Origin: Candidatus Aramenus sp. CH1
GTDB lineage: Archaea; Thermoproteota; Thermoprotei_A; Sulfolobales; Sulfolobaceae
Reading direction: 5' to 3'
Assembly (NCBI GenBank): GCA_022678445.1
Contig: JALBWU010000007.1
Coordinates: 201,501-265,500 of the forward strand
Length of the DNA stretch: 64,000 nucleotides
Shown: positions 1 to 64,000 of the stretch, one piece after another
Layout: each line of letters starts with the position of its first letter
Numbering within the stretch: position 1 is the stretch's first letter
Notes under the pieces: model-generated
What the model was told of the DNA's origin: nothing
The model's database searches: none
Seen by the model: only the letters and a program-made list of their open reading frames with translations
Made by a program: the position numbers and the translations under genes

Positions 1-84
1 GGTAGGGTTGCCAGTTAAGTAGAGGAGATTTCCTACTAAAAAGCCCAGGAGGACAGCTATCATTAGGGCTATCGTAGTTTTCAT
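1..84 (-). CDS. Partial membrane protein, N-terminus only
   Basis: The start of a minus-strand gene that runs off the left edge. Its ATG (84 to 82) overlaps the TGA of the upstream M50 peptidase gene in an ATGA arrangement, which suggests translational coupling. The 28 visible residues begin with M-K-T-T-I-A and are almost entirely hydrophobic, so the protein starts with a membrane segment or signal anchor. Nothing in this short piece identifies a family. Its job may be linked to the protease it follows, but that is only inference from the overlap. Confidence 0.55.
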   Translation of the reverse strand, partial: MKTTIALMIAVLLGFLVGNLLYLTGNPT

Positions 85-764
85 ATCTGACCAGTGAAGA
101 TCATCATAGCTACAGCCGCTATAATCATTGCTATCCAGGCACCTATGTTCCACCTAAACACCTTAAGCCCGTCCAGTATCCAGAAGGGTAACAAGTTGAA
201 GAAGGCCACCACGGCGTTAAAGGCCGATATATAGAATAGAAAGAAAGACGCTAGGCCAGAGGTAGTCAAAGCTAGTATGTACGTGGCTAGTATGTACGTG
301 AGAATGGAAATAGCCAAGTTGGTCGCAGGACCAACAGCAGCGGACTTACCCTCTATCTCTCTATTTGTAGAGAAAAACCTACACGAGAGTAGCGTGTACC
401 CTGAGAAGAAGACCAGCCCAAAGACGGGCAATATGTTGATTAGTAGCGTGTACCCTGAGAAGAAGACCAGCCCAAAGACGGGCAATATGTTGATTACGGT
501 GGTGGTCAGAAACCCGGTGAAGCTAACGGTAAACCTGGAAAAGCAACCGTATCTTCTAGCCATTTGCCTGTGCGCTAGCTCATGTGGGATTACCGCGATA
601 ACTGCCGCAGTTATTACTGCCGGTATGACAAACGGAGCTAGTGGACGTGAGATGATGAAATATAGCGGTATTGCTTTCACAGCTATCGAAAGTATAGCTA
701 ACAGGAAGGATGTCGGCTCACTTAAGTTTCTAAATCTCCACTCTAACTCATCCAAAGTAGCCAA
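81..764 (-). CDS. Site-2-protease-like M50 membrane metallopeptidase
   Basis: A 227-residue polytopic membrane protein with both hallmarks of M50 intramembrane zinc proteases: H-E-L-A-H at residues 61-65, and a late motif N-L-L-P-F-W-I-L-D-G around residues 190-199 that supplies the third zinc ligand (Asp198). A G-P-A-T-N motif near residue 145 is also typical. Members cut within the membrane, often releasing regulators or processing small proteins; the substrate here is unknown. The gene carries two exact in-frame tandem duplications, of 54 bp (residues 91-108 repeated as 109-126) and 15 bp (T-Y-I-L-A repeated). The first adds 18 hydrophobic residues between the HELAH helix and the rest of the fold. 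The downstream gene overlaps its stop codon. Confidence 0.82.
   Translation of the reverse strand: MATLDELEWRFRNLSEPTSFLLAILSIAVKAIPLYFIISRPLAPFVIPAVITAAVIAVIPHELAHRQMARRYGCFSRFTVSFTGFLTTTVINILPVFGLVFFSGYTLLINILPVFGLVFFSGYTLLSCRFFSTNREIEGKSAAVGPATNLAISILTYILATYILALTTSGLASFFLFYISAFNAVVAFFNLLPFWILDGLKVFRWNIGAWIAMIIAAVAMMIFTGQI
271..300. repeat. Exact 15-bp tandem duplication inside the M50 gene
   Basis: The 15-base unit gctagtatgtacgtg occurs twice in direct succession and keeps the reading frame, giving a doubled five-residue unit in a predicted membrane segment of the same protease that carries the 54-bp duplication. Confidence 0.9.
389..496. repeat. Exact 54-bp tandem duplication inside the M50 gene
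   Basis: Two head-to-tail copies with period 54 bp (units start at about 391 and 445) and no mismatch between them. The unit is a multiple of three, so the frame is kept and 18 residues (I-N-I-L-P-V-F-G-L-V onward) are doubled. Complete identity points to a recent event, or to an assembly error. Confidence 0.9.
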
Positions 765-792
765 ATTTGGTCATAAATGTATGGATTTTCAG

Positions 793-1410
793 CTATAAAA
801 TACTGCTCACGCCCAAGTTTTCTTTCCCAACGTCGTTCACGTACTTCAGGTTGGTGGAGTCCACCATCCATATGACCGCGTTAAGGTCCTTGTTGACCGC
901 AAGCAGGTAGTCACTCTGCTTGGCTCTAACCAATCCCTCAAACCTCAGTTCCTTCATCTTTCTAAAGGCGTTGAATGCCTCGAAAACCAGGAACTTGTAG
1001 AGAAATGGCATAGTTATTAGAGCGTCCTTATACTTATTGACGTCTTTCATGACTTTCTCCACTTCCATGTTTATCAATTTCGAGTCTATTAGGGTCACCT
1101 TGCTGACGTCCTTGAAGTTGCTTATGACCGCGAAGAGCTTGGTTTGATAATTGGGGAAGTTGACCCAAAATTCGAACACCCTAGAGAACACCTCTGGTCC
1201 CTCTGGAACGTTTAACCTCTTATAATACACTGAGTAGCTAGTGACCCTCTCCTCGAAGTACGCAGTGACCCAGTTTGCGAAAGCCTTACTCCCTATTCCC
1301 AAGTTCCTCAGTTCCTCGGCCATACCCTTGGAGAATGCAACTAGGTGCCCGTCGTCCGTTATTACCTTTTCCTCTGAGTTGACTATCATGTCTACGAATA
1401 TCTCAAACAT
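793..1410 (-). CDS. Conserved hypothetical protein, 205 aa
   Basis: An intact reading frame of 205 residues starting at ATG. It is mixed charged and hydrophobic, with no signal peptide, no clear membrane span and no metal-binding cysteine cluster. The middle and C-terminal parts look alpha-helical (for example the stretch around F-N-A-F-R-K-M-K-E-L). I do not recognise the family. It follows the small 52-aa gene on the same strand and precedes the M50 protease gene, with short gaps, so the three may be co-transcribed. A function cannot be assigned. Confidence 0.6.
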   Translation of the reverse strand: MFEIFVDMIVNSEEKVITDDGHLVAFSKGMAEELRNLGIGSKAFANWVTAYFEERVTSYSVYYKRLNVPEGPEVFSRVFEFWVNFPNYQTKLFAVISNFKDVSKVTLIDSKLINMEVEKVMKDVNKYKDALITMPFLYKFLVFEAFNAFRKMKELRFEGLVRAKQSDYLLAVNKDLNAVIWMVDSTNLKYVNDVGKENLGVSSIL

Positions 1411-1470
1411 TCTAAAAGAAAAGTTTCAAACAGACGTTTATAAGCATTTTCTGTAATGAAGAAAAAGACT

Positions 1471-1629
1471 TTACATTTTCAAGTACATGGAGTATATCTC
1501 TGCCTCTATTTTCATGTTCTTAGCAATGATCTCGTTAATTACCCTCTTGTCCTCCGTCGTCGGGTTGGCGGAGCTTATGATCTTCTCCACTTCCTCGAGT
1601 AGTTTAAGGGCGTCCTTTAGAGACGACAT
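1471..1629 (-). CDS. Small helical protein, 52 aa
   Basis: A 52-residue frame (M-S-S-L-K-D-A-L-K-L-L-E-E-V-E-K onward) on the minus strand, starting at ATG 1629 and ending with TAA at 1471. It is rich in Lys, Glu and Leu with heptad-like spacing, consistent with a short helical hairpin or coiled coil. It sits 60 bases upstream of the 205-aa hypothetical gene on the same strand, so it is probably the first gene of that small operon. The compositional regularity and start context make it a plausible real gene, but no family is recognised. Confidence 0.5.
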   Translation of the reverse strand: MSSLKDALKLLEEVEKIISSANPTTEDKRVINEIIAKNMKIEAEIYSMYLKM

Positions 1630-1721
1630 AAGTAATTTCTTCCTTCATGAGATAAATAGGTTCCAGTCGTAAAATTGGTATTTCCCAAACGATTTTAGCA
1701 AAGCTATTATCAATTATACAT

Positions 1722-4196
1722 GTGTACTCCAAACTACTTTTACTCGTCCCTTGGATAGTCCTCCTAGTTATCCTAGTCCCTTTCGCGCTTAACATACAGA
1801 AGGACTTCGTGTACAGCGACTCACCCTTTCTAGGAAAGGAGTACCAGAGCGTCGTGGTAGACTACATCGTTTCTCAGTACTTTAAGCTAAGTGAAAACTC
1901 AAGCATATACGTAATAGTAAACGGAACGTATAACCAGAGCTACGAAGAGGTTAAGTCAAACTTGAAGTACCTCCAAGACTACGTCCTAATAACGCCTTAC
2001 GAGTACGTGGAACAGGCAAACAAGACCTATCTAAAAGAGGTCTCCCCTGAAGTAGAGAACATCACCTCGTCTCTGGAGCCGCTTCACCAACTTTACTTGA
2101 ACTTGAGCAGAGAGAGACAGCTCCTCCTGGACAACTTCACTTACTTCGAGTATCAGCTCAACGTCACCTACGGTATACCTACAGGGAGTTTCCACTCCAA
2201 TTCCTCAGATGCGCTAACCTTCAGCCTGGTATATCAGAGGTTGCTAGAGGAGGGGTACTCACAGCTCGACGCTTCGAGGAAAGCTGGGCTCTTCGTGTTC
2301 AAGGACCCATACGTCTTGCTCTTCTCCTTTAGTAACTACAGCAATTTTTCCCACGCCTACAACGCGTTATCGTCCTTCAATAACTACTCTTACCTAGTCT
2401 ACCTGCTCACCGGTAAGCCCGTCCCAAACGAGGCGTTAATAGATCCGGAGCAGTTTGCGGTAAGCGAGATAGAGAAGGAGCTACCCCCTCCGCCAATTTC
2501 GATCTCCGACTTCCACAAGGGCAACGAGTGGCTCTTCATAGTCGTGGTTCCGAAAAACGAGAGCTTGACTTCAGTGGAGGAGTTCATACAGCATGTTAAC
2601 GGGTCTGTAACAGGCCACTTGGCCATCTACGCCCAGTCCGCCTATTACACTCAAGGTAACTTGGAGATTATAGACGTAGTGACAGTTCTGCTGGTGGGGG
2701 CCCTCCTCATAGCGTTGTTACGCTCCCTAGTGCCCATACTATTGCTCATCACTTCTGCAGTAATCGGAGTGGTTCTAGCTTACGGAATTCTGCACATCCT
2801 AACGCTCTTCGGCTACCAAGTTTACTACATCTCTGGGTTAGTCATCCCTCCCATAGTATTTGGAATAACCGTTGACTACTCCATCCTCTTCGTCTACCGT
2901 TACTTTGAGGAGATAAGGAAAGGTGCAAAAGACCCGCTGAAGACAGCGTTTAAGACAGCGGGTAGAGGTGCGATCTTTAGCGGGATAAGCATAACAATAG
3001 GCTTTGCCTCCTTTGTAATCTCATCATCCCCTCTATTGAGGAACATAGGGGAGGCGTTAATAGTAGCGTCGGTATCCTCCATAGTTCCCGCAGTCATGTT
3101 CAACTATACCGCGTTGATGGTAATCCCCCAGAGGGTGTTGGGCTTCCCTAGGAGGGAGGTGCCCAACCCCACTGATACTAGGCAAAAGTACTTGGAGAGC
3201 GCGGCTAGGTACTCCATATCCAAGAAGGTGGTAGTTGTATCAGCGATGCTAGCCTTAGCCCTGCTCTCCTACTTTATCTTCGCCACCCATCCCAGCAACG
3301 TGGACGTGAACGAGATCGTCCCGAGCTACTCGTCTTCAGTTAGGGGTCTAGGACAACTGGGCTCGCTCTTCAACTACAGCGTTGACTATGTGTTAATAAA
3401 GGGGAACCCTAACTCTACCTACGGAGAGGTCGCAGCTCTAGCCAAGAAGGTAATTTCCGAGGGAGGGCTAGCCTATAGCCCCTTCTCTATAGGCAAGAAA
3501 GTCCTTAACAAGAGCGAATACGTGGGAGGCTTCTACAGTCACAACTACACTCTAGTTGAGGTTTACATACCTTACCCAGTGTTCAGTCAAGGGGCAATAA
3601 ACTTGACAAGGGAGCTCATAAACCAAGGCTACATGATGGGGGGAAGCAACGCCCAGAGGATAGACATAGTAGATAACACAGTCTCCATTTACTACTCCGA
3701 GGTCTTGCCCCTCACAATAGGTCTCATAACCTTGTACCTCTTCCTGGTACTGGGCTCGGCAATAGTCCCAATAAGGCTAAGCTTGACCCTCTTGGTCAGC
3801 TCCCTAGTAGGGGTGGCTGTAATGGATGCGGTGTTCCATAGTCCCTATTGGCTGTCGCCCTTAATAGTGTTTGCCCTGCTCTTTAGCCTTGGAATAGACT
3901 ACGACATGTTCATTATCTTGAGGATAGTGGAGGAAAGGGGAGAGGAAGAGGAAAGAATAGTCTCGGGGGTAAAGAACACTGGCCTAGTGGTAACTACCGC
4001 AGGCCTTATACTCTCGGGTGCCTTCTTCTCCCTCGTGTTCACCAACATGAAGTTCCTGCAGGAGATAGGCTTTGCCGTGAGCTTCTCGGTGCTCTTCGAC
4101 ACGTTCGTGGTGAGACCCATCTTTGTACCGGCAATCATGGCAGTGCTCAAGAAGTACAATTGGTGGCCTAGGGTTAGGAGGCTGTTATCCAGCTAA
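1722..4196 (+). CDS. RND/MMPL-family membrane transporter
   Basis: An 824-residue polytopic protein with the two-fold layout of MMPL/RND permeases. An N-terminal membrane helix is followed by a large external loop rich in N-x-S/T sites (about residues 25-310). Next come a five-to-six-helix block (about 310-470), a second external loop and a second helix block (about 660-820). The two transmembrane halves carry the family motifs V-D-Y-S-I-L-F (residue ~388) and G-I-D-Y-D-M-F (residue ~725), whose Asp residues fit proton coupling. The many glycosylation sequons fit an archaeal exposed domain. Start is GTG 1722. Likely role: proton-driven export of lipids or other hydrophobic compounds; the substrate cannot be read from the sequence. 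It stands alone, convergent with the ThiN regulator gene, with 5 bases between stops. Confidence 0.85.
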   Translation: MYSKLLLLVPWIVLLVILVPFALNIQKDFVYSDSPFLGKEYQSVVVDYIVSQYFKLSENSSIYVIVNGTYNQSYEEVKSNLKYLQDYVLITPYEYVEQANKTYLKEVSPEVENITSSLEPLHQLYLNLSRERQLLLDNFTYFEYQLNVTYGIPTGSFHSNSSDALTFSLVYQRLLEEGYSQLDASRKAGLFVFKDPYVLLFSFSNYSNFSHAYNALSSFNNYSYLVYLLTGKPVPNEALIDPEQFAVSEIEKELPPPPISISDFHKGNEWLFIVVVPKNESLTSVEEFIQHVNGSVTGHLAIYAQSAYYTQGNLEIIDVVTVLLVGALLIALLRSLVPILLLITSAVIGVVLAYGILHILTLFGYQVYYISGLVIPPIVFGITVDYSILFVYRYFEEIRKGAKDPLKTAFKTAGRGAIFSGISITIGFASFVISSSPLLRNIGEALIVASVSSIVPAVMFNYTALMVIPQRVLGFPRREVPNPTDTRQKYLESAARYSISKKVVVVSAMLALALLSYFIFATHPSNVDVNEIVPSYSSSVRGLGQLGSLFNYSVDYVLIKGNPNSTYGEVAALAKKVISEGGLAYSPFSIGKKVLNKSEYVGGFYSHNYTLVEVYIPYPVFSQGAINLTRELINQGYMMGGSNAQRIDIVDNTVSIYYSEVLPLTIGLITLYLFLVLGSAIVPIRLSLTLLVSSLVGVAVMDAVFHSPYWLSPLIVFALLFSLGIDYDMFIILRIVEERGEEEERIVSGVKNTGLVVTTAGLILSGAFFSLVFTNMKFLQEIGFAVSFSVLFDTFVVRPIFVPAIMAVLKKYNWWPRVRRLLSS

Positions 4197-4201
4197 ATAG
4201 T

Positions 4202-5137
4202 TCACGTGTTCTTTGGCTGAACCCCCCCTTCTAATATCTCCCTATACCTTCTGGAGACGTTTATCACCTTTCTCGCTACCTCCAGTGGGTCTGAGCCAAA
4301 GACGTAGGTTATCGGCTCGATCCCCTTACCTCCCAAGTGTATAACGGCGTCTTCCCCGTTGTAAGCTTTTACTATCTCCTCAGCTATCTCCTCATCGTTC
4401 GCGTAGTCTCTTGGTCCCGCTTCGACGTATCTCAGCCCTACACTCTTCATGGCCTCTAACACGTTTTTATCGAACTTTATATTCATGACTGACCTAACCT
4501 TGGGGAACCTCTTGTTCACGTGAATGAGTATGATTGCCAAGTGCCTGCTCCCTCCCCACATTGGCTTCGATACTGGGGTAGGTAGCCCCCTGACCTTTGC
4601 TATCCTGCCGGGTACAGCTATCACGTCAGCCACGTCATGGGGGTTCCTCTTGGAGAAAGCAATGTTACTAAGTACCTCTGGGATTAGGAGCCCGATCGTT
4701 TCGTTCTGCAACATGGATATAGCCAATGAGATCTCCTCTTCTTCGTCCTCCCTGTAAAACGACTCGCATATGTTACAGTCCAGGGGTATTGTGGGGTTTA
4801 CGCGCCTATGGTAATTACAGAACTTCAGCTCGCTCAGCATCTTCAAGCCCTGCATGGTCACGAAGTACATGGTATCCTTGACGTTGTTCTTTACCAATAT
4901 TTCGGTAAGCTCATCTAGGAACTCCTGGATTTCCTTGTCACTGAGCCCAAGTTCCCTGAGCTTTTCCGAGTATATCTCCTCCTTCACGTCTAAGTACTGC
5001 TTTACTGCAGGTTGAGTGACTCCCAGGAGGGAGGCTATCTTAGTCTGGCTTATGTTCATGGTTCTTAGTCTCTTCGCCTCCAAAGCCCTTATATTCGGCA
5101 GGAGAACATTAGTAATCAGAGATATGGGAGTTTCCAA
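4202..5137 (-). CDS. thiR: HTH regulator with ThiN domain (ThiR-like)
   Basis: A 311-residue protein with an N-terminal helix-turn-helix (about residues 25-55, T-K-I-A-S-L-L-G-V-T-Q-P-A-V). A middle region holds Cys/His residues that could bind metal (C-N-Y-H, then C-N-I-C). The C-terminal domain resembles ThiN thiamine-phosphate synthase (about 160-305, including G-L-P-T-P-V-S-K-P-M-W-G-G and H-L-G-G-K-G). In archaea this fusion is a thiamine-responsive repressor in which the ThiN domain senses thiamine phosphate instead of, or besides, making it. The start is TTG 5137. It diverges from nurA with a very short or overlapping intergenic space. No thi biosynthetic gene is in this window, so its targets lie elsewhere. 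Confidence 0.8.
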   Translation of the reverse strand: METPISLITNVLLPNIRALEAKRLRTMNISQTKIASLLGVTQPAVKQYLDVKEEIYSEKLRELGLSDKEIQEFLDELTEILVKNNVKDTMYFVTMQGLKMLSELKFCNYHRRVNPTIPLDCNICESFYREDEEEEISLAISMLQNETIGLLIPEVLSNIAFSKRNPHDVADVIAVPGRIAKVRGLPTPVSKPMWGGSRHLAIILIHVNKRFPKVRSVMNIKFDKNVLEAMKSVGLRYVEAGPRDYANDEEIAEEIVKAYNGEDAVIHLGGKGIEPITYVFGSDPLEVARKVINVSRRYREILEGGVQPKNT

Positions 5138-5153
5138 TTTTATCAGATTGAAT

Positions 5154-5843
5154 ATGAACTCCGTCCACTCTTTTAAATTATCTCTAACTGCCGTGGACGG
5201 TAGCCTCCACGAGGTTTACACGAAGGAGGGAGTCTTCTCCTACGTTGTTGCAGCCAAGGTAGACTTTATGCTAGAGGGGGAGAGGCTCAAGTTCTCTTCT
5301 TACGAGGTTAAGGACGATCTCGTTGAGGGGCAGGGAGATGAAGCTATGCGGAGGCTTGAGTACGAGCTAGCTAATTCCTCTAACGCCGAAGTCGTCCTTA
5401 TGGACAGGAAGCTGACCATGGACGTGGAGAAGGGGTACTCAGTCCCCAAGCACGCCATAGGGATAGTAAAGGACTTCGACCCAAAGGTAAGGGCACAGCT
5501 TGACGGTACGTTTAACGAGTACCCTTGGCTCTTGGTGGAAAAAGAAGGGGAACTGACTACAGGCTACTTCAAGCTCAACAGAGTTAGCTGGGTCTTCAGG
5601 GTAGAGACAAACTTCAAGAATTCTGAGGAAGTGCTCTCGTTCCTCTACGTTTGTGGCAACTACCCCATACCAGAGGCGTTGGGCTACAATTACCCACTCT
5701 TCGTGGCAGACAAGGTAGTCAAGCTGTTCAGGAACAGGATGCAAAGGGCCGTAGAGCTGGGCGTGGGGAAGACGTTAAAATATAGGGAATTTAGGAGTTT
5801 AATTGAACAGCGTAGGGCGAAGAACAATGGATGGCGTTTTTGA
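5154..5843 (+). CDS. nurA: NurA-family 5'-3' nuclease
   Basis: A 229-residue protein with the NurA signature A-V-D-G-S near the N-terminus (first catalytic Asp) and an internal D-F-D-P-K-V segment. NurA forms a ring complex with HerA that resects DNA ends for homologous recombination. Start choice: ATG 5154 avoids overlap with the divergent ThiN regulator; an in-frame ATG at 5124 would add 10 residues and overlap it by 14 bases. The protein is shorter than the roughly 330-residue NurA encoded with rad50-mre11 in Saccharolobus, and no rad50 or mre11 is nearby, so this is probably the second, paralogous NurA. Its end overlaps the HerA start, fitting a coupled pair. Confidence 0.75.
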
Positions 5844-7554
5844 GGAAATAAGGGGTAGACTCAGGGAGGTAAAGGTACTAACTAGGCAGACCGCTGACGG
5901 AAGGGGTTTCGTGAGTTTCAGGAGTTTTTTGGTTGAGATGCCGTTCACAGCAGGGAAGGCGCTTAGCATAGGAAAGCTCTTGGCTGTGAAGACGATGGAG
6001 GAGAACTCCTATTTACTACTCGAAGTGGTGGACTTCCTGCCAATGCACTACGGCATGCTAGAGTTAGACCAGTCAGTACCTAGGGAGATCAGGGAAGAGG
6101 TGATGAGGAGGGTGGAGGAGAACTGGGGGAGCGAAGACCCAAATGCTTGGATTGAAGTGCACGCTTACCCTATAGGTTATTTACTGGAGGTTGACGGTGG
6201 CGTAAAGTTCAAGAAGGGTTACGTGCCTCCATTGCTTGCTTCTACAGTATATGTGTTGAACCAGGGGGTATTCAAGAAGTTCGTCTGCGAGGAGAAGGGA
6301 GTAAAAATAGGGGAGATAATAGGTGAGGGCATCCCGCTGACAGTCGACCTAAGGAGAGCCATAAACTACCACATAGGAGTGTTCGCGTTTACTGGGTCAG
6401 GTAAGTCCAATTTGACGTCTCTGCTAATAAGAAGGGCTTTGAGTAGTTTGGACGTAAAGGTCGTCGTGGTGGACATCTCGATGGAGTACGCCGTCCTATT
6501 GTTGGACCAGCTACTGAAGCATGAGTCGAGGCTGGTTACCACCGAAAGGCTAGCCCTCACCCCAGAGGAAGGGGCTAGAAGGTTCCTGAGAACTCACGTT
6601 ATACCTGAGGAGGTGGCAGACCTAAGGGACAGGATTAGGCAAGCGTCTGTCGACGTTTATCCGAAGATGAGGCACCTCTATGTGCCTCCTGAAGAGTTCC
6701 AGTACTTAACTTACGGGGATCTGTTGGCAATGGTAAGCGCCCAGATAAGCGATAAGTACACTTCCTTCGCGCAGAAACCCTTGTTCGGGCTACTCCTGAA
6801 GAAGTTGGACTCCTTTATGAGGGAGAGGAAGCTGAGCAAGGAGGACATAGTCGACGACTCAGTCTCCCAGATATTGGACCAAGTGGAGGAAGAGGCGAGG
6901 GCCAGCGGCCTGAAGGAGAGCGCGACCATCTTTTCCTTTTTGTCGGGGCTGAAGGCTTATTTCAACGAGCCCATTCAAGAGACAGAGGACTACGACATAG
7001 AGAAGCTCGCAATAGAGGTCCTTGATTCGTCCCCTTCTTCACCTAGGCTGTTTGTCCTCGAGTTGCCCAACATAGACGAGGCTAGGGGGATAGTGGCCTC
7101 GCTGATCAACGAGGTGATGAACAGGAGGAAAAGGCTCTACTCCGCCACCCCAGTGCTCTTCGTCATAGACGAGGCCCAGGAGTTCATACCCTTCGACACT
7201 AGGCAGAAGGACAAGAGTGAATCATCTAGTAACGCCATTGAGAAGCTGTTGAGGCACGGTAGGAAGTACCACCTCCACGCCTTGATAAGCACCCAGAGGC
7301 TCGCTTACTTAAACACCAACGTGTTACAACAGCTTCACACCTACTTCATAAGTACGCTACCTAGGCCCTACGATAGGCAGTTAGTGGCGGAAACCTTTGG
7401 AATAAACGACGCCCTAATGGACAGGACCCTTGACCTAGAGGTGGGGCAGTGGCTTTTGGTTAGCTTTAAGGCGGCTCTCCCTCATGACGTACCTGTCCTC
7501 TTCACTGCCGACCACAACTTAGAGGAGCTCAGAAGGGGATTAAACGGAAGCTAA
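5827..7554 (+). CDS. herA: HerA-family DNA translocase
   Basis: A 575-residue FtsK/HerA-class ATPase. An N-terminal beta-barrel HAS-like domain (about residues 1-150) precedes the P-loop G-S-G-K-S in [12 protein letters not shown] (about 190). Walker B is [11 protein letters not shown] (about 450), followed by [16 protein letters not shown] with the sensor and arginine-finger residues. HerA is a hexameric motor that feeds DNA to NurA. ATG 5827 is chosen; an in-frame TTG at 5803 would add eight residues. The overlap with nurA supports a dedicated two-gene unit. A paralogous HerA-NurA pair separate from mre11-rad50 is the likely identity, by inference. Confidence 0.85.
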
Positions 7555-8309
7555 AACTCAGCACTCAAGACCGTCTTCATCCCTCCGCCAATTTACCCAC
7601 CGCTCATCATTGAGTAGTTTTATACTGGTAAGTTAAAACGCTTTAGTAAAAGGCGAAAAGAGATTTTTGCTAAACTATAGCTTGAGAACAAAGGATCTTT
7701 CCTCGTCAATGACTGCGAGTTGCTCTCTCCATAACGATAATCCGCCCTGTTAAGGCAACATCTCACGTTACGTAAGCTTTTACCTCTGGCTACCCATGGT
7801 TAGCTTGAGCAATAAGGCAACCGTCAACAGGAAAAGTTCTGAGCCCAGCAGGTAAGACACGTAGATGTCGCTAAAGGAACCCAATAATACAACCAACGAA
7901 GAGGAAACAGGCCGCTCAAAAACGAGATCAGGGAGAAGCTGGTGAGAATACGTCAAGTGTTATTGGAGATTGTCTCGCCTAGCAACAAGTTTGAGGCTGG
8001 GAGATAGCAACCCCCATGCTAGCTTGAAGATGAGCAGCCTATCACAGACGCTAAGGCTATCGACAGGAGGGAGATTGTAGTAATCGATGACCACACGGAA
8101 AGCTTTATCCCAGACCTTGGAGTTCAACTTATACGATAAAATCCCTTCTAAACTGAGGAGGTCAAGTAGGAGTACCAAGGATAGGCCCAAAGTCTCTTTC
8201 CTCATAACCCTCGACAAGATTGATCGAGTTCACTCGTCTAGCTACTTATCGTTTTCTGAAGATCTGTATGGTAGACGGAGCACATGAGACTCACCTATGC
8301 AGTGTAGCG
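7555..8309. other. 755-bp stretch without an intact gene; possible decayed transposase
   Basis: No reading frame here looks like a working gene. Two interrupted frames resemble eroded coding sequence. On the minus strand at 8217-7960 the product contains W-D-K-A-F-R-V-V-I-D-Y-Y-N-L-P. On the plus strand near 8050-8140 there is R-R-E-I-V-V-I-D-D-H-T-E. Both resemble the beta-strand plus Asp of DDE transposases, but neither has a full catalytic set, and no terminal repeats were found by eye. I read it as an old insertion-sequence scar; it could be other decayed sequence. Confidence 0.35.
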
Positions 8310-8798
8310 TTAAACTTGTGTAGCTAGACTTTTATCTGCTCTCCTCAAGATTTCCTCAATTAATATTCTTATGTGTTCCGTAGCTACCTCGTCACTCCTA
8401 AATGCGCTTAAGACCCCCTCCTTGTCAGGACCGTTATATTGGTAATCGTGAACTTGTAGGGCAATTGCCGTTATCATGGCTGCGTCCTTACCTATAAGTA
8501 GCGAGAGCTCTTCTAGGTAAGAAGTTGGGACTATAGCTATTAGCCAGTCAGCCTTTTCAACTGCCTTCCCGCCTTTTATCTTCTTCCTGCCTGGGTACTT
8601 CTTTATCAGCTCTTCCCGTTTGTCAACAAGCATTGCCCCGATCAACGCCTTCCAGGCTTGAAAAGCCTTCCCTGCAGCGTTTCTAACAAGTCCCTCTTCT
8701 AGGAACTTCTGAGCTAAATTAGCCTCAAACTTGGCCTCCTCTAGCCTTATCTGCTTGTAACTTTTAAGGTCAAACCAAGGCTTCGGAAGTTCCTGCAC
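8310..8798 (-). CDS. PaREP1-family protein
   Basis: A 162-residue helical protein beginning M-Q-E-L-P-K-P-W-F-D-L-K-S-Y. It contains the pattern A-x-x-A-x-x-F-L-E-E-G-L-V-R-N-A-A-G-K-A-F-Q-A-W-K-A-L, which is characteristic of the PaREP1/PaREP8 families first described as repetitive genes in Pyrobaculum and also found in Sulfolobales. These are HEPN-like all-helical proteins of unknown function; a toxin-antitoxin or RNA-related role has been suspected for HEPN folds in general. There is no obvious nucleotidyltransferase partner next to it. It sits between the decayed stretch and tRNA-Gly. Confidence 0.7.
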   Translation of the reverse strand: MQELPKPWFDLKSYKQIRLEEAKFEANLAQKFLEEGLVRNAAGKAFQAWKALIGAMLVDKREELIKKYPGRKKIKGGKAVEKADWLIAIVPTSYLEELSLLIGKDAAMITAIALQVHDYQYNGPDKEGVLSAFRSDEVATEHIRILIEEILRRADKSLATQV

Positions 8799-8958
8799 AG
8801 TTATTTTTACGGTTTACGAGTTAAAAATTAGTCACATGTCAGAGGAAAGGGTTTAAACGATCTAAAGTAATGCTATTATAAACACATGGCATACTAAATA
8901 ATTTACGTGATTGAAACGTACATTAAATCGAAAATAGCAGTAAGGGGTGTCCCCCTAT

Positions 8959-9032
<74 letters not shown>

Positions 9033-9063
9033 AATTAAAATTCGCTAAACAGGGAATATATTT

Positions 9064-9963
9064 TTAACTACCTACTTCGAGGTAACCTACAACTCTTGGC
9101 TTTCCCTGCCTTACATTGACGTCTATGACTACAAACCTCCTTGAAGCAGGGACGTCAAATGGTAGCCTAACTGTCGCTTTTTCTCCATCAACCTTAAGCT
9201 CAGCCACTGCGGAGATCCCGTTACCTACCATGTGGTACTTCTTCTCCTCTACCTTCGACCAAGGGTACACCTTTATGTTTGCCGTGAACTCCTTAAGAGT
9301 CTTAGCCCCAGGTTTAACTAGCGCAAACGAATCCTTTAGCTCTTCCTCCTTTACGTTTCTCAGTGCAAACCCTATTCTAACGCCTACGCCTACTTCTTGC
9401 TGATCCTCGTCAAGCACTTGAATGCTCTTGACCTCGACCTCCTTTCCCTGGGGTAGGACTTTTAGTTTGTCGTGGACTTTAACGGGGGTGTATGAAAACC
9501 CGGTCACGACCACTCCTACTCCCTTCACTACAAAGACCCTGTCAATATAGACGAAACCTCTGTCCTCTTCCTTTACTTCTACTTCCCCCACTTCTTGGCG
9601 TACTTCAAAGACCTCAAGGCTTGTCCCTTTAAAGAGCTTCTTCACGTTTGCCTCTGGCAGAGGGGTAATTAATGCCCCCCTTACCCCAAGGGAGTCGACC
9701 AGCAAGGCTAACTCCCCTTCAGTCCACTTCGCCTCTAGGGGAACGTGGATAAACGAATAGGAGGAGAGACTTAGGGCTTCTGCTGCAGTTAGTATCCTCT
9801 CTGGGTACTCTGTGGGCACAAGCACTGACCTTATGTAGTCGCCGTTCCTCCTGTAGTATATCCTGATCTTGCCGTCCTCATGTAGTTTTCCGAGCTTTTC
9901 CGCCATTTTTCCGGTTTCTTCCTTTTGCGAAGATAATATTGATATTATTCCACCGTAATACAA
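9064..9963 (-). CDS. SelB/EF-Tu-like protein with degenerate G domain
   Basis: A 299-residue protein. The C-terminal two thirds match translational GTPase domains II and III (V-F-V-V-K-G-V-G-V-V-V-T-G-F, then V-G-V-R-I-G-F-A-L-R-N-V). The N-terminus aligns in position with a G domain (G-I-I-S-I-L-S-S-Q-K-E-E-T-G-K), but the P-loop G-H-V-D-H-G-K-T has been replaced and no N-K-x-D motif is visible, so GTP binding is unlikely. It probably binds tRNA or a translation component without GTPase activity. The start is TTG 9963, kept because it preserves the first beta strand; the next Met (9906) would cut into the degenerate P-loop. Confidence 0.7.
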   Translation of the reverse strand: MYYGGIISILSSQKEETGKMAEKLGKLHEDGKIRIYYRRNGDYIRSVLVPTEYPERILTAAEALSLSSYSFIHVPLEAKWTEGELALLVDSLGVRGALITPLPEANVKKLFKGTSLEVFEVRQEVGEVEVKEEDRGFVYIDRVFVVKGVGVVVTGFSYTPVKVHDKLKVLPQGKEVEVKSIQVLDEDQQEVGVGVRIGFALRNVKEEELKDSFALVKPGAKTLKEFTANIKVYPWSKVEEKKYHMVGNGISAVAELKVDGEKATVRLPFDVPASRRFVVIDVNVRQGKPRVVGYLEVGS

Positions 9964-10005
9964 ATAAGCGTCACCGTTATAAGTATTAGTTGAGGAAAGA
10001 TAGTT

Positions 10006-10287
10006 ATGAGATTAACCATCATAGGCATTCTAGTAATCCTCTCTGGGATGGCGATGGTGATAATAGGCAGTCTCTCCTCTATGCCTACATCTGTGCCACA
10101 GACAGCGTCATCTCAGCCCACCGTAGGCGGAGTAGTGCTGATAGGCCCATTCCCCATAATCTTCGGCTACGGCAACTCAGCCCAGATAACGCCCTTGATC
10201 GCCCTTGGAGTAGTCTTCACGCTAATAGTCTTGGCTTTCTATCTCATTAATATTTACGTGATGAGAAAGATGGCGGAAAACAGATAA
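10006..10287 (+). CDS. DUF131 / TIGR00304 small membrane protein
   Basis: A 93-residue protein with two predicted membrane helices (about residues 5-25 and 62-85). The signature G-G-V-V-L-I-G-P-F-P-I-I-F-G lies between them, typical of the archaeal DUF131 (TIGR00304) family. Function unknown. The gene diverges from the SelB-like gene; a TTATAA element at 9977-9982 lies about 26 bases before ATG 10006, so the mRNA is probably leaderless. Confidence 0.75.
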   Translation: MRLTIIGILVILSGMAMVIIGSLSSMPTSVPQTASSQPTVGGVVLIGPFPIIFGYGNSAQITPLIALGVVFTLIVLAFYLINIYVMRKMAENR

Positions 10288-10326
10288 CGGCGTTTGCGTA
10301 AAAATATTTTTTCCTCGTAGAACCAT

Positions 10327-11181
<855 letters not shown>

Positions 11182-11245
11182 ACCTTAAAATATTTCTTGT
11201 TGCCTAATAAACTCAACGCCTAGGCAAAGGCATCGAGAAAAAACT

Positions 11246-11515
11246 TTAGTCCTTTACAGTCTCTAACACGGAGACCACATTCCAGATGGAGATCCTAGTA
11301 TGCGTGGGCATGTTGGGGTCTTGGCTTATCTCCTCTAAGATCCCTATCGCGTTAGCGGCTCTCACGGCGGGGCTTGAGCTTTCGTCCTTTAGGTTCCTTA
11401 TGGCGTCAGTGGCCGCCCTCCTAATGTTCCTCGGGACACTGGTGTCGTTGACTATTTTCTGAAGGAGTATGATTGCTTGCCTAATCTTTGCCTCGTTATC
11501 GTACAATGTGGCCAT
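11246..11515 (-). CDS. UPF0147 family protein
   Basis: An 89-residue all-helical archaeal protein of the UPF0147 family, recognised from [19 protein letters not shown] followed by A-A-T-D-A-I-R-N-L. Function unknown; the family is widespread in archaea. It stands alone between tRNA-Leu and a divergent UPF0148 gene. Confidence 0.85.
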
Positions 11516-11574
11516 AACTTCATCACCAGTTATTTTTTTAATTTACTAGGATTTAGGTTTACTTTAGAACTAAA

Positions 11575-11931
11575 ATGAGTAGCGATCATCTTGCAAAGAA
11601 GGGGGCCGAGCTATTAAGGCAAGGAGCTACCATGTTGAGCGAATCTTGCCCCATCTGTCACTCACCTCTATTTAGGTTAAAGAACGGAGACGTCGTGTGT
11701 CCGCTACACGGCAAGGTATACATTGTGAAGAGCGACGAGGAGGAAAAGAAGGTAAAGAAGGACCTCGTCCTGACTAGCACAGAGGACGAGCTAATAGAGG
11801 GGCTAAACCAAATGCTGAAGAAGCTCAAGGAAGATCCAAAGGACTCTGAGGCACTATTACAGGTTATAAGGTACCTAGACGCGATCGAAAGGATTAGGCG
11901 TATCCTAGGAACTTCTCAACAGAGTAAATAA
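11575..11931 (+). CDS. UPF0148 / SSSCA1-like zinc-ribbon protein
   Basis: A 118-residue protein with a zinc ribbon (C-P-I-C-H near residue 29 and C-P-L-H about 15 residues later). An N-terminal helix [16 protein letters not shown] is typical of the UPF0148 family related to the human autoantigen p27/SSSCA1. The C-terminal half is a charged helix. Function unknown. Its 3' end overlaps the convergent thymidylate kinase gene by 38 bases. Confidence 0.8.
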
Positions 11932-12466
11932 CTTCCTTGGACACCTCCTCGAGCTCCCTCTCTCCGTTAATTACCTTGAATCCCTCCCTCTTGGCCAGTT
12001 CTAGGTATTTTTCCCTTACCTTGTTTAGCAACTTAAGCTTCTCCTCGAAGTTGAATATGTCCTTCTTTTTGCTCAACCTCTTCATAGCAGTTTCCACTTT
12101 CACGTCGATCAGGATGGTCATATCGGGCTTTGGAAACTTCGAGTTGACCTCAAATATCCATTCCTCCTCAGCACCCATGGCAGACTGATAGGCTACGGAA
12201 GAATAAAAGTACCTGTCCGTAATAACCACTTCAGCGTTCTTCGACCTTATCCAGTCTAGATGTATTGATCTGTCCGCCGCAAACAGTAGTGTAAGCGTGA
12301 TGGGGTCCTTCCATCCCTGGCTCTCTATTAGTTGGGTTATTTCCTTAGTGAAGGGCTCTTGGGTCAGCAAGGCGTTAATTCCCCTTCCGGCTAAGTAGGA
12401 GAAGAGAATCTGCGAAAGGGTAGTCTTTCCAGCTCCGTCTATACCCTCAAAGGCTATGAGTATCAT
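11894..12466 (-). CDS. tmk: Thymidylate kinase
   Basis: A 190-residue dTMP kinase. The P-loop [12 protein letters not shown] lies at residues 6-17, the D-R-Y motif is in [12 protein letters not shown], and there is a Lys/Arg-rich lid region (R-L-S-K-K-K-D-I-F). It makes dTDP for DNA synthesis. Length is close to the family norm. It overlaps the UPF0148 gene tail to tail and follows the RNase H-fold candidate gene on the same strand after a 31-base gap. Confidence 0.92.
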
Positions 12467-12497
12467 TACGCCTAAATATCTTTTGTGTCCAATTCAT

Positions 12498-13061
12498 TTA
12501 AGCCGATATGCCCGTGCCGTCGTTGACTGCCCTTAGCGCTATTAAGTACGCTGCCCTAACGTCCTTGTCCTTGATCCTAGCATATGGGTTTCTGGAGCTA
12601 GTCTTGTTCTCGTTTACCTTTCTAACTCCTCCGAACTTCATTGACAACATCTTGTAAACCAGCTCCCCGAGCCTGTTTCCCGTTCCAACGCCTATGTAAA
12701 GCTTGTCGTGAGGAACAGATCTAATCATGTCTTCTACGCTTTCCTCCACGTTGTCGATGGTCGTTTGCCTTACGTCTATTAGGTCTCCGTCTCCTAAGGC
12801 CACAATTGTTAGCCTATACGAGTTTGTATCTATTCCTATCAGTAGCTCGTTAAACTTCTCCTTACCTTTCGACTCACATATAGCCCTGTTTATGGCCAAT
12901 CTAACGTGGTCTTCGTCGTTCACGGTTATATCTCCTTCGCTCTCTGATATGCCTATCCAGGAAAGCTTACCCAAGAACTCTTCCTTTTTCCTGATCTCCT
13001 TGATCACTATCGAAAATAGTCTGGGGTCCTCTACGCGCAATAGAGGTTTTTTATTACCCAC
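12498..13061 (-). CDS. Unknown protein, possible RNase H/RuvC-like fold
   Basis: A 187-residue protein without a family I can name. The segment L-L-I-G-I-D-T-N-S-Y-R-L-T-I-V-A-L-G-D-G-D-L-I has the strand-Asp-turn-strand look of the first motif of RuvC/RNase H-fold nucleases. A late K-D-V-R-A-A-Y-L-I-A-L-R-A could supply the last acidic residue, and K-L-Y-I-G-V-G-T-G-N-R lies between them. This is a fold guess from motifs only. It diverges from a RecA-fold ATPase gene 19 bases away and is followed by tmk, a context that fits a DNA-related role. Confidence 0.5.
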   Translation of the reverse strand: MGNKKPLLRVEDPRLFSIVIKEIRKKEEFLGKLSWIGISESEGDITVNDEDHVRLAINRAICESKGKEKFNELLIGIDTNSYRLTIVALGDGDLIDVRQTTIDNVEESVEDMIRSVPHDKLYIGVGTGNRLGELVYKMLSMKFGGVRKVNENKTSSRNPYARIKDKDVRAAYLIALRAVNDGTGISA

Positions 13062-13080
13062 AATTTGAATTTCTTAGTTA

Positions 13081-13620
13081 GTGGAATATAAGCGTTGTAC
13101 AATAACAGAGTTCATATTTAAGAACAGTAGCTTTGTCTCAATTTACGGTCCCTCGGGTAGTGGAAAAACTCTTCTCGGCCTCCAAGTTTTGAAGGAATTC
13201 GAAAGCTCTGTGTTCATCTCCACGGAGGGCTCTGCATACAAGGGCAGGGTAAGGGGGTCCTTTAAGAACGCTTACTTCGCTGACGCTATGAGTGAGCTAG
13301 AGCTCTTGAACGCCATTTTCAAGGCCATTTCCCTCGAACCCAAAGTCGTAGTAGTCGACACTATTAACAAGTTCTTCAGGATGAGCAGGAGGCCGGAATA
13401 CCTTCTACACCCGTTGATCTTACTTAAAAGGTTCTCCAGGTACGGAAAAGTCCTCCTAATTTGGGAGGTCTCGATGAATAATAAGGTCAGTGGCGAGAAG
13501 CTAATGAGGTACTTCTCCGGAGACGTTCTGAGGGTTACGAAGAGCTACGTGATAGGAAATTTAAGGAAATGCAAGTTTAGGATAACAGATGAAGGGGTAG
13601 TGGGATGCTTGGAGTGCTAG
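13081..13620 (+). CDS. RecA-superfamily (RadB/KaiC-like) ATPase
   Basis: A 179-residue single-domain ATPase. Walker A is [11 protein letters not shown] (about residues 22-32) and Walker B is K-V-V-V-V-D-T-I-N (about 95). It lacks the N-terminal helix-hairpin-helix of RadA, so it resembles the RadA-paralogue/RadB group that assists recombination, or a KaiC-like core. Start GTG 13081. The true RadA is encoded at 46.2 kb, so this is a paralogue. Its last 16 bases overlap the carS start, suggesting one transcript. Confidence 0.7.
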
Positions 13621-14108
13621 CGAACCTACTTTTAGGCCTATTGTACTATGTCCCTGCCTTTGTGGCCAACGGGACCGGTCCATTCGTCAAGAGGGGTACT
13701 CCTATCGATATGGGCAAAAACTTCTTGGACGGAAGGAGAATACTTGGAGACGGCAAAACCTTCGAGGGACTAATTGTTGCAGTTACCTTTGGGACCACAA
13801 TTGGCGTAGTAATTTCGAGGTTCTTGGGAGTTGAGTGGATACCGGTGTCCTCGGTGGAGTCCCTATTCGCGATGCTGGGGGACATGGCGGGAGCTTTCGT
13901 AAAGAGGAGACTAAACATACCCAGGGGGGGAAGGGCGCTAGGCCTCGACCAGTTGGACTTCGTGTTTGGGGCCACTATAGGGCTACTTCTCCTGGACGTC
14001 TCCATTAACCTCTTCCAGTTCCTCTTCGTCGCCGGAGTGGCCTTTGCCATGCACGTCTTCACGAACAACGTCGCCTATCGATTAAAAATAAAAAGCGTGC
14101 CGTGGTAA
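13605..14108 (+). CDS. carS: CDP-archaeol synthase
   Basis: A 167-residue integral membrane enzyme of the CarS family (formerly DUF46), which activates unsaturated archaetidic acid with CTP to give CDP-archaeol in ether-lipid synthesis. Motifs seen include [23 protein letters not shown] and D-Q-L-D-F-V-F-G-A, with four to five hydrophobic helices. It overlaps the preceding ATPase gene and is followed at once by a small membrane protein. GGGP synthase, an earlier step of the same pathway, is encoded at 30.2 kb. Confidence 0.92.
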
Positions 14109-14453
14109 ATGTATAACATGGCCAACTCCAAGAGGACTTACTCGCAGATTCTCAATACCTACGTTTTGATCGTGCTGATCATAATTATCATGGTAGCCAT
14201 AGCTGGGGTTCTGGCAGTCCCTTACTATATTTCACCTATAACTTATTCTAACGGGGGGTCCCCTCAAGCCACGGGTCTCCTCGTCTTAGGTAGTATACTT
14301 ATAGTTCTGTTGTTGTCTGGGATCTACTTGATAGAGAGGAAGCAAATAGAGATGGGTTCCTTCCTTCTTCTGTTCGCTGTCATTATACTTACAATCCTGG
14401 TGTGGAGCCAGTACGGCTACTCGGCGGCGAACAATATAGTTCACAACATATGA
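14109..14453 (+). CDS. Small membrane protein, 114 aa
   Basis: It starts directly after the carS stop codon. Three hydrophobic helices are evident (about residues 17-40, 56-75 and 83-100), and a short polar loop with G-G-S-P-Q-A-T-G lies between the first two. No family recognised. Two Met codons (14109 and 14118) could start it. The tight linkage to carS suggests co-expression and perhaps a membrane-related role; nothing in the sequence defines it. Confidence 0.6.
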   Translation: MYNMANSKRTYSQILNTYVLIVLIIIIMVAIAGVLAVPYYISPITYSNGGSPQATGLLVLGSILIVLLLSGIYLIERKQIEMGSFLLLFAVIILTILVWSQYGYSAANNIVHNI

Positions 14454-14492
14454 GAGGACAAAACTTAAAAACAGCTCGTAAATCTTTAGTTT

Positions 14493-14711
14493 ATGGAAAA
14501 CCTAAAGATCAAGCTTTCAACTGGAAAAGAAGTTGAGATAAACGACGACGTGGTAGCAGTTCTTAATAAGTACGTAAGGACGCAGATAACCCTTGAGCAG
14601 TTGGCAAGGGATCTGGGACTTTCCGGATGGGAAGAGGCTTACGAGCTGATAAAGGAAGTACCTTCTTGGGTAATGTGGACTCCTTTGCCGATGTACAAAA
14701 GGTTGAGCTGA
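14493..14711 (+). CDS. Small protein with HTH-like segment, 72 aa
   Basis: A 72-residue frame starting at ATG. An N-terminal basic/acidic stretch is followed by T-L-E-Q-L-A-R-D-L-G-L-S-G-W-E-E-A-Y-E-L, which resembles a helix-turn-helix as in small UPF0175-like or antitoxin-like proteins. It ends just before the convergent mcm gene (stops abut at 14711/14712). An AT-rich element lies about 25 bases before the ATG. Function unknown. Confidence 0.55.
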   Translation: MENLKIKLSTGKEVEINDDVVAVLNKYVRTQITLEQLARDLGLSGWEEAYELIKEVPSWVMWTPLPMYKRLS

Positions 14712-16769
14712 TTAGACCTTCTTGTAGCACTCCGGTTTAACTTCGTAAATAAGCCCGCTTTTCCTCATGTCTGCGATAATTTTATCGACGTTCTGTTTCT
14801 CTATTCCTTCCCTTTCCGCCTCCTTTATCACCTCTCTCACCTTCGCACAACCCTCAGATTGAGCTAGAGTGTCAATTATTTCCAAGATCTTTACCATCTT
14901 TTCCCTGGTGCTCTTGGGTTTGCCTATCATTATGGTATCTATGTCAATGGTGCCTGACTCAACGTCAAGCCCTACTTTCTCCAAGAATATCCTCATAATG
15001 TTTATTGCCCTCTCAGCGTCCTCCTTTGTGGCCAACTGCTTTAGCCCCATCCTGGCGTAAGCCTCGGTCAGCCTAATGAGCGCCTCTAGCTGTCTTGGCG
15101 TTATGAGGATAGGCGAATCGGGGGTATCTGCGCTCTTTTTCCTCATTTCTACGTAGAAGTCCGCCAACAGCTTCTTCGCCTCGTCGTCCAGTTGTGGGTT
15201 TACGTACTTCCTGGCAAAGGCTATGTACTTTTTGAGGAAGTCTATGTCTAGGAGAGAGCTCTTCACAGACCTAGTCGAGTGCATGTTCAATATGTGGTTG
15301 GCCAACAGCTGGTCTTCTGATCCCGGTTTATCTATTAATATGAAGATTAGGTCAAACCTGGAAAGTATGGTGGGTGGGAGGTCGATGTTTTCCGATACGC
15401 CCCTCTCCTGAATGTACCTTCCAAACTTTGGATTGCCTGCTGCGATAATCGTGGCCCTTGCGTTTAGCTTAGCGACTATTCCGGCCTTCGCTATTGATAC
15501 AGTCTGCTGTTCCATGGCCTCGTGTATTGCGACCCTGTCCTCCTCTCTCATCTTGTCTATTTCGTCAATAACTGCTATACCTCCGTCAGCCAGTACTAAC
15601 GCTCCTGCCTCTAAGTAGTAGTCCCCCGTGTTCTTCTCCCTTACCACAGCTGCTGTAAGACCGGCCGCCGTGGCCCCCTTTCCTGTGGTGTAGACAGATC
15701 TAGGTGCGACCCTAGAGGCAAACTGTAGTAGCTGAGATTTCGCAGTACCGGGATCGCCTATGATGAGCACGTGTATGTCCCCCCTTATCCTAGTCCCGTC
15801 CGGCATCAACTTAGGTACTCCGCCGAAGAGCGCTAGCGCTATTGCTTCCTTTATCTCCCAGTGATCGTAAATTGAAGGGGCTATTGATGCTATCACCCTT
15901 TCCTTTATCCAAGGATCCCTGGCTATCTCCAGGATCTTTTTCTTGTCCTCCTCTGTTATTTCAACCTCGTCTAGGACTTTCTGAGACACCTCTACGCTTA
16001 TTACCTTCAAGTATACGTCAAATACAGTCCTACTTCCTCTCTTGACCAAGGTGTCCTGTTTTAGCACGAGTATTCCGGTGAGCCTTACTCTATCGCCCGG
16101 CCTAGCTGAGTCAACTAGGTCGTCCTCAAGTATTGCCTCCAGTTGTCTAGGTAACTGTCCTGGAGGTACTTCCTCTGGCCTCTCTTGAACGATAGCCTTT
16201 TGCCAGTCTATTAGCCTGGTCTTCTCGGGAATTATTTCAAACTGTCCTACCTTACCACACCTAGGACAAACTGTGGGCATGTTAATGACTTCTCCCATCT
16301 CTCCTTCCTCTGGCCACTCGAACTCCTGGTTACACTCGGGATGGACGTGTTTAAACGTGGCCTTATATATCCTTTCCTTGATAGGAGTCTGCTTTGTCAG
16401 TATGCCCTCAACTACAATTATCTTGTTTATTTCAGTGCTTCTAATCTTCCTGAGCTCCACGACCCTAGGTACGTTTATTACCCTTACGTGTACTCTCTCC
16501 ACTTCTAGTGGATAGGTGTTATCTATTTCCTCGAGAATTTTGAATAGCCTGTCCTCAAAGGCGGAGAGGGTCTGTAATGGATTACTTATTAACGCGTTGG
16601 CCAGACTCTCGTTAAACGAGAACAAGTCGTTAAAGTCTACGGTTAAGCTCCTCCTTCTGAAGGCAACCATCTCGTTTAGCTGTTCAGCGTATTTGAACTT
16701 CCCTGGTGGGTTCTGGAAGTTCTTTAAGAAGTCTTCAAACAAGCTTCCTACGTCAACTTGAGTTTCCAA
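14712..16769 (-). CDS. mcm: MCM replicative helicase
   Basis: A 685-residue minichromosome maintenance protein, the 3'-5' replicative helicase. The N-terminal domain holds a zinc-binding cluster (H-P-E-C-N and C-P-R-C-G, about residues 138-170). The AAA+ core has Walker A G-D-P-G-T-A-K-S-Q-L (about 345), Walker B I-A-V-I-D-E-I-D-K-M (about 403) and the arginine-finger S-R-F-D-L-I-F (about 468). A C-terminal winged helix spans about 610-685. The gene overlaps gins23 by 17 bases, a coupling known across Sulfolobales. MCM works with GINS and Cdc45/RecJ in the CMG helicase and is loaded by Cdc6/Orc1, whose genes lie nearby. Confidence 0.97.
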   Translation of the reverse strand: METQVDVGSLFEDFLKNFQNPPGKFKYAEQLNEMVAFRRRSLTVDFNDLFSFNESLANALISNPLQTLSAFEDRLFKILEEIDNTYPLEVERVHVRVINVPRVVELRKIRSTEINKIIVVEGILTKQTPIKERIYKATFKHVHPECNQEFEWPEEGEMGEVINMPTVCPRCGKVGQFEIIPEKTRLIDWQKAIVQERPEEVPPGQLPRQLEAILEDDLVDSARPGDRVRLTGILVLKQDTLVKRGSRTVFDVYLKVISVEVSQKVLDEVEITEEDKKKILEIARDPWIKERVIASIAPSIYDHWEIKEAIALALFGGVPKLMPDGTRIRGDIHVLIIGDPGTAKSQLLQFASRVAPRSVYTTGKGATAAGLTAAVVREKNTGDYYLEAGALVLADGGIAVIDEIDKMREEDRVAIHEAMEQQTVSIAKAGIVAKLNARATIIAAGNPKFGRYIQERGVSENIDLPPTILSRFDLIFILIDKPGSEDQLLANHILNMHSTRSVKSSLLDIDFLKKYIAFARKYVNPQLDDEAKKLLADFYVEMRKKSADTPDSPILITPRQLEALIRLTEAYARMGLKQLATKEDAERAINIMRIFLEKVGLDVESGTIDIDTIMIGKPKSTREKMVKILEIIDTLAQSEGCAKVREVIKEAEREGIEKQNVDKIIADMRKSGLIYEVKPECYKKV

Positions 16770-17292
16770 CTATCTCACCGTAGTAATTCTTTATAATCTC
16801 GCTCACAGTCTGATATACCAAATATTCTTCTCTGCTCATTCTACTTATAAGGTTTTGTTCATTTATATTCAGGAGGGCTAGCTGTATAATCTTCCTGAGC
16901 CTAATGGTCGATAGCTCCTTCATGACCGAATAGTACCTCTTTAGCTTTTCGAGGTCCTCTAGGCTATTTGAGCTCTTTAATTCTCTCTCTAGGAATTTGC
17001 TAAGGAGATAGAAGTCCTTGTCCAGCTTGAGGATGGACGCGGGGACGTTGACGTTTTGCTTCTCCTGGAAAAGTAACCTGCCCAAGTCCTCTAGGCCTGG
17101 CCTATTCACTTTTGCCTTACCTAACCTCTCGAGCTCTCTGGCCAGCCAAAGGGGTATCTCGTTCTCGCTCCCCTTGTACAAGGAGATCTGGTAAAATCCC
17201 AGATCCATTTGTCCACTGTCGTCTAGAACTATTACTTTCTGTTTCTGAGTAAGCGAAAGTCTTTTCAAAGCCCTTAACTTAGTTTTGAACAC
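16753..17292 (-). CDS. gins23: GINS complex subunit Gins23
   Basis: A 179-residue protein directly upstream of, and overlapping, mcm. It has an N-terminal beta-rich part (K-V-I-V-L-D-D-S-G-Q, then I-P-L-W-L-A-R-E-L-E-R-L) and a helical C-terminal part with R-L-R-K-I-I-Q-L-A-L and M-S-R-E-E-Y-L-V-Y. This layout and the mcm linkage identify archaeal Gins23, which pairs with Gins15 in the replisome. Start GTG 17292. It diverges from the THUMP gene. Confidence 0.85.
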   Translation of the reverse strand: MFKTKLRALKRLSLTQKQKVIVLDDSGQMDLGFYQISLYKGSENEIPLWLARELERLGKAKVNRPGLEDLGRLLFQEKQNVNVPASILKLDKDFYLLSKFLERELKSSNSLEDLEKLKRYYSVMKELSTIRLRKIIQLALLNINEQNLISRMSREEYLVYQTVSEIIKNYYGEIVGNSS

Positions 17293-17334
17293 AGAAAATT
17301 AATTATATGGCATGGCTTTAGAGTTATTTTGCTA

Positions 17335-17841
17335 ATGACTTCAAAGGAAGTTAAGCTTGTGATTACTACTGCTCCAAGTAAGGGAAAAAAGTGCGTCTCG
17401 GAGGTCTTAAACAGGATTATATTGAAAGATGAAACAGCCAAAGCTGAAGAGGTCGTTCAAAACGTAGTACTGGTTAAGACCTCCTTGCCTTCTTTTGAGG
17501 CCTACGGTCTCGTCATATCCGCCCCTCCCTCGTGCGCAAGGAAGATCTTTCCTGTGCTCAGATCCTTTCCTTCTAGCGATGTCAGGGCAATAATTGACGA
17601 GATATCTGAGCTCTTGCTTAAGTCAAAGGTTACTAAGTTCTTTGTGAACTGCTACGTAAGGACAAGCGATTTCGACTGTAAAGTCCTAGAGATAGGGATA
17701 GGCTTAAGACTTAAGGGAATCGCCGAGGTAGATTACAAGAACCCAGAGAAGGTCGTTCACGTGAACGTAATTAACGGCACGGCGTACGTCTCCCTCATGG
17801 GAAAGGATCAGGAAAAAGTTTCGGTTAAGAGTCTGAGTTAA
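17335..17841 (+). CDS. THUMP-domain protein
   Basis: A 168-residue protein whose C-terminal half reads F-F-V-N-C-Y-V-R-T-S-D-F-D-C-K followed by G-L-R-L-K-G-I-A-E-V-D-Y-K-N-P-E. This is the pattern of a THUMP domain, which recognises tRNA acceptor ends in tRNA-modifying enzymes. No methyltransferase or deaminase domain is attached, so it is probably a stand-alone RNA-binding partner like yeast Tan1. ATG 17335 is chosen over TTG 17329; a TATA-like run near 17302-17309 would give a leaderless or nearly leaderless mRNA. It is followed by cdc6-3 after 43 bases. Confidence 0.7.
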   Translation: MTSKEVKLVITTAPSKGKKCVSEVLNRIILKDETAKAEEVVQNVVLVKTSLPSFEAYGLVISAPPSCARKIFPVLRSFPSSDVRAIIDEISELLLKSKVTKFFVNCYVRTSDFDCKVLEIGIGLRLKGIAEVDYKNPEKVVHVNVINGTAYVSLMGKDQEKVSVKSLS

Positions 17842-17884
17842 AATAAATAGTAATACCACGAACAATTACGTATAGGCGAAAGTT

Positions 17885-19123
17885 ATGTCTGACCCTATGG
17901 ATATTATAAGCTCAGAACTTAACGCTCCTTCTGTGTTTAGAGAAAAGGCTGTGCTCTCCCCAGACTACCTACCTAAGAGGCTTCTACATAGGGAGGACAA
18001 GATAAGGGAGCTCACAATAGCTTTTAAGGAAGTGATAAGTGACCCAGGGAACACTTCAGTTAGGGCAGTCATCTGGGGGAGGACGGGGACTGGAAAGACA
18101 GCCACCGCAAAGTCATTTGGGAAGAGCTTTAAGGAAGTCGTCAATAAGAAGGGAATTAAGGTAGAATACGTTCATATCAACTGTCACAGGCAGAGGACCC
18201 TTTACCTCCTTACCCTCGAAGTCGCCAACACGCTAAAGCTCCCCATACCCGTTAGGGGGCTGTCCTCCCAGGAGGTCTTTAAGGTCATCCACGACTACTT
18301 GGACAGAAGGAACATGTACGTGATTGTGGCCCTAGACGAGTTTGACTATTTCGTCAACACCTCCTCTCAAGAGGACGTATACTTCTTGGTAAGGCTTTAT
18401 GACGAGCTGTCTACTGCAGTGAAGAGGATCAGTTACATCTTCATAGTAAGGGACTTGTCGTACATAAACTCCTTAGATAAGAGCGTGAAGGATCACATAC
18501 TTAGAAACATAATAGAGTTCAAGCCCTATAGCTCTTCGGAGCTTTACGACATAATGCGCGATAGGGTGACAGAGGCTTTTCAGGAGAATGCTGTAATGGC
18601 CGAGACCATTAGGTATATAGCTGACGTGAACGGTTTCGACAAAGGAGGTAGTGGGAACGCAAGGCTGTCCATAGAAACCTTGGAGCTAGCGGGCGAAATA
18701 GCAGATAGGGAGAAGTCTCCAGTTGTCACGGTAGAACATGCTAAACTTGCTAACTCGAAACTGAACCAAGAGGCTAGCGTTATCCTCGACGAGATAGGCG
18801 ACCTAGAGCTCCACAACCTCCTCCTCATAAAGGCTGTCATGAACCTCACGAAGAAGTATAGGGACGACGAGTTTCCGATGGGAAAGGTAGAAGAGGAGTA
18901 CCAGCAGGTGTGCAGGGACCTTGGAGAGAAGCCAAGGAGGCACACTCAAGTCTATGAATACGTGAGGAGGTTGAGGCTAATGGGCGTTCTCAGTACGCGT
19001 CAAAGCGGTAGGGGCCTTAGGGGGAGGACAACGTTGATATCTCTCGCTTTTCCGGTCACGCAAGACCTCGAGGATTACGTGAACAAGCAGATTAGGGTGA
19101 GGATTAATACAAGAGAAGAATAG
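17885..19123 (+). CDS. cdc6-3: Orc1/Cdc6 initiator, Cdc6-3 type
   Basis: A 412-residue AAA+ initiator: Walker A W-G-R-T-G-T-G-K-T-A-T-A (about residue 66), Walker B V-A-L-D-E-F-D-Y-F-V (about 147), sensor region and a C-terminal winged helix (about 310-400). The mcm-gins23-cdc6-moaC-rfcL-rfcS synteny is that of Cdc6-3 in Saccharolobus. Cdc6-3 there binds the second origin; only 43 bases precede this gene and I see no clear origin boxes in them. The second initiator, next to obvious origin boxes, is at 40.2 kb. Confidence 0.92.
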   Translation: MSDPMDIISSELNAPSVFREKAVLSPDYLPKRLLHREDKIRELTIAFKEVISDPGNTSVRAVIWGRTGTGKTATAKSFGKSFKEVVNKKGIKVEYVHINCHRQRTLYLLTLEVANTLKLPIPVRGLSSQEVFKVIHDYLDRRNMYVIVALDEFDYFVNTSSQEDVYFLVRLYDELSTAVKRISYIFIVRDLSYINSLDKSVKDHILRNIIEFKPYSSSELYDIMRDRVTEAFQENAVMAETIRYIADVNGFDKGGSGNARLSIETLELAGEIADREKSPVVTVEHAKLANSKLNQEASVILDEIGDLELHNLLLIKAVMNLTKKYRDDEFPMGKVEEEYQQVCRDLGEKPRRHTQVYEYVRRLRLMGVLSTRQSGRGLRGRTTLISLAFPVTQDLEDYVNKQIRVRINTREE

Positions 19124-19169
19124 GCTTAACTCTAGGGCCTATCAGAGGCTAAAGCTCCTATTAGCCCTC

Positions 19170-19376
19170 ATGAAGTATGGGGAGTTGAGCGTCTCAAAGT
19201 TGGCCAAGCTATCTGGAGTTCGATTCTCGATATTGAAAGAGGAACTGGAGTACTTGAAGGGGAAGGAATACATAGAGGTGATGGAAGTTGGGAGAGTTAA
19301 GGTCGTTAAACTTAACTATTCTAACCATAAAGTTATAATTCTTAGAAACCTTCTTGAAGAAATTGAGGAAATATGA
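19170..19376 (+). CDS. Small winged-helix protein
   Basis: A 68-residue winged-helix protein (L-S-V-S-K-L-A-K-L-S-G-V-R-F-S-I-L-K-E-E-L, wing K-E-Y-I-E-V-M-E-V-G-R-V-K-V-V). The frame stays open upstream for 22 codons to about 19104, reading R-L-N-S-R-A-Y-Q-R-L-K-L-L-L-A-L before Met. That looks like a real first helix, yet it has no ATG, GTG or TTG. The start is therefore uncertain; an unusual start or a small deletion is possible. It lies between cdc6-3 and moaC and overlaps moaC in an ATGA arrangement. Confidence 0.65.
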   Translation: MKYGELSVSKLAKLSGVRFSILKEELEYLKGKEYIEVMEVGRVKVVKLNYSNHKVIILRNLLEEIEEI

Positions 19377-19813
19377 GCGCTAGGATGGTTGACATATCGC
19401 CTAAGGACGTAGTTTTAAGGGAGGCAGTAGCTGAGGGGTATATAAAGCTTAAGCCCAACACTATTGAGAGGATAAGGAAGGGGGAGATAGAGAAGGGCGA
19501 TGTTATAGCGGTAGCAAAGGTCGCCGGAATCATGGCTGCAAAGAAGACTCCTGAATTGTTACCAATGTGTCACCCAATCCCCCTAGAGTACGTTAACGTT
19601 GAGGTAGAGCTAGAGGAAGACAAAGTTAAAGTCAGATCTACAATAAGGGCCCACTATAAGACAGGCGTGGAGATGGAAGCCTTAACTTCAGTCTCAGTTG
19701 CTTTGCTCACAGTATGGGATATGACGAAGCAATACGAAAAGGACGAAAACGGGCAATATCCTTCAACGTCTATAGAAGGGATAAAGATAGTGAGCAAGGT
19801 TAAGTCCTTCTAG
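19373..19813 (+). CDS. moaC: Cyclic pyranopterin monophosphate synthase MoaC
   Basis: A 146-residue enzyme of molybdenum/tungsten cofactor synthesis that makes cPMP. Motifs seen: M-V-D-I-S-P-K-D-V near the start, [12 protein letters not shown] (active site), [23 protein letters not shown]. Length is standard. It overlaps the winged-helix gene before it and, tail to tail, rfcL by 14 bases. No other mo genes are nearby. Confidence 0.95.
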
Positions 19814-21104
19814 TGTACCTCTTATAGGATCTCTTTGTGCGCTTCTCTTCTGGTTGATCTCCGGTTTCTTCTCTTCTTCCTCTCAAGTTTATGACGTAGT
19901 CCCTCTCTCGAGGTGAGAGGTCGAGTTTTTCTCCCATTTTCTCGTCGTAGTATTGCGTAAAGAAGGGATATACGTCATTGAGTATCTTCTGCGTTGATGA
20001 ATGCATCCTTTTTCCGATTTTTTCCAGAATTGAGTTCATTATTTCCCTTGTTTCTTTCGTTTTGGAGAGAAGTTGTATTGTTTGAGGGAACTGATATTTT
20101 ACCCATCTGGCTTTCCACCCTGGCTTCCCCTTCCCCTTTTCCGCCAGCGCCACACCGGGGCCCATGAGGTCAAATACGTAGCTTAATAGCCCCCAGTCGG
20201 AGAGCTTTGCCCTAGTTAAGAAGATCGAAGCCCTAGAGAGTGCGTCATATGCCCTCCATACGTCCTCCATGTTGCTGTACTGGAGGGGTATGTTTTCCGA
20301 GAACCACTTAATGAGTAGGTCGTAATCGACTTGTGAACTAGTCACGGCGTTCTTTGCCTGCCAAGCGTACTTGGCCCAGAAGACGCTCCTCAGTGTCTCG
20401 AAGGGGTCAAGCTCGCTTTCCTTCCTTTTGGATATTTCCTCTACTAGTTTTTTCGTTACCTTTTTGTATCCTTCCGCTACCGATTGAAGGATATTTATTG
20501 CGTATCTAGCGTCCCCATCACTTAGGTCTATGATTGAGCTAAGCGCTTCATCTTCGCACTCTATTTTTTCGTTTTGACATATTTTAGTTAGTATCCTCTT
20601 TAAGGCGTACTTTCCAAGTTTCTTCACTTCTATCATCTTGGCAGAGTTCCTCAGTTCTCTTAGCGAGGGATTCCAAGGGTCGTTAGCGGCCATTATCACG
20701 GGGTACTTTGTCTTCTGTATTAGCTCAAGGATAGTAGGTATGGCTCCCGTGTCCTCCTTTGTGTTAATTCCATCAACCTCGTCCAAGAATATGATCTTTC
20801 CCCTAGTTCCGAACAAGGAACCACTAGTAGCTGCCCTTTCAGCGATGTTCTTTATTGCAGTTAAGTTTCTGCTGTCACTGGCGTTCATCTCAAGGAGTTC
20901 CATTTTGTAATCGCGTGCCAAGGTTAGTGCAAGCGTCGTCTTGCCTGAGCCTGGAGGGCCGTAAAGTAATATTGCCTTTGCCTCAGGTTTTCCCTTTAGC
21001 CACGAGTCCATCCACTGTTTTACTTGCTCCTTTACGTCATCCTGGTTCTCGATTTCGTTCAAACTTTTAGGTCTGTACTTTATTGTCCAAGGAACCCTAC
21101 TCAT
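19800..21104 (-). CDS. rfcL: Replication factor C large subunit
   Basis: A 434-residue clamp loader subunit. Walker A is [13 protein letters not shown] (about residues 46-58), Walker B is [10 protein letters not shown] (about 107), followed by a helical collar domain. The C-terminus is Lys/Arg-rich ([12 protein letters not shown]) without an obvious PCNA-interacting Q-x-x-h-x-x-F-F box, unlike many RfcL proteins. The RFC complex loads PCNA. It starts inside the end of rfcS (8-base overlap), so the two are co-translated. Confidence 0.96.
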
Positions 21105-22089
21105 TGCTATTACCTAGGTACTTGTTGCCGTAAATCGCTATTTTCGCAAGTAGGCTGGATAGTTGTATTTCGTCGTCTGCGCCTTCAATAATTCTAAACT
21201 CGACTTCGCCTACGTAGTCCATCAGAAGTACCCTGAGTTCCTCTGGGATCGGGATCTCGTTGGAGGTAAGCTCCCTGTGAACTTGCTTGACTATGTCCTC
21301 CCCGGAGAGACCATAGGTCACAATGAGAGACCTCAGCTTTTCCCTAGCGTCTAAGAACTTTCCCTTAAGTGCGAGGTTTAACATGTCCCTTACTTCCTTA
21401 GGCTGGGCGAACCCCAATACTTTGTACACCGACTCAACTGTGACCTTACCGTACGACGACGCTGCTTGGAGTATATTGATGGACTTCCTCATGTCCCCCA
21501 TTGTGATTTCGTAGATCGTCTCAAGGGCCTTTGGGTCGTAGGACACTTTCTCGTTCTTAGCTATGTATTCCAGTCTCACAACTACGTCCTCCTTCTTCAG
21601 GGGGTAGAACCTAAATAGGGCTGTCCTCGACTGTATTGGGTCAATTATCTTGCTCAAGTAGTTGCATGCTAGAATGAATCTAGTGGTCTCTGTGTATAGC
21701 TCCATAGTTCTCCTGAGCGCTTGTTGAGCATCTGCCGTCATGTTGTCCGCCTCGTCCAGTAGAATTACCTTGAATGGGACGTTAGAAGGTATCATTGTTC
21801 TGGCGAACTCCTTTACCTTGTTTCTGATCACGTCTATACCCCTTTCATCACTGGCGTTCAGTTCAAGAAAGAACTGCTCGTAGTTCTCACCGTAGAGGTC
21901 GTGCACTAAAGCTAAGGCCGCAGTGGTCTTTCCAGTACCTGGAGGCCCTGCGAAGAGAAGGTGAGGCATGTTCTTCTCTTGGACGAATTTCTTCAACCTA
22001 TTCACTATATCAGTCTGGTTAACTATGTCGTCAAGTGTCCTAGGTCTGTATTTCTCAGCCCACAAAACCTCCTCGCTAGCTTCTACCAT
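21097..22089 (-). CDS. rfcS: Replication factor C small subunit
   Basis: A 330-residue clamp loader subunit: Walker [13 protein letters not shown], Walker [11 protein letters not shown], the SRC motif in P-I-Q-S-R, and the A-L-R-R-T-M-E helix. Start ATG 22089 (M-V-E-A-S-E-E) gives the usual N-terminus W-A-E-K-Y-R-P-R-T; a farther upstream Met would add an atypical hydrophobic stretch. An A/T-rich promoter precedes it. Four RfcS and one RfcL form the loader. Confidence 0.97.
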
Positions 22090-22130
22090 ACTAAAATAAT
22101 GATAGACTAAAAATAAAAAGTGATACTTCC

Positions 22131-22571
22131 TCACTTCCTCTTGTAAGTTCCCATTATTGAGCCCCTATCTATGACGTGGCCGTTCATCATCTCCTTCAAC
22201 TTCTCGGCAGTCACGTCGCGCTTTGCGGGAAGTTCTATGTCCAACGCATAGACGTTAAAGTAGTATCTGTGGGGCCCATGGGTTCTCGGGGGACAAGGCC
22301 CTCCATACCCCACTTCTCCGAAGTCATTTAGACCTTGAATTCCGAGCTCGGACCTTCTCTTAACCCCATCTGGCAGGGAATTTACCTTCAAGTTATAAAT
22401 AACCCAGTGATAGAAAGTTCCTCCAGGGGCATCAGGATCCTCTACAATAACAGCGTAAGTCTTGGCATTCTCCACTTTGTCCCATTGGAGAGGAGGTGAA
22501 ACGTTCTCGCCATCGCACGTGTACTTTGTGGGGATAGGCTCTCCGTTCTTGAAAACCGACTTTACTTCCAT
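22131..22571 (-). CDS. PEBP-family (YbhB/YbcL) protein
   Basis: A 146-residue phosphatidylethanolamine-binding-like protein: N-V-S-P-P-L-Q-W near residue 24, V-E-D-P-D-A-P-G-G-T-F-Y-H-W-V-I-Y and G-G-P-C-P-P-R-T-H-G-P-H-R-Y form the anion-binding pocket. The molecular role in archaea is not established. It lies between rfcS and the proteasome gene on the same strand. Confidence 0.93.
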   Translation of the reverse strand: MEVKSVFKNGEPIPTKYTCDGENVSPPLQWDKVENAKTYAVIVEDPDAPGGTFYHWVIYNLKVNSLPDGVKRRSELGIQGLNDFGEVGYGGPCPPRTHGPHRYYFNVYALDIELPAKRDVTAEKLKEMMNGHVIDRGSIMGTYKRK

Positions 22572-22594
22572 GTAGGAATATAATAAAAACGACC

Positions 22595-23209
22595 TTAAAT
22601 CTTCTTATTTGGGTAAACTTCTTTCTCTACATGTCCTGTAGTGTCTATCTTGGTGACTATGACCCCGGTTCCGGTATATGAGTCTCTTTTAATCGCGGCT
22701 AGAACTGCTCTGGCTGCCAGATCCATAGCCTCGTCACCGCTTATGTTTTCGCTATACCCGTCTTCTAAGACGCCCATTGCTACTGGAGATCCTGATCCAG
22801 TAGCTACGTACTTCTCCTCCGTCATGTCGCCGAAATAGTCTAGGTTAAACAGCCGGGGCGCGTTGTCAAAACCGCCTAAAAGGATCTGGACAACGTAAGG
22901 AAAATACTTGTTCTGGGAAAGAAGGTTAGCCAAATAAGTTGCTAGCGCTTTTACCGTAGTAGGTCTATTCCCAGCAACGTAGTTGTAGTGGTACAAGTTC
23001 TTTAATATATTGTAGATAAATTGAAGGTCTGCAACACTCCCAGCTGTAGTGACCCCTATTTTGTCTGTAACGTAAAGTATTTTCCTTACCATCTTGTTTG
23101 CAACAAAGAAACCCGCGCTTGCCCTCCTGTCAGCTGCTAGGACTACCGAGTCCCTTGCCACTACGCCAACAGTTGTGGTGCCCTTGAGAACTTTAATCTT
23201 AGTTTCCAT
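22595..23209 (-). CDS. psmB: Proteasome beta subunit
   Basis: A 204-residue beta-type subunit with a short propeptide ([10 protein letters not shown]) before Thr1 of T-T-T-V-G-V-V. The catalytic set is intact: Thr1, Asp17 (A-A-D-R-R) and Lys33 (M-V-R-K), with G-S-G-S-P-V-A later. It is thus predicted to be a self-processing, catalytically competent subunit of the 20S core. Sulfolobales have two beta paralogues; linkage to the rfc genes matches the one often called PsmB2, by synteny only. The alpha subunit is not in this window. Confidence 0.94.
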
Positions 23210-23338
23210 GATTACCCGTCTATAATAATTAGTAGAAGATATATGAAACTTTCTTAAAAGGAGTAGACTTCCCTCGGAAAAAGATTAGAACAAACTAATA
23301 TGAGTTAATTCAAAGTTAGAGGTAAGGGTAAAAAGGTT

Positions 23339-25410
<2,072 letters not shown>

Positions 25411-25558
25411 TCATAAATAATTCTGCGGACATATTTAAAAAACTTTGTTTCGAAAATTTTTATATAATTTAAGCTTTAAATTACCTTTATTTTTTAAAAA
25501 ATTATATATTTGCAATCATATTCAGAAACTTTTTAACTGCTAAAATATACATTTCCTT

Positions 25559-26146
25559 ATGGAACTTCTCGAGAACTACGTGGAAGTAGGGGGTGCTAAG
25601 ATACATTATATAGAGAGGGGAAAAGGCAGGCCCGTTATCTTACACCACGGGGCCAGGTTCAATGCCAGGACGTGGGAAGAGACCGGGACCGTATCCGCAA
25701 TAGCCGAAGTTGGCTTTAGGGCGATCTCTGTCGACTTTCCAGGGTTTGGTAGGTCGGAAAGAGGGAACTTTAGTAACCTTAGCGAGTTCATAGGGGAATT
25801 CGTGAAGGCGTTAGGGCTCGAGAGGCCAATACTTTTAGGGGCCTCTATGGGAGGTGAGGCTGTCCTGGCGTACGCCGTAGATAACCGGGAAAAGGTAGGA
25901 GGTCTAATACTAGTTGGAGCGGTAGGAGTCACAAATTACGAAAGTAATCTCTCAAACTTAGACGGATTGCCCGTGCTCTTAATATGGGGTAAAAACGACA
26001 CAGTATCGCCCAAGAGAAACTACGAGGCCATTCTGGGACACGTTAAGACAGCTCGCCTAGAGATCGTTGGTAGTCAACATGCTTGCTACCTTGATGACCC
26101 GAAAGGGTTTAACGAAAAAATTAAGGAATTTCTGAAGGGCTTATGA
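25559..26146 (+). CDS. Alpha/beta hydrolase
   Basis: A 195-residue alpha/beta hydrolase: oxyanion segment H-H-G-A-R-F, nucleophile elbow G-A-S-M-G-G, acid in W-G-K-N-D-T-V, and His in G-S-Q-H-A-C-Y. It lacks a large cap domain, so it is short. Substrate unknown. It is first in a two-gene unit, overlapping the DUF2250 gene at ATGATG, and diverges from sqr. Confidence 0.85.
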   Translation: MELLENYVEVGGAKIHYIERGKGRPVILHHGARFNARTWEETGTVSAIAEVGFRAISVDFPGFGRSERGNFSNLSEFIGEFVKALGLERPILLGASMGGEAVLAYAVDNREKVGGLILVGAVGVTNYESNLSNLDGLPVLLIWGKNDTVSPKRNYEAILGHVKTARLEIVGSQHACYLDDPKGFNEKIKEFLKGL

Positions 26147-26781
26147 TGGAAGAGGAACTCAAATCTAAACTCCTAGAAGTGCTCAAGGACAAGAGGTACT
26201 TAGAGGTACTGAGGCATCTGAAGAAGGCCAACGTGGACTACGGAAAGTCGATAATGCTCAACACTAAGATACCCATAGACCAGGTCGTGGAGATCCTTGA
26301 TAGGCTGGAGAAGTTGGGCCTCATAGAAAGGGTTCATGGAGCTACCTTAAAGAACACTGAGGCCAAGTTCAAGTTGAGCTCGGAAGTCCATAAGCATCAT
26401 ACATACTACAAGCTGACAAGAGAAGGGGACCATCTACTCAGAAACCTAGACGAGAAGGAACTGATAAACGGATACATAGACCTGGTGAGGGGAGACGACC
26501 TAGCTAAAAATATACTTAAGCTAGCAGACGAGCTTAACGCTGATCATGCGTTAACCTACGCTAAGTTAACGCATAAGACTCTTGAGGAAATAATGCCCAA
26601 ACTAGAGGAGCTCGAAAGAATAGGGCTCATAGAGGAGGCCAAAGCCAAGATAATAAAGTTCGGGGACAGAAAGTCTAAACCAAAGAAGGAGACAAGGACG
26701 CACCACAAGTACTACGGCCTATCTAGGATAGGGGAGTTGGTTGTAAGGGAAATGAAAAGGAAAGGACTGTTGGGTAAGTAG
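26143..26781 (+). CDS. DUF2250-type winged-helix protein
   Basis: A 212-residue protein made of two similar winged-helix halves (residues ~5-105 and ~115-205). Each contains L-E-K/R-L/I-G-L-I-E and a basic wing ending H-H-x-Y-Y-x-L-T/S-R. This matches archaeal DUF2250 proteins, likely DNA-binding regulators. It overlaps the hydrolase gene upstream and may regulate that operon; this is a guess from position. Confidence 0.7.
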   Translation: MMEEELKSKLLEVLKDKRYLEVLRHLKKANVDYGKSIMLNTKIPIDQVVEILDRLEKLGLIERVHGATLKNTEAKFKLSSEVHKHHTYYKLTREGDHLLRNLDEKELINGYIDLVRGDDLAKNILKLADELNADHALTYAKLTHKTLEEIMPKLEELERIGLIEEAKAKIIKFGDRKSKPKKETRTHHKYYGLSRIGELVVREMKRKGLLGK

Positions 26782-27729
26782 CTAAATCCTCTGTTTAAAC
26801 CTCTCGTATACTTCTCTAATAGCCTTATTCAAATTTATCCCCTTACTTTCGTACTCCGAGAGCACGGTCCTGTTTTCCTTGAGTGTCTCCTCTAGGACGG
26901 CCTCTAACTTCCTCCTTAAGTAAAGCTCAATTAGCTTGTGCCTCCTTTCGATTACCCTCTTTTCGAAGAGGCCTCTGCTTTTGACGAACTCCTCGTGTTC
27001 CCTAAGCCGTTTAGTCAGTTCCTCTATTCCCATTCCCTTAAGCGCGCTCACCTTAACCACTTGTGGCTTCCATCCATCTCTCCAGAACGTCTCACCGCTC
27101 TCTATGGCGAACTTAATGGAGTCGTAGAGTGCCTCGGCCTCTGGTTTGTCGGCTTTGTTGACCACGTAGAAGTCACCTATTTCCATGATCCCCGCCTTAA
27201 GGGCTTGGATCTCGTCACCACTTCCCGGTATGGCCAACACTAGAATTGAGTGAACTACCGAAACAACGTCTGTGTCAGTCTGCCCAGAACCTACAGTTTC
27301 AAGGATTATCCTGTCGAAACCTAGACCGTCCAAAGCCTCTATTAACATAATTGCCTCCGCCGAGACTCCACCTAGGAACCCCCGTGAAGCTAGGCTCCTT
27401 ATGAACACGTTTTTGTTCATGGTCTTGTCCTGCATCCTTATTCTGTTTCCCATGAAGGAGCCCTTGGAGAAGGGACTTGAGGGGTCTACCATGACTACCC
27501 CAACCTTTAACCCCTCCTTGGTGTAGTGGTCAATCAGAGTCGATATTAAAGTGCTCTTGCCAGCCCCAGGGGATCCCGTGATCCCTATAGTGTACGCTCT
27601 TCCAGCCCTAGCGCTCAGCTCTTCTAGGTACTCCATTCCCTCCTCTGAAAAATACTCTATCTTAGTCAAGATCCTTGATATGGAGAGCTCGTCTCCTTCT
27701 ATTGCCTTTTTGAGGAGCTCACGATTCAA
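26782..27729 (-). CDS. meaB: MeaB/ArgK GTPase, methylmalonyl-CoA mutase chaperone
   Basis: A 315-residue G3E GTPase: P-loop [17 protein letters not shown] switch region, E-T-V-G-S-G-Q-T-D and N-K-A-D. MeaB protects and reloads methylmalonyl-CoA mutase with adenosylcobalamin. TTG 27729 is chosen as start because a GAGGT Shine-Dalgarno lies seven bases upstream, inside the end of the mutase subunit gene; a farther TTG at 27756 is possible. The 11-base overlap with mcmA2 indicates coupling. Confidence 0.92.
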
Positions 27730-28138
27730 CTTTAATACCTCTCTTTCTGGAGGCAACCGACTTTACTTTTTCGACGACTTCCTTTAAGCTGGATCCTGGC
27801 AAAAACACCTCGTCCACTCCCATCTCCTTTAGCCTCTCTATATCCTGTGGTGGTATAACTCCTCCCACTACTAGTCCCACGTCGTTTAAGCCGTACTTCT
27901 TCATGTATTCAACTACCCTAGGAACAAGCTCCAAGTGAGCCCCGCTCAGGATACTAATACCTATCACGTCCGCGTCTTCTTGTACTGTCGTCTTTACTAT
28001 CTGCTCTGGCGTTTGTCTAAGACCCGTGTAAACTACTTCCATTCCTGCGTCTTTTAGCGCCCTTGCAATTACCTTTGCTCCCCTATCATGTCCATCCAGT
28101 CCAAGCTTGGCCACGATTACCTTAATCCTCTTTTCCAT
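27719..28138 (-). CDS. mcmA2: Methylmalonyl-CoA mutase, cobalamin-binding subunit
   Basis: A 139-residue B12-binding protein with the D-x-H-x-x-G motif in L-D-G-H-D-R-G (base-off cobalamin ligand His), followed by S-I-L-S-G-A-H and V-V-G-G-V-I-P. In archaea this domain is separate from the large catalytic subunit, which is not in this window. In Sulfolobales the enzyme converts methylmalonyl-CoA to succinyl-CoA in the 3-hydroxypropionate/4-hydroxybutyrate CO2-fixation cycle. Operon with meaB. Confidence 0.94.
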
Positions 28139-28276
28139 GTCTTCCCATAGAGTATTATTGCTTAAAATGTTTAAACTTTACTTTGATTTTGTCTAATCTC
28201 ACGAAGAAATATGTTACTGCTAACATACGATAAAGATGCAACTAAACCAGTGGTTGGAATGTCCTTGATAAGTAAT

Positions 28277-28640
28277 AAGACAAACCTCCCTTGGCGGGGT
28301 TAAGGTTTTAACATGAAAACGATTTCCTTTTATGGCGCTTCCTTTGGCGAACTAAAGATGAGGAGCCAGATTACTCCCGCAATTCCGGAAGCGTCAAAAC
28401 CGCAGTTGTGAGGCTCTTCCCTAGTGGGTAAACAGAGGAAATTGAGGAAGTTGGCAGACGCAACAGCAAAGCTGTGGAACGAGACAAACTACGATAGACA
28501 ACAATCAAGAAAAGAAAGTGGACCTCAATGACGCGTGGAGGAAGTACAAGGAGGTTCTAGGAGTTAACGCTCAAGCTGTTTTCAGAAGAACAACTTGGTC
28601 GTCCTTCTTCTCGTCATTAAAACAAAAACCGTCATTCGTG
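28277..28640 (+). pseudogene. tnpB: Decayed IS605-type element with tnpB 5' fragment
   Basis: A left-end segment (28277-28342) nearly matches the one at 48914-48979, including g-g-c-g-g-g-g-t(t)-aaggttttaacatg. After it, interrupted frames spell the N-terminal part of a Sulfolobales TnpB: L-R-K-L-A-D-A-T-A-K-L-W-N-E-T-N-Y, then D-L-N-D-A-W-R-K-Y-K-E-V-L-G-V-N-A-Q-A, then W-S-S-F-F-S. Frameshifts and loss of everything downstream make it dead. TnpB is the RNA-guided nuclease of IS200/IS605 transposons. The relic stops just before tRNA-Arg. Confidence 0.8.
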
Positions 28641-28653
28641 AATCACGGTTATC

Positions 28654-28727
28654 GGACCCGCCGGGATTCGAACCCGGGACCTCAGGCTCCGCAGGCCTGC
28701 GCTCCGTCCTGGCTGAGCTACGGGTCC
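28654..28727 (-). tRNA. tRNA-Arg (GCG)
   Basis: A 74-nt cloverleaf on the minus strand. The acceptor stem ggacccg pairs with cgggtcc, the anticodon arm is caggc-ctgcgga-gcctg (anticodon GCG, Arg), and the T arm is gtcccgggttcgaatcccgg. No intron seen. It lies between the tnpB relic and the divergent rpiA gene. Confidence 0.95.
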
Positions 28728-28737
28728 TTCACAAAAC

Positions 28738-28748
28738 TTATAAAAAGC
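28738..28748 (+). promoter_or_regulatory. TATA box for rpiA
   Basis: The element cttataaaaag is centred about 26 bases before GTG 28769, placing transcription start at or next to the start codon. This supports a leaderless rpiA mRNA and the GTG start, and rules out the longer reading frame that would pass through tRNA-Arg. Confidence 0.65.
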
Positions 28749-28768
28749 TTGGCGACAGTAAATATAAA

Positions 28769-29452
28769 GTGTACGATCCCAAGGAAGTTGTCGCAAATTA
28801 CGCCCTACAGCAAATTCCCAACAGGAACGTAATAGGTTTGGGTACTGGCAGGACGGTTAGGAAGCTGGTAGAGGCTCTTGCAAGGAACGGCATTCTTGAG
28901 AGCAAGACCTTTGTCACGAGTTCCATAGACACCGAACTGTTAGTTTCTTCCTATCGAGGGAAGGTGTTATCACTGTTTAATGGGGTGAAGCCAGAGATAT
29001 ACGTGGACAGCTTTGACGTGGTCTACCCTCAACGCGACTCGTACGTGATGATAAAGGGCGGAGGGGGAGCCCTACTTAGGGAGAAACTGCTATCCTTTTT
29101 CTCGGACCATAGAGTGTTCATAGGAGAGTCCTCAAAGCTGAAGACCTCGCCCCCATTCAAGGTCCCAGTAGAAGTGGTACCCGTAAGCGTTAGCTACGTT
29201 ATGGAGAAGGTGAGGGAAAAATACGATATATCAGTAAGGGAAGGTGAGGGAAAAATAGGGCCGGTCGTTTCAGATAACGGAAACATCATACTTGACTTGG
29301 TGTTAACTAGGGCAGAAGACCTTTGTAAGTTAGACGAGGAACTTAAGCGTATACCGGGAGTAGTTGAGACAGGGGTCTTCTGTAGCCACTTGTACGACGA
29401 AATAGTACTAGGTAGTCCAGATGGAAGACTCGAGGTCTTTAAAAAAAGCTGA
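28769..29452 (+). CDS. rpiA: Ribose-5-phosphate isomerase A
   Basis: A 227-residue RpiA, interconverting ribose-5-phosphate and ribulose-5-phosphate. Motifs: G-L-G-T-G-R-T-V (phosphate binding), K-G-G-G-G-A-L-L-R-E-K (catalytic region), G-P-V-V-S-D-N-G-N and the C-terminal I-P-G-V-V-E-T-G-V-F. In most homologues the second motif has D-G-A-D before it; here V-D-S-F-D-V-V occupies that place, a divergence common in Sulfolobales by my reading. The reading frame is open upstream across tRNA-Arg, but GTG 28769 with its TATA box is the credible start. Its end overlaps the SWIM gene. Confidence 0.88.
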   Translation: MYDPKEVVANYALQQIPNRNVIGLGTGRTVRKLVEALARNGILESKTFVTSSIDTELLVSSYRGKVLSLFNGVKPEIYVDSFDVVYPQRDSYVMIKGGGGALLREKLLSFFSDHRVFIGESSKLKTSPPFKVPVEVVPVSVSYVMEKVREKYDISVREGEGKIGPVVSDNGNIILDLVLTRAEDLCKLDEELKRIPGVVETGVFCSHLYDEIVLGSPDGRLEVFKKS

Positions 29453-29768
29453 AATCTCGGTCAAGCAAGGAAGGATAGTAAAGCTTGTGTCCTCTGACTC
29501 CTATTTCTCAATTTTCGTCTTCTTGGGAAAGGACAAAAGCAAAGACCACATACTGGACGAGGACTCCTGCGACTGCAAGTCCTTCGTGTTCAGAAGGGTA
29601 TACAGGGGCGACGGTTCCTGCTACCACGTGATGGCCTTGAAAATGGCCATGGAGAGGGAGAGCTACAGAACGTTGAGGGCCACGTCTAAGGAGGTGTTTG
29701 AAGTTCTCCTGGAAATTCACGCTTACGGAAAATCATTAAAACTCAGAAAATTACTAGTTAGTCAATGA
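29421..29768 (+). CDS. SWIM zinc-finger protein
   Basis: A 115-residue protein with a SWIM-type zinc site: C-D-C-K-S-F-V-F followed about 15 residues later by C-Y-H-V, i.e. C-x-C-x(n)-C-x-H. SWIM modules bind DNA or proteins; Sulfolobales encode small stand-alone versions, some linked to the RadA paralogue/Shu-type recombination mediators, but this one's partner is unknown. It overlaps rpiA upstream by 32 bases and the next small gene by an ATGA. Confidence 0.8.
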   Translation: MEDSRSLKKAEISVKQGRIVKLVSSDSYFSIFVFLGKDKSKDHILDEDSCDCKSFVFRRVYRGDGSCYHVMALKMAMERESYRTLRATSKEVFEVLLEIHAYGKSLKLRKLLVSQ

Positions 29769-29917
29769 CGATTAATACACTAGAGGTAGTCCTCATAACT
29801 ACCGTTATAGTCATATTTGCCGGGATAGCGTACGGGATTTTCGCCGAAGTCCTAGTCAGCTCCGGAAAGAAAGAGGTATTAATTAGAAACGAGAAATCTC
29901 CTAAGAGGAAGAGGTAA
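29765..29917 (+). CDS. Single-span small membrane protein, 50 aa
   Basis: A 50-residue frame beginning M-T-I-N-T-L-E-V-V-L at ATG 29765, overlapping the SWIM gene stop. One hydrophobic helix (about residues 7-30) is followed by a strongly basic tail (K-S-P-K-R-K-R-K-end type). Both flanking genes are within six bases, so this is very probably a real gene of the rpiA-elf1 run. No family recognised. Confidence 0.65.
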   Translation: MTINTLEVVLITTVIVIFAGIAYGIFAEVLVSSGKKEVLIRNEKSPKRKR

Positions 29918-29923
29918 ACAGGT

Positions 29924-30244
29924 ATGGGTGGTAAGAGGAAGAAGAGGACTAAGGTAATAAGGCCCAAACCAAAGCTACCTAAGACGTTTGAGTGCCCTAG
30001 ATGCGGTAGGATATCCATTTCCGTGGAAATAAAGGACGGGTTAGCAAAAATAAGGTGCGGAAGCTGTAACTTGTACGCGGAGGTGGAGGTGCCTCCTGTT
30101 TACGACGAGGCTAACGCCTACGGGAAGTTCCTAGACCTCTACTTGGATGGTAAGTTGCAAATAAAAGAGAACCCAGAAGATAATAGTGAAGGGGAAAATG
30201 AAACTGAAGGGGAAAGTGAGGAACCACATCAAGCGTCTAATTAA
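29924..30244 (+). CDS. Elf1-like zinc-ribbon transcription elongation factor
   Basis: A 106-residue archaeal Elf1 homologue. The N-terminus is basic ([10 protein letters not shown]), followed by a four-Cys ribbon C-P-R-C-G and C-G-S-C and the conserved [20 protein letters not shown] long acidic tail ends the protein. Eukaryotic Elf1 helps RNA polymerase II through chromatin; in Sulfolobales the homologue is associated with RNA polymerase. Its last 47 bases overlap the GGGP synthase gene. Confidence 0.88.
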
Positions 30245-30956
30245 TGAAGGCAGAATCCTGCATTTTTCCTTAATAGACCCGGACAAGGTAGACGACTTAT
30301 CCTCGCTCTACAACGTGAGCAAAGAGCTTTACGAACACGGTACCAGTGCCTTTCTGGTTGGAGGCACGTTAGGCGTCTCAAGCGGTAAACTTGACGCCAT
30401 CCTTGACCTACTTGACGACTTCCCAATTCCAAAGATAATCTTCCCGAGCAACATAAACTTGATCTCGCAGAAGGCTGACGCGATCCTCTTTATGTCTCTC
30501 CTTAACTCGGACGACCTATATTACGTTATAGGTGCCCAAGTGGCTGCTGCTCCCCTTATCAAGAAGCTTGACCTAGAAACTCTACCCACCGCCTACCTAA
30601 TTGTTGGCCATGGAGGGACTGCAGCGCACGTAGGGAGAGCCAGGGTAATCCCCTACGATAACGTGGATCTTGCTGTTGCCTACTCCCTAGCTGCGCAGTA
30701 CATGGGTATGGAGTTCGTTTACCTAGAGGCTGGATCTGGAGCCCCCGAGACTGTGAGGCCAGAGATGGTCCAGATTGTGAGGAGGCTCTCCTCAGTGAAC
30801 GTTATGGTAGGAGGGGGCATTAGGTCTCCGGAAAGGGCGCTGGAACTAGCTAGGGCTGGAGCAAACATAATAGTTACTGGAAACGTAATAGAAAGGGACC
30901 CGCACAGAGCGATAAGCATAATAGAAAGCCTGGGAAAAGTTAAAGTAAGGGAATGA
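30198..30956 (+). CDS. Geranylgeranylglyceryl phosphate synthase
   Basis: A 252-residue TIM-barrel prenyltransferase joining geranylgeranyl diphosphate to glycerol-1-phosphate, the first committed step of archaeal lipid synthesis. Motifs: [10 protein letters not shown] near the start, [18 protein letters not shown] and V-G-G-G-I-R-S-P-E (phosphate binding). ATG 30198 has a GGGG Shine-Dalgarno just upstream; a GTG at 30186 is the alternative. CarS at 13.6 kb acts two steps later. Confidence 0.94.
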
Positions 30957-30959
30957 AGG

Positions 30960-31133
30960 ATGCCGGCTACAAAGAAAAAGAAGGAGAACATTCCGCTTAT
31001 GTCTATGGCTGGCCTAGTGAGGTATTACGAAGAGGAACACGAAAAAGTTAAGATTGACCCTAAAGTGGTGATAATAGGCAGCATCGTAGTTATAGGGATA
31101 GTCATAGCCCTTTCTAGACTAGTTCCCATTTAA
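30960..31133 (+). CDS. Protein translocase Sec61-beta subunit
   Basis: A 57-residue protein starting M-P-A-T-K-K-K-K-E-N at ATG 30960. It has the conserved M-S-M-A-G-L-V-R-Y-Y-E-E-E box and a single C-terminal membrane helix (V-V-I-I-G-S-I-V-V-I-G-I-V). This is the tail-anchored Sec61-beta/SecG of the archaeal SecYEbeta channel. It follows GGGP synthase after three bases, in the same run. Confidence 0.9.
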   Translation: MPATKKKKENIPLMSMAGLVRYYEEEHEKVKIDPKVVIIGSIVVIGIVIALSRLVPI

Positions 31134-31144
31134 GGAACGGGGCC

Positions 31145-31714
31145 ATGATTTTTGACGTAAAGGAGATTAAGAGGCTTAGGGAAAGCTTGGGCATAACTCA
31201 AGCAGAGCTAGCCAAGAGAGTAGGCGTCTCCCAATCCCTTATAGCGAAGATAGAAAACGGGAAGATAGATCCAAAACTTTCAGTCGTAAAGAAAATATTT
31301 GACGAGCTTACCACCCTGATGGAGATTAACGAATATGCCGAAAGGGTCATGCACTCCCCTGTAATAGTGGCAACGTTAGACGAGAGCGTAAAGGATATAG
31401 TTGGCAAGATGGAAAAGCACGGCATATCCCAAGTACCGGTGGTCAATTCCTCCTTCGAACTGGTCGGGATAATATACGACTACGTTATTCTGAGAAAGTT
31501 GGCCGTTAAGAGCCCAAACGACATTTCGGTAAAGGACATCCTGGCCCCCCTACCTCCTCTCCTAGACCCTAAGACGCCAGTCAGGGAGGTCATGAAGCTC
31601 CTCACAAAATACTCTGTGGCGCTAGTTGTGGACAAGAAACTAAAACCACTGGGTATAATTACTAGGAGTGATTTAATAGGCTACCTAATTAATAGTAATA
31701 GGGGGCCGCAGTAG
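31145..31714 (+). CDS. XRE-type HTH plus tandem CBS domains
   Basis: A 189-residue regulator. The N-terminal Cro/C1-type HTH (residues ~7-55) contains L-G-I-T-Q-A-E-L-A-K-R-V-G-V-S-Q-S-L-I-A-K. Two CBS motifs follow (about 68-125 and 128-185), with H-G-I-S-Q-V-P-V-V and L-G-I-I-T-R-S-D-L. CBS pairs usually sense adenosine ligands, so this is a nucleotide-responsive transcription factor; targets unknown. Its stop codon lies within the RNase P RNA gene (14-base overlap). Confidence 0.88.
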   Translation: MIFDVKEIKRLRESLGITQAELAKRVGVSQSLIAKIENGKIDPKLSVVKKIFDELTTLMEINEYAERVMHSPVIVATLDESVKDIVGKMEKHGISQVPVVNSSFELVGIIYDYVILRKLAVKSPNDISVKDILAPLPPLLDPKTPVREVMKLLTKYSVALVVDKKLKPLGIITRSDLIGYLINSNRGPQ

Positions 31715-32008
31715 GGGGTCACGGGTAAAGCTGAGGAAACTCCAGCCTCCTAGCCCAGTGGAGTCCCAATAGGGACAAGGGCAGTCCCCTTGGCCACTGC
31801 ACAGAAACGACATCCCTGAGGCCGGAGATGAAGATGATTGGACTCCCAGCGCGGCGACGTGCTGGGATACATGAGACCGGTCCCTGGGAATGAAACGGCA
31901 GTCCTCCACGGAGCAAGTCGAGGGGGAGATGAGCTTGGGCTCGATTCCCCTCTGGTACGCTAAGTCAAATCCCCCAATTTACAGAAGTTGGGTTATTGCT
32001 GCGGCCCC
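31701..32008 (+). ncRNA. rnpB: RNase P RNA
   Basis: About 308 nt with the archaeal RNase P RNA signature: gaggaaactcc near the 5' end, the agaaacgaca element in the middle and gaatgaaacggcagtcc toward the 3' half. The ends pair as helix P1: gggggccgcag at 31701 with ctgcggcccct near 32008. It processes tRNA 5' ends. It overlaps the end of the XRE-CBS gene on the same strand and the 3' end of the convergent tsr3 gene. Exact ends are estimated from P1 pairing. Confidence 0.88.
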
Positions 32009-32499
32009 TTCACAACTTCAGCTTCTATTTTCAAGATCTCCTCTTTCCCCTTACCTTTGTACAGTTCCAAGAGATTCCCGTTTAACTCAAGAAAAGTGTG
32101 GCCCCACTTTACTTTGTTCATTATTTCGTAAGCCAGCTCCACCTCCCCAACTATGTAAAGTGCTGCAGCCACAGCCTCTATTGACGATAGTTTGAAGGGC
32201 TTGGCGTAGTTGATCGGGTTGCCTGCTAAGAGGAACGGCAACCTCCTGGAGAACTTGTTGTTAAACTTCATAAAGAACTCCTCGTCGGACTTATTCCAGG
32301 AAGAGTCGATTACAGTAATGCCCCGCCTCTTCACCGTCTCCCTGTCGTCCGCAGACACAGGAATTTGCGACAGTGGGTTTAAAACAATTCCAAATGGTCT
32401 GTAAGACTTTCTAGCATATCCAAACTTTATCATCCTTTTCCCTGTACATTTTTTAGGATCATCCTCGTCAAACTCGATAACGTAGATGTTAATTGACAT
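31993..32499 (-). CDS. Tsr3-like 16S rRNA aminocarboxypropyltransferase
   Basis: A 168-residue protein of the Tsr3/DUF367 family, transferring the aminocarboxypropyl group of SAM to small-subunit rRNA. Seen: N-P-L-S-Q-I-P-V-S, D-S-S-W-N-K-S, R-R-L-P-F-L-L-A-G-N-P-I-N-Y-A-K-P-F-K-L and S-S-I-E-A-V-A-A-A-L, all strongly conserved in the family. Its end overlaps rnpB by 16 bases on the opposite strand. It is divergent from the Lrp-like gene. Confidence 0.93.
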   Translation of the reverse strand: MSINIYVIEFDEDDPKKCTGKRMIKFGYARKSYRPFGIVLNPLSQIPVSADDRETVKRRGITVIDSSWNKSDEEFFMKFNNKFSRRLPFLLAGNPINYAKPFKLSSIEAVAAALYIVGEVELAYEIMNKVKWGHTFLELNGNLLELYKGKGKEEILKIEAEVVKGPQQ

Positions 32500-32535
32500 C
32501 GTAAAATTCTTATAACTTTATAATTTATTAAACTA

Positions 32536-32796
32536 GTGGTAGGTAAGTTGGTATCTGCGATAATCCTCATAAATACAGACGCTGGAGGAGAAGAGGAAGT
32601 TTTCGAAAAGTTAAAGAGTTACAACGAGGTAACTGAGGCGTACATAGTTTACGGAGTTTACGACATAGTAGCAAAGGTTGAGGCCTCGGATATGGACTAC
32701 CTCAGGAACTTCGTCAGCTCTACCATAAGGAAACTGCCGAAGGTAAGGTCCACGCTAACTATGATAATAATGGAAGGGAAATCTGTCAAGAAATGA
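32536..32796 (+). CDS. Stand-alone Lrp/AsnC effector-binding (RAM) domain protein
   Basis: An 86-residue protein equal to the C-terminal ligand-binding domain of Lrp/AsnC regulators (S-A-I-I-L-I-N-T-D-A-G, V-Y-G-V-Y-D-I-V-A-K-V-E, T-M-I-I-M-E), with no HTH. Such single-domain proteins bind amino acids or modulate full-length Lrp proteins. Start GTG 32536 with a TATA-like ttataact about 26 bases upstream suggests a leaderless mRNA. It overlaps tiaS by an ATGA. Confidence 0.85.
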   Translation: MVGKLVSAIILINTDAGGEEEVFEKLKSYNEVTEAYIVYGVYDIVAKVEASDMDYLRNFVSSTIRKLPKVRSTLTMIIMEGKSVKK

Positions 32797-34103
32797 GGTA
32801 CGTAATAGGAGTAGACGACCACGATTCCCCGATTGGAGGATGTACAACCCATTTTTCTACTTTACTAATAAATTATTTCATTAGTAACGGCATACGCGTA
32901 GTTGACTTTCCGTACTTGATAAGGCTTAACCCAAACATTCCTTGGAAGACGAGGGGCAATGCTGCTGTCAAGATCACGGTTGAGTTTGACGGTACTAAGA
33001 GGGAGCTAGCAGACCTTGTGTGGGAGAAGTCATTAGAGTACGTTAACGGGTTCTCAAGAGGCCTCGAGTTCAAGAGAAAGCCAGGAGTAGCAGTGCTTGA
33101 AGAGGAGAGGTCAGACGAGCTATATCCCATCTACGTAAAGGCGGTATCAGACGTGGTCACCTTGGACCTAGCAAAGAGGGTAGCAGAAAGGTCCGGAGCT
33201 GAGGTAAGGGGGTATAGGGGAATTATAGGGTCTTTGGCCTCTATTGGATTTAAGGGTGAAGCGACTTACGAGCTAATAACTTACAGACAGGAGGACTACC
33301 TCGACAAGGATAGGGAAGTCGACGAGGAGAGCATAGCGTACTTCGACGAGTTGACGTTTCCCAAGACTTTCGCCAACTACGACTATATAAAGCGTAAACC
33401 CCTCATTACACCCCATGGGAAGGACCCGGTGCTCTACGGTATAAGGGGAACTAGCGTAACGCATTTGCTTTTAGGGCTAGAAGTCGTAAAGACTAAGGAA
33501 CCGATATCCGAAACCATGATATTTAAGTCAAACCAAGGCACGGACGCCCACTTGATTAGGCCAGGGGACAAGTTCTACCAGACTTTTAGGGGGATATGCA
33601 CAGTCGAGAAATCCGAAGTACGAAGGGGAGGAGACGTCGTAATCTCGTGTGATGAATTGCACGTGATCGTCTACAAGGAAACCGGGGAGTTAAACCTCGC
33701 AGCTCAGTTGCTGAAACAGGGAGACCAAGTAGAAATAGTAGGCGCAGTTAAACCCTCCACTGAGCTGGGTAAAGTGATAGAGGCGGAGAAGATAAGGGTA
33801 GTGTCGTTAAACGCTTACGAGTACAGAAACCCCAGGTGCTCCGAGTGCGGAGGGCCTTCTGAGTCCTTAGGGAAGGGAAAGGGGTTTAGGTGTAAAAAGT
33901 GCGGTTATAAGTTTCACGGAGAGAAGATGAAAGTAGAGATTCCAAGAGGACTTAGCTTGGGCACGTATCAAGCTAGGTACTATAGGCACTTGACCAGGCC
34001 CATATTCCTGGAAGTGGGCGAAGGGGAGAAAATTGAGTTCGAGGAAGTGTACAAGAGGCTAAGAGAAATACTGTCTAGTATGAACCCTAAACGAAAACCT
34101 TGA
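32793..34103 (+). CDS. tiaS: tRNA-Ile2 agmatidine synthase TiaS
   Basis: A 436-residue enzyme that attaches agmatine to C34 of tRNA-Ile2 so that it reads AUA. The N-terminus is I-G-V-D-D-H-D-S-P-I-G-G-C-T-T-H; then R-L-N-P-N-I-P-W-K-T-R-G-N-A-A and G-I-R-G-T-S follow. An OB-fold region and a C-terminal zinc ribbon (C-S-E-C-G, C-K-K-C-G) complete the family layout. It is coupled to the RAM-domain gene. It marks the right edge of the conserved run before the accessory region. Confidence 0.96.
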   Translation: MRYVIGVDDHDSPIGGCTTHFSTLLINYFISNGIRVVDFPYLIRLNPNIPWKTRGNAAVKITVEFDGTKRELADLVWEKSLEYVNGFSRGLEFKRKPGVAVLEEERSDELYPIYVKAVSDVVTLDLAKRVAERSGAEVRGYRGIIGSLASIGFKGEATYELITYRQEDYLDKDREVDEESIAYFDELTFPKTFANYDYIKRKPLITPHGKDPVLYGIRGTSVTHLLLGLEVVKTKEPISETMIFKSNQGTDAHLIRPGDKFYQTFRGICTVEKSEVRRGGDVVISCDELHVIVYKETGELNLAAQLLKQGDQVEIVGAVKPSTELGKVIEAEKIRVVSLNAYEYRNPRCSECGGPSESLGKGKGFRCKKCGYKFHGEKMKVEIPRGLSLGTYQARYYRHLTRPIFLEVGEGEKIEFEEVYKRLREILSSMNPKRKP

Positions 34104-34284
34104 GCGCATCTCTGACTTAAACCAACACGATACATAATAATGATAGCTAAGGATTTATTGTCTTTCGTAGCGAAGTTCAAGTAGGGTTCCACGTTTCCGC
34201 GCGAAATTCCATTCAGTTGTAGCCACTAGAGCGAGAAGGTTAGGCGCTAAGAAGCCAATAGCTAAAGTAGCCTAGAGCTCCTCC
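34104..34284. other. Intergenic, no feature seen
   Basis: Between tiaS and the convergent 561-aa gene. No reading frame or RNA structure was recognised by eye. Confidence 0.5.
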
Positions 34285-35970
34285 CTATTCCTCCTCTACA
34301 TGAGGCCCTCTCAGCCCCTCTATGTAGCTCTCAATTATCGAATTTACCTCGTCTGCTGTGTCCTCTTGGCAGTCCACCTTCTCGCCCTTCAGGATGGTCA
34401 TAAGTACCTCGAAGGCCTTCTCCGCCATTGCTCCTACCTTCCAGTTGTTGAGGTCGTAGAAGAAGTCGCAGTTCTCAGTAATTACCTCGAATATTTCCTT
34501 GTCCCTGTTAACTACTGCCTCCTTCACCTCGCCGTTGAGGGAGGAGTTGAGGACTATCTCCCTGAACTTCTCACTTGCCTCAGCGTAAACCTTGCCGTAG
34601 GCCTCTGGGTAAGCAGCTGACTCGACCACATGCTCGGCTAGCTCGCTGCCCATGCGATACGTCCCCATCAGGGCGACAACAAGCGCCGTGAGCTTGGCAA
34701 GCTTCTTAACTAAATCCAAGTAGTTTTCTGGTAGCTTGAAAAGGCTCTTGATCTCCAGCGCTATCGCCTCGACGAGGTTCACGTTCCACTCGTAAGCGCC
34801 GAGATTCCTGGCTACCCTTGAGACGTCAAAGACCATGACTGGGTAGCCATAAGCGTTGCCAGAGGGCGTCTGGAGGTTGGTAAGCAAGCCCACGTAGTAT
34901 ATCAGCCCCCACAGCCCGCCGTTGGCGCACTCGAACCCGTCGCAGGCATTTGTGTTCCGGTTAATTGAAGAGCATTTAGTGTAGATGAAGGCTGGGGCGC
35001 CTAGGTCGAACTCATTAGGCGAGAGGACTAGGCCGTTGGAGAAGTTAACCTTTAGCACTTCCGCCAAGTACTTGTAAATCCACGCTAAGGTAGCCACGTC
35101 TAAGACCTGGTAAGTGCCTAAAGGCATGATCCGGGGTGGAGAGTCAGATAAGGCAGAAACAAGGCTAAGCTTGAGTTCTATGTTTCTTCCAAACTCTATA
35201 AAAGTAAGACCGTTACAGCCATAAACCTTACAACCGCGCGTATAATCATCTACAAGACGAGTAGCTATATCTGAGCCGTAGGTGTAGGCAACAGCGTACC
35301 ACGGTATTATCGAACCAACTGTAGTGTCCTCTTGGTAGATTGGTGGGTTATACCACACCTCTACGTCCTTTGTCAGCGGATACACAGGTATCACTCCAAG
35401 CTTTCCACCTATCGCTTCCAGGTCCATCCCGAACTCCTCTAAGTACTTTGTCAATGAGAGGGACTTAAAGGACTTCCCTCCTTGTACTACCGCGAGTGTG
35501 GTCACGCCCTTTACTGCTGGAACCCAGCCTATGTAGAAGTAAACGTTCCTCCCCTCGTAGTTTACCCTCACTAGGATGCCCTGGCCGAAGGCCTTCCTCA
35601 CGTCTGTGCTGAGGCAGTAGAAGGGCCCACACTGCGTAACAGAGACCCTAGTAGCCCTAAGCGGTAGGGCTATTGCTGAGTAATAGGCAAACCTCTGGTC
35701 GCTGGCGCTATACGCAGTGCTTGAGATTCCGTTGGCTGTGCACTTCAGCTCCTCCTCCTGCGCTTGCGAGTCCTTCTGCGTAGAAAGGCTTAACCTAGCG
35801 ATGTTGGCGTAGAGCGCTGGAGCTAACGTTCCAGCTATTAGGAGTCCCACCGGTATTGCCCCTATTACCTTTTTCCAGAAGGAAGAGGATGGAGAGGGCT
35901 CTGGATACTCTCCCTCGTCTATTTCCTCCTCAACAGTTCCGTATATTTCCTCAAGCTCCCTACTCGCCAA
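34285..35970 (-). CDS. Orphan 561-aa membrane-anchored protein
   Basis: I do not recognise this protein. It has a charged cytoplasmic N-terminus (E-E-I-Y-G-T-V-E-E-E-I-D-E-G-E-Y) and one strong membrane helix (about residues 36-56). A large predicted external domain (about 60-430) with several cysteine pairs (C-G-P-F-Y-C, C-K-V-Y-G-C, C-D-G-F-E-C) follows, and the C-terminus is helical and acidic. The paired cysteines and single anchor suggest a disulfide-stabilised surface or virion-type protein. The start is TTG 35970. Its position in the accessory stretch beside the origin, next to decayed sequence, fits acquisition from a virus or plasmid, but this is inference. Confidence 0.6.
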   Translation of the reverse strand: MASRELEEIYGTVEEEIDEGEYPEPSPSSSFWKKVIGAIPVGLLIAGTLAPALYANIARLSLSTQKDSQAQEEELKCTANGISSTAYSASDQRFAYYSAIALPLRATRVSVTQCGPFYCLSTDVRKAFGQGILVRVNYEGRNVYFYIGWVPAVKGVTTLAVVQGGKSFKSLSLTKYLEEFGMDLEAIGGKLGVIPVYPLTKDVEVWYNPPIYQEDTTVGSIIPWYAVAYTYGSDIATRLVDDYTRGCKVYGCNGLTFIEFGRNIELKLSLVSALSDSPPRIMPLGTYQVLDVATLAWIYKYLAEVLKVNFSNGLVLSPNEFDLGAPAFIYTKCSSINRNTNACDGFECANGGLWGLIYYVGLLTNLQTPSGNAYGYPVMVFDVSRVARNLGAYEWNVNLVEAIALEIKSLFKLPENYLDLVKKLAKLTALVVALMGTYRMGSELAEHVVESAAYPEAYGKVYAEASEKFREIVLNSSLNGEVKEAVVNRDKEIFEVITENCDFFYDLNNWKVGAMAEKAFEVLMTILKGEKVDCQEDTADEVNSIIESYIEGLRGPHVEEE

Positions 35971-36746
<776 letters not shown>

Positions 36747-36789
36747 ACTACGGAAAATGATGTTTAAACTCATAATAAAAACTTTCCCC

Positions 36790-36798
36790 TAAAATTCC
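36790..36798. repeat. 9-bp direct repeat, left copy (putative target-site duplication)
   Basis: TAAAATTCC immediately outside the left inverted repeat; the same 9-mer, same orientation, is immediately outside the right one at 39972-39980. Confidence 0.6.
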
Positions 36799-36799
36799 G

Positions 36800-36899
36800 T
36801 GTGTGGACAACAATTTTGTTATTTCGATACAAATTGAATTTCTTTTTATGGAAAAGTATTTTTAGGGTGAGGACGAGTTTATTTTATGAGGATGAGAAA
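36800..36899. repeat. Left terminal inverted repeat, about 100 bp
   Basis: Pairs with the complement of 39872-39971. The two share tgtgtggacaa at the outer tip, acaaattgaattt in the middle, aggtgaggacgagt (one g inserted here) and ttattttatgag at the inner side, about 80 percent identical by eye with a few small gaps. The inner end overlaps a local hairpin (36867-36928). Confidence 0.75.
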
Positions 36900-36928
36900 A
36901 TGAACAGATTTGATTTTCTCGTCCTCAC
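36867..36928. other. Nested hairpin inside left repeat
   Basis: The 11-mer gtgaggacgag (36867-36877) is followed by its exact complement ctcgtcctcac (36918-36928). A second arm, gagaaaat (36894-36901) with attttctc (36913-36920), shares bases with it, so two alternative stems compete. It may be a terminus structure, a regulator site or a transcript hairpin; the right repeat lacks the second arm. Confidence 0.6.
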
Positions 36929-37133
36929 ATAAATTATTTCTTCACTTTTAAGGTATATAAATGTTAAGCCAAGATCTCACTCACTATTTATTAGTATTCA
37001 CGTTAGTTTTCAGACATCTTTTCATAACTTGTCGCTAATTCTATAAAAACTTTCCACTATATAACAGATTATTAGTGAAAAATATTAAGAGTTAAAAAAA
37101 AGATATAACGAAAGTATATATAGAGGTGAGAAA
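36929..37133 (+). promoter_or_regulatory. AT-rich leader upstream of the peptide operon
   Basis: No gene here. The segment is strongly AT-rich with several TATA-like runs (near 37041-37050, 37076-37084 and 37090-37100), so the promoter cannot be fixed by eye. Unlike most host genes in the window, the operon has clear Shine-Dalgarno sites: gaggtga at 37123-37129, four bases before the first ATG. Confidence 0.5.
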
Positions 37134-37229
37134 ATGTCTGAACTACAAAGAGCAATACTAAATCACATACAATCAATAAATCCCGACCATGTTTGTATTA
37201 TTGGTATAGTAATATGTGATGTAGGGTGA
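37134..37229 (+). CDS. Candidate RiPP precursor peptide, 31 aa
   Basis: A 31-residue frame, too short for standard gene calling, starting at ATG 37134 behind a gaggtga ribosome-binding site. The first 20 residues (M-S-E-L-Q-R-A-I-L-N-H-I-Q-S-I-N-P-D-H-V) look like an amphipathic leader. The last 11 are C-I-I-G-I-V-I-C-D-V-G, a hydrophobic core with two cysteines six residues apart. The stop TGA lies inside the ribosome-binding site of the radical SAM gene, which begins four bases later. Size, Cys content, and position before a SPASM enzyme and an exporter are what one expects of a thioether or other radical-SAM-modified peptide. No homologue is known to me; a regulatory leader peptide is the main alternative. 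Confidence 0.65.
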   Translation: MSELQRAILNHIQSINPDHVCIIGIVICDVG

Positions 37230-37233
37230 TAAA

Positions 37234-38322
37234 ATGAGTGAAAACGGAAATGAAAAAGATCTTTTTTACATTTATGCTACGTTAACATGCAATCTATCTT
37301 GTATACATTGTTACGTTCCTTCTTCACCTAATTTGGTTGTTAAAAATGAACTCTCTTTAGATGAGATTAAAAAGTTTATAGATTACGGTAAGAAAATAAA
37401 GGTTAAGGGAATTAGATTAACAGGTGGAGAACCACTTTTAAGAAAAGATATTCTAGAAATAATAAATTACGCTATATCCAAGGATATGAGTGTAGAGGTA
37501 GAGACTAACGGTCTCTTAATAGATAATAATTTTCTTAAATCAGTGTCGGACCTAAACAAGATATATATTAGTATAAGTTTAGACGGTCCTAAAGAAGTTC
37601 ATGAGAAGATTAGAGGAATTAACACTTTTGAAAGGACAGTTAACGTTTTACGCCTCTTAAAGCAATATAATGTGAAGAGGACAATAGTAACTACCCTTAC
37701 AATAATGGACTGGATATACGATGAAGAAAAACTGAATAGTTTTATCAACCTTATTATAGACCTATATCCTAATGTATGGTATATTCACGTATGGGTTAGC
37801 CCAGCGGGTAGAGCGAAACTCCTTAAGTCTCCTAAGGTTAAAGAGATTTATGACGCTATAAAATTATTCTATTCGTTAAGAATAAAGTTGGATGGAAAGG
37901 TTCCTATAGTTCTGAATGTTCCTCCTGCAGTCATTCCAGAGGAGTTCACGGAGTTCATGTTAAAGGATAATCTATTAAATTTAGGTTGCCACTGGTGGAG
38001 AATAGCTGGAATAAGTAGTAATGGTAATGTATCAATATGCCATAGATTCGCGTCATTCCCAGAGATGAGAGCTGGAAATGTGAGAAGGGATGATTTTGAC
38101 AAGATATTTTCAAATGAGATACTTAACAGAAGGGAAATAAGGCTGAAAGGGATATGTAGTAAATGCTTAATAAAAGAGTATTGCAGGGGATTCTGTAGGG
38201 CAGACGCCTACGAATTTTACAGAGACTTTAACGCACCGCATCCCCTATGCCAACTATTTTACGAAAACGGGTTCTTTAACAAGAATTTCATAATTGGGCA
38301 AATTTTTCTTTACTTTGTTTAG
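37234..38322 (+). CDS. Radical SAM/SPASM peptide-modifying enzyme
   Basis: A 362-residue radical SAM protein. The cluster motif C-N-L-S-C-I-H-C places cysteines at 19, 23 and 26, and G-G-E-P lies at residues 64-67. A complete C-terminal SPASM domain follows the canonical spacing: C252-x11-G-x4-C269, then C308-x2-C311-x5-C317-x3-C321 and C339, enough for two auxiliary 4Fe-4S clusters. SPASM enzymes include sactipeptide, ranthipeptide and mycofactocin maturases, which modify short gene-encoded peptides. There is no separate peptide-recognition (PqqD-like) domain at the N-terminus. It is AT-rich compared with neighbouring genes. The ribosome-binding site gggtga overlaps the precursor stop, so translation should be coupled. 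An anaerobic sulfatase maturase is an alternative, but no sulfatase is near. Confidence 0.88.
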   Translation: MSENGNEKDLFYIYATLTCNLSCIHCYVPSSPNLVVKNELSLDEIKKFIDYGKKIKVKGIRLTGGEPLLRKDILEIINYAISKDMSVEVETNGLLIDNNFLKSVSDLNKIYISISLDGPKEVHEKIRGINTFERTVNVLRLLKQYNVKRTIVTTLTIMDWIYDEEKLNSFINLIIDLYPNVWYIHVWVSPAGRAKLLKSPKVKEIYDAIKLFYSLRIKLDGKVPIVLNVPPAVIPEEFTEFMLKDNLLNLGCHWWRIAGISSNGNVSICHRFASFPEMRAGNVRRDDFDKIFSNEILNRREIRLKGICSKCLIKEYCRGFCRADAYEFYRDFNAPHPLCQLFYENGFFNKNFIIGQIFLYFV

Positions 38323-38359
38323 ATTTACAGAACGTTTATATTTATCGGGTGAAAAGAGA

Positions 38360-39496
38360 ATGAATGGCAAACATAGAAGAATTGCATTGCTATACTACAT
38401 CTATATCTCAGACTATTTGTCCAGCTTCATTAGCATGGTAAGGAATTTAATATTCCCCATTTATGCTTATGAGCTAGGATATTCCCCCTTAATAATCGCA
38501 TCTTTCTTAGGAATATTCTACTTATTAGTCGCGTTACTATCGTATCCTTCCTTATTCGTGGTTAAGAAGATAGGGGCTAGAAATTCAGTATTATTATGCA
38601 ACCTAACGGATGCGATATCCCTCCTCCTCTTATCGTTTAACTCCCTGACATTCTTTTATTTATCGTTTGGAATAATTTCTATAGCTCAGATCTTTGCATC
38701 TCAATTTACAACTCTAATTGCTCATAACTTTGAGGAGAGCGAACTAAAGGGAATATATTCGAAAAGATATGGCATAGCAGTAGTGGGTTACTTATCCTCT
38801 ATAGGTCTGTCAGCCATTACGAATTATTTTGGAATAGTCAAATACATATTCTTACCACTAGGGATAATCTATTTGCTAACGGTATTCTTCGTCTTACTAT
38901 TCAGACCAACTGCATCCGAGGTAAAGAACTTCAAGTTGATACCATCTAAAGAGTCCATTTTAGCAGTGATAGTAGTTCGTTTCATAGGCAGTTTGATAAC
39001 TGCCTTGACAATATCGCTACTTCAAGTCTTTTACCTAAAAATAGGTTTAAATGGTTTCGATGTTAGTATAGTCTACCTGCTGGAATATGTCGCAAATTTA
39101 ATATCGTATAGAGTAGTTGATAAGATCAAGGAGGAGTCTTTGATCAAATATTATATCCCGTTGTCTGTCATCTCAAGTATTTTAGTCTCTTTAATATCGT
39201 TAAGGATTTACGCAGTAAGTGTATCAATGCTAATTGCATCAGATTTCGTAGGCACAATGGTGGGCCTTGTAGAGTCTGTCCTATCTATCAAGTTATTGAA
39301 GAGACTTAACCAGGTTGAAGTTGGTAATGTATTAAAAGAGATGTTTGGAACATTTGGAGGAATGATCGGAGTTGTAATGGAAGGATATCTACTATCGCTT
39401 GGACTTTACGCGTTGCCCTTCGTAATAAGAGCTATCATGAGCTTAGTAATTCGAGTTTGGCTCTATGACTACTATAAGAAAATGAAAGTAATTTGA
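38360..39496 (+). CDS. MFS-type exporter
   Basis: A 378-residue protein with about 11-12 hydrophobic helices. It shows the typical major-facilitator loop after helix 2 (V-V-K-K-I-G-A-R-N) and a similar break in the middle (residues ~185-200). ATG 38360 is preferred because gggtga lies seven bases before it; a Met codon 66 bases upstream overlaps the radical SAM gene and lacks a site. It follows the radical SAM gene by 37 bases. Export of, or immunity to, the matured peptide is the natural role; the family also includes drug transporters. Confidence 0.82.
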   Translation: MNGKHRRIALLYYIYISDYLSSFISMVRNLIFPIYAYELGYSPLIIASFLGIFYLLVALLSYPSLFVVKKIGARNSVLLCNLTDAISLLLLSFNSLTFFYLSFGIISIAQIFASQFTTLIAHNFEESELKGIYSKRYGIAVVGYLSSIGLSAITNYFGIVKYIFLPLGIIYLLTVFFVLLFRPTASEVKNFKLIPSKESILAVIVVRFIGSLITALTISLLQVFYLKIGLNGFDVSIVYLLEYVANLISYRVVDKIKEESLIKYYIPLSVISSILVSLISLRIYAVSVSMLIASDFVGTMVGLVESVLSIKLLKRLNQVEVGNVLKEMFGTFGGMIGVVMEGYLLSLGLYALPFVIRAIMSLVIRVWLYDYYKKMKVI

Positions 39497-39871
39497 CAAG
39501 ATAAAAAAGCCTCACATTTTAAGAGTGGATAAGATTTTTATATTCTATATTATTCAACTGAAGTAAACTGATTTCTCTGCACTAAGAGAAGTTCCCTTCA
39601 TCAATTCGGGCTTACATTAGAGGGCTGAGAGACCCAGAGAAACCCCTCTCATAAATCCTATAATGATGAGCCAACTTAGCCATCAAAAATCAACAAGAAA
39701 GTGATCACTATAACATCAAGCCTAAGCCCATTATCCAATTTGTGAAGAACAAGGTGAGGCAGTAAAGTCCTCCAACTTGACAAGTAAGAGGTCTAGTGTA
39801 ATCTAGTCCAAGGAATGAAACCTTAGCTTAGCATTTTAGGGTAGATATAATTTGGGTGAAGAAACAAAACG
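39497..39871. other. Non-coding inner flank of the element
   Basis: About 375 bp between the exporter gene and the right inverted repeat without an intact gene. A short plus-strand tail I-K-P-K-P-I-I-Q-F-V-K-N-K-V-R-Q ending at TAA 39763-39765 looks like the end of a lost coding sequence, possibly a transposase. T-rich runs just after 39496 (tataagatttttatattc-like) may end transcription. Confidence 0.4.
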
Positions 39872-39971
39872 TATTCTCATCTCATAAAATAATACTCGTC
39901 CTCACCTAAAAATTCTTTTGTAATAAAGAAAATTCAATTTGTAACAAAATAATCAGATTATTGTCCACACA
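39872..39971. repeat. Right terminal inverted repeat, about 100 bp
   Basis: Inverted partner of 36800-36899; see the left repeat for shared blocks. Its outer end ttgtccacaca is followed directly by the 9-mer TAAAATTCC. Confidence 0.75.
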
Positions 39972-39980
39972 TAAAATTCC
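39972..39980. repeat. 9-bp direct repeat, right copy (putative target-site duplication)
   Basis: TAAAATTCC, identical to 36790-36798, adjoining the right inverted repeat. Confidence 0.6.
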
Positions 39981-40103
39981 ACTTTGAACCGACGGCCCCC
40001 TCTATTGCAACTGGAAACTATTCTGGCTATTTTAAACACCAACAACAAAACTCGTTATACAAACTCAATTTCTAATGCTAAATTCAGACTAGAAAGCCTA
40101 ACT

Positions 40104-40124
40104 CTCCAGTGGAAACACAGGGGT
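40104..40124 (+). promoter_or_regulatory. Origin-recognition box (ORB) A
   Basis: The 21-mer here has the ORB core ccagtggaaacacaggggt. The next box repeats it with one base changed (cacag to cagag). Confidence 0.8.
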
Positions 40125-40144
40125 GTCTCAGCTTTCCTTACGTT

Positions 40145-40165
40145 CTCCAGTGGAAACAGAGGGGT
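40145..40165 (+). promoter_or_regulatory. Origin-recognition box (ORB) B
   Basis: Core ccagtggaaacagaggggt, starting 41 bases after box A and in the same orientation, i.e. about four helical turns apart. Box B lies 61 bases before the cdc6-1 start codon. Confidence 0.8.
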
Positions 40166-40226
40166 CATTTACTGGGGAGTTAAATGGTATCCCTTTTAAG
40201 CGTTGCCGAGTTAATCAAGATATCAA

Positions 40227-41417
40227 ATGAGTAGTATCATAGACGACGTTTTAAACAATGTGAGGTCTTCTCCGATTTTCAAGAACAGGGAGCTTCTCCT
40301 GCCAGACTACGTCCCAAGTGAACTGCCGCATAGAGAGGAGCAGATAAGGCGATTAGCTAGTATCCTGGCCCAGCTCTACCGGGGAGAAAGGCCCAGCAAC
40401 GTATTCATTTACGGCCTCACGGGTACTGGCAAGACGGCCGTAACAAAGTTCGTGCTGAAAGCCCTTATGGAGAGGCTCAAGAACTTCCTCTACATTTACG
40501 TGAACACAAGGCAGAGCGACACGCCCTACAGGATCCTGGCCGACATAATAGAGGGGCTGGGCGAAAAGGTTCCATTTACTGGGATCTCTACGGCGGAGCT
40601 CTACCGAAGGATGGTGAAGGCCTTTTCCTCAACCAATACGATCCTCGTCATTGTCTTAGACGAGATAGACGCCATGGTGAAGAAGCACGGGGATGACGTC
40701 CTTTACAAGTTGACGAGGATAAACTCTGAGATCGGAAAGAGTAAGGTCTCCATCATAGGGATAACCAACGACGTGAAGTTCATTGACAACCTTGACCCAA
40801 GGGTGAGGAGCAGTTTGAGCGAGGAGGAGATAGTCTTCCCGCCCTACAACGCAGAGGAGTTGGAGGACATTCTCATGAGGAGGGCAAAGGCGGCCTTTAG
40901 GGAGGGGGTCATCTCAGAATCTATAATAAAGCTTTGTGCAGCCCTAGCTGCGAGGGATCACGGAGACGCTAGGAGGGCTTTGGACCTCCTCAGGGTCGCG
41001 GGCGAAATAGCTGAGAGAGAAAGAGCTAAAGTCGTGACAGAGGAACACGTGGAAAAGGCAAGGGTCGAGATAGAGAGGGACAGGGTGTACGAGGTGATCT
41101 CCAGTCTGCCCTTTCACTCAAAGCTAGTGTTGTTTGCTATCCTTCAGGGGCTCAAGGAAAAGGACGCAATGACCACAGGAGAGGTCTACGACAGGTACAA
41201 AGAGCTTGCACAACAGCTAGGGATGGAGGTGGTCACACAGCGGAGGGTAAGCGACATAATTAACGAGCTTGACATGGTCGGCATAGTTACTGCTAAGGTA
41301 GTTAACAGGGGTAGGTATGGAAAGACAAAAGAGATAACCCTCGCAGTAGATAGGGAGATAGCGATCAAGGCGTTGGTGGAGAATGATGAGAGAGTTGCTG
41401 GTCTCTGGGGTAGATGA
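40227..41417 (+). CDS. cdc6-1: Orc1/Cdc6 initiator, Cdc6-1 type
   Basis: A 396-residue AAA+ initiator: N-terminal [17 protein letters not shown], Walker [13 protein letters not shown], Walker [11 protein letters not shown], sensor 2 in [10 protein letters not shown], and a winged helix from about 290. It binds ORB elements and recruits MCM. The adjoining boxes and linkage to radA (6 kb on) identify it as Cdc6-1. It overlaps the DUF99 gene by 35 bases. Confidence 0.96.
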
Positions 41418-41910
41418 CGGGTACTTTCCAACAAGTTATAAGGGGAAAAGGGGAAAGGCCCCCCTGGTCTCTTCCACCTATAGGGGCATGAAACTAGTTG
41501 ACGTGGACGTAGAGTTCATCACAGTGGACGGAGACGACGGGACGGAGGCCTACGAAAGGCTCAGAAGAGGAGACGTGACCATACTCTTTAGCGTAATTGT
41601 GGGCGGGTTCAATTACGTGATACCCAAAGGAAACTACATAGTGTTCTATGCAAGGAAGCCCAACGTACGCGATATAGATAATGCCTTGAGGAGGTACTTC
41701 CCAGACAGGAGGGAGAGGATAATGTCTTTTCTGAGCTCCCTCATTCAGATACCCACAAGGAAGGGAAACGTTTACGTGAAGACGGACTTGGACCTATCTT
41801 TAGCAAAAGAGATAATCGAGTACTACCAAGTGTTCACCAAGTACCCAGAGCCAATAAGGACTTCGCACGTAATAGGGAGGGGAATAGGTCAGCACATTAG
41901 TTTCTCCTGA
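41383..41910 (+). CDS. DUF99 family protein (endonuclease V-like fold)
   Basis: A 175-residue DUF99 protein, recognised by V-S-G-V-D-D-G-Y-F near the start and a long beta-rich core. The family shares the RNase H/endonuclease V fold and is suspected to act on nucleic acid. Met codons at 41383 and 41386 are both possible. Overlap with cdc6-1 suggests co-transcription. It overlaps the convergent thioesterase gene by 22 bases. Confidence 0.82.
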
Positions 41911-42809
41911 AGTTTCTTGGACATCTTTATTCTCTCTTCTCTTTCCTTGAAAGAGACTTCGAACAAGAGCTTCTCCTTTTCGTTAGAGGGAGTAAGCTTA
42001 GGTATCGGCCTGGGCTTGGCGTTGTCGTCAATTGCGACGAAGGAGAAGGTGGTTGTGGTGACTAACCTCTTCTCGCCAGTATAGTGGTTGATGGCGTAAA
42101 CCTTTCCGCCCACGTCTAGCGACGTGTTGCCGGTGTACTGGACGAACCCTTGGATTTCCAAGAGGTCCCCTATTTTAACTGGAGATATGAAATCGGCAGA
42201 TCCCGCAGAGGCAGTGAACGTATTTCCTTTAGTGTAAAGCTTAGCCACTATTGCCAAAGCCTCGTCTAACATGGTGTACATCTTTCCTGCGTACAATATT
42301 CCATTGCCGAAGCCGTGCTCTGGGTATATAGTCCTTATGTAACTCCTGTAAAACGTGGCAAACTTAGACGGTTCCTCAGGGTCCATTGCCTTTTTCCTCT
42401 CCATCCTCTTCAGCTTCCTCTCCTCTGCCTCAGAGTCCGGCGGAATGATGATGTTCAGCTTCCTTGGCCTGTTGTTCTCGTCAACTGCAACGTAAGTCAT
42501 GAGGGAGGCTGCTGCTAGTTCCTCCTTGTCCCTCCTTTTAATACAGCCCTTTACCTCTATTTCCACTGAGCTCTTCCAGCTAGCGTTTGCCTTGGCTTCC
42601 ACCCTAAGTACGTCGCCTAACCTCGCCGGCTTAAAAAGGTAGATGTAGTCCACTGAAGCTAATAAGTAGTTCCCTTGGCTTATGCTGGACATGAGTATAC
42701 CTGCCGTGTCTATCATCCAGCTCATGTAAATTCCGCCGTGGAGAGAACCAAAGTGGTTAGTATGCCAAGGGAAAACGTTGTAATACGTTTCGGTCTTTAT
42801 TTGGGTCAT
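41889..42809 (-). CDS. Tandem hotdog acyl-CoA thioesterase
   Basis: A 306-residue protein with two hotdog domains (residues ~5-125 and ~150-275). Each has a helix start N-H-F-G-S-L-H-G-G or [10 protein letters not shown] and a strand pattern ending Y-V-A-V-D or F-V-A-I-D, as in YciA/BFIT-type acyl-CoA hydrolases. Substrate chain length unknown. It follows the NMNAT gene after five bases on the same strand. Confidence 0.85.
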
Positions 42810-42814
42810 CCCTG

Positions 42815-43339
42815 CTACCTCCTTTTGTCAGTCCCTACTATTTCTCTTAATCTATCATCTCCTTTTATACTTTTTATATAATTGTAAACGCTCTTAGGTA
42901 CAAGCTTTTCCCAGTCTTCCCCGTTTATCATCATCTTTCTGATAACTGTGGAGTTGTACTTCTCCCTGTAGAACATTGGTGGCTCTACAACCTCTACGTT
43001 GGCCTCTTTGAACAACCTAATTACTAGTGGGTTCCTGGCCACCACTACGTCGAACGACGGGACGTAAGTCTTAACGTGGTACGCCCACACGCTGTTCATC
43101 ATTATGTCGGGCACGGGGATCAAGAAGTACCGGGACGGCTCTATTCCTTCTTCGTCTAGGGCATACCTAATCATTTCTATCCTTTCTCCAGCCGTGAAAG
43201 GATTTGAAAGAGTGTGGCTCTCCTGCGAACTCCCTATTAGTACTATAACCTGGTCAGCCCTCTGCAACGTCCACTTGACGACTTCTAAGTGGCCTAAATG
43301 GAACGGCTGGAATCTTCCTGGGTATAAAGCTCTACGCAA
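42815..43339 (-). CDS. Nicotinamide-nucleotide adenylyltransferase
   Basis: A 174-residue archaeal NMNAT making NAD+ from NMN and ATP. The nucleotide-binding motif [12 protein letters not shown] lies right at the N-terminus and I-x-x-x-S-x-T-I-R style sequence (Y-N-S-T-V-I-R-K) near the end; [16 protein letters not shown] is conserved. The start must be TTG 43339, because the motif begins six residues later. It overlaps the upstream SAM hydrolase gene by 46 bases. Confidence 0.93.
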
Positions 43340-44097
43340 ACCTCGTCACCTGTTTCGGCCCCAGTGAATTGTGAAGCCGAGCCTTTATTAATTCCTATTT
43401 CAAGAAACCCGTAGCTGTTGGTGTAGACTAAGAGCTCCCCTGGTCTCCCTTCCCCAAAAGTGTTCACCCTCTTGGCGCTAAACTTCCTGTCCCTTACACT
43501 AACACTTTTTACCCCTCTCACTTCTTTCCTTATAGACGTGGCTACGTTGCCGAAGTGGTCAACGTAAACAACCGTACCACACACAAAGTTTCCTCTATCC
43601 TCCTGCTTAAACTCGAGCCTTACCAAACTATTGGGGTCGACCTCTTCGCCGAAAGTCGACATGTCAACACCTAGGGAGAGAAAGGCTGAGGCTACAGAGA
43701 ATATGTCCCTTCCGTGGAAAGTGTGGGACACCTGCTTGGATAAGTAAAGCCTCTTGTTGGATATGGCGACCACTTTCTTAACTCCGTCATCGTAGATCGC
43801 CGGGTATAGCACGCCGTTGTCTGGGCCTACGAACAAGTAGTTATTAGTCCTTACTATTAAGGGCTTCCTCGAAGTCCCCACGCCTGGGTCTATCACGACC
43901 AAGAAGATTGTGCCCTTCGGGAAGTACCTATACGACGTGAAAAGTAAATACGCCCCTGATATTACGTCAAAGTTCCTGGCGTTAGGCGTTATGTACGTTA
44001 TTGTGACCTCTGGGTTTATCCTCCTTATTACCGCCTCCATTACTCCGTTGTAGTTATCGGAAATGCCGAAGTCAGTGAGAATTGCTATTTGCCTCAA
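43294..44097 (-). CDS. SAM hydroxide adenosyltransferase (DUF62)
   Basis: A 267-residue member of the DUF62 family that hydrolyses S-adenosylmethionine to adenosine and methionine, related to bacterial fluorinase/chlorinase. Seen: I-A-I-L-T-D-F-G at the start, [25 protein letters not shown] and D-H-F-G-N-V. TTG 44097 puts the first strand at the N-terminus; an upstream Met would add an untypical extension in the CYTH gene. Confidence 0.88.
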
Positions 44098-44629
44098 GTT
44101 TCTCCACCAGTAATTCCAAGTATGACCTCCTCTCTTGTTCTGCGACAATGTCGTACTTTGTGGTGAACTCCTTGACGAAGTTTAGGAGCTCGTCCTCGTC
44201 TACGTCTATTCCCTCTATTTCCACGAAGTCTCCCAGTCCTTCAACCTTATCGAGACAAATCGTATATTTCCCAACAGAAAACGAATACCTGACCTTGGAA
44301 AGTGTGGCCACTGGCCTAAAGCCTAGCCTCTCAAGTATCTTAGTCATAGAGTCCCTATCGCTTATTTTCACCGTTATCTCCTCTCTGGACTTGCTCCTAG
44401 TAGAGATCTTTGGACCCTTGTACGTTAGCTCGACGTTTCCATTGATTTCCCTTATCCTCAAAGCCTCGTCAGTCCTCCTGAAGTCCCTATAGCTAGAGTT
44501 AAAGTAAACGTCAACTTGTCTTTCCTCTCCCTCAAATTTTATTCCATCTTTCAGAAAATTTTCCTTGAGACTGTCCACGGACGCGTTCTTAAGCTTTAAT
44601 TTTACCTCTCTCTCTATTACACTTGGCAT
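44072..44629 (-). CDS. CYTH domain protein (CyaB/thiamine triphosphatase type)
   Basis: A 185-residue CYTH protein: E-R-E-V-K-L-K-L (the E-x-E-x-K box appears as E-x-E-V-K), R-x-R-E-I-N-G, L-T-Y-K-G-P, K-V-R-Y and E-I-E-G-I-D-V-D-E. CYTH enzymes act on triphosphates with a metal ion; archaeal members are called adenylate cyclase IV or inorganic triphosphatase, activity unproven here. ATG 44629 is chosen; it stands one base from the divergent methyltransferase ATG 44631. Confidence 0.85.
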   Translation of the reverse strand: MPSVIEREVKLKLKNASVDSLKENFLKDGIKFEGEERQVDVYFNSSYRDFRRTDEALRIREINGNVELTYKGPKISTRSKSREEITVKISDRDSMTKILERLGFRPVATLSKVRYSFSVGKYTICLDKVEGLGDFVEIEGIDVDEDELLNFVKEFTTKYDIVAEQERRSYLELLVEKLEANSNSH

Positions 44630-44630
44630 T

Positions 44631-45638
44631 ATGGGTACCATTGAAGATTACATTTCTAGGTATAAAGACTTATTTAGGTACTCGGTCACTGCTCGGGCTA
44701 GGTCTCTCGCTAAAAAGTACGGGTTTCTAGACTACATGGTAGAAAGGTATATTGACATGTTCAGGGAAGAAGCAAATGAGTTCTTGGAATCTTGTAGCTT
44801 TCCGCTTAGGAAGTCGATACGGTGCAACACGCTTAAAGTTGAATGTGAAGAGCTAATTGAGAGGCTTGAGGGCAAGGGTTTTGCTCTAGAGAAGGTGGAG
44901 TGGCTCAAGTTTGGCTACGTAGTAAAGGCGCAACCCCCTAAGCCATCATTGGGATCCACGCTGGAGTACATGCTTGGGTACTATCACATTCAAGGGTTAG
45001 CGTCGATGGTTCCAGCTGAGGTATTGAACCCCAAGGAAGGGGACGTTGTGCTTGACATGGCCTCTTCCCCTGGAGGGAAGACAACTCAGATGTCTCAGCT
45101 AATGGGGAACAAGGGATTAATAGTAGCGGTAGAAAGGAAAAAGGCCAGAGTAAGGCCTCTCGTCTCCAACATAAATAGGCTAGGCGCCCTAAACGTTGTG
45201 GTGCTTAACATGGACTCTAGAGAGCTAGTTAATTACGACCTTAGGTTCAGCAAGGTTCTCTTGGACGCGCCGTGTACTGGCGAGGGAATAATACCCAGAG
45301 ACCCTACTAGGAAAACTAAGACCCAGCCTGAGGAGCTGTACAAGTTTAGTGTGGCGCAGTTGGAATTGCTGGACACGGCGTATCGCCTATTGGAGGAGAA
45401 GGGGGAACTAGTATATTCCACGTGTAGCATTGCCCCCGAAGAGGACGAGTTTGTAGTTAATTACGCAGTAGAAGAACTGGGAATGGAAGTAATTCCAATA
45501 GAGGGATATCCAGCGTCCGAGGGAATTACCAGCTTCAACGGAGTTGATTTCTCGAGAAAGGTGGAGAACTGTATTAGGTTCTATCCCCACCAACACAAGA
45601 CCGAGGGGTTCTTCGTTTGCCGTCTGAGGAAAAGGTAG
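44631..45638 (+). CDS. NOL1/NOP2/Sun-family RNA m5C methyltransferase
   Basis: A 335-residue SAM-dependent methyltransferase: R-C-N-T-L-K-V near residue 64, V-L-D-M-A-S-S-P-G-G-K-T-T-Q (SAM site), D-A-P-C-T-G-E-G (first Cys) and Y-S-T-C-S-I-A-P-E-E (catalytic Cys). It makes 5-methylcytosine in tRNA or rRNA; the target is not evident. The start ATG 44631 fits a TATA-like run at 44597-44607; an earlier Met would overlap the CYTH gene. It overlaps the next gene by 22 bases. Confidence 0.9.
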   Translation: MGTIEDYISRYKDLFRYSVTARARSLAKKYGFLDYMVERYIDMFREEANEFLESCSFPLRKSIRCNTLKVECEELIERLEGKGFALEKVEWLKFGYVVKAQPPKPSLGSTLEYMLGYYHIQGLASMVPAEVLNPKEGDVVLDMASSPGGKTTQMSQLMGNKGLIVAVERKKARVRPLVSNINRLGALNVVVLNMDSRELVNYDLRFSKVLLDAPCTGEGIIPRDPTRKTKTQPEELYKFSVAQLELLDTAYRLLEEKGELVYSTCSIAPEEDEFVVNYAVEELGMEVIPIEGYPASEGITSFNGVDFSRKVENCIRFYPHQHKTEGFFVCRLRKR

Positions 45639-46132
45639 TTAGATTCAAGGTCATAGGAAGGCATGAAGTTAAGGTCTACTTAGACGATATAGCCTCCAAG
45701 TATAACTGTAGTTTTCCATGCGGAATGTTTGACGATTACGCCGTGGTGGAGGCTGAGGGAGGGAACTTCTCTCAAATATTTATCACGTCTAAGTCAACGC
45801 TCCTCCCAGTACTACTAGAGAAGGGATTGAATGTAGAATTTGTTGGAGTGTCAATCATGAAGGTCAAGGGAGGTAGGGTATATCCCCAGCTTAACATGGG
45901 CGATATCATGGTTAAGTACTGTAAGAACAAGGTGCTTCTGCCAGACCCCTTGGTTCAGAAATTGCTTTATGGAAGGGAAATAACTGTAAGGGAAAGGTTT
46001 CATTTCACAGATGGCCTCCTCGTTTCCACTAGAGGGGAATTTTTGGGCTTTGTTAAGCTGGATAGAACCAAGAACGGAACTAGGATAATACCGGAAAAAG
46101 AGATAGGATGGTATTTAAGGAGCGGTGGATAA
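45617..46132 (+). CDS. PUA-like RNA-binding protein
   Basis: A 171-residue protein with no catalytic motif. The C-terminal part (I-T-V-R-E-R-F-H-F-T-D-G-L-L-V-S-T-R-G-E-F-L-G-F) has the alternating strands and G-x-x-L/I-G-F ending of PUA domains, and the N-terminal part resembles UPF0113/Nip7-type modules. It overlaps the methyltransferase gene, so it may supply RNA recognition for it. Start TTG 45617 behind a gaggggt site. Confidence 0.7.
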   Translation: MPSEEKVVRFKVIGRHEVKVYLDDIASKYNCSFPCGMFDDYAVVEAEGGNFSQIFITSKSTLLPVLLEKGLNVEFVGVSIMKVKGGRVYPQLNMGDIMVKYCKNKVLLPDPLVQKLLYGREITVRERFHFTDGLLVSTRGEFLGFVKLDRTKNGTRIIPEKEIGWYLRSGG

Positions 46133-46168
46133 AATATAAAAATAGGAAAGCCAAAGGATTAAGTTTAG

Positions 46169-47155
46169 ATGGTGGAAAAAGTGGCAGATCAATTAGAAGA
46201 GAAGAAGAAGGTGAAAAGCATCAGTGACCTGCCTGGGGTAGGGCAAGCTATACTCAACAAGCTCATGGACTCCGGATACACTAACTTGGAGTCAATTGCT
46301 GTTGCTTCGCCGCAAGATCTGAGCACTGCCGTAGGTATACCGTTAACAACTGCCCAGAAGTTGATAAAGGAAGCTAGAGAAGCACTAGATATAAGGTTTA
46401 AGACTGCCCTAGAAGTAAAGAAGGAGAGGGCAAGCGTAAAGAAAATAACTACGAGTAGTCAAGCGCTCGACGGTTTACTTGGTGGAGGAATAGAGACAAG
46501 GACAATGACAGAGTTCTTTGGCGAGTTTGGCTCCGGTAAGACCCAAATATGTCACCAAATCTCGGTAAACGTTCAGTTACCGCTAGAGAAAGGAGGGCTG
46601 GCGGGTAAGGCAGTTTATATAGACACTGAGGGAACTTTCAGGTGGGAAAGGATAGAGGCTATGGCGAAGGCGCAAGGGCTAGATCCTGATACTGTCATGA
46701 ATAACATCTACTATATGAGGGCAATAAACACTGACCACCAGATGGCCATAGTGGACGACCTCCAGGAGCTCATAAGCAAGGATCCCGCCATCAAGCTTGT
46801 AATAGTCGACTCCGTCACTTCCCATTTTAGGGCGGAGTATGCAGGAAGGGAAAACTTGGCTGTAAGGCAACAGAAGCTAAATAAGCACTTACACCAATTA
46901 ACTAGGCTTGCGGAAGTTTACGACCTTGCAGTAGTTGTCACTAACCAAGTTATGGCTAAGCCAGACATGTTTTACGGAGATCCTACCGTTGCAGTCGGAG
47001 GCCATACCTTATATCATACTCCTGGTATAAGGATTCAAGTTAAGAAGAGCAGGGGGAACAGGAGGATTGCAAGAGTGGTAGACGCACCTCACCTGCCTGA
47101 AGGAGAAGTGGTATTCGCGATAACTGAGGAGGGCATTAGGGATGCCGAGGACTAA
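46169..47155 (+). CDS. radA: RadA recombinase
   Basis: A 328-residue archaeal Rad51 orthologue: N-terminal helix-hairpin-helix ([13 protein letters not shown]), polymerisation F-x-x-A-like motif (F-K-T-A), Walker [11 protein letters not shown], Walker B K-L-V-I-V-D-S, and loop L2 region around M-F-Y-G-D-P-T. It carries out strand exchange in homologous recombination. ATG 46169 fits the family length. Linkage to cdc6-1 is conserved in Sulfolobales as I recall. Confidence 0.97.
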
Positions 47156-47187
47156 AGCTATTTTAGTTTCTTGCTAGAATATCCCCT

Positions 47188-47679
47188 ATGAAAGTCCTGT
47201 GGGCTCCATGGAGGGCCACTTACGTATCTAATGCGTCCAAAAACAAGCAAGGATCTTGCTTGTTCTGCGACGTTATAAAGGAGGGAAACGACAAGGAAAA
47301 CCTAGTGGTTTACAGGGGAGAAAAAGCCTACGTTATTTTGAACAAGTTTCCCTACAACCCAGCTCACGTAATGGTTGTGCCCTATAGACACGTTTCCTCA
47401 ATAGAGTTATTGGAAGAAGACGAGTATCGGGATCTTTTCAAACTAGTTAAGAAGTCCGTCCTAGTGTTAAAGAAGGTATACGGTCCAGAAGGTTTCAACA
47501 TAGGCATGAATATAGGCAGGACGGCTGGGGCTGGAATAGAGTCGCACATTCACGTCCATGTGGTTCCTAGGTGGAACGGCGACGCCAACTTCATGCCCGT
47601 AATATCCAATACTAAGGTAATTTCAGAGATGTTGGAGACTACATACGAAAAACTCGCCAAAGCGTTTAAGGAAACTTAA
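47188..47679 (+). CDS. HIT-family nucleotide hydrolase
   Basis: A 163-residue HIT protein with the triad motif H-I-H-V-H-V-V (in E-S-H-I-H-V-H) and an N-terminal zinc-type C-L-F-C-D. These hydrolyse AMP-lysine, AMP-NH2 or dinucleoside polyphosphates; the substrate is unknown. It lies between radA and the threonine ammonia-lyase gene on the same strand. Confidence 0.9.
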
Positions 47680-47690
47680 GGGTCTCCCTA

Positions 47691-48905
47691 ATGAATCTGC
47701 AACAGTATCAAGAAAGGATCCTTAAGATTAGGGAAACGATAGCCCGCTATATACACGAGACCCCCCTTGACTACTCCACGACGTTTTCCAGGATGAGCGG
47801 TGCTGAAGTATACCTAAAGATGGAGAACTTACAAAAGACAGGGTCGTTCAAGGTAAGAGGGGCTTTCAGCAAGCTAATATCACTATCTGATGAAGAGAAA
47901 AAGAGGGGAGTTATAGCAGTATCAGCGGGCAACCACGCACAGGGAGTCGCCTATGCTTCCAGTATGCTAGGTATAAAAGCTACTGTGGTGATGCCCGAGA
48001 TAGCTCCAGTTTCTAAGTATCTGGCGACAAGGAACTACGGGGCGAACGTTATTCTCTATGGTAGGTATATTCACGAAAGCATGGAGAAGGCTCAAGAAAT
48101 TATAAGGGATACCAGAGCAACTTTGGTTCACCCATATGACGACATAAACGTCATCCTGGGACAGGGTACGCTAGGAGTTGAGCTGTACGGGCTGAGGCCA
48201 GATTACGTCATTGTTCCAATAGGTGGAGGGGGTCTTATATCTGGGATAAGCTTGGCGTTAAAGGCAAAGTACAAGGACGTTAAGATAATAGGAGTGCAGT
48301 CTGTGGCCTCCCCATCGTTAAAGATATCCAAGGACCTCTCTAGACTAGTAGAAATAGAGCCCTCCTTTTCTATAGCTGACGGCATATTAGTGAAGTCGCC
48401 CTCTAAGCTTACGTTTGAGTTCATATCAGAGCTTGTGGACGACATAGTGCTTGTGGACGATGAGGAGATATCGAACGCGATAGTCCTTCTCCTCGAGAGA
48501 AATAAGACGTTGGTTGAAGGAGCAGGAGCCTCTAGCTTGGCGGCGCTCTTGTCTGGAAAGGTAAAAGTTCCCAGCGGGAGGAAGGTAGTCCCCATACTAA
48601 GCGGCGGCAACATCGACCTATCTCTAATGACTCAAATAGTGGACAAGATGCTATACAAGACCAAGAGGATAGTGAAGATAAGGGTCATAGTACCAGACAA
48701 GCCAGGGTACTTAAACAAAGTTCTCACTTACGTGACTAAGATAAGGGGAAACATTAGGGACGTAGTACACGATAGGATCAGTAGCGACGTTCCGACCGGC
48801 TACACGAAGATTTACGTGATGTTCGAGGTAGCTAGCACCGAAGACTTAAGCGTATTAATATATGGACTAGCTAAGGAAGGGATAGAGGCTAAGGTGATAG
48901 AGTGA
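47691..48905 (+). CDS. ilvA: Threonine ammonia-lyase
   Basis: A 404-residue PLP enzyme converting threonine to 2-oxobutanoate for isoleucine synthesis. The PLP lysine is in T-G-S-F-K-V-R-G-A, with the phosphate loop [10 protein letters not shown] and [13 protein letters not shown]-terminal ACT-like domain ([13 protein letters not shown]) suggests feedback control. The IS605 relic begins eight bases after its stop. Confidence 0.92.
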
Positions 48906-48913
48906 TAAATAAG

Positions 48914-49790
48914 AAGACAAACCCCGCCAGGCGGGGTAAGGTTTTAACATGAAAAACAATTTCCTTTTATGACGCTTCCCCAAAGAAGAGCAATAAGACA
49001 ATAAAGAACTCTCTCGTCGTCCACGGCGAAAGAGAAGGTGAGAGGCTAAAGTTCTGTAGTAGTGAAGAAGCCTACGGTAAAGCCTAGTGAGTACCCTTTC
49101 CCTCAACACCTCTTCCCTAGCGTTTAATTCATCAACCTTCTCAGCCTCGCTCTTCAACTTGTCAAGCTCAGCGATCCTCTCCTGAAAATAGAAGTAATCG
49201 CTCTTAACGAGAGAACCACGGTAAAATAGAGCAGTACCGTCGTTAATAATAACAGTAGCCAACGTGTTTACGCCAAGGTCAATTGACGCAACCTTTTCGC
49301 CTTTAGGCTTTTCAACTTGAATCTTCACCAAGACTTTGTGGTCTTTGGCGTCTCCACGGTTTACTTGGGCTATCCTTACTTCATTCCTAGGATAAGGGTA
49401 ACAAGCTCACTTCAAATTTGGTCTTATCGCAAGTTGGCGCAATAGCGAACAAACTCCACGAGCACGGCGTAAAGACGTACCTAGTGATTGAGTACAATAC
49501 CTCGCGTTTCTGCGCTTTCCATAACGTTAAGGTTGGCAGAAATCCAAGGGGTGTCGATAGCTGTCCTTTTGGTCGTAAACTTCACAGCGACGTTAGCGGA
49601 GCGTTAAACATTGTGAAACTTGGAGTTAAGAAGATTGTCAACGCTTTGGCTCTTTCCTTTCTCTTCACATCACGGGGTATCTCTCTTAAAGGGGAGTAAC
49701 GCTCAAGACCTATGCAGAACCCTCGCAGGGCGGGGAGGAGGTCAGTTTTAGCATTTTCTTGAGGCACTGGAAGGGCTACACATGAAATGC
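48914..49790. pseudogene. tnpB: Scrambled IS605-type element with inverted tnpB segment
   Basis: A dead tnpB transposon. The left end (48914-48979) contains a perfect hairpin ccccgc-cag-gcgggg and matches the copy at 28277-28342. The right end near 49720-49745 has ccctcgcagggcggggagg. The TnpB middle part is on the minus strand (49331 down to about 49000), with the RuvC-I site S-I-D-L-G-V-N and L-Y-R-R-L-L-H-Y-Y. The C-terminal part is on the plus strand (about 49345-49699), with V-S-T-V-Y-L-G-Y-P-Y, then E-Y-N-T-S-R-F-C-A-F-H, S-C-P-F-G and H-S-D-V-S-G-A-L-N-I. This arrangement needs an internal inversion and loss of the N-terminal third; frameshifts occur too. Confidence 0.85.
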
Positions 49791-49856
49791 CCTTTATAGA
49801 TATAATACCAATAAACCGAGAACAGCTGAAAAGTAAAACTAGACAAAAAACTCGAT

Positions 49857-50237
49857 TTACTTCGACTTCCCAGTGACCTCAGCTATTCTCTTCACGAGTT
49901 CGTCTAGCTCGTCCTTAGCTTGACCGGGGTCAACAATAGCCGCTGCTGCTGCGCCCACTTGTAGCCCGCACGCTTCTCCAATCTCCTTCTTAGAGGGGAC
50001 GTATATGTACGGTACCTTTTTCTCGTCGCAGAGGGCGGGTAGGTGGGCAACTATCTCTTCTGGTTGTACGTCCTCGGCTATTATAACTAGCTTTGCTTGA
50101 CCCCTTTCTACTGCCTTAGTTGTCTCGTTTGTGCCCTTCTTTATCTTCCCAGTTTCCTTAGCTTTTTTCAAAACCTCCAGCGCCTTACTAGCTAAGTCTT
50201 GTGGAACTTCAAATTTTACATAAGACGGCTTGGACAT
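49857..50237 (-). CDS. rpl7ae: Ribosomal protein L7Ae
   Basis: A 126-residue L7Ae: G[27 protein letters not shown] (K-turn binding) and [13 protein letters not shown]. It binds kink-turns in 23S rRNA, box C/D and H/ACA guide RNAs, and in archaea RNase P RNA. The gene is followed (downstream) by the tnpB relic. Confidence 0.97.
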
Positions 50238-50298
50238 GCGCGTTCATCCTCCTCTTATTCGTCACGCAACTAGAGATATGATGGGCGGAATTAAAAAG

Positions 50299-51990
50299 TT
50301 AATCATGTGCGAATATTGTCACAACTCCTTCCCTCGAATTGGCGTCTACCCTAACGAAACCGTACCTTATAAACTGGACCACTTCGCCCTCCTTTAAGTC
50401 ACCTATCGCCCTTTCTCCCTTACCATTCTCCTCCTGTAAGTCACCCTGAGGGTCTGCCTTTATGACCTTGACGTCAACTGCGTCGCTTGACTTCACCCAC
50501 TGGACTATCTTAGCGTTGAGCTTCTTCGCGTCGTCAATGCCCTTGCTGATGAAGGCCAGAGCGTCCCCCCTCACCTCTACGTTGCAGAGCTCCAAGAGCC
50601 TCAGCTTCGTCCCCTCAGTGGCGTCCTCCTTGTTTAGGAGTACCTTGTCTCCTGGCTTCGCGTGTATCTCCCTGTACTCATTAGAGTTGGGTCTTATAGG
50701 TATCCTAGCTATAATCTCCTCTGGTATCTCCAGCTCAAACTCCTTGTAGTCTTTGACGAACATAAGCCTCTTGGCAACTTGGTCTAGCTTCTTCCTGTTA
50801 ATTGCGGCCAAGTTGTCGAAGCTAATTGTCGCATCGGAGCCCTTCACACCTACCTCAAGGATTACCTCGATTACGGTTTCTGGTAGGATACCCCTCCTCC
50901 TGAGTCCCGCCAGCGTAGGTAGCCTGGGGTCGTCCCTGTCTGTGCCCTTCTCGAGCATCCCCCTTATCTTAGACTTGCTCATCATAAAGCCCTCTAACTT
51001 AAGCCTGCCAAACAAGGTGACCTCAGGCACCTCCCAGCCCATGTAGTTGAATATCCACCTCTGCTTCTCGCCGTTGGCCATGTGCTCCTTTGCCCTAAGT
51101 ATGTGGGTCACGTCGAAGTCATGGTCGTCAACAGCGGAGGCAAAGTTGTACGTAGGCCATATGAAGTACTTCGAGCCGACTAGTGGGTGCGGGTTCTTCT
51201 CGGTGTCGACGATCCTAAGCATCACCCAGTCCACCTTTGACGGGTCAGGGTCGTCAAGCCTAGTCTTAACCCTAACCACGGCCTCGCCTTCCTTGAAGTG
51301 ACCGGACAGCATTTTGTCCCAGAGTTCCAGGTTGTCCTCCGGCGACTTTTCCCTGTTTGGACAAGGCCTCTTTGCCTCCCTCATCTTCTTGAACTCCTCC
51401 TCGCTACACAAGTCCACGTACGCGTTGCCCTTGGATATGAGCTCCTTTGCCACCTCGTAATACCTCTCCAACCTACTGGAGGCCGAGAACTCAACCTTCC
51501 AACTGAACCCCAGCCACCTTAAGTCCTCCCTTATCCAGTCGTAAGCCTCTTTAATTGGCCTCTTGACCTTTGGGTCAGTGTCGTCGAACCTGAGGATGAA
51601 GTCCCCTTTATATATCCTCGCGTACTCGTGGGACAGGACAGCTGCCCTAGCGTTGCCCAAGTGAAGTGGGCCGTCGGGATTAGGGGCAAACCTAGTCACC
51701 ACCCTCCCTTTAACGTTTGGCAGAGGGGGAAGGGTCTTCTTTTCCTCCTCCTTCTTCTCCTCCAATATCTCCGGGTACTTTTCCCTCAGCTCCTTGAGCT
51801 GTTCCTCCAACGTCATCGAGTTTACCTTCCCTATTACCTTCTCTACTTCCTTTACCAGTTGCTTGGCGTTGGACTTGAGCTCGGGCCTTTCGCCCAAAAC
51901 CTTGCTGACCACTGGGCCTACCTGCGCCTTACCGTCGTGCTTAACCGCGTTGGCGAGGGCGTGTTTGTATATGAGCTCCTCTAGTTCCAT
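50299..51990 (-). CDS. gltX: Glutamyl-tRNA synthetase
   Basis: A 563-residue archaeal-type GluRS: N-terminal helical region (1-~95), class I signature [13 protein letters not shown] (HIGH box), K-M-S-K-S equivalent F-M-M-S-K-S-K, and a C-terminal beta-barrel anticodon domain typical of archaea and eukaryotes. Archaeal enzymes charge both tRNA-Glu and tRNA-Gln. It overlaps the HAD phosphatase gene upstream by 10 bases. Confidence 0.96.
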
Positions 51991-52664
51991 GTCCCATCAT
52001 CCAGGAGAGAGCTAATGAATTCTTTTACGCCTTTCCCGCTCTTAAGGTTAAGCACAATGTCCGCGTTTTCCTTAAGTTTCTCGTCAGCGTTGCCCACAGC
52101 CACCCTTAGTCCCACTTCCTGGAACATCTCTAAGTCGGTCATGGAGTCGCCTATGGCAGCTACCTCTTCTCGTCTTACTCCGTGGAGCTCTATGAGTTTC
52201 CTCACTCCCACCCCTTTACCTGCTGGCTTCATGGCAACGTGGACGGCATACCCACTGCTGTTAACGTAAACTCCCCTCTTCTCTGCCCACTTCAGCATCT
52301 CTTCGTTTAGGGTAGCTGGGGTGAAGCCGAAGTCGCAACACCTAAACTCGTTCTGCCAGCTGTCCTTGAGCTTGAATCTTTGCCTAAATTCCTCAAGGAT
52401 TTCCCTGTCCATCCTCTTGCACACCTCCAACCTCTCTTTTCCGTAAAACACCACGCACCCGTTCTCGGCGACTAGTCCCCCGTTCAACCCCAAGTAGTTG
52501 TGCAGCCCCCTTAAGACGGGGTAGGAGTTTCCACTCACTAGGGCCACCCTTATCCCAGCAGTCTGGGCCCTCCTAATGGCATCTATTGCCTCTAGGTCCA
52601 CCTTGTAAACTCCCCTTTCCTCAGTTAAGGTACCGTCTAGGTCCGTTAAGATCAGCTTTATCAA
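51981..52664 (-). CDS. HAD-family phosphatase, phosphoglycolate phosphatase type
   Basis: A 227-residue HAD protein: [10 protein letters not shown] (motif I), V-A-L-V-S-G-N-S-Y (II), K-G-V-G-V-R-K-L (III) and [13 protein letters not shown] (IV), with an inserted C2-type cap. This is the layout of archaeal phosphoglycolate phosphatases. The start is TTG 52664, which overlaps the stop of the HD hydrolase gene (TTGA); a much longer frame reaching 53042 is a shadow of that gene. Confidence 0.87.
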
Positions 52665-53842
52665 CTCAGCACTTCCCTCGCCTTCCTGGAGTACTCGTAG
52701 TCCACGTATACCTTTTTCATCACTATGTACTCTGGGATGTCGTGGAGGAGGGTGGACGTGTAGTCCTTGAGTCTCCTCTCCTTGTTCTTTGAGATTATCC
52801 TTATCTTGCTCTTGTCTATGATGGAGATCTTTTCCTCGAAGGCGTATATGGACTCTTGGGGTATCCCTATCCTCTGGAGCTGGTCTACTATGTCGTTTAT
52901 GTAGCTGGACTCGCCCTTGTACGCGACCTCCTCGTACACAACCTTTGGCCCCTTCCTGTCCAAGAAGTTCCTTATCTTCGTCATTACCGCTTGAGGCGCA
53001 GTTGAACTGCCAAGGCACTCGTACATACTGCTGTAAACCCACTCGTCGTCCCAGTAGGCTATTAGACCGTTGTCCACCATTTCCCTTATGTAAGAGGGGT
53101 CCTTAAGCTCAGGCTTACAGTACTCCACCACGTTAGAGTATATGTTCCTCAGGAACAGCTCGTACCCCAATATGGTCTTGTGATAGTAAACTGCTTGGTA
53201 CATGTGCAACCTCGATATGTAGAAGTTCTCTAGGCTAATTATTCCCTTGTCCAGCACTTCTATGCCGTCCTCCCTATAGGTAATTGTGTCCAGCAACCTC
53301 TCTAGGTCTATGTTGCCCAACTGGACTCCGGTGTGCCTAGAGTCCCTCACTAGGTAGTCCAGCCTGTCTACGTCTACCTCGCTGTCTATTATGGAGGAGA
53401 GAATGGAATTACCAGCGTATATGTCCAGTATCCTTCGCGGGTCGTATCCATGGTCGCTAATAACGTCCCTTAGGTCTGACATAAGTATCGCGTACTCCCT
53501 TAAGTCCTTGTTGCCGAATTCCTTTGGCAGGTAATAGCCCTCGATCGAGTGACTGAAGGGAAACTGCCCTATGTCGTGGAGAAGGGCGGCGAGCCTCAAG
53601 TACTCGTATTCCTTATCGCTCATGTAACTGGCCCTAAGTAGCCTTTGTCCCAGTTTGTCAGCCAAATAGTACGTGCCTAACGAGTGGCTAAACCTAGAGT
53701 GGGTGGCCCCAGGGTACACGATGAAGGCCAAGCTGGTCTGTTTGACCCTCCTAAGGCGTTGGAAAACTGGCGAGTCAACTATTCCAATTTCAACGTCCCC
53801 GAGCTCCACGTAGCCGTGGATTTCGTCGTATATCTTTTTCAT
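52661..53842 (-). CDS. HD-domain phosphohydrolase
   Basis: A 393-residue HD protein: [11 protein letters not shown] (first His), [13 protein letters not shown] (HD pair), and [11 protein letters not shown] (last Asp). This resembles dGTPase/SAMHD1-like and YdhJ-type phosphohydrolases acting on nucleotides. Start ATG 53842 ([10 protein letters not shown]); a TATA-like tttatact run lies 27-34 bases upstream, just past the 5S rRNA end, so the mRNA is probably leaderless. Confidence 0.88.
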
Positions 53843-53876
53843 CTTGAGAAAAAGTATCAAAAAAAGAAGTATAAAT

Positions 53877-53999
<123 letters not shown>

Positions 54000-54030
54000 A
54001 ATCTACTATACGACAAATTGGTATAAAAAA

Positions 54031-54234
54031 TTATTTCTTCTGATTCTGCGTAGTATTCTCGGCGTAAATCCCGGCTATGTAAAGCTGGCCCCCGTCCTTG
54101 GGGCACTGTCCCACGATCTTTGGCACGAAGTCCCCCTGCTGAAAGTCCCTCACTATCTTGTAATCGCAAGTCATGCACCTTATCTCGGTCTTAATCTTAA
54201 GTTGCTCCTTTGAAGATTCGAACCCCATTGCCAT
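54031..54234 (-). CDS. Small zinc-ribbon protein, 67 aa
   Basis: A 67-residue protein with C-M-T-C-D-Y near residue 20 and C-P-K-D-G-G about 25 residues later, so at most three Cys ligands plus Asp or His. It starts six bases after the DUF1512 gene stop, so it belongs to that operon. Conserved small proteins of this kind are found in crenarchaea; function unknown. Confidence 0.7.
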   Translation of the reverse strand: MAMGFESSKEQLKIKTEIRCMTCDYKIVRDFQQGDFVPKIVGQCPKDGGQLYIAGIYAENTTQNQKK

Positions 54235-54240
54235 TTTCTG

Positions 54241-55395
54241 TCACTGGGCGATTCCCGCTGTGTTCCCAACTCCTACTAGTACCACGGTGTCCCCTGGCTT
54301 AGTCCTCTCCAGTATTAAGTTCTTGACGTAGTCCATTACCTTGTCCGCCGCCTCGTACACTTCCTTTCTCATCTCAGTTATTGCCTCTTCCATGCTCATC
54401 TTAACTATGACCGCGTCTATTGGTATGTTGTACTTTACAGCTACCCTTTCTATGGCGATCTTCTCTGGGCCAGGATCGCCCATCGCCACTCCCATGCCTT
54501 CTGCTATTGACCCAGTCTCCTCTCCCTCTAACTTTAGGGCGGCGTCAACGGTTATTATCCTCGTCACTCTGCCTTCCTCTTTCTCAATCACGTTTTGGAC
54601 TGCCTCTCCTGGAGTACCCACGGTCGCCATGGGGCCCTCGGCCTTTACAACTATAAGCCTCCTCTGCTCGAATTCCACTATCCCAGCAATAGTGTCCTGG
54701 CTGACTGTCCACTTGTGACTTGCCTTCATCAAGAACCTCGACGCCACCAAGGGGCCCAAGCCGTCTCCTACAGGTATCCCCTGGAGGAACACCTTCTGTG
54801 CCTTGTCGTAGGCCTCAGCCAGCTTCACGTATATTGGAGTCACCATCTGTAACTGGTACATTATCATTATGCTGTTTAGCTTCTTCGCCATCAACAAGTA
54901 GTGCCTTATTATCTTGTATATCTGGTTTAAAGCCATTGTAACCTCGGCGGATATCTCTATCTGGCTCCTGCTCACGGGGTCTATGTTGGGGTTAAGCCTA
55001 GTTATCATCTCCCTCACGGTGTTCTCGTTGCTTCTCATGAGGAGCTTCATCCTAGATATTATGTCGGTGGGCTCTATGCTCACGGGGTCTATCACGAACC
55101 TCTCTATTACCCTGTTAAGGAAGGCCTTTGGGTCGGGTATTCCCTTGTCCTTTAACAGCTTCTCGCTAACGCTCTTGGAGTCCTTTAGGTAGTTTTCTAT
55201 CATAGACAGCTTCTGCTCCACGTCCCTGCTGATGAACCACAGCTGAGACCTTTGTTGGAACCCGGGGAAAAAGGCCAAGACAAAAGACCCCAGGAACAAT
55301 ATATATATTATGAAATACAGTAGATTCGCTCCGAGACTGTTGGAACTGCTCGAGGATTGGGCTAGGGCTATTATGCCAAGTATATCTAAACCCAT
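54241..55395 (-). CDS. DUF1512 family membrane protein
   Basis: A 384-residue archaeal DUF1512 protein. It has an N-terminal membrane helix (about residues 25-43, [12 protein letters not shown]), a long helical middle, and a C-terminal globular part with a glycine-rich end ([14 protein letters not shown]). The latter suggests a nucleotide-like or Rossmann-type fold. Function unknown. Operon with the small zinc-ribbon gene. Confidence 0.8.
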
Positions 55396-55504
55396 GCTAC
55401 TCCTTCAATATAGTACCGATTTCCTCCAAATTAAACTTTTATCCAAACGCCCTTACTTCACGCTAAAATATATGTACCTTAAAAACGTATTTAAGGTAAT
55501 TGGC

Positions 55505-56401
55505 TCATTGAGTCACCACAATGGTCTGATCCTTTCCCACGTAAACTGTGTGCTCAAATTGGCTGACTATTCCCTTCTTAACCTCAACTAGAACGGGGTA
55601 GGAGATCAAGGCCTTCTTCCTCACAAGGGCCCTTAAGGTGCTTTCCACCTCCTCTTTGCTCCCCATGTCTGACAACCACCTCTCAGAGAAGGGCAAGGTA
55701 TTAAACCTCTCCCTAATGGCCTCCAAGTACTTAGCCTCGAGTTCGCTGAGACCCTTCACGGAGGGGTTCCTCAGGGAGAAGATGGTCTCCGCCTTTCCGT
55801 CAACTACCATTCCCCCTCCATCTGTGGCGAAGGGCTCAATGGCGTATACGTTGTCGCTCACTATATTGCCCACGTTTCTCTCGTAGACGTTTGGAACAAA
55901 GACCCCCGCATGGAGCTCGTATTTCTTTATTAGATGGCCCCCTAGATTCCTTATGGGCTTATAGCCATTCATCTTTATTACCCTCTCTATGACTTTCCCA
56001 ATTTCGCCTAACGCAGTCCCTGGTTTAAAGTTCTGGATAGCAGCGTTGAGAGCGTCCCTTGCTGCCCCGAGTAATCCGGTGTACCTGTCGTTAAAGCTCA
56101 CGGTCACAGCCGTGTCGGTTATTATACCCTCTATATGGGCGCCTATGTCCAACTTCACCACCGCTCCCTCCGGTATCACCTTCTCGTCGCCTATAACCGG
56201 GCTGTAGTGGGCAGCCTCCTCGTTTATGGACAAGTTGCAGGGGAAGGCGGGCCTGGCCCCCATTTCAATAATAGCCTTTTCCACTGCCTCGCAGACATCA
56301 ATGACCTTTGCCCCGGGCTTTATGAGCTTTGCCCCAAGATCCCTGGCCTCCGCGGCGATCTTCCCAGCCTTTAGAAGAATCCTCAGCTCGTCTTCAGTCA
56401 T
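55505..56401 (-). CDS. map: Methionine aminopeptidase, type II
   Basis: A 298-residue type II MetAP that removes initiator Met. Metal ligands are visible: [18 protein letters not shown], and E in I-E-P-F-A-T; the C-terminal E in Q-F-E-H-T is also present. The helical insertion typical of type II enzymes lies at about 210-260. ATG 56401 is chosen; a TTG nine bases upstream is possible. An A/T-rich TATA-like run lies at 56426-56436. Confidence 0.95.
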
Positions 56402-56453
56402 AAGAGGCAATGGTTAGTGGAAATTTTTATTTTTACTTACTAACAAATTACCC

Positions 56454-57134
56454 ATGCCTCAGTTAAGGTGGTTAGGTCACGCGGCAATCGAGCTAAACGT
56501 GGCCGAGAAAAAGGTAATAATAGACCCATTCATAAAGGACAACCCTTCAGCTCCAGTGAAGGTGGACTACGCGTACGACGCTGACGTTCTCGTAGTTACC
56601 CACGATCACTACGACCACTTGGGAGACGCGGTAGAGATAATGAAGAACTCCGCTAGACCGCTCTTGGTAGCCACGTACGACCTAGAGCTCTACCTAAACG
56701 AGGAACACAAGGTACCGTGGGAGAGGATGGTTCCGATAAACGTTGGGGGATACGTCGACCTAGGAGGAGTAAAGGTAGCCATCACCCAAGCAGTACACTC
56801 GAGCAGGTACAGCGATCCAACCGGAGTGGTGGTCAGCGGAGGAGGAGTGACAGTGTACCACGCTGGGGACACTGGCCTATTTGAGGGAATGAAGGTAATA
56901 GGCGACGTGTTCTCCCCCGACTACGTGCTCCTGCCTATAGGCGGTAGATTCACCATGGACCCAGCTCAGGCTTCCATCGCAGTGGAGATGCTGAGGCCCA
57001 AAAAAGCTGCCATACCCATCCACTACAACACGTGGGACCTCATAAAGGTAGACCCAAGGGAGTTTGAGGAACTGGTCAGAAAGAGGGGCTTTAAGGCGAT
57101 ACTGCTTTCGCCTGGACAAAGCCTAGAGCTGTGA
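56454..57134 (+). CDS. UPF0173 metal-dependent hydrolase
   Basis: A 226-residue metallo-beta-lactamase-fold protein: [10 protein letters not shown], further His in Q-A-V-H-S, Y-H-A-G-D-T-G and I-P-I-H-Y-N-T. Belongs to the UPF0173 (UlaG-like) group; substrate unknown. It is divergent from map, and its 3' end is followed by pheS after 16 bases. Confidence 0.92.
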
Positions 57135-57150
57135 AAGGGAGTCGTTTACG

Positions 57151-58560
57151 ATGCTAAGCGAGCTGGAGTTAAGGGTCCTATCTTTTATAAAGGACAAAGG
57201 TGTAACCTCCTCTACCGAGATTTCAGCAAGCCTTGGATTGCCCAAGAGCTCGGTCTTCAGCGTGGTCTACCACCTCGCCTCAGAAGGCTACGTAAGGGTA
57301 GTGAACACGAAGAAGGAGAGAAAGCTAGTGCTCACGGAAGAGGGGGAGACGAGGCTAAAGGAGGGTTTCCCAGAGGAAAACTTGCTAAGGATGCTATCTA
57401 GGGGCCCAGTGAAGGTACAAGAGGCAAAGGACGCGTTAGGGAAGGACTTTGAGATAGCCATGAGCTGGGCCAAGAAGAGGGGCTTAATTAACGTACAAAG
57501 GGGTGAAATCGCTTCCCTAGTGCAGACCTACGTGGCCCCGGAAAGGGAACTCCTGGAAAAGGTTAAGAGGGGAGAGAGGCTTGGAGATAACGAGGTTACA
57601 CTGCTTAAGGGTAGGAACCTGGTAGAGGAAAAGGAAGAGACCGAGATAGAAGTGGAGTTCCTCAGGGAGCCCGGACTAAGGAGCGCCCTGCTTTTCCTTA
57701 CGCCTGAGCTCATAAGGAGCGGGGAGTGGAGGAAGTACGAGTTTAAGAAGTTCAACGTAAGGGCCTTACCTCCTTACGTACCTATAGGGAAAAAGCACTA
57801 CTTTAGGGAGTTCATAGAGAGGGCAAAGGAGGTAATGGTAAGCCTTGGGTTCTCTGAAGTCAAGAGTGACTACGTCGAGATGGAGTTCTACAACTTCGAC
57901 ATGCTCTTCCAACCTCAGGACCACCCTGCTAGGGAAATACACGATAGCTTCAGGGTAGAAGGGAGGGGAGAAGTTAAGGACGAGGGACTGTTGAGGAGGG
58001 TGAAGGAAGTCCACGAGAGGTGGTGGAACTACAAGTGGGACCAGGAGGTCGCCTTGAGACTTGTGATGAGGAGCCAGACGACAGCTACCACTGCGAGGGT
58101 GCTCTCCACCAGCCCAAAGCCTCCGGCCAGGGTATTCACAATAGGGAAGGTGTTTAGGCCAGACGCCATAGACGCTACGCACTTGATAGAGTTTCATCAG
58201 CTAGACGGGCTGATAGTAGAGGAGGACTTCAACTTCAGGAAGCTCCTTGGAGTTCTCAAGGAAATATTCGCCGGGCTGGGGATTAAGGAAATAAAGTTCA
58301 AGCCTGCCTACTTCCCGTTCACAGAGCCCAGCGTGGAGGTCTACGGGTGGATAGGCAAGCTGGGATGGGTAGAGATGGCTGGGGCGGGCCTCCTTAGGCC
58401 AGAGGTAACAGAGCCCGCTGGGGTCTACTCCCCTGCAGGGGCGTGGGGTCTAGGGCTGGACAGGCTGGCGATGCTCTTCCTTGGTGTAAAGGATATAAGG
58501 GATCTATACTCTGATGACATAGAGTTCCTTAGGAACAGAAAGGTCGAGGCACAATGGTAA
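57151..58560 (+). CDS. pheS: Phenylalanyl-tRNA synthetase alpha subunit
   Basis: A 469-residue class II synthetase subunit. The N-terminal winged-helix region (1-~190) is typical of the archaeal/eukaryotic type. Motif 2 lies near [10 protein letters not shown], and motif 3 is [12 protein letters not shown]. The Phe pocket F-H-Q-L-D-G is seen. It overlaps pheT by seven bases. Confidence 0.96.
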
Positions 58561-60179
58561 CCATCACGTTGAGGAAGTCGAGGCTCCTCGAGAAGCTTAA
58601 GCTAACCGAGGGAGAGCTAGAGGAGGTACTGTTTAACCTTAAGTCCGAGGTGGAGCCAGTAGACCAGGAGAACATAGCCATAGAGATCAACGCGGATAGG
58701 CTCGACATGTTGAACCTTGGGGGAATAGTGAGGGCAGCCAAGGGGATCATGGGCGTGGAACTGGGAGAGCCCAAATACAAGGTGGTTGACACAGACTACG
58801 TCCTCGAGGTGAGAAGGGTCGAGTCCAGGCCGTATGCCCTTGGGGCAGTTGTCTACAACGTGGATCTAGACCAGGAGAAGTTGAGGGAGCTTATCCAGTT
58901 CCAGGAGAAACTACACGATACAATAGGTAGGAGGAGGAAGAAGGTAGCCATAGGGATTCATGACCTAAAGAAGGTAGATACCAAGAGGATAGTTTACTCC
59001 ACGGTGCCGTTAAACTACAAGTTCGTCCCCCTAAACCAAAAGGAAGCTATGACGGTATCTGAGGTCATGGAGAGGACAGATCAAGGGAAAAAGTACGGAA
59101 ACTTATCAGTTTACAACAACCTCTCTCCTGCGATACTTCAAGAGGACGGACAAGTCCTAAGCGTCCCTCCAGTGATTAACTCGGAAAAGACGAAGATAGA
59201 GGAGGGAACTAAAGACGTATTCATAGACGTCACGGGGACGAACTTACAGGCAGTGATGGAGACGCTTGACATACTGGTGACCAACTTGGCTGAGGAGGGC
59301 GGAGTCATAGGGAGAGTCAAGGTCACTGGTGCCATCGACGTGAACTCCTCCCCAGTGCTAAACCACAGGGTAGTAGAGGCCAGAGTCGACTACGTCTTAA
59401 AGAGGATCGGCGTTGAACTTGGGGGAGAGGATGTAGTAAGGTATTTATCCATGATGAGGATGAACTCTTCCCTGGAAGGGGACGTGTTAAAGGTTACCGT
59501 GCCCCCTTACAGGACAGACGTAATGAGGGACGTTGACCTAGCTGAGGACGTGGCAATGGCGATAGGCTACAACAAGCTCGAGCCACTCCAGATAGGGGCA
59601 ACGATCTTCGGCAAGTTCCTCAAGGAGACTTCGCTTTACACGGCTTTCAGAGAGCTCAGCGTGGGGGCTGGACTTCAGGAGATCTACTCTCTGGTGCTTA
59701 CTAAGTCCAACCACTTAGAGGGGAATTTCGTGAGGTTACTGAACCCCATCTCGGCCGAATACGACGCGGTCAGGAACTCCCTTATATGGACAACGCTTAG
59801 GTTCCTCTCGAGGAACCAGAGGGCTAGGTTCCCAGTGAAGGTGTTCGAAATAGGGGAAGTCGTAGTGCCGTCAAACTCAGATACAGGCTTCAGGAACGAC
59901 CTGCGCGAGGTAATGGCCGTAATGGACAGCAAGGTAAGCTTCGAACAACTACAGTCCTTACTCCACCAAGTTATCGTAAACGCCACTGACATCGAGCCTT
60001 CATACGAAGAGAACGACGACCGCCTCTTCATCCCCGGAAGAGGGGCTACCGTGATCCTAAAGGGGGAGAAGGTCGGGATAGTAGGGGAAGTAAACCCAGA
60101 AGTGTTAGTGAAGTTCGACGTGTTCTACCCTGTGGTGATAAGCGAGATTTATTTGGGAAAGATAGCAAATCTTATCTAA
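58554..60179 (+). CDS. pheT: Phenylalanyl-tRNA synthetase beta subunit
   Basis: A 541-residue beta subunit of the archaeal type, with the B3/B4 editing region ([18 protein letters not shown]) and a B5/catalytic-like C-terminal half. It partners PheS as an alpha2beta2 enzyme. The bacterial-type tRNA-binding arm is absent, as is normal in archaea. Its last base is shared with the next gene's ATG (TAATG). Confidence 0.95.
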
Positions 60180-60937
60180 TGCCCTTCGCCATTCTCGATG
60201 ACGTAAAGCTATACTACGAGGCCTACGGGGAAGGGAAGCCAATAGTTTTCGTGCACCACCTAGCAGGCTCTTATAAGAGCTGGAAGTTCATAAGCTATCA
60301 GTTTGCTAAGGACTACAAAGTAATAGTATATGACCTAAGGGGGCACGGAAGGTCATCTGTACTTCCTATGCCTTACCTAATAGAGGATCACTCGAAGGAC
60401 TTGAAGGGACTTCTAGAGTACTTGGAAGTGAGGGACCCTATAGTGGTAGGCCACTCCATAGGCACCCTTATAGCTTTGGACTTCTCCCTCAAAAACAGCC
60501 CCGAGAAGCTTGTCCTCATAGGGGCGTTGTACAAGGCCCCAGACCAAGAGCCGTACAGACGTTACGTGTCCATAGCCACTAACTTCGGAATGGAGGCCCT
60601 AGCCAACTACAGGAAGATGCGGGAAGAGTTTTCGCCCACCCTCACTGAAAACCCTCAAGCATGGAACTCGCTCCTCGAGGTTTACAGAGAGAACACGCCC
60701 TTAAGCTACAAGATGGCTGTGGAAGGACTTCTTTCAGCAAGGGACTACGGGAAAGACCTACAGCAGGTAGATGTACCCACCCTCATAGTATACGGTACTA
60801 ACGATGAACTTATCAGGAACTTAAAGATCATGGAGAGAATACCAAAGCACGTAACGAGAACCATAGAGGGCTACGGTCACTTCCTAAACTTTGAAGAACC
60901 CCAGTGGCTGACTAAGGTTATTACTGAGTTCTTATAG
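60179..60937 (+). CDS. Alpha/beta hydrolase
   Basis: A 252-residue hydrolase: H-H-L-A-G-S (oxyanion loop), V-G-H-S-I-G-T (nucleophile), G-T-N-D-E-L (acid) and G-Y-G-H-F-L-N (His). A cap lies between about 130 and 195. Similar to 3-oxoadipate enol-lactonase or haloperoxidase-like enzymes; the substrate cannot be told. It is tightly linked to pheT and overlaps the convergent CinA-like gene by 17 bases. Confidence 0.85.
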
Positions 60938-61706
60938 TCCCTCCAAGTTCCCTTACTAAGGCAACTATTTCTTCTTTACACCTTCTAACCCTTTCTCCTA
61001 TTTTCTCCGCGTTATCGCTACTGCCAGCTATCTGAATCTCCAGGGCAGGATTGGAAAGCTCGTACCCCTTTGGGTGAGTCTTTATGTATAAGTCGTACTT
61101 TTTCACGAGTTTAGCTATGTGAGGGGCTATTGTCGACTCCATAACTCCGTCTACTACAACGCTGTCCTCTACGTAGGCTACGTTTGGCCTTTGCCTCAAG
61201 TAACGAGATATAAAGACCTCTAGCACTGCCTCCATTTCCCTGGGAACTCCTGGAGTAGCCAAGACCTCTATGCCTTGGTGCTGCAGGTAAATCCCGGGGG
61301 CTATCCCCTTATCGTTCTCCACAGGCGTTGCGCCCTTTGGCATTAACGCCATCTTTTTCCTCTCTTCTGTCAGATCTAAGTTCAACTTGTCGTACTTCTC
61401 CTTGATCTGCCTCAACGCCTCTTCGTTGTAAACCAGGGGGAGGCTCACCGCATTGGCTAGCCCTTCTGCGGTTCTATCGTCGCAGGTGGGACCGAGGCCA
61501 CCCGTGGAGATAACTAAGTTGGGCTTCCTTGAAAATATTTCCGAGAAAGCTTGAGAAATATCCCTTACGTCGTCCATAACAACAGTCATCCTCTTAACTG
61601 CAAACCCTAGGGAAGTTAACCTCCTAGCTATGTGGGAGGCATTGGTGTTGACAGTTCTACCACTTAAGATCTCGTTACCGACCGTAAGTATTTCGGCTAC
61701 GTACAC
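60921..61706 (-). CDS. CinA/MoaB-like (MoCF-fold) protein
   Basis: A 261-residue protein with an N-terminal MoCF biosynthesis/CinA domain: [16 protein letters not shown] and [12 protein letters not shown]. Stand-alone versions are annotated as nicotinamide mononucleotide deamidase-related; here the C-terminal deamidase domain is absent, so the activity is uncertain. Start GTG 61706. It diverges from the aminotransferase gene. Confidence 0.82.
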
Positions 61707-61740
61707 AAACTAATAAATACCTTTCATCATATTAACAATT

Positions 61741-62940
61741 ATGTCTAAATGGGAAAGGTTTCTCTCTAAGGAAACGGCCCTACTAAAAACCTCGGAAATA
61801 AGGGACCTACTTAAGCTGACCGAGGGGAAAAACGTCATCAGCTTTGCTGGGGGACTACCTGACCCTTCCACTTTCCCAGCAGAAGACATAAGGAACATAT
61901 CCGATTACGTCCTGTCAAATTACGCGTCTAGGGCTTTACAGTACTCTGCCACTGCTGGGATTCCGGAGCTCAGACAACAGCTGGTGAACCTCTCAGCCCA
62001 GAGGGGGATAACTGGCATAGACGAGGACAACATCTTCGTCACAGTTGGGAGCCAAGAGGCCCTATTTATGCTTTTCAATTTGTTTGTAGATCCAGGAGAT
62101 CACGTATTTGTTGAGTCGCCGTCTTATTTGGCAGCACTTAACATATTGAGAGCCAGAAGCCCCGCCTTCCACGGCATACCCCTTACTGAAAATGGACCAG
62201 ACCTTGACGTGCTAGAGAGCGACTTAAGAAAACTTGAGTCAGAGGGGAAGAAGCCGAAGTTGCTTTACATTATACCCACTGCGCAGAACCCTGGAGGTAC
62301 TACGCTGTCCCTCGACGGAAGGAAGAGGGTGTTGGAGCTTGCTTCAGAATACGACTTCCTAGTTGTGGAGGACGACGCTTACGGTTTCCTGGTGTTCGAC
62401 GGTGACAGTCCACCTCCAATCAAGGCCCTAGACAAGGAGGGAAGGGTAATATACACAGGGACCTTTAGCAAGATACTTGCCCCCGGCTTTAGGCTGGGCT
62501 GGATAGTCGCAGACAAAGACGTTATTCACGAGGTGGAGCTCTACAAGCAGAACGTTGACCTCCACACCCCCTCCTTCACCCAGTTTATAGCGGCAGAGGC
62601 CATAAGGAGAAACGTAATCCAAAACAACCTCCCCAAGGTTAGGTCGCTCTACAGGAGGAAAAGGGACGTGATGCTTCAGGCAATTGAGGAGCACTTCCCA
62701 AAGGACGCCAAGTGGAGCAAACCAGTGGGAGGGATGTTTGTATTCGCCTGGCTCTCGAGGCAAAAGGACACGTTAAGCTTGTTGCCGAGGGCCTTGGAGA
62801 GGGGAGTAGCATACGTTCCTGGCTCCAGCTTCTTCTACGACTACTCGGGCAGGAACACAATGAGGATAAACTTCAGCTTCCCAACTGAGGAGCAAATTAG
62901 AAAGGGAATCGAAATATTAGGTCAACTACTTAAAGAGTAA
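61741..62940 (+). CDS. PLP aminotransferase, LysN/2-aminoadipate type
   Basis: A 399-residue fold-type I aminotransferase. The PLP lysine is in [15 protein letters not shown], with D-D-A-Y-G-F and the carboxylate-binding R in M-R-I-N-F-S. It resembles the MocR-like/LysN group that transaminates 2-aminoadipate, aromatic or branched amino acids; the specificity is not resolved. Confidence 0.9.
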
Positions 62941-63803
62941 AGCTCCACGGCTTTTTTTAGAGCCTTCTTCACGTCTACGATGACCCCGTTCTTTGGGGTA
63001 GGAATTGCAGAGATCACGTCATCTGCGTACCCTACGTTCTCCTCAAACAACTTGTCTGTTACTTCCCTGTTTAAGAAAGGAATAACATCGTCCCTTGGGA
63101 CCGGAGGCACAAACAGCGGGTTCTTTGGGACTATGGCAGGCCAGGAGTTGAGGAACTTTGGAATAACTATCTTTCCGTTGTCCTTCACTAGGGAATCAGC
63201 CACTACTCTAGCCCATCCCCTCATTGTAGATACGACTACCATGTCCCATTTCTTATCGCTTTTCTTTATCTTTTGCGCGTAAGGTAGCTTGACGTCCTCG
63301 TCTGAGTATATCCCCAAAGTAGCTGAGTCTTTGAGGGCTAAGTAAGTAAGCATTGCCGTAAGACCGGAGCCCAAAATTAGGACTTCCTTTCCCTCTGCGT
63401 ACTCCTTGATCTGTAACGCCACGGAAGCAAATGGGTAAAGCAAAAGCTTGTCCGGTGGATTTTCGGGTAACGTCACTATCGAGTCCGAAGGCATGTTGGT
63501 CTTCTCAACCAAGAGGCCGTTAATTTCAGTCCCTATGCCCCCGTACTTGGGGGAATACGGAAGAACCAAGACTGTCTTCCCTTTCAGTCCCTCATCAACG
63601 CTTAACCCTACTTCGTCTACTTTCCCTATCCCTATGCTGCCTATTATTGTCCAAGGTCTTATCCAGAGAAAACCGACAAATATGGAGTTTTCTATGGCGC
63701 TCAGTAGTACCCTTTGGGGGGTGATCGATACAAAGTCCTCTTCTATGGGCCTCTCCACAACGTCCGCCGGAATAATACCCTGGTTGAACAGAATTGATAT
63801 CAT
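62922..63803 (-). CDS. Divergent MDR (alcohol dehydrogenase-like) protein
   Basis: A 293-residue protein laid out like a medium-chain dehydrogenase. An N-terminal GroES-like part contains [10 protein letters not shown] and [12 protein letters not shown] Rossmann domain follows, with [14 protein letters not shown]. The usual catalytic zinc Cys/His residues are not seen, so activity is unclear. ATG 63803 is taken; farther upstream the frame is a shadow of the divergent HTH gene. It overlaps the aminotransferase gene by 19 bases. Confidence 0.65.
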
Positions 63804-63854
63804 CCCTTTGAAATCGATTGGACATCTTTTAAGTTTTGAGGGGTAAGTTATGGT

Positions 63855-64000
63855 GTGAAGGCAGTCCACAACCTCAGCAAGGAAGCCAGGGAGGAGATAA
63901 TATCCATACTTTTGGCCAACAGGAACAAGAAGGCGCTCGCGGAGGAACTTGGGGTTACCCCGGCTGCCATAACCAAATTCGCCTCTGGGAGGACTCATCC
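63855..64000 (+). CDS. HTH DNA-binding protein, N-terminus only
   Basis: The gene runs off the right edge. The visible 48 residues begin V-K-A-V-H-N-L-S-K-E-A-R-E-E and contain a helix-turn-helix, K-K-A-L-A-E-E-L-G-V-T-P-A-A-I-T-K-F-A. The start is GTG 63855, preceded by a TATA-like cttttaagtt about 26 bases upstream, so the mRNA is probably leaderless. Confidence 0.7.
   Translation, partial: MKAVHNLSKEAREEIISILLANRNKKALAEELGVTPAAITKFASGRTH

Follow-up and report, generated by a model that had tools for sequence, protein, structure and literature searches.

The 64 kb stretch of DNA analysed here (the window), from a thermoacidophilic archaeon, carries a three-gene operon that we read, with a probability of about 0.83, as a mobile RiPP system in which a radical SAM enzyme modifies the cysteines of CxxG units in a short peptide, probably to thioethers, and an MFS transporter exports the product. 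The data show that the genes exist, are conserved and occur together, that the peptides share the CxxG pattern, that the operon lies in a cassette flanked by a target duplication, and that a sibling species has lost it. The relation between enzyme and substrate, the chemistry, the removal of the leader, the direction of transport and the activity of the product are inferred.

The three genes lie in tandem on the forward strand at 37134-39496. They encode a 31-residue precursor peptide (37134-37229; MSELQRAILNHIQSINPDHV-CIIGIVICDVG), a radical SAM/SPASM enzyme of 362 residues that is presumed to be the peptide maturase (37234-38322), and an MFS transporter of 378 residues counted from its ATG, the presumed exporter of the product (38360-39496), with intergenic gaps of 4 and 37 bases, respectively. 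Strings resembling ribosome-binding sites precede the peptide gene (gaggtgagaaaATG) and the radical SAM gene (tagggtgataaaATG), and a weaker one (cgggtgaaaagagaATG) stands ahead of the start of the MFS gene. Pfam searches recover Radical_SAM (PF04055, 8e-29) and SPASM (PF13186, 9e-7) in the enzyme and MFS_1 (PF07690, 6e-15) in the transporter. The initial annotation, made from the sequence alone, had described three genes separated by 4 and 37 bases and an enzyme with an intact CX3CX2C motif and a seven-cysteine SPASM domain, all of which hold; its claim of a strong ribosome site at each gene holds only in part, given the weaker third one, and the extent that it assigned to the unit, 37134-39496, is too short, as the unit extends further, to the mobile cassette that spans 36799-39972.

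Two other Sulfolobaceae genomes, G042 and G175, carry these three genes in an identical order, with radical SAM proteins 82% and 70% identical to that of the window; both genomes belong to one genus other than that of the window. No further orthologue of the enzyme was found in the family (31 genomes, searched completely), the order (197) or the class (229). Among the 197 genomes, orthologues of the transporter occur only in the other two operons (E below 1e-20), and a profile search for the peptide gave significant matches only in the three operon copies, with no lone precursors, so that peptide, enzyme and transporter are all confined to the same three genomes. The flanking genes differ among all three operons, and because the same three genes recur in differing surroundings, we conclude that they travel as a unit. 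The criterion for a RiPP operon, a short precursor adjoining a modifying enzyme and conserved together with it, is met across the three operons. One scan of genome contigs for close relatives returned only unrelated bacterial radical SAM proteins, and the scan of viral contigs together with a phage tblastn search returned only weak radical SAM matches, none of them operon-like.

Just upstream of the operon, G042 and G175 also carry a divergent frame of 49-52 codons (L013:9205-9354 and L014:9017-9175, both on the reverse strand), found in no other genome of the family. The two versions are 40% identical and share three invariant cysteines (CT[IV]GCV...E[IV]CDNPL) and one CxxG unit, and the product could conceivably be a second substrate, a partner or an immunity protein. 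We rejected it as a member of the operon: it is missing from the window genome, where it is cut off at the insertion sequence junction, and the operon can be described without it. The homology between the window and G042 ends at approximately the start of this frame, where the insertion sequence begins.

Selection acts on the short frame as a coding sequence, and it is more than a chance reading frame. The window peptide aligns with the short frames adjacent to both orthologous enzymes in single-pair BLASTP comparisons (8e-10 and 6e-7), and its dN/dS lies at 0.2-0.5, compared with approximately 0.1 for the enzyme; it is this alignment, together with dN below dS, that establishes selection on the encoded peptide. 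The three orthologous precursors are MSELQRAILNHIQSINPDHVCIIGIVICDVG, MSELQGALLSHIASIFAGLTSCGKGTVICDTGTVG and, read from its second Met, MSELQLRLLDHISSIEAIGCDVGVICGVGTT. None of the models in Pfam, NCBIfam or PHROGs matches the peptide. When the three orthologues are aligned, residues 1-20 (37134-37193, forward strand) form a leader region whose conserved part spans residues 1-15 and follows the pattern MSELQ-x3-L-x-HI-x-SI, with 10 of these 15 residues invariant (n = 3 sequences only); the same 15 residues might form an amphipathic helix. The core region, residues 21-31 (37194-37226, forward strand), varies in both length and sequence among the three, the common residues being mainly C..G, VIC and G. 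A conserved leader followed by a variable core is the usual RiPP pattern and is seen here, with the reservation that the contrast rests on only three sequences.

Within the core, each cysteine is followed by a glycine at position +3, in the units CIIG (37194-37205) and CDVG (37215-37226), and the corresponding pairs in the three precursors are CIIG/CDVG, CGKG/CDTG and CDVG/CGVG. If we add a four-cysteine peptide encoded beside a more distant enzyme in genome G244 (described below), CxxG is found at every cysteine in all four precursors, and the cysteine and its glycine at +3 are the only residues common to the four cores. When the cores are shuffled one at a time, CxxG falls at all cysteines with a frequency of 2-6%; since the three cores are related to each other, it is the G244 peptide that supplies the independent case. 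In the 64 kb window the operon peptide is the sole short frame with at least two CxxG units that make up at least 75% of its cysteines, and the same filter applied to 265 kb (the window and the related loci, both strands) returned the four precursors and one spurious frame of 26 residues inside a radical SAM gene. We infer that CxxG is probably the unit of modification. Two details of the initial annotation are corrected by these comparisons: the leader, given there as 20 residues, is conserved over about 15, and the spacing proposed for the core, C-x6-C, is either x5 or x6, with CxxG, a motif that had not been noted, as the conserved unit at every core cysteine.

The enzyme meets the description of a radical SAM/SPASM protein. 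Its CX3CX2C motif (C19, C23 and C26; 37288-37311, forward strand) is invariant in the three orthologues and in the G244 enzyme, and the SPASM domain (PF13186; 37987-38250, forward strand) has seven cysteines (C252, C269, C308, C311, C317, C321 and C339), all invariant, such that all ten cluster cysteines are retained in the three orthologues. The gene is under strong purifying selection, with dN/dS of approximately 0.1 (0.097 against G042), and the corresponding value for the transporter against G042 is 0.15. The radical SAM core begins at residue 16, and none of the three operon proteins matches a PqqD/RRE domain in Pfam. RRE leader-recognition domains occur in many but not all RiPP classes and are hence not strictly defining. 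The last residues of the window enzyme, IIGQIFLYFV (38290-38322), are unlike the acidic tails of its orthologues (AGEEDDG and REEDEERDSS), whose genes both overlap the start of the MFS gene, a difference that probably stems from a rearrangement or a change of frame confined to the region behind the SPASM domain.

By score the enzyme cannot be assigned to any NCBIfam family. The best NCBIfam models are AhbD (138 bits), ScmF (133 bits) and NirJ1 (123 bits), with cut-offs of 400-650 that none of them reaches. The closest solved structures are CteB (5wgg, 2e-17) and, second, SkfB. Both CteB and SkfB are thioether-forming peptide maturases. In a tree of archaeal relatives the three orthologues join the G244 enzyme (support 100/99), and in a larger tree that includes two bacterial plasmid enzymes, the latter join G244 and the six rows together are separate from all heme-type and mycofactocin-type rows (100/99). 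The two plasmid enzymes, from Rhizobium and Parabacteroides, were the best matches in a plasmid tblastn search, with less than 32% identity; their neighbours are phosphoribosyltransferase and kinase genes of nucleotide type, and no CxxG peptide was found near them. Because these bacterial relatives adjoin nucleotide-type genes, the tree alone is no proof of peptide chemistry, and the argument for such chemistry is carried by the conserved precursors. Two assignments were rejected for the enzyme: a heme-pathway radical SAM protein (AhbD, AhbC or NirJ), for which the best score is 138 of 500 bits, the enzyme lying outside the heme-type rows of the larger tree, and an anaerobic sulfatase maturase (TIGR03942, 76 bits against a cut-off of 349), which is also rejected on the tree.

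Outside the family, the nearest archaeal relative of the enzyme belongs to G244, from the same phylum and another class. Its cluster (L083:2903-7727) consists of the ATPase and the membrane protein of an ABC-2 exporter, a peptide of 61 residues and of the form (CxxG)4 that ends in AAACTPGTCGTGNCEAGYCVSGRVIT, a TldD/PmbA-type metalloprotease approximately 10 bases behind the peptide frame, and a radical SAM/SPASM enzyme. All four cysteines of the peptide lie in CxxG units (shuffle frequency 5e-4), and its overall similarity to the three orthologous precursors is weak (shuffle p 0.003); the peptide is known from a single genome. The G244 cluster resembles the window operon in its radical SAM enzyme, the sister of the orthologous trio among archaeal rows (100/99), in the placement of all peptide cysteines in CxxG units, and in an APHPxCQ motif found at the last SPASM cysteine of both enzymes. 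It differs in the longer peptide with four units, in the use of ABC-2 in place of MFS transport, in having its own TldD-type protease, and in the opposite orientation of the radical SAM gene, whose product is only about 30% identical. We infer that this uncharacterised cluster is, independently of the window operon, a strong candidate for a RiPP system. Another RiPP-like archaeal cluster was observed in G209 (L084:5087-8564), where a radical SAM protein with a fused PqqD domain, preceded by a possible 50-residue precursor (MKGVSEVENCEEIYEAPK...), is followed by two ABC transporter genes.

The operon is contained in a cassette (36799-39972) that forms a sharp island of low GC content, approximately 0.35 compared with 0.47 for the window. 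Identical 8 bp sequences, AAAATTCC, lie directly outside its terminal inverted repeats at 36791-36798 and 39973-39980, and the chance that two random local 8-mers match in this way is approximately 1.5e-4. The left arm (36799-36946, forward strand; outer end GTGTGTGGACAA) and the right arm (39838-39972, reverse strand; outer end TTGTCCACACAT) are decayed remnants of ISC774/IS6-type elements that form an inverted repeat with a local alignment score of 156, where shuffled sequences reach at most 62. Similarity of the right arm to the element at locus L029 extends back to approximately position 39729. The arm repeat has 18 related places in the genome, and L029, a fuller copy of the element, is 87% identical to the left arm; the transposase fragment beside it is assigned to ISC774/IS6 by NCBIfam (1e-20), while a Pfam scan of that fragment gave no match. 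A solo, non-autonomous element of 238 bases (MITE; L028:252-489) shares these ends over 12 bases and is flanked by a separate duplication of 8 bases, AAACCACC. Inverted insertion sequence copies at both ends and an 8 bp duplication fulfil one of the criteria for an IS6-type compound transposon, and the cassette is most simply read as a compound transposon, 3174 bases long, with insertion sequences that decayed later. Like ISC774-like compound transposons of the IS6 type, it has inverted copies around passenger genes and an 8 bp duplication; it differs from them in that the flanking copies are decayed and lack a transposase frame. An ISC774 transposase is recognised only as a fragment beside a sister copy, the flanking copies being too decayed. 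It has been argued that the archaeal insertion sequences should leave the IS6/IS26 family (PMC6807381).

The subsequent history of the cassette can be followed in a sibling species, G050, whose flanks are 94-95% identical and which carries this insertion at the same site, its left duplication and left arm being intact. Through two deletions in G050, window position 37071 is joined directly to 38020, and position 38161 to approximately 39976, removing the peptide, most of the radical SAM gene and the exporter, and leaving a 142-base piece of the SPASM region between them (L048, contig G050:C4, approximately 4397-4982, reverse strand). Since the insertion is shared, it predates the split of the two species; G050 has lost the function and the window species has kept open reading frames. 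In the window, two 22-nt repeats (TCTCCAGTGGAAACA[CG]AGGGGT), 41 bases apart (40103-40165), lie directly upstream of an Orc1/Cdc6 gene (40227-41417). They resemble origin recognition boxes, and the cassette was thus inserted approximately 130 bases from a likely replication origin.

In the mechanism that we propose, the ribosome would make the 31-residue precursor and the SPASM enzyme would bind its MSELQ-x3-L-x-HI-x-SI leader directly, as a separate leader-binding domain is not encoded. A SAM-derived radical would then abstract hydrogen, and both cysteines that stand in CxxG units of the C-terminal core would be modified, the likeliest product being one thioether per CxxG unit from the cysteine sulfur to a carbon inside or adjoining the unit. 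A host protease not encoded in the operon would cut off the leader near residue 20, and the MFS protein would export a small hydrophobic product whose thioethers would survive hot acid. The operon would have entered the genome flanked by two inverted insertion sequences of the ISC774/IS6 type, the whole forming a compound transposon, and these insertion sequences would later have decayed. The product would most likely be a toxin used in competition or a signal, because patchy distribution, mobility, loss in the sibling and a variable core fit these roles better than that of a cofactor, the core of which should be constant.

This interpretation has its weak points: neither a product nor expression nor activity of the enzyme is known, the operon contains neither an RRE/PqqD domain nor a protease, the best scores of the enzyme, though far below cut-off, are to heme models, the bacterial relatives lie among nucleotide genes, and there are only three orthologous precursors. 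The initial annotation had interpreted the locus as a peptide-modification and export system, and had stated that it would be refuted if the short frame were not conserved beside orthologous enzymes or if the enzyme grouped with sulfatase maturases. Neither is the case: the frame is conserved next to both orthologues, and by score the enzyme does not group with sulfatase maturases, whose anaerobic model gives 76 bits where the best model gives 138, so that the interpretation is supported. That the system is self-contained, as was also stated, remains an inference, since a leader protease and a separate leader-binding domain are not encoded in the operon; the suggested antimicrobial or signalling role is possible, with the activity inferred and not shown.

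A bolder version of our reading, to which we give slightly less than even odds, is that the operon represents an undescribed RiPP class defined by CxxG units in the core. An RRE-free SPASM enzyme would form one small thioether ring per CxxG unit, possibly onto the glycine alpha-carbon, and the system would be spread by insertion sequences among thermoacidophilic archaea and have dedicated MFS export of a product that withstands hot acid and acts as a weapon or signal.

Among the alternatives, the one that survives best, though we find it unlikely, is that of a RiPP operon whose product is not a thioether but, for instance, carries a C-C or ether bond or an epimerised residue, or is a redox cofactor or metal-binding peptide with free or disulfide-bonded cysteines. 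SPASM enzymes and their relatives carry out many reactions, and PqqE, MftC, DarE and YydG are peptide radical SAM enzymes of other chemistry. Also in its favour, Cys+4, where the known acceptor of PapB-type links is located, is never Asp, Glu or Thr in the window core. Against it, the four cores have no residues in common besides cysteine and its glycine at +3, and the closest solved relatives make thioethers. We hold it very improbable that the enzyme acts on something other than the peptide, such as a porphyrin or another small molecule, and that the short frame serves in regulation as a leader peptide or encodes a small protein partner. The heme-pathway proteins AhbD and NirJ among the best NCBIfam scores and the nucleotide-metabolism genes around the two bacterial relatives speak for this possibility, but the enzyme stays below the cut-off of every heme model, heme-type radical SAM genes occur separately in the genome as a tandem pair (L002 and L003), heme genes are absent from the cassette, the peptide is kept at the amino-acid level with both cysteines and both glycines, and the CxxG pattern recurs beside the distant G244 relative. 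Equally hard to sustain is the view that a mobile element carries the operon as a passenger that no longer functions and is decaying. Decay of the insertion sequences on either side and the loss of most of the operon in G050 speak for it, but all three frames are intact in the window, the enzyme has a dN/dS of 0.097 against G042, and intact copies persist in two other genomes.

Returning to the preferred reading of a thioether-forming RiPP operon, we compared it with known systems. Ranthipeptide clusters (SCIFF/CteB and PapA/PapB) likewise have a short cysteine-bearing precursor adjoining a SPASM radical SAM enzyme, but the window operon has no N-terminal RRE, no SCIFF-type six-cysteine core and no CX3D/E motif, and has CxxG units and an MFS exporter instead; membership in this class is not met, as the PapB model scores 83 bits against a cut-off of 340. 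Sactipeptide clusters (subtilosin, and SKF with SkfB) similarly combine a radical SAM/SPASM enzyme with a cysteine-containing leader peptide; the window operon differs in having no RRE domain, ABC exporter or protease, and in being archaeal and limited to three genes, and the StsB model gives the enzyme 101 of 625 bits. A survey of archaeal RiPPs counts ranthipeptide- and sactipeptide-type clusters and includes Thermoproteota among its genomes (PMC12144867); its main text does not name Sulfolobus, and as far as we searched we did not find the precursor or operon there. We found no description of the precursor, the CxxG unit or such a Sulfolobales operon in the open-licence literature searched, and the initial annotation had likewise been aware of no described system with such a precursor. 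RiPPs modified by radical SAM/SPASM enzymes are well known as a general kind, and it is the precursor, the CxxG unit and the operon in Sulfolobales that appear to be new.

To our knowledge, hardly anything is known about the modified peptides of Sulfolobales, for which genetic tools exist. The operon is a minimal system of only three genes and offers a conserved leader, a CxxG motif that can be put to the test, core variants in three species, a distant variant with four units and a sibling species in which the operon is deleted. Should the enzyme prove active at high temperature with no separate domain for leader binding, it would make a useful tool for cyclising peptides. The finding means that an operon for peptide biosynthesis, as we interpret it, moves between archaea as the cargo of insertion sequences.
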